Shown piece after piece: positions 1 through 29,472 of a DNA stretch of 29,472 nt. A program made the position numbers and the translations under genes. Source of the stretch: a virus; IMG/VR virus record IMGVR_UViG_3300030451_000792, positions 1-29,472 of that record. The stretch is one strand, 5' to 3'. The notes under the pieces are model-generated. The model was given only the letters and a program-made list of their open reading frames with translations, made no database searches and was not told where the DNA came from. Positions within the stretch are counted from its first letter, which is position 1, and each line of letters opens with the position of its first letter.

Positions 1-98
1 GCAAAGATCGTATCTTCTAAGAAATTCATGGAAGATGAAGATTTTAAAAAACTACTAAATCAAACTAAGAAAATTAAGATTCCTAAGAAAAAAACTAA
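1..98. repeat. Terminal overlap repeat, copy 1 (copy 2 at 29374-29471)
   Basis: Bases 1-98 are identical to 29374-29471. Base 99 is G and base 29472 is A, a synonymous Lys AAG/AAA difference. The repeat lies inside the metallophosphoesterase gene and restores one continuous frame when the ends are joined. This fits an assembly overlap of a circular or circularly permuted genome better than a physical terminal repeat, which would rarely interrupt a gene. Confidence 0.9.
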
Positions 99-918
99 GT
101 TAAAGAAAGGTAAAGTCTATACAGTATGTATCTCTGATCTTCAGATCGGAAAAGAGGGTACGGAACAAACAGTAGAAAGATGGATGGACTCTATTCCTAA
201 GATTAAAGATGAAATAAGAGAGATTAGAAAGACGGAGCCAATAGATCAATTATTATTAGCGGGATTAGGCGATATAGTTGAGGGTTGCACAGGATTTTAT
301 CCCATGCAAGAATCATCAATTATCTTGGATCACAGGCAACAACAAAAGGTAGCTAGGAGAATGGTTTATACATTAATGAAAGAGTTAGTTCCTATGTTTG
401 ATAAAACAATAGCAGCTTTTATAGCAGGAAATCATGGCGAATATCGTAAGAATGGTAAAGCTTATACCTCATTCGGCGATAATAAGGACGTAATGTTACT
501 TGAAGAACTTGCAGAAATATTTAAAGAATCTCCGGATTATAAAAAGAAAATAGACTTTCTTGTACCTGAAAACGATCTAAGTATGACGTTTGAGTTACAA
601 GATACGATCATAACTCTAGCACACGGGCATCAAATGCGTAGCGGTGGTACTAATCATCAAGCAAAATCAAAGAATTGGTTAGCTAATCAATCACTTGCAA
701 GATCTATGGTTGCAGATACAGATGTACTTCTTATGGGACATTTTCATACATTTTCAGTATTTGATGCAGGAGGATCAAGACTAATTGCAACTGCACCTAG
801 TTTAGACTCAGGATCACAATGGTTTGATAATGTTTACGGTGGAAACTCTAGTTCAGGAATCTTAACCTTAGTTTTGGGTGGAGAAGAGAAATGGAGTAAA
901 ATTAACGTTATCAGGTAA
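1..918 (+). CDS. Calcineurin-like metallophosphoesterase, C-terminal three quarters (gene crosses the sequence ends)
   Basis: The frame is open from base 1 and continues in frame from 29071-29373, so the full protein is about 406 residues; the ATG at 28 is internal. Counting from that ATG, metallophosphoesterase motifs appear in order: ISDLQIG (Asp37), GDIVEG (Asp82), AGNHGE (Asn135-His136), AHGHQ (His199, His201) and GHFH (His238, His240). These are the two-metal ligands of the calcineurin/Mre11-SbcD superfamily. Motif I is D-x-Q where most members have D-x-H. Related proteins in phages are usually labelled exonuclease or metallophosphoesterase; the substrate is unknown, and nucleic acid is the likeliest guess. 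Only 3 nt separate it from the DUF5675-like gene, so the two are probably co-transcribed. The fold is nearly certain, the role is not. Confidence 0.88.
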   Translation, partial: AKIVSSKKFMEDEDFKKLLNQTKKIKIPKKKTKLKKGKVYTVCISDLQIGKEGTEQTVERWMDSIPKIKDEIREIRKTEPIDQLLLAGLGDIVEGCTGFYPMQESSIILDHRQQQKVARRMVYTLMKELVPMFDKTIAAFIAGNHGEYRKNGKAYTSFGDNKDVMLLEELAEIFKESPDYKKKIDFLVPENDLSMTFELQDTIITLAHGHQMRSGGTNHQAKSKNWLANQSLARSMVADTDVLLMGHFHTFSVFDAGGSRLIATAPSLDSGSQWFDNVYGGNSSSGILTLVLGGEEKWSKINVIR

Positions 919-921
919 ATT

Positions 922-1503
922 ATGAAACTTGAAGTATTAAGATTTAACAGTTCTGATGATTTCACAAATGGAATCCTCTTTGATGTGTCCAACAACAAAC
1001 GAGAATTTCTTGCATATACCTTAGAAGATCAGGAACAAACTACGAAAGTATGGGGCGAGACAAGAATTCCATCAGGCAAGTACAACTTATCATTAAGAAA
1101 AGAAGGCGGCTTTCACACGCGTTACCTTAGTAAATTTAGCGATCATATCGGCATGATCCATGTTGATAACGTCAAGAATTTCAAGTACGTGCTCTGGCAC
1201 ATCGGCAATGACGATGACGATACCGCAGGTTGCCTCTTGCTCGGAAAAACTTCACAAGATAATTTTATCGGTAGAAGTACGGATGCATATAAGGAAGTTT
1301 ACAAACGTGTAGCTCCTGTTATCGAATCCGGAGAGGAAGTAACAGTTACTTATATAGATTACGATGGAGACATGGTATCTAATAAATCAACTGATTATAT
1401 TCCTCCGTCTGATAATTCTGTACTTGAAGAACTACAACAGGTAAAAGCAGAAATGAGTGCTCTCAGAAAAGCTTTAATCTTAAAAGGACTTCAAGCTCAA
1501 TAA
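922..1503 (+). CDS. DUF5675-like protein, possible lysis-associated enzyme
   Basis: This 193-residue protein has the pattern I associate with DUF5675: an early AYTLED segment, then GETRIPSGKYNLSLR (about residues 45-60), HIGMIHVDNV, and WHIGN followed by an acidic run and DTAGCLLLGK (about 92-110). The family is common in phages and often sits beside holins, as here. The His and Cys within an H-x-G-N...GC arrangement recall L,D-transpeptidase-type active sites, but no activity is established to my knowledge. The last 30 residues form a short amphipathic helix (LEELQQVKAEMSALRKAL) that could mediate oligomerisation. Eighteen nt follow before the holin gene. Family assignment is good; a role in cell-wall processing is inference from context. 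Confidence 0.75.
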   Translation: MKLEVLRFNSSDDFTNGILFDVSNNKREFLAYTLEDQEQTTKVWGETRIPSGKYNLSLRKEGGFHTRYLSKFSDHIGMIHVDNVKNFKYVLWHIGNDDDDTAGCLLLGKTSQDNFIGRSTDAYKEVYKRVAPVIESGEEVTVTYIDYDGDMVSNKSTDYIPPSDNSVLEELQQVKAEMSALRKALILKGLQAQ

Positions 1504-1520
1504 ATCAATAGGAGAAATCT

Positions 1521-1733
1521 ATGAAAAATAAACAATATTGGTTGTTCGTTTTGAATAAGGCGTTTAGAACAGGTTTACAATCTGCTATCAGTTTGTATCT
1601 TGCAAATTCCACAGGAATAATAGACGCACAGGTTATGGAGCTAGTAGGCGTTGCATTTTTGACAAGTGCCCTTAGCGTTCTTCAGAATGGGCTCGAACAA
1701 TATAAACCAAAGCAAACCTTTGAGGATGCTTGA
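1521..1733 (+). CDS. Phage holin, r1t-like
   Basis: A 70-residue protein with a basic N terminus and two hydrophobic segments, roughly residues 18-30 and 38-55, followed by a polar tail. The segment SALSVLQNGL resembles the second half of r1t-type holins common in actinophages and other Gram-positive phages. A holin oligomerises in the cytoplasmic membrane and opens it at the end of infection so that muralytic enzymes reach peptidoglycan. A Shine-Dalgarno AGGAG lies about 7 nt before the ATG. It follows the DUF5675-like gene, and its stop codon overlaps a small TTG-started gene. Size, topology and neighbours all fit; antiholin is a less likely alternative. Confidence 0.72.
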   Translation: MKNKQYWLFVLNKAFRTGLQSAISLYLANSTGIIDAQVMELVGVAFLTSALSVLQNGLEQYKPKQTFEDA

Positions 1734-1876
1734 GTAAAACTTGGTTACAATTCAAACTAGATCTACGTAATTTGTTGAAGATCTTCTATTACGAGTTGTT
1801 TGATTTCATCAAGTATATGAATAGTAAAAATAATAAACTTTTACTAGAATTAGAGGAAGAACTTAAAGGGATCTAG
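1730..1876 (+). CDS. Small 48-residue protein after the holin, TTG start
   Basis: A TTG at 1730 overlaps the holin stop codon in a TTGA junction, the same arrangement seen again at 8911. The predicted peptide begins LSKTWLQFKLDLRNLL and ends in an acidic helix LLLELEEELKGI. It contains an aromatic stretch (FYYELFDFI) that could be an amphipathic membrane-surface helix but is not a clear transmembrane segment. It ends 27 nt before the terminator stem and is the last gene of the transcription unit. I do not recognise a family. Coupling to the holin and position suggest a lysis accessory or holin modulator; this is inference from context only. Confidence 0.5.
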   Translation: MSKTWLQFKLDLRNLLKIFYYELFDFIKYMNSKNNKLLLELEEELKGI

Positions 1877-1902
1877 CAATAGACTTTTTAGGATCTTAAA
1901 TT

Positions 1903-1934
1903 AAAAAGAGGAGATTTTGAAATCTCCTCTTTTT
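1903..1934. terminator. Strong intrinsic terminator, probably bidirectional
   Basis: A perfect 15-bp inverted repeat, AAAAAGAGGAGATTT (1903-1917) and its complement (1920-1934), closes on a very short loop. The right arm ends in TTTTT and the left starts with AAAAA, so a U-tract follows the GC-containing stem on either strand. It separates the lysis block from the early region and is the clearest terminator in the window. Confidence 0.9.
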
Positions 1935-1944
1935 GTGTTTCTGA

Positions 1945-1999
1945 AAGGTATTGGAGGTTGAAACCAATCGTACATACACGATAAGGGAGCCGATACCTT
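1945..1999 (+). ncRNA. Candidate structured RNA (three-way junction) in the intergenic gap
   Basis: AAGGTATTGG (1945-1954) pairs with CCGATACCTT (1990-1999) as a 10-bp stem with one G-U pair. Inside lie a small hairpin GGT-TGAA-ACC (1956-1965) and a 5-bp hairpin ATCGT/ACGAT (1967-1971/1978-1982), leaving AAGGGAG unpaired. A competing pairing ATTGG/CCAAT is possible. It contains GGAGGTTGAAA, the same 11-mer used as ribosome-binding site by several early genes. It could be a small RNA, a leader element or a protein-binding site; strand is assumed from gene direction. Confidence 0.4.
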
Positions 2000-2029
2000 A
2001 AAAAAACACTTATATTATATAACATACGT

Positions 2030-2081
2030 TTGACAAAATTTTTCTAAAATCAATGACAAAATTTTTTTTCTAATATATAAT
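2030..2081 (+). promoter_or_regulatory. Early promoter with tandem upstream repeat
   Basis: ATGACA (2053-2058), 17 bases, then a perfect TATAAT (2076-2081) make a near-consensus housekeeping-sigma promoter reading into 2100. The element TGACAAAATTTTT with a following TCTAA occurs twice (2031-2047 and 2054-2073), the upstream copy giving a consensus TTGACA at 2030. The expected start of transcription is at about 2088, so the mRNA would have a 12-nt leader or none. The repeat could be an operator or an alternative -35 box. Confidence 0.7.
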
Positions 2082-2099
2082 ATAGTTATGGAGGTTGAA

Positions 2100-2486
2100 A
2101 TGAATAATTATGAAGTTGTAATATCTTATAGTGTTTATAGAAATTGTGATGAAGAACTCATGTATCTAAATAGATCTGAAGATATAGACAATGGTAGGAT
2201 TACTGAATTTACTGAAAGGGATCTACAACACTTTTTTAAAAATAATATTACATTTAAAAAAGTCGGTAAAGGAGAACAGGTAATTTATTCAATTAAAAAT
2301 CTTGTTGATTTAGAAATAGTAGAGAATATATTTTATGACATAGATCATTACGCGAGAATGCATTATTTTGAATATGAACAAGTTACTCCGATATTTTCAA
2401 AAAGTGAACATAAAAAACATGTAGAAATATTAGAAAAGAAGTTTAATCATATTTATCATATAAGAAAAGAACTAAAAGGAGGTTGA
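2100..2486 (+). CDS. Early protein of unknown function, first gene after the promoter
   Basis: I choose ATG 2100 because GGAGG (2090-2094) sits at ideal spacing; an in-frame ATG at 2088 coincides with the predicted transcription start and could serve as a leaderless start, adding four residues. The 128-residue product is polar, mixed alpha/beta, rich in Tyr, Asp, Glu and Lys, with a basic helical C terminus (HKKHVEILEKKFNHIYHIRKELK). There are no membrane segments, signal peptide or cysteine clusters. As the promoter-proximal early gene it may be a host-takeover or regulatory protein, but I recognise no family. It is followed 1 nt later by a small membrane protein gene using the same 11-base ribosome-binding site. 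Confidence 0.8.
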   Translation: MNNYEVVISYSVYRNCDEELMYLNRSEDIDNGRITEFTERDLQHFFKNNITFKKVGKGEQVIYSIKNLVDLEIVENIFYDIDHYARMHYFEYEQVTPIFSKSEHKKHVEILEKKFNHIYHIRKELKGG

Positions 2487-2487
2487 A

Positions 2488-2661
2488 ATGATGATTCAAG
2501 AATGGTTTTATCTATTTCTTGTAATGTATGGATTCATTAGTTTGATATTTACATTTTGTTATATATCACTATGGATTACAGAGAAAAGACTAGAGGATAA
2601 ATCTGATTTTGTAACTAGGTTACAAAAAGGAGAGATTCTCGACAAAAACAATATCTTCTGA
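2488..2661 (+). CDS. Small single-pass membrane protein
   Basis: This 57-residue gene starts at ATG 2488 (or the adjacent ATG 2491) directly after GGAGGTTGAAA, whose last A is the first base of the start codon. The product has one strong hydrophobic segment, about residues 6-30 (FYLFLVMYGFISLIFTFCYI), then a charged cytoplasmic-type tail ending LQKGEILDKNNIF. Its stop overlaps the next start as TGATG. A small early membrane protein in a phage could act in superinfection exclusion or envelope modification; nothing in the sequence decides this. The coding evidence is the strong ribosome-binding site, overlaps on both sides and a sensible protein. Confidence 0.7.
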   Translation: MMIQEWFYLFLVMYGFISLIFTFCYISLWITEKRLEDKSDFVTRLQKGEILDKNNIF

Positions 2662-2870
2662 TGTTTGAGAACAAAATACCAAACAAATTTATTTGGACAT
2701 ATAAGTTCTTATATTGGAATGTGGAACACAGTTATATCCATTTCTATACAATAGAGACAAACAGAGGATTCAAATACGCGGAGAATATCGCGTGGGGTAA
2801 TGCAACCTTTGATGGTTGTACGACTATGAAATATCTAGGAAAAAATAAGGAGGTAAAAAATGGATCTTAA
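2661..2870 (+). CDS. Small early protein of unknown function
   Basis: A 69-residue protein, aromatic-rich in its first half (FIWTYKFLYWNVEHSYIHFY), with no clear membrane helix because charged and polar residues are interspersed. It begins in a TGATG overlap with the small membrane protein and ends 11 nt inside the next gene, so translational coupling on both sides is likely. The segment NRGFKYAENIAWGNATFDGC looks like beta strands. No family is recognised. The tight packing and codon use like its neighbours support it as a real gene. Confidence 0.65.
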   Translation: MFENKIPNKFIWTYKFLYWNVEHSYIHFYTIETNRGFKYAENIAWGNATFDGCTTMKYLGKNKEVKNGS

Positions 2871-3507
2871 AGACTACGTAAAAGTAGATGATCTAATTAA
2901 AAGAATGAATGAGGAATATCCGGAGGGGAGACTAATTACAGAATTAGTAAATCAAATTGGAGATCTAGTTGTGTTTAAGGCAACTTTCTACAATGGAGAT
3001 TCTGATCCTATCTGTACAGGACACGGTGCAGAAAAAATAGTAAGAGATAAAAAACTAGAAAAGGCAGAATCAGTTGCAAGAGGACGTTGTTTAAGAGTTT
3101 TATTCTCTGAAAAACCATTATACGAAGAGATGGAGGATATTGTACAAAACAACTCAGAAACGTCTAAAAAGCCGCAGAATACTGCAAATAAACCGCGTAA
3201 GGACGTTAAATACAAGTATGAGGGGTACACAAACGAGAAAACTCCACTAGATCAGAAGTTGGAAGATGCAGGAGTTCAGGTTAATGATGTTTCTGAATCA
3301 AAACAGCACATTATGAACAATATCAAAGATTATGCACTTACCGTAACCGGTAATGATCTTGATAAAGCTAGAACGTTTACTGCACAAGCATTGGGAGAAA
3401 TGGGTATATCTAAACATGATGTATCTATAAACAACATGCAAAGTATCAAGAATAAAATATCTGATCTTGTAAACTTATCAACAATAGATAATGATAAGGG
3501 AGAGTGA
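2860..3507 (+). CDS. Putative single-strand annealing / Rad52-DdrA-like DNA-binding protein
   Basis: This 215-residue protein opens with YVKVDDLIKRMNEEYPEG, then beta-rich LVVFKATFYNGDSDPICTGHG, then EKAESVARGRCLRVL (about residues 67-82). The order (N-terminal helix, YPEG turn, strand with an A-T-G-H element, then an E-x-A-E-T/S-x-A-x-G-R-x-L helix) is what I associate with a phage protein group related to Rad52/DdrA-type annealing proteins, common in actinophages. A Lys/Asn/Pro-rich linker (about 95-120) joins a C-terminal helical domain. AAGGAGGT stands upstream. It overlaps both neighbours and precedes a winged-helix gene, fitting a replication/recombination pair. The assignment rests on motif memory only; a generic DNA-binding role is the safer reading. 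Confidence 0.5.
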   Translation: MDLKDYVKVDDLIKRMNEEYPEGRLITELVNQIGDLVVFKATFYNGDSDPICTGHGAEKIVRDKKLEKAESVARGRCLRVLFSEKPLYEEMEDIVQNNSETSKKPQNTANKPRKDVKYKYEGYTNEKTPLDQKLEDAGVQVNDVSESKQHIMNNIKDYALTVTGNDLDKARTFTAQALGEMGISKHDVSINNMQSIKNKISDLVNLSTIDNDKGE

Positions 3508-3926
3508 TGTCTTGGATACAAGTCGATGTATCTTTGTTAAGGAATCCTAAGTTAGTTCAATTCGCTAAGATGAATAAATTATCTCAAATGGAATCAATAG
3601 GAGCATTAGTAAAACTTTGGGCATATTCTTTTGAATATGGAAAGAAACCAGGCTTTATTCCTCATCCTGAACTATGTAAAGATTTAGTTTGGGATGGTAA
3701 GGATCTCTTAAAGAGTATGGTTGATTCAGGTTTCATAGATAAAAAGAAATCAGGATATTATGTTCACGATTGGGAGGATAAGTATTCACAACTTGATAAA
3801 TACAGGAAGATGAATGCACAAAGACAAAAAGAATACAGACAGAGAAAAAAGATGGATGAATCTAACAAGAAGTACAAAGATCTTCAAAAGAAGTTACATC
3901 CTGAAATAAAAGATGAGATTAAGTAA
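3507..3926 (+). CDS. Winged-helix protein, putative replication initiator/organiser
   Basis: Start ATG 3507 overlaps the previous stop as TGATG, with AAGGGAG 5 nt upstream; a GTG at 3504 is also possible. The first 90 residues (WIQVDVSLLRNPKLVQFAKM ... LLKSMVDSGFIDKKKSGYYVHDW) match the layout of the N-terminal winged-helix domain of phage replisome organisers and DnaD-like proteins: helices, a short wing of Lys/Gly/Tyr, then HDW. The rest is a very basic helix (QRQKEYRQRKK) that could bind DNA. At 139 residues it is shorter than full initiators and lacks a second domain. Phased GTGTTACAAC repeats lie directly downstream and could be its binding sites. No helicase loader or primase gene accompanies it. 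Confidence 0.6.
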   Translation: MSWIQVDVSLLRNPKLVQFAKMNKLSQMESIGALVKLWAYSFEYGKKPGFIPHPELCKDLVWDGKDLLKSMVDSGFIDKKKSGYYVHDWEDKYSQLDKYRKMNAQRQKEYRQRKKMDESNKKYKDLQKKLHPEIKDEIK

Positions 3927-3965
3927 TGTTACGTGTTACAACGGTGTTACAACACATGATATTAC
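3927..3965. repeat. Phased GTGTTACAAC repeats, candidate origin iterons or operator
   Basis: GTGTTACAAC occurs at 3933-3942 and 3944-3953, exactly 11 bp apart (one helical turn). A partial TGTTAC precedes at 3927-3932 and ATTACAAAG follows at about 3961. The second copy extends to the palindrome GTGTT-AC-AACAC (3944-3955). This 99-bp gap lies between a winged-helix gene and the next gene. An AGTAGAG-rich stretch (3969-3991) follows. Origin or operator function is inference from phasing and position. Confidence 0.4.
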
Positions 3966-3996
3966 AAAGTAGAGTAGAGAAGAGTAGAGAAAAGAA

Positions 3997-4024
3997 TATA
4001 ATATATAAAAATAGGAGGTTGAAA
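3997..4024 (+). promoter_or_regulatory. Possible promoter -10 plus the recurrent early ribosome-binding site
   Basis: TATAAT occurs at 3997-4002 without a good -35 box at 17 bp. GGAGGTTGAAA (4014-4024) precedes the TTG start at 4026. The ribosome-binding site is convincing and decides the TTG start; the promoter is only possible. Confidence 0.35.
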
Positions 4025-4025
4025 A

Positions 4026-4277
4026 TTGTTAGTTTTGTATAAAGAATTGACAAATTTACAGAAAGTAAGAGCGGTTTTAGAAATGGAGGGAGAGATTTGT
4101 TCTCTTGATCCGTCTGTAAGTCGTGTAAGACAACAAGTATATTTATTACAAAAAGAAGAGAATTTTGTAATTTATAAAGAGAATTGTAATTGTGTAGAGG
4201 GAATGATGAAAGCTACACTTAATAATGATGGTACTCCACGTAAACATCAAAAGTATGTACATGAGTGGGCATTATGA
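4026..4277 (+). CDS. Small protein with a possible helix-turn-helix, TTG start
   Basis: The strong ribosome-binding site GGAGG at 4014-4018 points to TTG at 4026, giving 83 residues. The segment LTNLQKVRAVLEMEGEICSL ... VSRVRQQVYLLQKEENFVIY (about 8-50) has the rhythm of a small winged helix: helix, short linker, helix with RVRQQV, then a wing-like strand. This resembles other small phage winged-helix proteins that control gene expression or replication, but I cannot name a family. Two cysteines in NCNCVEG are not enough for a metal site. It follows the phased repeats and overlaps the next gene by an ATGA junction. A DNA-binding role is suggested, not shown. Confidence 0.6.
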   Translation: MLVLYKELTNLQKVRAVLEMEGEICSLDPSVSRVRQQVYLLQKEENFVIYKENCNCVEGMMKATLNNDGTPRKHQKYVHEWAL

Positions 4278-4438
4278 AAACATATACAATAATGGTTATT
4301 TTACAAAAAGATTATAAAGTTAAAAACATTCAACAAGCAAATAAAATGTTTCAACAAGATAAATCGTTGTTTCATCCTAAATGGAAAATTAAGAATGAAA
4401 TGTTTGTAAAAAAAGAAGCTAAACAAGAAGAAGAATGA
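4274..4438 (+). CDS. Small basic protein of unknown function
   Basis: A 54-residue gene running from ATG 4274, overlapping the previous stop (ATGA), to TGA 4438, which overlaps the next start (ATGA). The product starts MKTYTIMVILQKDYKVKNIQ, a beta strand followed by a basic helix, and ends in a Lys/Glu-rich tail (KKEAKQEEE). It contains FHPKWKIKNEMF in the middle. No family is recognised. The double ATGA coupling and the absence of any other frame here are the main evidence that it is coding. Confidence 0.6.
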   Translation: MKTYTIMVILQKDYKVKNIQQANKMFQQDKSLFHPKWKIKNEMFVKKEAKQEEE

Positions 4439-4854
4439 TTGATCTTCTTTTAGGTTGTAGTTTATTATCTCAGGTTAGTTTCACTATAAATGAAATTAAC
4501 GACATTCCTCTAGTGGTTGAGCAATGTGAGATAGTAGAAGAGGTGCAAGAGTGGATTCCATTAACAAATATCCATTTTAAACAGGAATCCGCTTTTGCAT
4601 TAGTTGTAATGTATTGTGAGAGTTCAGGATATTCAAAGGCAACAGGGATAAACAAAGACGGATCAAAAGATCAGGGTTTGTTTCAATTCAATGAACGTAC
4701 AGAACGCTGGTTAGAAAAAGATATATATAAAAGGGATCTTGATATGTATGATCCTGAAACAAACGTAAAAGCTGCTAGATGGTTGTCTTATTATGATGGT
4801 TGGCATCATTGGAATAGTTCCAAACATTGTTGGGGTAGATATGAGTCTTACTAG
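4435..4854 (+). CDS. Lysozyme-like lytic transglycosylase
   Basis: This 139-residue protein has a lysozyme-like transglycosylase core: ALVVMYCESSGYSKATG (catalytic Glu62 expected in CESSG), then DGSKDQGLFQFNERT (about 75-89) and ARWLSYYDGWHHWNSSKHCWG at the C terminus. This is the E-S-x-G ... G-L-F-Q-x-N order of soluble lytic transglycosylases and Rpf-type enzymes, which cut the MurNAc-GlcNAc bond of peptidoglycan. The N-terminal 15 residues (IDLLLGCSLLSQVSF) are hydrophobic and could be a weak export signal or lipobox-like segment (LLGC). It is the only clear muralytic enzyme outside the virion genes, so it may be the endolysin although it lies 2.6 kb from the holin. Start ATG 4435 is coupled by ATGA. 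Confidence 0.78.
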   Translation: MIDLLLGCSLLSQVSFTINEINDIPLVVEQCEIVEEVQEWIPLTNIHFKQESAFALVVMYCESSGYSKATGINKDGSKDQGLFQFNERTERWLEKDIYKRDLDMYDPETNVKAARWLSYYDGWHHWNSSKHCWGRYESY

Positions 4855-5029
4855 ATATTTATGTTTGGAGTGTGATATGTGGAAGAAAAGAGGAACAATT
4901 TTTAGAGATTTTAAATTTATTTGTTCTGATTGTGATATTACATATTGGATAGAAACAAAAAAATGGTCTAACGATGGGAGAGTATATTATGCAAATATCA
5001 GTACAAAAAGTACCGAAGAATGTTTATAG
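4841..5029 (+). CDS. com: Com-like zinc-binding translational activator of the Mom-like gene
   Basis: ATG 4841 lies inside the end of the transglycosylase gene and gives a 62-residue protein. It carries CLEC and CSDC separated by 16 residues (C-x2-C-x16-C-x2-C). From memory, phage Mu Com is also 62 residues with the same cysteine spacing, and its gene also overlaps the start of mom. Mu Com is a zinc protein that binds the mom mRNA near its start and opens a structure to allow translation. Here the mom-like start (4989) is inside this gene with a 41-nt overlap, so the architecture matches. Outside the cysteines similarity is weak, so an unrelated zinc ribbon is possible. The neighbour makes the Com reading much more likely. 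Confidence 0.65.
   Translation: MSLTRYLCLECDMWKKRGTIFRDFKFICSDCDITYWIETKKWSNDGRVYYANISTKSTEECL
4976..4998 (+). promoter_or_regulatory. Ribosome-binding region of the Mom-like gene with a small hairpin
   Basis: GGGAGAG (4976-4982) is the ribosome-binding site for ATG 4989. ATATT (4984-4988) and AATAT (4994-4998) can pair, placing the start codon in the loop, and GTAC/GTAC flanks an A5 loop just downstream (about 5000-5012). In Mu, the mom start is held in an inhibitory structure relieved by Com. The pairing here is AU-only and weak, so the functional analogy is a suggestion. Confidence 0.35.
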
Positions 5030-5693
5030 TGATTGGATTTTAAATAAACATTACGCAAAAAGAATGTGTCAAGTATCTCATGCTTACGGTCTTTATATTG
5101 ATGGAATAATATCAGGTGTTGTTACCTATGGAATGTCTCCATCCGCTACATTAGCTGCATCAATAGCAGGAGAGGAATATAAATCTATTGTTTATGAACT
5201 TAATAGGTTAATTACAGAAAATAACCTACCAAAAAACGTTTTATCTACTTTTGTATCTAAAACATTTAAGTTATTACCAAAACCATCAATTATTGTAAGT
5301 TTCGCTGATCCAAATAGTGGCCATCATGGGTATATTTATCAGGCAACTAATTTTATTTACACAGGGATCTCATCAAACACAACTCAATATCGCTATCCTG
5401 ATGGAAAAGAGTTTCATTTTAAAAATTTTAGACATAAGAAACATAGTTCATCTTTTAAAAGACAATTAGGAAAACCTGATGTAACTAATCAAGACATAAT
5501 AGATTTTTATGATCTACAAAAAGTAAATATTCAGGGTAAACATAGATATATATACATCATTGGAAGTAAAACAGAAAAAAAGAACATTATGAAAAATTTT
5601 CGTTTAGAGATACTAAAATATCCTAAAGGAGAAAATAAAAATTACGAGGTTGATTTTGACGAAATGGATAAACAACTAAATTTATTCGGTTAG
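4989..5693 (+). CDS. mom: Mom-like DNA adenine hypermodification protein
   Basis: Starting at ATG 4989, chosen for the GGGAGAG site 6 nt upstream, the product has 234 residues, close to Mu Mom. Landmarks are HYAKRMCQVSHAYGLY (21-36), ELNRLITENNLPKN (70-83), and SFADPNSGHHGYIYQATN followed by FIYTG (104-126). This last block is the signature I recognise from the Mom family. Mom is a GNAT-fold enzyme that converts adenines in phage DNA to N6-carbamoylmethyl-adenine, which blocks many host restriction enzymes. The C terminus is a basic region plus tail (FRHKKHSSSFKRQ). It overlaps the Com-like gene by 41 nt. A related acyltransferase-fold protein with another substrate is the alternative, but the signature block and neighbour both favour Mom. 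Confidence 0.82.
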   Translation: MQISVQKVPKNVYSDWILNKHYAKRMCQVSHAYGLYIDGIISGVVTYGMSPSATLAASIAGEEYKSIVYELNRLITENNLPKNVLSTFVSKTFKLLPKPSIIVSFADPNSGHHGYIYQATNFIYTGISSNTTQYRYPDGKEFHFKNFRHKKHSSSFKRQLGKPDVTNQDIIDFYDLQKVNIQGKHRYIYIIGSKTEKKNIMKNFRLEILKYPKGENKNYEVDFDEMDKQLNLFG

Positions 5694-5703
5694 GGAGGTT
5701 GAA

Positions 5704-5952
5704 ATGTCGGATAGAAGTAAAATTAGAGAAATATTGATAAGAAATCAAGATACTTGGGTATGTAGTTCTGTGTTCTTACGTGAACACTTTATAAAAGACT
5801 ATGCACAAAGGATCTCAGAGATTAGAACTGAAAAAGTAAATGGTTTTAATGTTGATATACAGGGCAAAACTTGTGATATGCACAATCACAAACAACACAT
5901 GTATAAATTATCAATAATCGCACCAAATTATGAACGCAGTACCTTATTCTGA
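5704..5952 (+). CDS. Small winged-helix-like protein
   Basis: An 82-residue protein beginning directly after the recurrent GGAGGTTGAAA site (5694-5704). MSDRSKIREILIRNQDTWVC, then FLREHFIKDYAQRISEIRTEKVNGFNVDI, then a His-rich strand HNHKQHMYKLS fits a three-helix winged helix with the recognition helix near YAQRISEIRTE. Domains of this kind are common in small phage proteins and in the specificity parts of regulators; the individual role is unknown. The ribosome-binding site identical to those of other early genes suggests shared expression. It overlaps the next gene by 23 nt. DNA binding is inferred from the helix pattern only. Confidence 0.6.
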   Translation: MSDRSKIREILIRNQDTWVCSSVFLREHFIKDYAQRISEIRTEKVNGFNVDIQGKTCDMHNHKQHMYKLSIIAPNYERSTLF

Positions 5953-6346
5953 TGATATAAACAGAGGATTTGAAATTGTAAGGACACATCTTACAAATCT
6001 AGGTTTATGGAACAGAATTACAGAAAAAAAAGAGATAGATCCTATAAGATCTCATCATTTATTCCTAGATCATTATGGAGGAGTAGAATTTAACGTTTAT
6101 GTTAATAACATAGAATCTAAATGGCATATTGTTTATACGAGAAAAGATCTATTTAATGTATTAGCAGAAACCTCTATTTCAAACAAAATTTTATGGGATA
6201 TTAGTTATGATGATTTATTAAATATTTTATTTAGTGCTCTTCAAGAAATAATTAAAGAAGAAGATAAGTTATTAGGACAAGCAATAAGGGAATCGGAATA
6301 CAGAAAAGTTGCGAAGAAAATGCATTACGATTTCGATGAAGATTAA
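5930..6346 (+). CDS. Hypothetical protein, 138 residues
   Basis: The frame starts at ATG 5930 inside the previous gene and ends at 6346. The product is a mixed alpha/beta soluble protein: a helix DDINRGFEIVRTHLTNLGLW, a strand-rich middle (GGVEFNVYVNNIESKWHIVYT), then long helices including DDLLNILFSALQEIIKEEDKLLGQAIRESEYRKVAKKMH taken as a whole region (about residues 95-132). No cysteine cluster, signal peptide or membrane segment is seen. I recognise no family. It lies in a run of overlapping small early genes, and its end overlaps the start of the next gene by 11 nt. Confidence 0.7.
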   Translation: MNAVPYSDDINRGFEIVRTHLTNLGLWNRITEKKEIDPIRSHHLFLDHYGGVEFNVYVNNIESKWHIVYTRKDLFNVLAETSISNKILWDISYDDLLNILFSALQEIIKEEDKLLGQAIRESEYRKVAKKMHYDFDED

Positions 6347-6527
6347 ACCAAATCAAAAAGTAAGATTTGTAGAAGCTGGCACAGATTTTTTAGTTCCTGA
6401 ATCACAAGATATTATATGGAGATATGGAGTTGTTCATATCGTACTTAAAAGAAGTTGTATCATTATTGAAGATGAAACAAAAGATAGACTCAAAATTTCA
6501 AAATATCTGATCTTTCCTGTACATTAG
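6336..6527 (+). CDS. Small beta-rich protein
   Basis: ATG 6336 overlaps the end of the previous gene and gives 63 residues; a TTG at 6309 in the same frame is less likely because the upstream residues look like the shadow of the neighbouring frame. The sequence (KVRFVEAGTDFLVP ... GVVHIVLKRSCIIIEDET) alternates hydrophobic and polar residues as in a small SH3-like or KOW-like barrel. No family is recognised. It ends 4 nt before the next start. Coupling and composition support it as coding. Confidence 0.6.
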   Translation: MKIKPNQKVRFVEAGTDFLVPESQDIIWRYGVVHIVLKRSCIIIEDETKDRLKISKYLIFPVH

Positions 6528-6531
6528 AAAC

Positions 6532-6717
6532 ATGGCAGAAAATAACGGAATGACAACAAAAGAATTAATTTTAATGGTAATTGATGGCCAACAAGAAATT
6601 AACAGGCGTATTGATGAATTACACGAAAAAACAAATTCAAAATTATCAAAGACAGAGTTTTTTAGTTATATGGGCATAATCATTTCATTTTCTGTTTTAT
6701 TACAAGCGATGATGTAG
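6532..6717 (+). CDS. XhlA-like tail-anchored membrane protein
   Basis: A 61-residue protein: an N-terminal amphipathic helix (TTKELILMVIDGQQEINRRI), a coiled-coil-like stretch through residue 43, and a C-terminal transmembrane segment (FFSYMGIIISFSVLLQAMM). This order resembles XhlA-type haemolysin/holin-associated proteins, which sit at the inner face of the membrane and assist holins. It is far from the holin gene and directly before the exported acidic protein, so a role in that envelope-related cassette is equally possible. The stop is immediately followed by GGAGG, which serves the mini-frame at 6729. Confidence 0.55.
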   Translation: MAENNGMTTKELILMVIDGQQEINRRIDELHEKTNSKLSKTEFFSYMGIIISFSVLLQAMM

Positions 6718-6728
6718 TGGAGGATATT

Positions 6729-6767
6729 ATGGACTGTTGTGGACAGGGCTGTTGCTCAGGAGGTTAA
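6729..6767 (+). CDS. Possible 12-residue Cys-rich leader peptide
   Basis: ATG 6729 has an excellent ribosome-binding site (GGAGG at 6719-6723, 5 nt away) and encodes MDCCGQGCCSGG before TAA 6765-6767. The much larger gene in another frame starts within it at TTG 6737, which is too far from that site. AGGAGG (6758-6763) at the end of the mini-frame could support reinitiation. It may be a translated leader controlling the large gene, perhaps sensing Cys or translation rate, or a chance frame. Confidence 0.35.
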   Translation: MDCCGQGCCSGG

Positions 6768-8914
6768 GTAGATTAGTATTTGTATTATGTTTGATATGCC
6801 CACAAATAGCTTTTGCAGATCACGTTCCTACACAACCACCATATAATCAATCGATTGAATTAGATACATCCACAGGAGATCTAACTATTGGAATATATTC
6901 TTCTGATGGTTTTGAAGATAGTCCACCTGAAAAATATACAATATTTTTTACCATTGGAGATACTTCTATAAACACAACTACATCGTTTTGTGTTTCAACA
7001 TCTTTTGGACACGGTAATAATTTATCGTGGCAGTATTATGTTTTTTCTTTAGAAGATTTACAGTATTACTTTCAAAATCCTTATGGAACTTTTAGAACAC
7101 AGATAAGATCCGATAATGATACAGATAATAGTTATAGTACATTAACAACTGAACAAACAATAAATATACCAAATCAACTTCCATTCGTGAATTTAGGAAA
7201 TTGGTCTGCTCCGTCTAATACTTGTAACGACACAAGTACAACTACAACTACGACTTCTTCAACAACTACAACAAGTTCTACAACAACTTCAACAAGTACT
7301 ACTACCACAACAACAACTACTACTACTTTGCCTCCTACTACTACAACATCTTCAACTACTACCACAACAACAACTACTACTACAACGTTGCCTCCAACAG
7401 AGGAAGAATTAAACTTTATCGAAACCGGTATATATGAAACTAATAAAGAAAGATCGGATAGGGAGGAATACGAAAGATTTGTTGCTGCACAAAATTGGGA
7501 AAGAGAAAAAAATCAACAGGAAACAGGTTATTGGGAGTTAGATTCAGAAAGAAGAGAAAGAGAGGCAAATGAAGTTGTAATTGTTGAAATAGATGGAATG
7601 GAGACAGAATATACTCAACAAGACGTACAAGATGGAACAGTAGATCGTGATAAACAAAGATCAAGAAATGAATCTGATTATGGCTGTTATATGACGGATG
7701 AACAAATTGAACGCGGAGATTGTATAATAGAAATAGATGAGGAAGAATACGATACCGAAGAAGAGTTTTTTGAGGATGATTCTATGGTATCTGAATTGGA
7801 GTTTGATGATGAAGATAAAGATTTTGAAGATGAATTTGAAGAACTTACAGAAGAAGAGATCATCGAACTTGAAAAACAAATGGAGATCGATGAAAAGATA
7901 CTTGAACTTGAAGAAGAGATTGAAATACTTGAATTTGAAACTGAAGAGGAATTTGAGGAATTTGTTGAAACAATACTCGAAGTAGAAGAGTTTTTAGAAG
8001 AATTTGAAGATTTTGAGGAAGAAATCATCATAATTGAAGTTCCTGAAGATATTGAAATAATTATTGAAGATCAGAAAATTGATGAAGAAATAGTCATAGT
8101 TGAGGAAATAGAAGAGGAGATCTTAGAAGAAATACTTCCGGAAGAGATAACTAAAGAAGAGTTTGAAGAGATTAAAGAAAAAGATATAGAGGATCTTACT
8201 GAAGAAGAACAAGAAATAATAGTTGATTTTGTAGAAGAGATTATTGAAGAAGTTGTCAATATTGAGGTTTTAGAAGAAGAAATAGAGATACTTGAAGAAG
8301 AAGAGTTAGAACAACTAACAGTAGAAGAACAAGAGATCTACGAAGAAGAGTTAGAAGAAAAAGTAGAAGAGTTTGTTGAAACATTGGAAACTGAGGAACT
8401 TGTAACAGTTGTTGAACAGGTATCAGAGATTGGAGTTCAATCCTTAGAATCTGCTGATATACAAACAATAAAGGTTGTTCAGGCAGTAGTTACTGAGATC
8501 ACAGATACAGAAACAGTTGAAGAATTAACAGAGGAACAGGTAGAAACAGTTGCAGAGGTTTTAGGTTTTGAAGAAACTGAAGATGTAAAAATAATATCTG
8601 AGATCTTAGAAGATGAAGATAATACCGTTGTAAAAGAAGCAGTTGAAGAGTATGTCGAAAGAAGTATTGAGAACGGAAAAGATTCTTTGATGCCATACAC
8701 TTTGGCAGATAGTATCGTGGAAGTGCAGGTTGAGCAGTTTCTCGAAAATCCTATTCAAAGTTTGGTAAATGTAGATATATCAGATATAACTATTAAGGAT
8801 ATTAATTCAGGAATGACACAAGATCAGAGAGAAAAATCTCAGGAGGTTGTGATTCCAACAATTTTGGTAAGAATAGCATCTATGTTTAGTATGGCTTACA
8901 GGAGAGAAATTTGA
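6737..8914 (+). CDS. Exported Thr-rich, highly acidic 725-residue protein
   Basis: The frame opens at TTG 6737. Residues 8-27 look like a signal peptide: basic RRLSR, a hydrophobic core, and a cleavage site after IAFA before Asp28. A beta-rich domain (about 28-160) follows, then about 55 Thr/Ser residues with two LPP breaks (166-220), a charged segment rich in E/R, and from about 325 to 560 an extreme run of Glu, Ile, Leu and Val, probably long helices or coiled coil. A less biased C-terminal region ends at IASMFSMAYRREI. Thr-rich LPP linkers are typical of surface proteins of acidimicrobial actinobacteria. A phage-encoded exported protein of this size between early and packaging genes is unusual. 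It may alter the host surface or be a fibre; I do not recognise a family. Confidence 0.8.
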   Translation: MWTGLLLRRLSRLVFVLCLICPQIAFADHVPTQPPYNQSIELDTSTGDLTIGIYSSDGFEDSPPEKYTIFFTIGDTSINTTTSFCVSTSFGHGNNLSWQYYVFSLEDLQYYFQNPYGTFRTQIRSDNDTDNSYSTLTTEQTINIPNQLPFVNLGNWSAPSNTCNDTSTTTTTTSSTTTTSSTTTSTSTTTTTTTTTTLPPTTTTSSTTTTTTTTTTTLPPTEEELNFIETGIYETNKERSDREEYERFVAAQNWEREKNQQETGYWELDSERREREANEVVIVEIDGMETEYTQQDVQDGTVDRDKQRSRNESDYGCYMTDEQIERGDCIIEIDEEEYDTEEEFFEDDSMVSELEFDDEDKDFEDEFEELTEEEIIELEKQMEIDEKILELEEEIEILEFETEEEFEEFVETILEVEEFLEEFEDFEEEIIIIEVPEDIEIIIEDQKIDEEIVIVEEIEEEILEEILPEEITKEEFEEIKEKDIEDLTEEEQEIIVDFVEEIIEEVVNIEVLEEEIEILEEEELEQLTVEEQEIYEEELEEKVEEFVETLETEELVTVVEQVSEIGVQSLESADIQTIKVVQAVVTEITDTETVEELTEEQVETVAEVLGFEETEDVKIISEILEDEDNTVVKEAVEEYVERSIENGKDSLMPYTLADSIVEVQVEQFLENPIQSLVNVDISDITIKDINSGMTQDQREKSQEVVIPTILVRIASMFSMAYRREI
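7231..7396. repeat. Low-complexity ACT/ACA repeat encoding the Thr-rich linker
   Basis: Nearly all codons are ACT, ACA, ACC or TCT/TCA/AGT. A unit of about 60 bp ending in TTGCCTCC is repeated, with TTG at 7328 and 7388. Such tracts expand and contract by slippage, so linker length is probably variable between relatives. Confidence 0.85.
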
Positions 8915-9099
8915 TAGAAAAGATATGGAAATGGTTTATTGAAGCCATTAGAGAGACAGTAGGTCTTAGTTGGACGCTCGTTGGTTTAATTATTTCTTAT
9001 TTTACTTTGACAGGAGCTGCACAAAGAATTACAGGATTAGGTATTGTAATTACATTAGCTATATGGTTACTTACGATAAACTTCAGAAAGAATGGCTAA
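8911..9099 (+). CDS. Small two-pass membrane protein
   Basis: TTG 8911 overlaps the stop of the acidic exported protein in a TTGA junction, like the pair at 1730. The 62-residue product begins with an amphipathic aromatic helix (IEKIWKWFIEAIRE) and has two hydrophobic segments, about 20-33 (WTLVGLIISYFTLT) and 42-57 (GLGIVITLAIWLLT), with a short basic end NFRKNG. It could anchor or accompany the exported protein in the membrane, or be a second holin-like protein. Translational coupling to the acidic protein favours a shared job. No family is recognised. Confidence 0.65.
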   Translation: MIEKIWKWFIEAIRETVGLSWTLVGLIISYFTLTGAAQRITGLGIVITLAIWLLTINFRKNG

Positions 9100-9184
9100 T
9101 TGTACAATCTATCGTAAAGAGGACGGATCTTTCGTTCAATTATGTAACTGCAAATACGGTAGTGAACATTGTAAAAAAAGATAA
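9092..9184 (+). CDS. Thirty-residue four-cysteine peptide
   Basis: ATG 9092 lies in the last codons of the small membrane protein gene and encodes MANCTIYRKEDGSFVQLCNC then KYGSEHCKKR. The cysteines are at 4, 18, 20 and 27, with His26. This could bind zinc or form disulphides if exported. There is no signal peptide. Overlap coupling with the preceding gene and a clean reading frame up to the terminase promoter region support translation, but at this size chance cannot be excluded. Confidence 0.5.
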   Translation: MANCTIYRKEDGSFVQLCNCKYGSEHCKKR

Positions 9185-9189
9185 TACGA

Positions 9190-9195
9190 TATAAT
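9190..9195 (+). promoter_or_regulatory. Possible -10 box for the terminase/late operon
   Basis: A perfect TATAAT ends 5 nt before the ATG at 9201, so transcription would begin at or next to the start codon (a leaderless message). The same geometry occurs at 2076/2088. There is no good -35 box, and no Shine-Dalgarno site precedes 9201, which fits leaderless initiation. Confidence 0.4.
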
Positions 9196-9200
9196 AAATC

Positions 9201-9701
9201 ATGGATTATTTAGATAACATGCATATTCCGTTTCCTCATCAACAACAGATAGGAGAATCCAACATTGACTATAAAAGATTTGTATATTATAAAGATTTAG
9301 GAGCAAAAAGATCTCTTAAAAAGGTTTCGGAGTTCTTCGGAGTTACGGATAGAAGAATAGAACAGATCTCATCTAAAAATCATTGGGTTGATCGTATTCA
9401 TGCAATAAATAAAGTAGAGAATGAACAGATCATAAGTACAGTTTTATCCTATGTTGGAGAAACAGCTAGAGATTTAGCAGAAGAGATAAAACCTGTAATT
9501 TTTAACATAATCTCCGAAATATCCGAAAAGGATCTAAGACAGATGAATCCTACTGAGTTGAAAGGTTTACTTGACGTTTGTTATAAAATAATAGCACAGA
9601 TCTATGGAATTGGATCTCCACAGGTACAAGTTACCAACGTGGAATATCCTCAGATCAACTTTAAATGGGATTGGGAACAGGATGGCGATACGGACTATTG
9701 A
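9201..9701 (+). CDS. Terminase small subunit
   Basis: This 166-residue protein precedes and overlaps the terminase large subunit. An N-terminal helix-turn-helix (KRSLKKVSEFFGVTDRRIEQ, about 36-55) followed by NHWVDRI is the usual DNA-recognition domain of phage small terminases. The middle is helical (ENEQIISTVLSYVGETARDL) and would form the oligomerisation core. The C terminus is aromatic/acidic (FKWDWEQDGD), probably contacting the large subunit. It recognises phage DNA and starts packaging. No ribosome-binding site is visible before the ATG; a TATAAT lies just upstream. Position and domain order make the call secure though sequence similarity in this family is always low. Confidence 0.82.
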   Translation: MDYLDNMHIPFPHQQQIGESNIDYKRFVYYKDLGAKRSLKKVSEFFGVTDRRIEQISSKNHWVDRIHAINKVENEQIISTVLSYVGETARDLAEEIKPVIFNIISEISEKDLRQMNPTELKGLLDVCYKIIAQIYGIGSPQVQVTNVEYPQINFKWDWEQDGDTDY

Positions 9702-10902
9702 GGCAACTCCTCCTGATCTACACGTAGGTCAGATCGATGTAATAAAATCGTTGGATGAGAATAGATATACAATAGTTTGTGCTGGACGTAGATGGGGTAA
9801 ATCAACTCTTTCTCTTGTAAGTTCCGTAGATCAAGCATTAAAAGGATTAAAAGTATGGTTGATCTTTCCTGTATATCCTCAAAGTTTAGAAGCTTGGTTG
9901 AATCTAAAATCTTTGATAAGACAGTTACCGGAAGAATATGCAGAAATCAGAGAAGTAGAAAAGAGGATTGTATTACAGAACGGTGGATCTATACAAATAA
10001 AATCAGCTAATAAACCTGAATCATTAAGAGGTGCTGGTGGTATTTCATTAGTGATCTTTGATGAGGCAGCTTACATGGATCAAGAGACATGGCATACAGT
10101 TCGTCCAATACTTGCAGATAGTTTTGGTAAAGCATTATTTATCTCGACTCCTAATTCAGTAAATTGGTTTTTTGATCTATTTGAATCTGCTAAAAGAAGA
10201 AAAGATTGGAAAGTATTTCATTTTCAAACGTCAGATAATCCACGTATAAATCCTGAAGAGTTAGTTCAAGCTCGTGAAGAACTAGGATCACTTGTTTACG
10301 CACAGGAGTTCTTAGCAGAGTTTACAGAAGTTGGAAACATGTTTAAAAGAGAGTGGTTTAAGTATTATGAAGAAACTAAGAACGGATATTTAGTTGATGG
10401 TAAATTGTACGATAAAGAAGATCTATCAATATATGCAACTATGGACACTGCATTATCAGTAAAAGAAACTGCAGATTACTCAGTAATCATGGTTGTTGGT
10501 ACAACTGAGGATGGTAAATTATTAGTTCTTGATGTATTTAGAAAAAGACTAGAAGCTCCTGAGTTACTTCCTGTTATTGAAAAAACTATCAATGATTGGA
10601 ATGTAGCATGGTTTGGAGTTGAAGATTCGTCATTCGGATTAGGTATTATTCAAATGGCTAGACGACAGGGATTACCAATAAGAAATCTAAAAGCAGATAA
10701 ATCTAAAACAGCAAGAGCAGTTCCTGCTGCAGCTGGAGTTGAAAATGGTACGATTTACTTTTTGAAAAATGCAGATTGGTTGATAGAATTTGAAAAGGAA
10801 TTAGTTAGTTTTCCGTCTGGTACACATGACGATCAGATCGATGCATTAGCTTATGCTGCAAGACATGGGATAGTGAGAAAGACAAAATGGGAAGTAACCT
10901 AA
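9682..10902 (+). CDS. terL: Terminase large subunit
   Basis: I take ATG 9682, giving 406 residues; an ATG at 9604 in the same frame would add 26 residues that look like small-subunit shadow. The ATPase domain shows Walker A AGRRWGKS (34-41) and Walker B LVIFDEA (Asp127-Glu128), then ISTPNS as the coupling motif (about 154-159). The RNase H-like nuclease domain has Asp255 in YATMDTAL, Glu314/Asp315 in GVEDSS and Asp383/384-Asp387 in HDDQIDALA as metal ligands. It drives DNA into the prohead and cuts it. At 406 residues it is on the short side for the family but complete. It overlaps the small subunit by 20 nt and abuts the portal gene directly. Confidence 0.95.
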   Translation: MAIRTIEATPPDLHVGQIDVIKSLDENRYTIVCAGRRWGKSTLSLVSSVDQALKGLKVWLIFPVYPQSLEAWLNLKSLIRQLPEEYAEIREVEKRIVLQNGGSIQIKSANKPESLRGAGGISLVIFDEAAYMDQETWHTVRPILADSFGKALFISTPNSVNWFFDLFESAKRRKDWKVFHFQTSDNPRINPEELVQAREELGSLVYAQEFLAEFTEVGNMFKREWFKYYEETKNGYLVDGKLYDKEDLSIYATMDTALSVKETADYSVIMVVGTTEDGKLLVLDVFRKRLEAPELLPVIEKTINDWNVAWFGVEDSSFGLGIIQMARRQGLPIRNLKADKSKTARAVPAAAGVENGTIYFLKNADWLIEFEKELVSFPSGTHDDQIDALAYAARHGIVRKTKWEVT

Positions 10903-13900
10903 ATGGGTTTGACAGATAATATAAGAGATTTTTTTAGACAACAGGGAGATCAACAAACAAAAGGATATGGAAATTTTCCTAATAATCAAGTAGTTTTTCC
11001 ATTCAATAGTGATATAGGTTTCTTTAGTGGAGTCGATCAAGTAAGTCCGGAGGGTAACTCTGCAGCTCTTGCTTGTCTTAATGTTTTAGGTACTGCTTTC
11101 TCTGAAGCTCCTATTGAAGTATATGAAATGTCTGATAATGGGGAACAGATGATAATTAATCATCCTGCTACTCAGTTACTAAGAAAACCTAGTCCGTATA
11201 TGTCCGGTAATTTACTTAATCAATACATTATTACTTCTATGAGTGTTGCTGGAGATGCATTTATATTGAAACTTCGTAACGAGGCAGGTGGGGTTGTTCA
11301 GTTGTATCCTTTGATTCCGGATCAAGTAGATGTTAAGGGTACAAGTGAAGAACTCATCACACATTACGAATACAGACAAAAAGGACAAAGATTACATATT
11401 CCTCGTGAAGATATGATCCATATCAGAGAAAAGATAGATCCTAGAAATCACAGAAGAGGATTATCTCCTTTACGATCAGTAATGGTAGAAATACTTGGAG
11501 ACGCAGCAGCATCACAGATGGCATCTGCTCTTGTAAAGAATATGGGTGTTCCGGGCGTAGTTATATCTCCTAAGAATGATTTATCTATGACGAAAGAAGA
11601 ATCAGAGAATATAGCAGAAGTATTTGGAAGAAGATTTGGAGGAGAGAATAGAGGTCGTCCATTAGTTATATCCGGTGGAGAAGTTGATATTCAAACTCTT
11701 TCTTTTTCTCCGAAAGATTTAGAAATAGGAAAACTAAGACACGTAAACGAAGAAAGAATATCTGCAGTTTTAGGTGTACCATCAATTCTTGCAGGTCTTG
11801 GATCAGGTCTTTCATCAAGTACTTATAATAACGTATCAGAACTCAGAAACTTTTTTACAGAACAAAAACTTATACCTATGTGGAAGAATGTTGCATCAGA
11901 CTTCACAAATCAATTATTATTAGAAGATTTTACAGACGATCAGGGTTTTGTTATGAAGTATGATCTATCAGATGTAAGAGCTTTACAACAAGATGAACAA
12001 ATGGAAATGGATAAGATTGTTAAAGGTTTACAAGCAGGTTTCATCACAGTAGCAGAGGCAAGAAAAGCAACAGGTTTCAATGCAGATGATCCTAGTATGG
12101 ATGTTTATCTCAGGGGTATTCAACAAGTCGAAGTGCCAACAGACGGCTCAGATGTAAGAGTATTTACAGGTCAAACAGCAACCGGTAATCCTGATTTTGA
12201 TCGTTTAATGGAAGATAGTAAGTCTAAAAAAAAAGACGAAGATGAGTTTGACGATACATTCGTAATCTTAGAAGATGGAGAGAGAGTTCATATCTCTTGG
12301 GTTGAAGCTAAGACAATTAAAAAAGAAGATGGTAAGTATTGTGTCTATTCAAAGAATGGTAAAAGAAAGTTTGGTTGTTACTCCACAAGAAAAGAAGCTG
12401 AACGAAGATTAAGACAGATAGAACGATATAAAGCAATCTTTGGAGATCTTAAAGTAGGAGATTCAGTTTCATGGAGTATAAATAAAGATCCTGATCCTCC
12501 ATCAACAATACACGGTGTAATAGAATCACTTAATCAAAATGAAGAAACTGCAAACGTAAGAGTATGGGCTATCTTAGAAGATGGATCACACGAAAGAACA
12601 GATCGATCAGTAACAGTAGAAGTATCTAAGTTACAAGTAATAAAACCAATAGATCAAGAAGAAAAGAAACTATCTAATCGAATAGAAAAGATCTTAAAAG
12701 ATAAAGTAAAAGAACATAATGATTCAGATCCAAAGTACAGAGTTACGATAGGAATGTTAAGAAAGGTTTTTGAAAGAGGAGTAGGTGCTTATAGAACTAA
12801 TCCGGGCTCAGTTAGAGGTAATGTAAGATCTGCAGATCAATGGGCATTAGCACGGTGCAATGCGTTCCTAAAAGCATTAAAGACAGGTAAGTTTCCTAGA
12901 TCTCCATTCGATACAGATTTACTTCCTGATAATCATCCAAACGCAAGTGATGAGAAGTATGGAAAACCAAAGAAACCTAAGAAACCAAAAAAGAAACCTA
13001 AAAAGAAACCAAAGTACACAAAACAGATAGATCAAGTTCCTGATTACATACAAAGGAATGCACAAAGAGGATTAGATAATTTAGAGTTTGCAGGAGACGG
13101 ATTACAAGATGCAACAATATCTGCAGCTAGAAGAATGGCGAATGGAGAAATATCTGAAAGAAAAGTTCGTTTGATGGCTGCATGGTTTCAGCGACATGAA
13201 TCAGATTTAGATTCACAAGCAGCAGATGACTTCCTATCAGGAGAGGGAGAAATGACAGGCGGTCAGGTGGCATGGTTATTGTGGGGCGGAGACATATCAA
13301 AAGAAAACAGAATGAGAGCACAAGAATGGGCTCAAAGACAAGTAGATAAATTAGAAGCTGAGAAAGATCTAAGTTTTGAGTTTTATGGATGGCAAGATCC
13401 AACAGTTAAGTTTCTAGGTTTACCAAACATAAAGAAGATAGAAACAGAAGAAGAAAAACAAATGTATTGGAAAGAAATAGACAATCTTAGACGTAGGTGG
13501 GAACAAACACTAGAGACTCTTTATGCAAAAGAATTGAACAGACAGAAGAGAGAGATTGCAAAAGAAATAAGAAAGAGTTCTGATCTAAACAATATGGAAT
13601 CAAGAATTGAAAAGGTAATAGATAGTACAAATTTTGAAAGACAGTTTTTACCATTGTATTACTCTTTGAGTGATGATTTCTCTGTAAGAACTTACGATAG
13701 TTTGTTTCCAAAGAAAGAAGAAAGAAAGGAAGCTGATCCTGTTGATCTAGGTGTCTCAATAGATGAAGAAGAGACAGTAAGAACAGTATTTACTACATTA
13801 GGAACATTGTTGCCAACACAAGGCAGAACAATAAACAATATCATAGCAGAGGGTTTTTATAGACGACAAAGAGAAGTACCTCCTGCTGTTGGCTCTTTAT

Positions 13901-14412
13901 TTCAAGATGGACAAGCAGCAGGATTCTTACAAGATAATGCTAAGTCTGTAATGAAAGATCTAAACAATACTACAAAGAGAAGAATATCAACTATCGTTGA
14001 AAAAAGTTTGAAAGAATTAGAGGATCTAGGAATAGTCAATCCTGTTGCAGGCACAGTTGAGGGAGATAAGTTCTTTGATAACTTAGCAAGAAAGATAAAT
14101 GTTGAGTTAGGTGGACAATCTCTTAAAAGATCAAGAACAATAGCTAGAACAGAGGTTTTAAAAGCTAGTAGTTGGTCTCAACAAAGAGCAGCTAAATCAA
14201 CAGGTAAAGTATTAGAAAAAGAATGGGTTTCACAAAGAGATGAACTTGTGAGGGAATCACATTTTGAATTAGACAATCAAAGAGTTCCGGCTGATAGTTT
14301 TTATCTGTATAATGGAATCAAGTTAGACTTTCCGGGCGATCCAAAAGCTCCGGCTGGTCTTGTAGTAAATTGTAGATGCACAGAGGCATTTGTAGAGGTA
14401 ATAGATGAATAA
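10903..14412 (+). CDS. Portal-MuF fusion protein (portal, accessory head domains, SPP1 gp7/Mu gpF-like)
   Basis: One 1169-residue frame joins functions that are usually separate. Residues 1 to about 425 are an HK97-type portal (LACLNVLGTAFSEAPIEVYE, GVPSILAG). About 478-512 is a Cys/Lys/Arg-rich helix (KYCVYSKNGKRKFGCYSTRK). About 520-590 is a small barrel-like segment (VGDSVSW ... HERTDRS). About 600-675 contains WALARCNAFLKALKTGKFPR. A Lys-Pro linker (687-706) leads to a helical domain with VAWLLWGG (about 708-820). The rest is an SPP1 gp7/Mu gpF minor head domain ending RSRTIARTEVLKAS ... NCRC (1156-1159). The portal ring is the DNA gateway; MuF proteins sit inside or at the vertex and can be ejected. 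The fusion fixes their ratio at 1:1. I see no frameshift or internal stop. Confidence 0.88.
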   Translation: MGLTDNIRDFFRQQGDQQTKGYGNFPNNQVVFPFNSDIGFFSGVDQVSPEGNSAALACLNVLGTAFSEAPIEVYEMSDNGEQMIINHPATQLLRKPSPYMSGNLLNQYIITSMSVAGDAFILKLRNEAGGVVQLYPLIPDQVDVKGTSEELITHYEYRQKGQRLHIPREDMIHIREKIDPRNHRRGLSPLRSVMVEILGDAAASQMASALVKNMGVPGVVISPKNDLSMTKEESENIAEVFGRRFGGENRGRPLVISGGEVDIQTLSFSPKDLEIGKLRHVNEERISAVLGVPSILAGLGSGLSSSTYNNVSELRNFFTEQKLIPMWKNVASDFTNQLLLEDFTDDQGFVMKYDLSDVRALQQDEQMEMDKIVKGLQAGFITVAEARKATGFNADDPSMDVYLRGIQQVEVPTDGSDVRVFTGQTATGNPDFDRLMEDSKSKKKDEDEFDDTFVILEDGERVHISWVEAKTIKKEDGKYCVYSKNGKRKFGCYSTRKEAERRLRQIERYKAIFGDLKVGDSVSWSINKDPDPPSTIHGVIESLNQNEETANVRVWAILEDGSHERTDRSVTVEVSKLQVIKPIDQEEKKLSNRIEKILKDKVKEHNDSDPKYRVTIGMLRKVFERGVGAYRTNPGSVRGNVRSADQWALARCNAFLKALKTGKFPRSPFDTDLLPDNHPNASDEKYGKPKKPKKPKKKPKKKPKYTKQIDQVPDYIQRNAQRGLDNLEFAGDGLQDATISAARRMANGEISERKVRLMAAWFQRHESDLDSQAADDFLSGEGEMTGGQVAWLLWGGDISKENRMRAQEWAQRQVDKLEAEKDLSFEFYGWQDPTVKFLGLPNIKKIETEEEKQMYWKEIDNLRRRWEQTLETLYAKELNRQKREIAKEIRKSSDLNNMESRIEKVIDSTNFERQFLPLYYSLSDDFSVRTYDSLFPKKEERKEADPVDLGVSIDEEETVRTVFTTLGTLLPTQGRTINNIIAEGFYRRQREVPPAVGSLFQDGQAAGFLQDNAKSVMKDLNNTTKRRISTIVEKSLKELEDLGIVNPVAGTVEGDKFFDNLARKINVELGGQSLKRSRTIARTEVLKASSWSQQRAAKSTGKVLEKEWVSQRDELVRESHFELDNQRVPADSFYLYNGIKLDFPGDPKAPAGLVVNCRCTEAFVEVIDE

Positions 14413-15511
14413 TGAAATGAAGAAACCAAAAGACTTGGTTTACAAGAAATCTCCTATTGAATTAAAAGAGGATGGAGATAAGAGATACTTAGAAGCTGTT
14501 TTTTCTTTATTTGATACAATCGATTCGGATAATGATATAACAAAAGCAGGAGCTCTAAAGTCCGGATATGGAGGGAACAAAGTACCTTTAGTTTGGAATC
14601 ACGAATGGAGTAAGGTTATTGGTCGAGGTGTCATTGAGTCAGATAATCAAAAAGCAGTATTTAAAGGATATTTTTTAGACACACAAGCGGGTAAAGAAGC
14701 TTATGAAACAGTAAAACAGATGCAAGATATGCAACAGTTTTCATACGGTTTTCAAGTAATGGATTCAGATACATCAACTGCAATAGATTCAAAGGGAGAT
14801 GAAGTTCCTGTAAGAGTTCTCAAAGATGTAAAAGTATGGGAGGTTTCTCCTGTATTAGTTGGATCTCAACAAAACTCATTCGTACAAGCCCTTAAATCAG
14901 GTTTAGATTCAATGGATTCAGATCCAAATGAAGAAGATGAAGAAGTAATAGACGATATAGATACAGAGTTCGAAGAAGTAAAAGAACAGAAACGTCCATT
15001 AGGAGACGATCTTTATACAACTATTGAAGAGGCAGAAAAAAGAGCAGAAGAATTAGGATGTTCAGGACATCACGAACACATGGTAGATGGAGAGACAGTA
15101 TATATGCCATGTAAGAATATGGACGATTACACACGTTTGACAGGTCAAGAACATGAGTCAGAGGAGGATACTTCTTTGACTTATAGAGATAAGGTTTCAA
15201 GTGAATCTGATGCAGGTATCGGAAAAACAGCCCAGCAGGGTATGAGACTTGAAGAGCATGCTATATCTTCTTTAGAGGAGATTAAAGCATTCATAGAGAG
15301 AATAGAAGATCTTGCACTTCTAAGAAACTCAGAAAAAAAGACATTGAGTTCAAAATCTACTGATCTTATTACTAAGTATCAAGAGGGATTGACTTCAATC
15401 TTTAATAGATTGGATGATGTCATCGAGACACACGGTTACGATCAGATTGACGATGATGAACTCTTTTTGGAAGTTCAAAAGAACATTTTTAACAACATAA
15501 AAGGAGACTAA
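14405..15511 (+). CDS. HK97-type prohead protease with C-terminal extension
   Basis: This 368-residue protein overlaps the portal-MuF gene by 8 nt. Residues 1-160 are a peptidase S78 domain: WNHEWSKVIGRG carries the expected His66 and QQFSYGFQV the Ser113, followed by VWEVSPVLVGSQQ. It cleaves scaffold and capsid N-terminal sequences during maturation. After an acidic linker (DSDPNEEDEEVIDDID) comes a segment with CSGHHEHMVDGETVYMPC (about 219-236), paired Cys and His that could bind a metal. A helical region of about 100 residues, which may act as scaffold, follows. Many phage proteases carry such a fused scaffold part. The capsid gene follows after 2 nt. Confidence 0.88.
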   Translation: MNNEMKKPKDLVYKKSPIELKEDGDKRYLEAVFSLFDTIDSDNDITKAGALKSGYGGNKVPLVWNHEWSKVIGRGVIESDNQKAVFKGYFLDTQAGKEAYETVKQMQDMQQFSYGFQVMDSDTSTAIDSKGDEVPVRVLKDVKVWEVSPVLVGSQQNSFVQALKSGLDSMDSDPNEEDEEVIDDIDTEFEEVKEQKRPLGDDLYTTIEEAEKRAEELGCSGHHEHMVDGETVYMPCKNMDDYTRLTGQEHESEEDTSLTYRDKVSSESDAGIGKTAQQGMRLEEHAISSLEEIKAFIERIEDLALLRNSEKKTLSSKSTDLITKYQEGLTSIFNRLDDVIETHGYDQIDDDELFLEVQKNIFNNIKGD

Positions 15512-15513
15512 TA

Positions 15514-16740
15514 ATGTCAAAGACATTAAAAGAACTTAGGAGCGAAAAGAACATTAAGTCTGATGAATTAATGGAAATTTTTGACTCCGTTGAAGAAATG
15601 TCCGAATTATCTTCCGATCAAAAAGAAGAGATCAAAAGAAGAAACAATGAACTAGCTGAACTTGGAGACTCAATCACAGAACTTCAATCATTAGAAGAAA
15701 TTAAAGCTTCTAATAAAAAGGTAGAAGAGAAAGTTGCAAAAACTGCTCCTATCTATCAAGAAGAAGTAGAAGAAGCTCCTAAAACACTAGGACAACAATT
15801 CTTAGAATCACAAGCTTATAAGAGTTTTATGGATCATGGATTGAAAAATATTCCATTCGAGTCAAAAACAACTGTAACAACTTCTGTATGGGATAGAGAT
15901 ACAATCTATCAACAGGTTATTCCTGCAATAGAGCCAAATCCTAATCCAGCATTAGATCTTGTTGATTCAATTAATACAGATCAAACAACTTACTACTTCT
16001 TACAAGAGGGTGCTACCAATAACGCTGCTGAAAAAGCAGAGGGAGCAGCTTCAGGAGAAGATGCATTTACATATACCGCAGTAACTGCACCTGTGAGAAA
16101 ATTCATTACAACTTTGCCTATAACAGCAGAGTTGCTTGAAGATCAAGCAGGAGCACAAGCATACTTTGATGGCAGACTTGCTAATCACGTTATGCAAAGA
16201 TTAGAAAAACAATTCCTAATCGGCGGTGGTGTAGCACCTGAGATTAAAGGTCTTACACAACAAACAGGCATTAACACAATCACTTACACTGCTGGAGCAT
16301 TTCCTGCAACTGCTGGTGGTAAGTTAAGAACTGTTTTAGATGGTATCAAAGATGTAGAAGTTAATGGAAAATTAGCTCCGGACGCAGTATTAATGAGTCC
16401 CGCAGCTTATAACGCATTAGTAGCACAAGTTGATGGAAACAACAACTTCATGCTCGGTGCATCTGCATTAGCTGGTACTCCTACAATATGGGGATTACCT
16501 GTAACTAAATCATCTCAGATCGGTGGAGCAGTATCTACAACAATCGATGTTGTCGTAGGTGCATTCGGTGGTGGCTTAGCAGCTAATCACGTATTTAGAA
16601 GAGGAATGGAAATTTCCATCTCTGATTCAAATGCTGATGGAGACTTTGCTAAAGATATACTTACAGTTAAAGCATCATTACGTTATGCATTAGCCGTGTA
16701 TAAACCACAAGCATTCACAAGAATCAACGATATAGAATAA
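15514..16740 (+). CDS. Major capsid protein, HK97 fold
   Basis: A 408-residue protein of the expected size and position. Residues 1 to about 100 are helical and charged (LKELRSEKNIKSDELMEIF ... RRNNELAELGDSITELQSL), typical of the delta/scaffold domain removed by the prohead protease. The mature part from about 105 includes TTVTTSVWDRDTIYQQVIP, LPITAELLEDQ, an E-loop region, and WGLPVTKSSQIGG, hallmarks of HK97-fold capsids. The C terminus ends in RYALAVYKPQAFTRIND, also typical. It assembles the icosahedral head. AAGGAG precedes the ATG. A stem structure lies just after its stop. The assignment is firm; whether subunits cross-link is not evident. Confidence 0.93.
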   Translation: MSKTLKELRSEKNIKSDELMEIFDSVEEMSELSSDQKEEIKRRNNELAELGDSITELQSLEEIKASNKKVEEKVAKTAPIYQEEVEEAPKTLGQQFLESQAYKSFMDHGLKNIPFESKTTVTTSVWDRDTIYQQVIPAIEPNPNPALDLVDSINTDQTTYYFLQEGATNNAAEKAEGAASGEDAFTYTAVTAPVRKFITTLPITAELLEDQAGAQAYFDGRLANHVMQRLEKQFLIGGGVAPEIKGLTQQTGINTITYTAGAFPATAGGKLRTVLDGIKDVEVNGKLAPDAVLMSPAAYNALVAQVDGNNNFMLGASALAGTPTIWGLPVTKSSQIGGAVSTTIDVVVGAFGGGLAANHVFRRGMEISISDSNADGDFAKDILTVKASLRYALAVYKPQAFTRINDIE

Positions 16741-16750
16741 AATTATGGAT

Positions 16751-16799
16751 AAGCAGAGTCATAGCTTCGTTATGAGTAATGAAATTATCGACTCTGCTT
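16751..16799 (+). promoter_or_regulatory. Perfect inverted repeat after the capsid gene, three-way-junction-like
   Basis: AAGCAGAGTC (16751-16760) is perfectly complementary to GACTCTGCTT (16790-16799). Inside lie two mini-hairpins, ATAGC/GTTAT (16761-16765/16769-16773) and TAAT/ATTA (16777-16780/16784-16787). No U-run follows, so it is not a standard terminator. It may be an RNA stability or processing element that raises capsid message levels relative to downstream genes, or a protein-binding site. Confidence 0.55.
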
Positions 16800-16822
16800 T
16801 ACCACAAGAAAAGGAGAAAAAC

Positions 16823-17008
16823 ATGAAACTTATCGAAAAAGAAAACGACAAAGTTTGGAAAGATAACAAAACAGGTAAATTACAAAAAGGTAAAGAATGT
16901 CCATTTACTTCAGGAGTTCTTGTAGCAGGTATCGGAGATCCTGTTCCTGATATGCCAAAAGCTAAAAAGCCTGAAACAAAAGCAGTAAAACCAAAAGAAA
17001 ATAAATAA
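16823..17008 (+). CDS. Small basic head protein of unknown function
   Basis: I start this gene at ATG 16823, which has AAGGAG (16811-16816) at good spacing; an ATG at 16745 in the same frame has no ribosome-binding site and would translate the inverted repeat. The 61-residue product has a beta-rich core (KLIEKENDKVWKDNKTGKLQ, then CPFTSGVLVAGIGDPVPD) and a Lys-Pro tail (PKAKKPETKAVKPKENK). Position between the capsid and connector genes suggests a head-decoration or head-completion protein, but this is only positional. The basic tail could contact DNA or capsid. No family is recognised. Confidence 0.6.
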   Translation: MKLIEKENDKVWKDNKTGKLQKGKECPFTSGVLVAGIGDPVPDMPKAKKPETKAVKPKENK

Positions 17009-17058
17009 TCTTTTGTGGTTTGACGAAATAATATTAGACGATTTAGACGAGGAATTAG

Positions 17059-17754
17059 ATGAGTCATCAATACGTAGATAAAACTGAGTTAAAAACATTC
17101 TTAGGAATGTCCGGATCAGGACAAGATAATAACTTAGATTTTGCATTAGATGCAGCATCTGCTGCTATTGATGACTTCTGTGGTAGAGTTTTTTACGCTA
17201 CCTCTTCTACTGAGGATCGTCATTATGATTGTGAGTTTACTGATTTTGCTTATGTTGATGATATAGCAACAACAACAGGCTTAGTTGTAAAAACTCTTAA
17301 TGTTGATGGGACAGATCACGAAACATTGACACTTGGAACTGATTTTTATTTATATCCTCATAATGCAGATAAATTAGATCCAAAGATGCCATTCGATAAG
17401 ATCGTTATGGCAATAAAGAATGGAGGTAAGATACTTCCTACCTCATATCCAAAAAGTTTAAAAGTTACTGCAAAATTTGGTTTTCCTGTACAAACAGGAT
17501 CAGAAACAGTTCCAGCAGCGATATTACAAGCTACACTTATTCAAGCATCTAGGTTTTTCCAAAGAAAGAATAGTCCGATGGGATTCTCAGGTAATCCAGA
17601 AACAGGCCAAGCTCCTGTAATATTTCTTTCTGAATTAGATCCTGATGTCCAAACTTTATGTAAAAAGTTTAAAAAATCTACCATAACTCTAGCTAGTGGA
17701 AGGCCTTATGTAGGCATAACACAGGTAAATAGGAACAGGGTTTATGGGGCATGA
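17059..17754 (+). CDS. Head-tail connector, gp6-like
   Basis: A 231-residue protein whose N terminus (YVDKTELKTFLGMSGSGQDN ... ASAAIDDFCGRVFY, about 5-48) has the helical pattern of HK97 gp6-type connector (adaptor) proteins, which bind as a ring beneath the portal. The middle is beta-rich (LVVKTLNVDGTDHETLTLGT), and the helix ILQATLIQASRFFQRKNSPM (about 154-173) is also characteristic. It is somewhat longer than gp6 itself but similar to actinophage homologues. GAGGA precedes the start, and the stop overlaps the next ATG (ATGA). A short acidic TTG frame in the 50-nt gap upstream is not annotated. Confidence 0.78.
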   Translation: MSHQYVDKTELKTFLGMSGSGQDNNLDFALDAASAAIDDFCGRVFYATSSTEDRHYDCEFTDFAYVDDIATTTGLVVKTLNVDGTDHETLTLGTDFYLYPHNADKLDPKMPFDKIVMAIKNGGKILPTSYPKSLKVTAKFGFPVQTGSETVPAAILQATLIQASRFFQRKNSPMGFSGNPETGQAPVIFLSELDPDVQTLCKKFKKSTITLASGRPYVGITQVNRNRVYGA

Positions 17755-18305
17755 AACTAACAATTAATGGTGCTTTAGATCTAAGTAAATCCATAAATAG
17801 TCAAACTATCTTTAATAAGAGATCATTAGAAACGTTTAATGAATTAGGAAGATTTTTAAAACAAGACTCTAAAGATAGATTACGACTTCCTCCGTCTCCT
17901 AGATCTAAATCATCAAAATCAACAGGTAAAACAAGAAATTCTATATTTGTAGCTAAATTAGGTAATACAAATAGACTTAGAATGAGTCAGGGTATCAAAC
18001 TTGCATCAAGTTCTAAAACAGCACCGTTTGTACATGGTAAACCTATTTTTAGAAGTTTTAAACCAATAATAAGAACAAAACCATTTTTTCCTCCATATAA
18101 GAAAGGATCTTCATTAGCAAAATGGGCAGCAAGAGGAACTCCAAAACTAAATGCTTTCTTAGTAGCTAGAGCAATTTCTCAAAGAGGTTTGAAAATGAAA
18201 CCATTCATTGGCGGTACGGTATTTGAAAATCAAGACAAAATAAAAAAGGAACTAGATGACATGATGGAAAATATAGCTAGAGATATAGCAAGGTCGGTTA
18301 AGTAA
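17751..18305 (+). CDS. Neck / head-closure or tail-completion protein, HK97 gp10-like
   Basis: This 184-residue basic protein is in the position of HK97 gp10-type proteins. LGRFLKQDSKDRLRLPPSPR (about 32-51), a Lys/Ser-rich loop, then AKWAARGTPKLNAFLVARAI and GLKMKPFIGGTVFE (about 148-170) recall the family's final pattern of Arg/Gly turns followed by a helix containing KKELDDMMENIARDIARS. These proteins close the connector or join head and tail. It overlaps both neighbours by 1-4 nt. The similarity is in overall pattern, so the exact neck role is uncertain. Confidence 0.65.
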   Translation: MKLTINGALDLSKSINSQTIFNKRSLETFNELGRFLKQDSKDRLRLPPSPRSKSSKSTGKTRNSIFVAKLGNTNRLRMSQGIKLASSSKTAPFVHGKPIFRSFKPIIRTKPFFPPYKKGSSLAKWAARGTPKLNAFLVARAISQRGLKMKPFIGGTVFENQDKIKKELDDMMENIARDIARSVK

Positions 18306-18715
18306 TGGCTACTTTTACAAGTATAAGAGATGGATTAAAAACAAGATTAGAGACTATATCAAGTCTTACTGTATATGATATTGTTCCTGATTTTCTTGAT
18401 CCTCCTGCGGTAATCATAGCTCCATTCAATACATTAAACTTTGATTCAACAATGCAACGTGGTAGTGATACTTATGAAATACCTATAATTCTTTATATAC
18501 AAAAAGTAGATGCACAATCTGCTCAAGATTCTTTAGACGCTTTTTTAGCAAGTTCAGGATCAGACAGTATAAAGGCAGCAATCGAGGGAGATATAACTTT
18601 GGGAGGTGCAGCAATGTCTGTTAGAGTAGTAAGTGCAACTGATTATGGAGAATATGAAGTGTCTCAGGGTACTTCTTTTCTCGGAGTAACATTTATAGTT
18701 GAGGTTATAGGATGA
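18305..18715 (+). CDS. Tail terminator-like protein
   Basis: A 136-residue protein starting at the last base of the previous stop (TAATG). Pattern: helix SIRDGLKTRLETISSLTVYD, strand PPAVIIAPF, loop with FDSTMQRGSDTYEIPIILYI, helix AQDSLDAFLASSGSDSIKAA, and final strands AMSVRVVSATDYGEYEV and FLGVTFIVEVI. This alpha/beta order is that of tail terminator (gpU/gp17-like) proteins that cap the tail tube and join it to the head. Gene order (connector, gp10-like, terminator, tail tube) matches lambdoid and actinophage siphoviruses. Confidence is good on fold and position. Confidence 0.75.
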   Translation: MATFTSIRDGLKTRLETISSLTVYDIVPDFLDPPAVIIAPFNTLNFDSTMQRGSDTYEIPIILYIQKVDAQSAQDSLDAFLASSGSDSIKAAIEGDITLGGAAMSVRVVSATDYGEYEVSQGTSFLGVTFIVEVIG

Positions 18716-18960
18716 AAATAAAAATATTAATCGGAAGTAACTTTCCGGATGGAAAAGAAGAAAAGAGAGTAGAGGCAGGGGACGTTCTTGAAGTCGATGA
18801 CAAAATCGCTAAAAGTTTGATAAAGAATAAAGCTGCAGTAAAATTTGATGATGATAAAAAATCTAAAAAAACTAAAAAAAGAGCTAGAAATGAAGATGGG
18901 AGTTTTAAAGCAGACGATCCTACAACTCCTGAAAACGAAGCTTGGGAGGTAACTGAATAA
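18712..18960 (+). CDS. Small charged protein between terminator and tail-tube genes
   Basis: Eighty-two residues, overlapping both neighbours (ATGA at the start, TAATG at the end). The first 45 residues (MKIKILIGSNFPDGKEEKRV, then GDVLEVDDKIAKSLIKNKAA) form a small domain with a G-D-V-x-E-V-D-D turn followed by a helix, seen in small neck/tail-region proteins of actinophages. The rest is a disordered Lys/Asp/Glu-rich tail (KKSKKTKKRARNEDGSFKAD). A structural or assembly role is inferred from position. I cannot assign a named family. Confidence 0.6.
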   Translation: MKIKILIGSNFPDGKEEKRVEAGDVLEVDDKIAKSLIKNKAAVKFDDDKKSKKTKKRARNEDGSFKADDPTTPENEAWEVTE

Positions 18961-19679
18961 TGCCAACATTTAATCATGGTAAAGACGCAGTTGTTCTTCT
19001 TGATAATACTAATTTGAGTACAACTCTTACGGATCTTTCTGTTTCACTTACAGCTGATGTAAGCGAAACAAGTACGTTTTCAAGTTCTTCTAAGAGCTAC
19101 GTAAGTGGCTTAAAGGACGGAAATGCTACGGCGAGCGGTTACTTTGAAACATCAAGTCCGGATTCAGACGCAGAGTATTTAGCTCAATTAGGTGGATCAG
19201 GATCTGCTTTCTCAATTGCTCCGAGCGGATATACAAGAGGAAATCCTACTACTCTAGGATCTGTTATTGAAACATCATACGACAGATCAGCGGATATAGC
19301 AGGAATAGTGGCTGTAGCCGTAGCTTTCCAATTTGATGCAGATACTTTTGATGGTAAGAGTTTAGTTGCTCCAGCAGCTTTTACTACTACTTCAACTGAA
19401 ACCTCAGTTGATTTTGGAGCAGCAGGTACAAATGGAGGTGGAGCAGCTATTCACGTAACAGCGGCTAGTGGAACTTCTCCTACATTAGATGCCAAAATAC
19501 AAACAAGTGCAGATAATGCGTCGTTTTCTGATTACATTACATTTAGTCAATTAACGACAACAGGATCTGAATTTAAAACAAATACAAGTAATCCAGCAAG
19601 ATACGCAAGAGCGGTACTAACAATAGGAGGATCTTCTCCTAGTTTTACTGTTGCGATCAGTTTTGGACATGGAAGATAA
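18960..19679 (+). CDS. Tail tube (major tail) protein, long paralogue
   Basis: A 239-residue protein. Its first 130 residues (MPTFNHGKDAVVLLDNTNLS ... ADVSETSTFSSSSKSYVSGL ... SYDRSADIAGIVAVAVAFQF) are clearly homologous to the next gene product, sharing MPTF-HGK, ADVSE, VSGLKDG, and SYDR-DIAG in the same order. This is a tail-tube domain. From about residue 135 it has an extra Ser/Thr/Gly-rich beta domain (ETSVDFGAAGTNGGGAAIHV ... FTVAISFGHGR), probably an exposed Ig-like decoration. Having two tube paralogues, one with a surface domain, resembles lambda gpV and phages that make two lengths of tube protein, but here from two genes. Confidence 0.78.
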   Translation: MPTFNHGKDAVVLLDNTNLSTTLTDLSVSLTADVSETSTFSSSSKSYVSGLKDGNATASGYFETSSPDSDAEYLAQLGGSGSAFSIAPSGYTRGNPTTLGSVIETSYDRSADIAGIVAVAVAFQFDADTFDGKSLVAPAAFTTTSTETSVDFGAAGTNGGGAAIHVTAASGTSPTLDAKIQTSADNASFSDYITFSQLTTTGSEFKTNTSNPARYARAVLTIGGSSPSFTVAISFGHGR

Positions 19680-19688
19680 AGGAGAATA

Positions 19689-20096
19689 ATGCCAACATTT
19701 ACACACGGAAAGAATGCAGCATTCAAGTTCGATGATTCAGGTGGTACAATAAGAGATATATCAAATGTTCTTACAGATGTAGCAGTATCAAGAACAGCGG
19801 ATGTTAGCGAGGTAAGCGCTTTCAGTAATTCTAGTAAAGCGTTCGTGAGTGGCTTAAAGGATGGCACAATAACATTAACAGGTACATTCGATGCAACTGT
19901 TAACGGTTATTTTACCGGTATTCTTGGATCTGAAGTCGATTTCGAGTTCTATCCAATAGGAACTACCGGAGGTAATCCAAAAGCTAGTGGAAAAGCAATA
20001 TTGACTTCTTACGATAGAACTCCTGATATAGCAGGAGCCGTAGGATTCAGTGCAGCTTTTCAAATTACAGGCGACGTTACTGAGGGAACTGCTTAG
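19689..20096 (+). CDS. Tail tube (major tail) protein, short paralogue
   Basis: A 135-residue paralogue of the preceding gene lacking the C-terminal domain. It keeps MPTFTHGKNAAFKFDDSG, SRTADVSEVSAFSNSSKAFV, SGLKDGTITLTGTFDA, and the C-terminal SYDRTPDIAGAVGFSAAFQI. GGAGAAT stands upstream. It is the size of a minimal tube subunit, so it may form the bulk of the tube while the longer paralogue decorates it or forms a special ring, or the reverse. The two genes are 9 nt apart and plainly arose by duplication. Relative abundance cannot be read from the sequence. Confidence 0.75.
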   Translation: MPTFTHGKNAAFKFDDSGGTIRDISNVLTDVAVSRTADVSEVSAFSNSSKAFVSGLKDGTITLTGTFDATVNGYFTGILGSEVDFEFYPIGTTGGNPKASGKAILTSYDRTPDIAGAVGFSAAFQITGDVTEGTA

Positions 20097-20098
20097 AA

Positions 20099-20127
20099 TA
20101 TAGATTAACGATTAAAGGAGATCTATA
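20099..20127 (+). promoter_or_regulatory. Hairpin around the ribosome-binding site of the tail chaperone gene
   Basis: TATAGAT (20099-20105) can pair with ATCTATA (20121-20127), placing AAAGGAG (20114-20120) in the loop next to the stem and the start codon ATG (20127) at the base. It may limit translation of the chaperone, needed in lower amounts than the tail tube protein just upstream. The arms are AU-rich, so strength is uncertain. Confidence 0.35.
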
Positions 20128-20483
20128 TGAAAAGATTAAAACTCGAAGATATATCTAATCCTCCTGCGTTAAAAACTCAGGAGGTAGAACTAGAACAATG
20201 GAATAAATCTGTTGTTGTTCAGGGATTAACTAAAGCAGATACCGTTGAAATAAACGAACTATCTGAAAATGAAGATGGTATAAGAGATGATGTTCTTTTT
20301 GAGAAGTATCTACTCTTAAAAGGATTAAAAGATCCTGAATTAGATTCATTAGAAGATGTTGAAAACTTCTACTCTAAAGCGACTCCACAAATAATCGATC
20401 AGATTCTTTTAGGTGTCTATAAGTGTATGGCATGGACAAAGGAGGATCAAGCTAATATAGCGGATCAATTTCGAGAAGAATGA
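20127..20483 (+). CDS. Tail assembly chaperone, short form (gpG-like)
   Basis: This 118-residue acidic protein lies between the tail-tube and tape-measure genes, the invariant site of tail assembly chaperones. KRLKLEDISNPPALKTQEVE, LTKADTVEINELSENEDG, then VLFEKYLLLKGLKDPELDSL and a helical end with YKCMAWTKEDQANIADQF is typical of this group. Such proteins coat the tape measure while the tube assembles. The frame ends at TGA 20481-20483, but a second frame begins just before it and is expected to be reached by ribosomal frameshift, giving a G-T fusion. The start has AAAGGAG. Confidence 0.8.
   Translation: MKRLKLEDISNPPALKTQEVELEQWNKSVVVQGLTKADTVEINELSENEDGIRDDVLFEKYLLLKGLKDPELDSLEDVENFYSKATPQIIDQILLGVYKCMAWTKEDQANIADQFREE
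20469..20474 (+). promoter_or_regulatory. Probable +1 programmed frameshift site (UUU-CGA)
   Basis: In the G frame the codons are GAT CAA TTT CGA GAA GAA TGA. The T frame is the +1 frame, and it is blocked upstream by a TAG (20457-20459). A shift is therefore possible only between there and the TGA at 20481. At TTT (20469-20471) a Phe-tRNA can slip forward by one base to TTC with a better match, helped by a slow CGA codon in the A site. The exact slip point is inferred. Confidence 0.6.
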
Positions 20484-20661
20484 TGAAATCGCTTTTGAGT
20501 TCAGATTAGCTTTAGATCTAGGGATGACGGTAGATCAACTAAGAAAACAGATGTCCGTTAAGGAGTTTGAGTCTTGGAAGTTATACTATATAGATAAGAA
20601 TAAAAAGGAAGCTAAAGCAATGACAGAAGCTCAAGCAAGAGGAAAGTTAGGGAGGAGATAA
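20473..20661 (+). CDS. Tail assembly chaperone T extension (expressed by frameshift from the gpG-like gene)
   Basis: This +1 frame has no start codon of its own at its beginning. It encodes EKNDEIAFEFRLALDLGMTV, then DQLRKQMSVKEFESWKLYYI and a basic helical tail up to TAA 20659-20661, 62 residues in all. The L-G-M-T-V-x-x-L segment followed by F-x-x-W-x-x-Y is a familiar T-domain pattern in phages. Read as a continuation of the G frame it gives a fusion of about 177 residues. Internal ATGs (for example 20523) could start a fragment but lack a good ribosome-binding site. The tape measure gene starts at the next base. Confidence 0.75.
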   Translation, partial: EKNDEIAFEFRLALDLGMTVDQLRKQMSVKEFESWKLYYIDKNKKEAKAMTEAQARGKLGRR

Positions 20662-22620
20662 ATGGCTAGTGCAACACTAGAGATGATCCTGAAACTTTCA
20701 GGAGTAGATAAAACTTCAAGAGGTCTTGATAAGGTTTCTAAATCCGCTAAAGATTTAGATGATACTGTAAATCATTCAACTAAATCTAATCAGAGATTCG
20801 GACAAAGTATGTCCGGTCTCGGTAAAGTTGCAGTAGCGGGTGGTGCTATATTTGCAGGTAAAGTTCTTTTTGATTTCTCTAAACAAGCAGTAAATGCAGC
20901 AGTTGCAGCAGATGAAGCAGCAGCAGCTTTTGGTACTACATTCGGAACTGCAGCAGAGAGAGCAACACAATTCTTAGAGGGTTTTGCTAATAAAGCAGGT
21001 CTTACAGTAGGAGAGGCACAACAACTTCAAGCTACTTTAGGTGCAGTTGCACAGGGTATTGGTTTTACACAAGAAGAATCCGCAGATCTTTCTATTGAAC
21101 TTACAAAAATAGCAGCAGACGTTGCATCTTTCTCAAACATCTCTGCAGGTGCAGAGCCTGTTCTTCAAGCATTTAGATCTGCTCTTGTCGGCGAGCGAGA
21201 AGCGCTTAAGACTTATGGTATTGCTATAACCGAAGCTGAGGTGCAAACTAAAGCGTTTGAACAAACAGGAAAAATGAATGCAGATCAACTTACACGACAA
21301 GAAAAAGCATTTGCAACATTAGCTCTTATACAACAGAAAGCAGGAGTCCAGATAGGAGATCTTGATAGAACTTTAGATTCTTTTGCTAACCAATCAAGAG
21401 CAGCAGGTGCTGAACTAAGGGAACTAAAAGAGGAGATTGGTACTGAACTAATTCCAGCATTACAAGAAATGTTGCCAGCATTTAGAGAGTTTGTTGAGGA
21501 TATATCTCCTAGTGTTATAGATGCTTTTACTCTTATTGCAGAGGGTACAACTAATCTATTTTTAGCTCTTGATCGTTTAGGAGATTTAGATGAGGGTTTG
21601 ATATTTTTAGTACGTAATTTTTCTGATTTAGCAGATGAACAAAGAAAATTAAATGAAATCCAAAAGAACTTAAATAGATTAACAACAGATAAGATTATTC
21701 AAGATGCATTAGCTACTCAACAAACACAAAAACTTAGACAACAGACATTACTTCAAAGAGTAGAGTTTGAGAAAAATGCAGTTGTTTTAAAAAAACAAGC
21801 AATCCCATCTTTACAAAAATATTTAGAGTTTATTCAGTTACTTACAGGAGATGAGGATGATTTAGCAGATTCAGAATCAGGATTACAAGACGCTAAAGAT
21901 AGGGTTACTGAAGCTACAAGAAAAGAGGCATTAGCTACAGCAGAAGAAAGATTACAAAAGAAAGAATTACAAGCACAAATTCAAGAACTCTTATTTTTCC
22001 AACAAAAAGGAGTAAATGTTAGTGAAGAATTAGCAGTTGCACAAGAGAAATTAAGACTTGTTGAATTTGAACTTACAAGAGAATCAGAGGAACTACGAGA
22101 CGCTAAAAAAGAAGTAGCAGACATAGAAGAACAGTTAACAGCAAAAGTTGATAGTTCTACTGATAAGTTAGTTAAACAAGCAGAAACGTATATTAAATTA
22201 AATCAAAAAGTTGATACATTTAAAGAATTAGCAGCAGATAAAGAGTTTATGAAAATAGCAAATGCGTCTTCAACGTCTAACGGTTTTCTTGCTATTGGTC
22301 TTGATCTCATGAGTAAATTAGCTAGTGTTCAGGGATTAGATGAAAGAGCAAGAGAATTGGAAAGATTTGCAGATGCAGCACAAAGATTACAAGATGGTGC
22401 TCCAAATGTTCCTAGAGTTTCAGTTCCTACTCCTAGTCCATTTATACCAAATTCTGCTACTATTAGATCAGATCAAAAATTAATAGATCTAGGACAAAAT
22501 ATAGAAGTAAATGTTCAAATAGGAGATGAATCACTAGAAGATATTATTGTAACTACATCTAAAAAAGCAGAAGATAAGTCTGCATTCTTTTCAAGATTAG
22601 TAGCAGCTGGTGCTGAATAA
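20662..22620 (+). CDS. Tape measure protein
   Basis: A 652-residue, mostly helical, Ala/Gln/Glu/Lys-rich protein directly after the chaperones. The N-terminal part (GVDKTSRGLDKVSKSAKDLD) is a typical coil. A hydrophobic stretch (VAVAGGAIFAGKVLF, about 52-67) could insert in the host membrane during DNA entry. AAADVASFSNISAGAEPVLQ, ALVGEREALKTYGIAITEAE, and the AFATLALIQQKAG region (about 150-235) match the conserved core of TP901-type tape measures. Long coiled coils follow to about 560, then a Pro-rich end. At about 0.15 nm per residue the tail would be near 100 nm, short for a siphovirus. GGGAGGAG precedes the start, and the stop overlaps the next ATG (TAATG). Confidence 0.92.
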   Translation: MASATLEMILKLSGVDKTSRGLDKVSKSAKDLDDTVNHSTKSNQRFGQSMSGLGKVAVAGGAIFAGKVLFDFSKQAVNAAVAADEAAAAFGTTFGTAAERATQFLEGFANKAGLTVGEAQQLQATLGAVAQGIGFTQEESADLSIELTKIAADVASFSNISAGAEPVLQAFRSALVGEREALKTYGIAITEAEVQTKAFEQTGKMNADQLTRQEKAFATLALIQQKAGVQIGDLDRTLDSFANQSRAAGAELRELKEEIGTELIPALQEMLPAFREFVEDISPSVIDAFTLIAEGTTNLFLALDRLGDLDEGLIFLVRNFSDLADEQRKLNEIQKNLNRLTTDKIIQDALATQQTQKLRQQTLLQRVEFEKNAVVLKKQAIPSLQKYLEFIQLLTGDEDDLADSESGLQDAKDRVTEATRKEALATAEERLQKKELQAQIQELLFFQQKGVNVSEELAVAQEKLRLVEFELTRESEELRDAKKEVADIEEQLTAKVDSSTDKLVKQAETYIKLNQKVDTFKELAADKEFMKIANASSTSNGFLAIGLDLMSKLASVQGLDERARELERFADAAQRLQDGAPNVPRVSVPTPSPFIPNSATIRSDQKLIDLGQNIEVNVQIGDESLEDIIVTTSKKAEDKSAFFSRLVAAGAE

Positions 22621-23864
22621 TGTCAATAGCTTTTGATTCAGATGTAACCTTAACTTGTGAAATAGCTTTTGATTCAGATCCTTTAGATTCTTCACAATCA
22701 TACACAGATGTTTCATCTTTTTTACGTGGTTTTAAAACAACTAGAGGAAGAGCATCAAACTTAACACAATTCCAGCCCGGATCTGCGGTAATACAATTAG
22801 ATAATTCAGATAACAGGTTTTCTCCTAATCAAACTACACATTATTACGATTCAACAAATAATAGATCAAAAGTACAACCATTAAAAAGGATCAGGATAAA
22901 AGCTGCATATTCAGGTACAACATATACATTATTTACAGGTTTTGTAGAAAGTTTTCCTGTTAGTTATGCAGGACAGGGTGCAGATTCAGTTACAAACATA
23001 AGAGCAGTAGATTTATTCAAATTGTTAAATAATGCTACATTAGACTCTGTTGGGTGGAAACTTGGAACATCTATACTAGGAGAAACAACAAGATTAGCAT
23101 TCGGACAACAACAAGAATTATCCTCTGTGAGAGTAGCGAATATCCTAAACTCTTTTGGTTATACAGATCAAACAATATCAACAGGTCAATTACAAGTACA
23201 GACACAACCAACAACAGATACTTTACTTGCTGCATTACAAGCAGTAGAAAGAGCAGAAAACGGTACATTTTTTATTGCAGCTAATGGAAATGCGACTTTT
23301 AGAGACAGAAACTTTCGTTTGACTAATACAACTACTTCACAAGCTACATTCGGACAGGGATCAGGAGAACTTAATTATTCCGATATTGTAACATCTTTTG
23401 ATGATACTAAGATCCGTAATACTATTCTTATGACAAGAACAGGTGGATCACAACAATCTGCAGTCTCAGATTCTTCAGTGCAAAGGTTTGGAACACATTC
23501 AAGATCTGAAACAGGAAGATTAAACATACAAGATTCAGACGTTTTATCAATAGCTAAACAAAAGGTAGTAGAAAACGACATACCACAAACTACTGTTAGA
23601 CAACTAAAGTTTCGTCCACAAACTAACACTTCATTATGGCCGAAAGCTTTAGGTTTAGATATTGGATCTTTTGTAGAAACAAAAGTTACAACTCCGTCAG
23701 GTAATATTGAAACCTATGAATTGTTCATAGAAAACATTATTCATAGTGTTGATTCAAAAACTAAAACATGGACTTGGCAGATTGGTCTATCTCCAGCAGA
23801 AACAGGTGCTTGGCAGATAGGTGTTTCAAAGTTGGGAATTGATACAAACATAAGTTATACTTAA
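22620..23864 (+). CDS. Tail tip / baseplate minor tail protein
   Basis: A 414-residue beta-rich protein following the tape measure, where distal tail and baseplate hub proteins are encoded. The region DVSSFLRGFKTTRGRASNLT, then FQPGSAVIQLDNSDNRFSPN (about 30-70) is a motif common to minor tail proteins of actinophages. Then LKRIRIKAAYSGTTYTLFTG and FVESFPVSYAG form an oligonucleotide-binding or Dit-like barrel. The C-terminal half (VVENDIPQTTVRQLKFRPQT, DIGSFVETKVTTP, WTWQIGLSPAE) resembles hub/Tal-type barrels. One gene seems to cover both parts. It would organise the tail tip and hold receptor-binding proteins. The exact split between Dit-like and Tal-like is uncertain. Confidence 0.72.
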   Translation: MSIAFDSDVTLTCEIAFDSDPLDSSQSYTDVSSFLRGFKTTRGRASNLTQFQPGSAVIQLDNSDNRFSPNQTTHYYDSTNNRSKVQPLKRIRIKAAYSGTTYTLFTGFVESFPVSYAGQGADSVTNIRAVDLFKLLNNATLDSVGWKLGTSILGETTRLAFGQQQELSSVRVANILNSFGYTDQTISTGQLQVQTQPTTDTLLAALQAVERAENGTFFIAANGNATFRDRNFRLTNTTTSQATFGQGSGELNYSDIVTSFDDTKIRNTILMTRTGGSQQSAVSDSSVQRFGTHSRSETGRLNIQDSDVLSIAKQKVVENDIPQTTVRQLKFRPQTNTSLWPKALGLDIGSFVETKVTTPSGNIETYELFIENIIHSVDSKTKTWTWQIGLSPAETGAWQIGVSKLGIDTNISYT

Positions 23865-23881
23865 AAAAATAAAGGAGAATT

Positions 23882-24757
23882 ATGGCAGCAGGTGGATGGT
23901 TTGATTGGACTACCGGAGATCTTGTAACCGAATCAAGATTTCAAGACATACAAGACAGTTTAGTATTTATATTTGCATCAGAGAGTGCAGCTAATAGTGC
24001 ATTGACAAACAAAGTTGAAGGCACCGTGTTTTATGACACAACCGCAAATTTACTGAAGGCGTGGTCGGGCTCAGCGTGGATCTCCGCAGAAACAGGAGAT
24101 ATTGAGGGTATTACTACATCTTCTACCTCAGGTTTAGCAGGTGGTGCTACCTCAGGAACTCCATCTTTAAGTGTTTCTCCAAACTCCGCAACTTCAGGAA
24201 CAATAGCATCAGGAGACGAAATACTATTCGGAGACATATCTGATAGTAATAATCTTAAAAAAGCAACTGCACAAACTATTGCAGATCTTGCTAGTGTTAC
24301 TGCTCTTATAACAAATGTAACTGTAAAAGTAGCAGATGATGGATCAGGAAGTCAAAATGTTTTTTATATGTTGAGTGGATCAGATACAGGATCAGGAACA
24401 AAAACTCCTGCTATTGATGTTTATTTTGGAATGAAGATAAGATTTGATACTTCTGATTCTTCACTAGGAGGACATAACTTCAAATTTTCTACAACAAAAG
24501 ACGGATCACACAACTCCGGATCAGAGTTTACAACAAATGTAACAACAAACGGTACTCCGGGCTCTTCAGGGGCTTATACACAACTCGAAATTACTCCTGA
24601 AACTATGGGAACTGCTACATCAACAGGATCAACAACAGAAACTTTATATTATTATTGTTCAAATCATAGTGGTATGGGTGCTGAGGGTAAATTAAGTTTA
24701 TTTCCTGCTGCAGCAGCAGCTGGTGTAAGTCTTGGTTTAGTATTGGCTTTATCGTAA
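23882..24757 (+). CDS. Tail fibre-like protein with cupredoxin-like copper-site motif
   Basis: A 291-residue tail protein. The N terminus (GGWFDWTTGDLVTESRFQDI, about 4-23) is an attachment-type segment; a coil-like and Gly/Ser/Thr-rich middle follows. From about residue 145 a beta-sandwich carries GGHNFKFS (His198) and YYYCSNHSGMG (Cys259, His262, Met265). That is the H...C-x2-H-x2-M ligand set of type 1 copper proteins such as plastocyanin and azurin. Similar Y-Y-C-x-x-H-x-G-M segments occur in marine phage structural proteins. Whether copper is bound is unknown. The last 15 residues are Ala/Leu-rich (AAAAAGVSLGLVLALS). GGAG precedes the start. Confidence 0.7.
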   Translation: MAAGGWFDWTTGDLVTESRFQDIQDSLVFIFASESAANSALTNKVEGTVFYDTTANLLKAWSGSAWISAETGDIEGITTSSTSGLAGGATSGTPSLSVSPNSATSGTIASGDEILFGDISDSNNLKKATAQTIADLASVTALITNVTVKVADDGSGSQNVFYMLSGSDTGSGTKTPAIDVYFGMKIRFDTSDSSLGGHNFKFSTTKDGSHNSGSEFTTNVTTNGTPGSSGAYTQLEITPETMGTATSTGSTTETLYYYCSNHSGMGAEGKLSLFPAAAAAGVSLGLVLALS

Positions 24758-24777
24758 TGAAAGAAAGGAAATAGACA

Positions 24778-25104
24778 ATGGCAGACACGCTACACAGCGT
24801 TCAGGGCGTTCTAGGCACAAGTGCTGGAGACATTATAGATGCAGTTCCATCATCAACAACTGAAACTGCAATAGGTATTTTATTATCTAACGTAAGTTCA
24901 AGTAGTGCAGATGTTACAGTAGATCTTAGTGTTACAAAATCAGGTGGATCATTGAGACACATTCTAAACAATGTTTCATTACCGTTTGGAACAACTATCG
25001 AAATACAAACTAAAATCGCTCTTGAAACAGGAGATAAACTGCAAGGACTTTGTTCCGCAGCATCTAGTTGTGAGTTCAACGTAACATTTCTGAGACAAAC
25101 CTAA
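24778..25104 (+). CDS. Small beta-sandwich tail protein
   Basis: One hundred and eight residues with alternating hydrophobic/polar beta strands: ETAIGILLSNVSSSSADVTV, LRHILNNVSLPFGTTIEIQT, KIALETGDKLQGLCSAASSC and a closing EFNVTFL. Small proteins with an x-L-L-S-N-V / N-V-S-x-P / G-D-x-L order occur in tail-fibre regions of marine phages and probably form a jelly-roll-like decoration or fibre-tip module. The base composition and GATC content still match the phage core, unlike the next six genes. Function at the receptor is inferred by position. Confidence 0.6.
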   Translation: MADTLHSVQGVLGTSAGDIIDAVPSSTTETAIGILLSNVSSSSADVTVDLSVTKSGGSLRHILNNVSLPFGTTIEIQTKIALETGDKLQGLCSAASSCEFNVTFLRQT

Positions 25105-25113
25105 AGGACAAAC

Positions 25114-25710
25114 ATGTCTTATATAGGTACTCAACCAAATGATGTAAAAAAGAATACAGGTTTATATACACCTAGCGAAATATTACAACTAACTAAAGAC
25201 GGTAGTTGGGGTGGTAGCTTAGAACTTATTGAGGAACAAACTTTTTCTAGTTCAAGTGGTGTAGATTTTACTTCTATTCAGGAAAATAAATATGATGTTC
25301 ATTTATTGCAATACAATATAGATTTATCAAGTTATAGACAATTATATTTAAGATTTTATGAAAGTGGAGTACTAGAAACTGCAAGTGTTTATCAATATGG
25401 ACAACAATTTGGTTCTACTTCAGGAAGTTTTTCTGAACAAAATAGCACAGGTGCAACACAAATATTTTTAAATTTTACAAATCAACATCAAAATCAAGGA
25501 TATATATATTTATACAATTTAGGAAATTCTAGCAAATATTCTTATACTACTCATCATAGTTTTGTAGATGATAGTGGTAATAGTAGGTTTTTCTTTGAGT
25601 TTGGTGGTGGAGTGTTACCACAAACAAGTACAGTTGATGGAATTAGATTTTTTCCACAAGCAGATACTTTTGATGGAAGTGCAAAACTTTATGGAGTAAA
25701 AAAGATATGA
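25114..25710 (+). CDS. Putative receptor-binding / fibre protein A1
   Basis: A 198-residue protein with an N-terminal attachment-like part (MSYIGTQPNDVKKNTGLYTP then SEILQLTKDGSWGG) shared with A2, followed by the core common to all six array members. Core landmarks are a strand-turn IQENKYDVHLLQYNIDL, GYIYLYNLGNSSKYSYT, VDGIRFFPQADTF and the end LYGVKKI. The fold is likely a beta-sandwich of lectin-like type. The N terminus probably docks onto the tail and recruits B and C partners. AAGGAC is a weak ribosome-binding site, and the end overlaps B1 by ATGA. Receptor binding is inference from place and multiplicity. Confidence 0.7.
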   Translation: MSYIGTQPNDVKKNTGLYTPSEILQLTKDGSWGGSLELIEEQTFSSSSGVDFTSIQENKYDVHLLQYNIDLSSYRQLYLRFYESGVLETASVYQYGQQFGSTSGSFSEQNSTGATQIFLNFTNQHQNQGYIYLYNLGNSSKYSYTTHHSFVDDSGNSRFFFEFGGGVLPQTSTVDGIRFFPQADTFDGSAKLYGVKKI

Positions 25711-26249
25711 GTGCTTTAAGATTAATTAATGAAACTACTGCTAGTTCTGTTGCAAGTGTTGAAATAACAGATGTCTTTAATGCAGATTTTGATATTTATC
25801 AAATAACTTTTAATAATTTAGTGCAAGCTACTTCAACTGCAACTTTTTCTTATCTTAGATTTTTAAATTCTAGTGGTAGTGAAATAAGTAGTTCAAGTTA
25901 TGATTATGCACTTTTAGTAACAAGAGCAGGTGGCTCATTTCAAGAAAGTAGGGCAACTAATCAATCTACTTTATGGCACTCAATTTATAATTGTGTAAAT
26001 GAAAGTGATTTTGGTGGTGCAAATATGTATATATTTAATCCATATTCAAATAGTTCTTATACTTTTATTATTAATCAATCATTTTTTAGATATGATGGAA
26101 CTTCAGGTGGAACTGTAGGTCATGAAGGTTATAAACAAATATCAGTTTTAAAAACCACAGATAGAATTGAGGGAATAAAATTTTATAATAGTACAGGAAA
26201 TTTTGCTAATTTTGATTGCAAGATTTATGGATTGAGAGTAGATAGTTAA
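25707..26249 (+). CDS. Putative receptor-binding / fibre protein B1
   Basis: A 180-residue array member without the docking segment. It starts MSALRLINETTASSVASVEI, and the core shows FDIYQITFNNL, SSYDYALLVTRAGGSFQES, MYIFNPYSNSSYTFIINQSF, RIEGIKFYNSTGNF, and the terminal CKIYGLRVDS. Its counterpart is B2 (27396), which shares the N-[PA]-Y-[NS]-S-S-S-Y-T-F signature. It is coupled to A1 (ATGA) and C1 (TAATG), consistent with stoichiometric synthesis of a complex. AT content is higher than in the core genes, and GATC is absent. Beta-sandwich fold and receptor role are inferred. Confidence 0.68.
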   Translation: MSALRLINETTASSVASVEITDVFNADFDIYQITFNNLVQATSTATFSYLRFLNSSGSEISSSSYDYALLVTRAGGSFQESRATNQSTLWHSIYNCVNESDFGGANMYIFNPYSNSSYTFIINQSFFRYDGTSGGTVGHEGYKQISVLKTTDRIEGIKFYNSTGNFANFDCKIYGLRVDS

Positions 26250-26758
26250 TGGCTGGTAGTTTAGTACAAGTAGCAACAAATACAGTATCAAGTGCAGTTA
26301 GTTCTGTAACTTTAACAGGCATAGATAGTGATGATGTTTATATGGTTGCAGTTAGTGGATTAAGCCCAGCTACATCACAAGTTTTAAGAGGTAGATTAAC
26401 TGAAAGTGGAACAGAAAATACAACTGCTAATTATGATTTTGCAGCTAAAGGTTTAAAAACAAGTGCAGCTTTTGAAAACAATTCTGGTGCTAATTATAGT
26501 TATTTCAACATTAGTGATAGTTATGTAAATGCTACAACAGAAAAAAACTTTAATGGAATATTTTATATTTACAATGCTAATAACAGTTCTGAATATACAT
26601 TTATCACTTTTGAAACATCACAGTTTGCAGGTAGTGAGCTTTATGGAAATCAAGGTGGTGGTGTATTTACAGTTACAAGTTCTGTAGATGGAATTTATTT
26701 TTACATAAGTGGAATAAATATTGATAGTGGAACATTTACATTGTATAAGGTGGTGTAA
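26249..26758 (+). CDS. Putative receptor-binding / fibre protein C1
   Basis: A 169-residue member, closest to C2: both begin MAGSL and share SVTLTGIDS, TESGT-NTTANYD, YIYNANNSSEYTF or its variant, QGG--FT--S-VDG, and SG-FTLY. Identity with C2 looks close to half by eye. It ends FTLYKVV, where most members have LYG. It starts on the TAATG overlap with B1, and the A2 gene follows after 2 nt. GATC is absent. Structural role as for A1 and B1. Confidence 0.68.
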   Translation: MAGSLVQVATNTVSSAVSSVTLTGIDSDDVYMVAVSGLSPATSQVLRGRLTESGTENTTANYDFAAKGLKTSAAFENNSGANYSYFNISDSYVNATTEKNFNGIFYIYNANNSSEYTFITFETSQFAGSELYGNQGGGVFTVTSSVDGIYFYISGINIDSGTFTLYKVV

Positions 26759-26760
26759 TT

Positions 26761-27396
26761 ATGAGTAGTGAATTTGGATATATACCAGAAAGCCCAGAAC
26801 AAAGTTTTGGAAATAATAAAGGGATTTTTACACCTACTGATATTTATGATCTAACAAGAGCAGATAAATATACTAACTATGGACAATTAGAATTAATTGA
26901 AACTAAAGATTTAACAGGCACAACACCAACTGCAATAGATTTTACAGATTTAAAAGAAGATATTTATAATGTGCATTTTCTTACATACAACAATTTACAA
27001 ATTACAGGAAGTGATACTATAAGAGCAAGAGTATCTAATGATGGTGGTAGCACTTATGAAAGCACAAGCCAATATGATAGTGCTATTCAAAGAATGACAA
27101 CAGGGGGTACTTTTGGTGAAAGCACTAGACAGAATTTTCAATCTTATGACAGAATTGGACAAAACGCAGTAAATGAACCTTATAACGGATACATCTACAT
27201 TTACAACGCAGGGGATAGTGCAAAATTTACTTTTTTAACTGCACACGTTACAAATGAAAATGATGGTTTTAGATTTGGAAGTGGTGTTTATCACGTTGCT
27301 GAAACTGTTAATGCTTTTAGATTATTCTTGACTTCAAATACATTTAAAGATGTAGGAAGTGTTGTATCTCTATATGGAATAAAGGAATACTCATAA
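26761..27396 (+). CDS. Putative receptor-binding / fibre protein A2
   Basis: A 211-residue member carrying the docking-type N terminus: NNKGIFTPTDIYDLTRADKY, aligned with A1's NTGLYTPSEILQLTKDGS. The core follows: DLKEDIYNVHFLTYNNLQI, STSQYDSAIQRMTTGGTFGE, GYIYIYNAGDSAKFTFLTAH, then VNAFRLFLTSNTF and the end LYGIKEYS. Compared with A1 it is 13 residues longer. It contains the only GATC (26848) in the whole array. It overlaps B2 by TAATG. It opens the second triple. Confidence 0.7.
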   Translation: MSSEFGYIPESPEQSFGNNKGIFTPTDIYDLTRADKYTNYGQLELIETKDLTGTTPTAIDFTDLKEDIYNVHFLTYNNLQITGSDTIRARVSNDGGSTYESTSQYDSAIQRMTTGGTFGESTRQNFQSYDRIGQNAVNEPYNGYIYIYNAGDSAKFTFLTAHVTNENDGFRFGSGVYHVAETVNAFRLFLTSNTFKDVGSVVSLYGIKEYS

Positions 27397-27926
27397 TGGC
27401 TACTAATTTACAATTTATAAATCAAACAGAAATAACAAGTGGTGTAACAACAGTAAATGTAGATAATGTTTTTTCAGATAATTATGATGTTTATTATTGT
27501 CAAGTTGTAGGTGTGTTTCACGATACAAATGTTTCAAATGGTATTGAGGGTTATAGATTAATTGATAATAGTGGAAGTGTAGTAACACAAAATGAATATG
27601 ATAGTGCAGGTTTAAATATAAAAACAAATGATACATTTAGTGAAACAACATTTACTAATTCAGGGCAATTATATGCAGGTTTATATACTGACCAACTTTC
27701 AGATGGACAAGCAAGTGCAAGTTTTTATATTATAAATCCTTATAATTCAAGTTCTTATACTTTTATGCTTTCACAAGCTATGGGAGCAAACTCATCAGGA
27801 AATTGGGGAAGTAAATTTATAGCAGTACATAAATCAGCAGAAACTATAAGAGGTTTTCAACTATATGAAAGTAATGTTGCAAGAACTTTTGGTGGTGGAA
27901 CAATAAATGTATATGGAGTTAAATGA
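27396..27926 (+). CDS. Putative receptor-binding / fibre protein B2
   Basis: A 176-residue member corresponding to B1: MATNLQFINQTEITSGVTTV, then NVFSDNYDVYYCQVVGV, NEYDSAGLNIKTNDTFSETT, FYIINPYNSSSYTFMLSQAM, IRGFQLYESNVARTFGGG and the terminal VYGVK. It keeps the NPY-SSSYTF block found in B1. It ends in TGA overlapping the C2 start (TGATG). Differences from B1 are concentrated in loops between strands, as expected for receptor-contact loops. Confidence 0.68.
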   Translation: MATNLQFINQTEITSGVTTVNVDNVFSDNYDVYYCQVVGVFHDTNVSNGIEGYRLIDNSGSVVTQNEYDSAGLNIKTNDTFSETTFTNSGQLYAGLYTDQLSDGQASASFYIINPYNSSSYTFMLSQAMGANSSGNWGSKFIAVHKSAETIRGFQLYESNVARTFGGGTINVYGVK

Positions 27927-28447
27927 TGGCAGGTAGCTTAATAAAAATAGCAGAAACAACAGTTAGTTCAGCAACTGCAAGTGTAACTTTAACAGGTATT
28001 GATAGCACTTATGATGTTTATAAATTTGTTATAAATAATGCAACACCTGATACTGATAATGTGTCTAGTCAATTTAGGGTTACTGAAAGTGGAACACCGA
28101 ACACAACTGCTAATTATGATAGGGCAGTTGTAACATTAAAATCTAATACTTCTTTTTCTGATGACGCACTAACTAATCAAACTTTTTTTTACGCAGATAC
28201 TCAAAATTCAGGAACAAGTACAGGGGAACAACTTAACTCTATACAATACATTTTTAATGCTAATAACAGTAGTGAATTTACTTTTATGACAACTGAAGTT
28301 ACGCATTTTCAAGTTTCAGCAGTTCTAATGGGGCAACAGGGTGGATATGTATTTACTTCTGCTAGTGCAGTTGACGGTGTGCAGTTTTTTTATTCAAGTG
28401 GAAACATAGCAAGTGGAACATTTACATTATATGGTTTAAAGAAGTAA
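27926..28447 (+). CDS. Putative receptor-binding / fibre protein C2
   Basis: I start at ATG 27926 (MAGSLIKIAE) to match C1, though ATG 27923 lies one codon upstream. The product has 173 residues with SVTLTGIDSTYDVYKFVINN, TESGTPNTTANYDRAVVTLK, FNANNSSEFTFMTTEVTHFQ, SAVDGVQFFYSSGNIASGTF and the end LYGLKK. It is the last gene of the array. GATC reappears immediately after it, in the next gene. Beta-sandwich fold and adsorption role are inferred as for the others. Confidence 0.68.
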   Translation: MAGSLIKIAETTVSSATASVTLTGIDSTYDVYKFVINNATPDTDNVSSQFRVTESGTPNTTANYDRAVVTLKSNTSFSDDALTNQTFFYADTQNSGTSTGEQLNSIQYIFNANNSSEFTFMTTEVTHFQVSAVLMGQQGGYVFTSASAVDGVQFFYSSGNIASGTFTLYGLKK

Positions 28448-28479
28448 GTATAAGAAATATATAGTAAGATAGGAGAACA

Positions 28480-28800
28480 ATGGCAATTAAAACAATAGAA
28501 CAGTTTAGATCTGAAGCTACGACAGAGATTGAAGCTGCAAAACCATTATATGCTCAAGTCAATAATGAAAGACGAGAGTTTACTGATGCAGAGTACGATC
28601 AAGCAATCGAAGATTTAGCTCAATCTAAATTAGACGAACAAGATAATGGGTATAAAAGATCACGTTTAGAATCTTACGGATCATGGAACGATCAATTAGA
28701 TAAATTGTGGCATGACATAGATCAGGAAAAACTAGACAAGACAGGATCTTGGTACAAAGCTATCAAACAAGTCAAAGACGATAATCCGAAACCAAGCTAG
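28480..28800 (+). CDS. Small tail-region protein with SWNDQLDKLWHDI motif
   Basis: A 106-residue helical protein with AGGAGAA upstream. The C-terminal half, YGSWNDQLDKLWHDIDQEKL then GSWYKAIKQVKDDNPKPS, matches a pattern widespread in phage tail-fibre regions (x-Q-L-D-x-[IL]-[YW]-H-D ... W ... I-x-x-V-K-x-x-[YN]-P-K). I link it loosely to XkdW-like small proteins encoded after fibre genes; it may be a fibre-assembly chaperone or virion protein. It marks the return of core composition, with seven GATC sites in 320 bp. Family link is moderate, role uncertain. Confidence 0.62.
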   Translation: MAIKTIEQFRSEATTEIEAAKPLYAQVNNERREFTDAEYDQAIEDLAQSKLDEQDNGYKRSRLESYGSWNDQLDKLWHDIDQEKLDKTGSWYKAIKQVKDDNPKPS

Positions 28801-28821
28801 AATATAATAAATAAAGGGTAT

Positions 28822-28837
28822 ATACTACATATAGTAT
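28822..28837. promoter_or_regulatory. Palindrome over the start codon of 28836
   Basis: ATACTA (28822-28827) and TAGTAT (28832-28837) are perfectly complementary around CATA, with TATAAT at 28803-28808 and TATACT at 28821-28826 as possible -10 boxes. A protein bound here would block the promoter and start, perhaps the product of 28836 itself. No Shine-Dalgarno site is visible before ATG 28836. Confidence 0.4.
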
Positions 28838-29087
28838 GGATTCTTTAGAAGAATTTCAAAATAAACATGGGCGAAATACAGGGCAATTTGCATCTCAACG
28901 CTATATCCTAGATAATTCTGAAGCTCGATCTATTTTTATAAAAATAGCAGAAGAAGCTAAAGAAAAGTTTATATCAGATACTATTGCTGCTCAATACTTA
29001 GTGTTACATTTTGAACACTTTAAACATCTAAGTTACAACACGGTCAGACGATATTTCAGGGATTACAGAGATGGACTCCTCAAATAG
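28836..29087 (+). CDS. Small putative helix-turn-helix protein
   Basis: Eighty-three residues: MDSLEEFQNKHGRNTGQFAS, then EARSIFIKIAEEAKEKFISD, and TIAAQYLVLHFEHFKHLSYN followed by TVRRYFRDYRDGLLK. The last 35 residues have a helix-turn-helix rhythm with Ser-Tyr-Asn-Thr-Val-Arg-Arg at the start of a recognition-type helix. It overlaps the metallophosphoesterase start by 17 nt. A palindrome overlaps its start codon, suggesting autoregulation. It could be a late regulator or part of a nuclease pair with its neighbour. No named family is recognised. Confidence 0.58.
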   Translation: MDSLEEFQNKHGRNTGQFASQRYILDNSEARSIFIKIAEEAKEKFISDTIAAQYLVLHFEHFKHLSYNTVRRYFRDYRDGLLK

Positions 29088-29472
29088 TTTAGAAAACTTC
29101 AAAGAGTCTGTTTATGACAGGTCTCCTTATAAAAAGAAAAAACGTGTACATCCACAGGGATTTGAGCCATCAGGTTACTTTTCAGAGGAAAAACAATCAG
29201 GAGAGATCGTCTCTTCTCCACAAAAATCAAACAATATAGATTGGAATGAACAATTAGAATCATACTTTGGTAAAGATGCACATAAATATCAAGTTGTTCC
29301 AGGCACTGCAGAAATACGATTTTGGGATAATAATATGGGATCAGGCAACGTAGAAAGATTCTATTATTTTAAAGCAAAGATCGTATCTTCTAAGAAATTC
29401 ATGGAAGATGAAGATTTTAAAAAACTACTAAATCAAACTAAGAAAATTAAGATTCCTAAGAAAAAAACTAAA
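29071..29472 (+). CDS. Metallophosphoesterase, N-terminal part (continues at base 1)
   Basis: ATG 29071 overlaps the end of the putative helix-turn-helix gene. The frame has no stop before the end of the window, and its last 32 codons repeat the start of the window. Joined, the gene runs 29071-29373 then 1-918. The N-terminal 110 residues (MDSSNSLENFKESVYDRSPY, then a basic KKKKRVHPQGFEPSGYFS, NNIDWNEQLESYFG, and beta-rich VVPGTAEIRFWDNN with FYYFKAKIVSSK) precede the catalytic domain. They may bind DNA or a partner, and this part is not a known domain to me. Confidence 0.88.
   Translation, partial: MDSSNSLENFKESVYDRSPYKKKKRVHPQGFEPSGYFSEEKQSGEIVSSPQKSNNIDWNEQLESYFGKDAHKYQVVPGTAEIRFWDNNMGSGNVERFYYFKAKIVSSKKFMEDEDFKKLLNQTKKIKIPKKKTK
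29374..29471. repeat. Terminal overlap repeat, copy 2
   Basis: This is identical to bases 1-98; the final base 29472 (A) differs from base 99 (G). It indicates that the genome is closed on itself at this point. Confidence 0.9.

What the first reader, a model, noticed from the sequence alone, without database searches (positions are those of the whole stretch)
4841..5693. A com-mom-like operon in a small marine-type siphophage
A 62-residue C-x2-C-x16-C-x2-C protein overlaps the start of a protein with the Mom signature (SFADPNSGHHGYIYQATN). From memory, Mu Com has the same length, cysteine spacing and overlap with mom. Sequence outside the cysteines differs. If right, translational control of Mom by a zinc protein is conserved far beyond Mu-like phages, and this phage carries modified adenines.
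Basis: partly seen in the sequence, partly recalled or inferred. Interest (0 to 1): 0.85.

Follow-up and report, generated by a model that had tools for sequence, protein, structure and literature searches.

The report
Mom gene with overlapping zinc-finger gene
A marine-type phage carries a real relative of phage Mu's DNA-disguising enzyme Mom, and in front of it a small zinc-finger gene that is always found with mom; that small protein resembles Mu's Com in layout but not in sequence, so a shared control mechanism is plausible but unproven.

Summary
Window 4989-5693 encodes a Mom-family enzyme (Pfam PF25680 E=2e-37; PHROG 1384 E=1.5e-56; AlphaFold pLDDT 87, top PDB match Mu Mom 8bv8). Window 4841-5029 encodes a 62-aa C-x2-C-x16-C-x2-C protein under purifying selection that overlaps mom by 41 nt. 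Mu Com is also 62 aa with x16 spacing and overlaps mom by 50 nt.

Com membership fails: no Pfam Com hit, profile-profile probability 2-4%, CPRC and LL signatures absent, and neither a sequestering hairpin nor the Com RNA motif at the mom start. The length match is partly chance (relatives are 57-62 aa).

The pairing is still meaningful. All 16 other known copies of the zinc-finger gene sit on mom. Searches seeded with the lysozyme and terminase genes never found it without mom; related phages lack both, or carry a DNA methyltransferase in its place. But the gene is confined to this phage group, and 77 other Mom loci essentially lack one, so com-mom conservation far beyond Mu is not supported.

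Best reading: a Mom cassette with its own zinc-ribbon accessory, probably acting on mom expression by convergence on Com's role. Modified adenines are inferred, not shown.

The parts
4841..5029 (+). zf: 62-aa C4 zinc-ribbon-like protein (C8, C11, C28, C31), not assignable to Com
   Evidence: 27 invariant columns in 16 sequences; purifying selection; no family over cut-off; Com profile best score -0.6 bits; hhalign probability 4%
4989..5693 (+). mom-like gene, 234 aa, Mom/GNAT family DNA adenine modification enzyme; residues identical to Mu Mom include H21, Y22, R73, S86, S104, D107, Y117
4976..4991 (+). mom initiation region: Shine-Dalgarno GGGAGAG and ATG 4989, inside the zf coding sequence
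   Evidence: conserved in 13 zf-mom loci
4989..5029 (+). 41-nt overlap of zf 3' end with mom 5' end (29 nt in most relatives; 50 nt in Mu com-mom)
4435..4854 (+). upstream lysozyme-like (SLT) gene, left border of the cassette slot; overlaps zf start
   Evidence: (PF01464 E=1e-9)
5704..5952 (+). conserved small gene, right border of the cassette slot; follows lysozyme directly in relatives that lack zf and mom

Best explanation
A two-gene DNA-modification cassette sits between the lysozyme gene and a small conserved gene. The second gene encodes a Mom-family enzyme that most likely converts adenines of the phage DNA to the bulky Mom form (N6-carbamoylmethyl-adenine in Mu), shielding it from host restriction. 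The first gene encodes a small zinc-ribbon protein dedicated to mom. It is not a detectable Com homologue. Its reading frame carries the mom Shine-Dalgarno and start, so its translation runs through, and probably opens or couples to, mom initiation. The protein most likely adjusts mom expression, for example by binding the overlapping mRNA, and so plays a Com-like role by convergence. Shown: Mom family membership, zf coding, overlap, co-occurrence. Inferred: the modification itself, translational coupling, RNA binding by zf.
For: Mom: and conserved active-site residues (8bv8 is the inactive S124A mutant of Mu Mom and that Ser is S86 here). zf real. zf tied to mom: all 16 IMG/VR copies overlap mom. 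With lysozyme or TerS as query, 8 contigs have zf+mom, 0 have zf alone, and 6 run lysozyme straight into the next gene with neither. zf and mom are present together on two separate backbones of the lysozyme/g5930/TerS tree, and a nearly complete relative without mom also lacks zf (L260). Overlap and strong Shine-Dalgarno conserved.
Against: Only about two independent changes of zf on the tree, so the co-occurrence is not statistically strong. Close relatives keep a Mom 84-88% identical without zf. No RNA structure or accessibility signal at the mom start. The zf structure prediction is uninformative (pLDDT 46). Small C4 ribbons are common in these phages.
Confidence: 0.5

Rival explanations
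1. True com-mom operon: zf is a diverged homologue of Mu Com that melts an inhibitory hairpin at the mom start.
For: Same Cys spacing, near-same length and overlap, same position before mom; the best profile alignment does put the cysteines in register.
Against: hhalign probability 2-4%, no Pfam Com hit in any of 16 sequences or in the whole genome. No LL...CPRC signature. Initiation codon not sequestered as in Mu (unpaired 0.35 against 0.00). No CC(N)2-3GAG Com motif within 3 kb of the locus (motif from PMC6483171). RNAalifold finds no conserved structure.
Confidence: 0.1
2. zf is a protein partner of Mom (DNA-binding or targeting subunit) and does not regulate translation.
For: Strict dependence of zf on mom; zinc ribbons often bind nucleic acid; adjacent overlapping genes often make complexes (general knowledge).
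Against: Mom of close relatives persists without such a subunit, and most other Mom loci lack one; no structural evidence.
Confidence: 0.18
3. Hitchhiker: zf is an unrelated small zinc-ribbon protein (for example an RNA polymerase or sigma-factor binder like Gin/CsfB, or a transposase-type finger) whose overlap with mom reflects genome compaction.
For: Best PDB profile hit is anti-sigma factor Gin (5n7y, E=0.013, motif C..CD..K.RG..FIC.DC); zf-Tnp_2 reached in 16 of 16 below cut-off; short overlaps are common in these phages; L050 has another small C4 gene before lysozyme.
Against: zf is never seen without mom, including in mom-less relatives of the same gene order. Gin is reached by only 3 of 16 members at E 0.28 or worse.
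Confidence: 0.22

Closest known systems
Mu Mom (8bv8; Pfam PF25680; PHROG 1384)
   Same: Family profile, GNAT-like fold, conserved HY, ELNR, S86 (Mu S124), SFAD and Y-Q-A motifs
   Different: 28% identity over the core; ATG start with strong Shine-Dalgarno instead of a GTG start in a hairpin
Mu Com (PF10122; PHROG 13819) and the com-mom operon
   Same: 62-aa C4 protein, C-x2-C-x16-C-x2-C, encoded directly upstream and overlapping mom
   Different: No sequence or profile similarity, no LL/CPRC signature, no start-codon hairpin, no Com RNA motif; zf is restricted to one phage group. Com itself sits before DNA methyltransferases (50 of 80 fetched loci) more often than before mom (22 of 80)
Gin/CsfB anti-sigma-G factor (PF10764)
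   Same: Weak motif match around the four cysteines
   Different: Below any significance cut-off; no sigma-factor context
Methyltransferase-mom pairs of close relatives (L004-L007)
   Same: Same slot, same Mom (84-88% identity), gene ending at or overlapping the mom start
   Different: PHROG 757 or N6/N4-type DNA methyltransferase in place of zf

Membership tests
Mom (PF25680) | Profile score over curated cut-off | tested here: met
   129 bits against cut-off 27.1
Mom (PF25680) | GNAT-like Mom fold | tested here: met
   pLDDT 87; Foldseek top hit 8bv8 E=7e-12, TM 0.63-0.67
Mom (PF25680) | Active-site residues conserved with Mu Mom | tested here: met
   H21/Y22/R73/S86/S104/D107 aligned with Mu and at least 97% conserved; 8bv8 names the S124A mutant inactive
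Mom (PF25680) | Makes carbamoylmethyl-adenine in phage DNA | not testable with these tools
   needs nucleoside mass spectrometry
Com (PF10122) | Profile match | tested here: not met
   0 of 16 members at E<=5; own-genome family search empty; Com HMM best score -0.6 bits, hhalign probability 4%
Com (PF10122) | Four-Cys finger C-x2-C-x15/16/18-C-x2-C near the N-terminus | tested here: met
   x16 in all zf; Com 15, 16 or 18
Com (PF10122) | Signature LL and I-x-CPRC | tested here: not met
Com (PF10122) | Encoded directly upstream of and overlapping a DNA modification gene | tested here: met
Com (PF10122) | Inhibitory hairpin at mom start with Com RNA motif | tested here: not met
   the RNA-structure test has limited power
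[quoted passage not shown]
   needs EMSA and reporter assay
Gin/CsfB (PF10764) | Profile match | tested here: not met
   3 of 16 members at E 0.28 or worse; absent in own-genome search

The most novel reading that the evidence does not exclude
An independently evolved, non-homologous zinc-ribbon regulator of a Mom enzyme: translational control of mom by a small overlapping C4 protein arose at least twice, in Mu-like phages and in this marine siphophage group.
Probability: 0.35. Interest if true: 0.65.

Novelty: new variant of a known kind. Interest (0 to 1): 0.42.

Why it matters
Mu controls Mom tightly through Com. A second, unrelated small zinc protein that comes and goes with mom would suggest that the need for such control is general, and would give a new, simple candidate RNA-binding switch to test. 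The methyltransferase replacements in close relatives make the comparison direct, because nearly the same Mom occurs with and without zf.

Tried and rejected
Rejected that zf is a spurious ORF. Rejected Com homology by BLASTP, Pfam, PHROG, NCBIfam and two profile-profile comparisons. Rejected Gin homology as below significance. Sought RNA structure at the mom start by single-sequence folding, consensus folding and accessibility: nothing above background; single-sequence z-scores also miss the Mu region, although there the start codon itself is fully paired. AlphaFold of zf was uninformative. No zf in genome contigs or in phage records. An apparent 18-aa zf fragment in L271 is most likely the mom N-terminus read in the other frame. 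Small C4 genes elsewhere in Mom loci (L027, L072, L127 and others) are not at the mom start or not similar. No local promoter or terminator signal above chance.

Full report
Observation. The window is a complete circularly permuted phage genome of about 29.4 kb (98-nt end repeat). The reported features are present: a 62-aa C-x2-C-x16-C-x2-C ORF at 4841-5029 and an ORF starting at 4989 (or 4974) and ending at 5693, overlapping by 41 nt. The mom start at 4989 has a good Shine-Dalgarno, GGGAGAG, largely conserved in relatives. The zf frame is under purifying selection and its four cysteines never vary.

Mom. The second protein hits Pfam PF25680 Mom at 2e-37 and PHROG 1384 at 1.5e-56, Mu Mom in the PDB at 2e-9 and Mu Mom directly by BLASTP. 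Its AlphaFold model is confident (87) and its first Foldseek match is Mu Mom 8bv8, followed by GNAT acetyltransferases. Residues shared with Mu and invariant or nearly so in 30 relatives include H21, Y22, R73, S86, S104 and D107; S86 aligns with the serine whose S124A change is described as inactive in 8bv8. Mom relatives are common: 282 phage records and at least several hundred viral contigs. A Mom gene in a phage is therefore a new member of a known family.

Is zf Com? Mu Com is 62 aa with the same spacing and overlaps mom by 50 nt. But BLASTP finds no alignment, hhalign gives 1.7% with six Com sequences and 4% with 51, no Pfam Com match occurs in 16 sequences or in the genome, and the Com signature residues are missing. 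Known Com proteins as diverged as those of B3 or Moraxella phages are still found from Mu Com by simple tblastn. The Mu mechanism, as described in PMC6483171, needs a start site hidden in RNA structure and a CC(N)2-3GAG loop motif. In Mu the GTG is fully paired by prediction; here the start is no more hidden than random sequence, consensus folding gives no structure, and the motif does not occur near the locus. Membership is therefore not met, although acting like Com is not excluded.

Does the pairing mean anything? zf occurs in 16 other viral contigs, all with mom overlapping its 3' end. Since these share gene order, I searched with the lysozyme and the small terminase genes instead. The slot between lysozyme and the next gene then shows zf+mom (8 contigs), methyltransferase+mom (2), methyltransferase alone (L254), or nothing, with lysozyme running directly into the next gene (L221, L239-L241, L259, L260); zf alone was never seen. 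Whole-record searches confirm that L260 (27.8 kb) and others have neither. On a tree of neighbouring proteins zf changes only about twice, each time with mom, so the support is consistent but not strong statistically.

Limits of the pairing. Four close relatives have Mom 84-88% identical with no zf in the contig; a PHROG 757 methyltransferase (L004, L005, L007) or an N6/N4 methyltransferase (L006) precedes mom, ending at or overlapping its start. Two of those contigs are short fragments. Among 77 Mom loci outside the group, only L027 has a comparable small C4 gene touching the start, and it is not similar. Com-mom control conserved far beyond Mu is thus not what the data show.

Interpretation. 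The likeliest reading is a modification cassette in which a small zinc-ribbon protein, unrelated to Com as far as can be seen, serves the expression of mom through the overlapping message. Translational coupling through the overlap would alone explain why the gene before mom in this slot ends at the mom start, whether zf or methyltransferase. It is notable that true Com genes also precede DNA methyltransferases more often than mom in the fetched loci (50 against 22 of 80). Modified adenines, coupling and RNA binding by zf remain inferences.

Noticed in passing
1-98 and 29374-29471: Exact direct repeat at both ends: the record is a complete circularly permuted genome of about 29.4 kb.
   Followed up: partly
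10903-14412: One 1169-aa ORF joins a portal protein (N-terminal part) and a head morphogenesis domain (C-terminal part), usually separate genes.
   Followed up: no
6737-8914: 725-aa ORF with a long Thr/Ser run and an extremely acidic Glu-rich repeat region; no family found.
   Followed up: no
25114-28447: Row of related small genes, repeated at about 1.7 kb spacing, after the tail genes; looks like a duplicated tail-fibre or adhesin set.
   Followed up: no
18960-20096: Two adjacent tail-protein-like paralogues sharing their start region (81% over 36 nt).
   Followed up: no
L004, L005, L006, L007, L254, L249: The slot around lysozyme is a hot spot for DNA modification genes: PHROG 757, N6/N4-type and PHROG 359 methyltransferases swap with or accompany zf-mom.
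   Followed up: partly
L133-L212: Genuine Com genes in viral contigs precede DNA methyltransferases (50 of 80) more often than mom (22 of 80).
   Followed up: partly
L050:4351-4596: Another small C4 zinc-finger gene directly before lysozyme, unrelated to zf.
   Followed up: no
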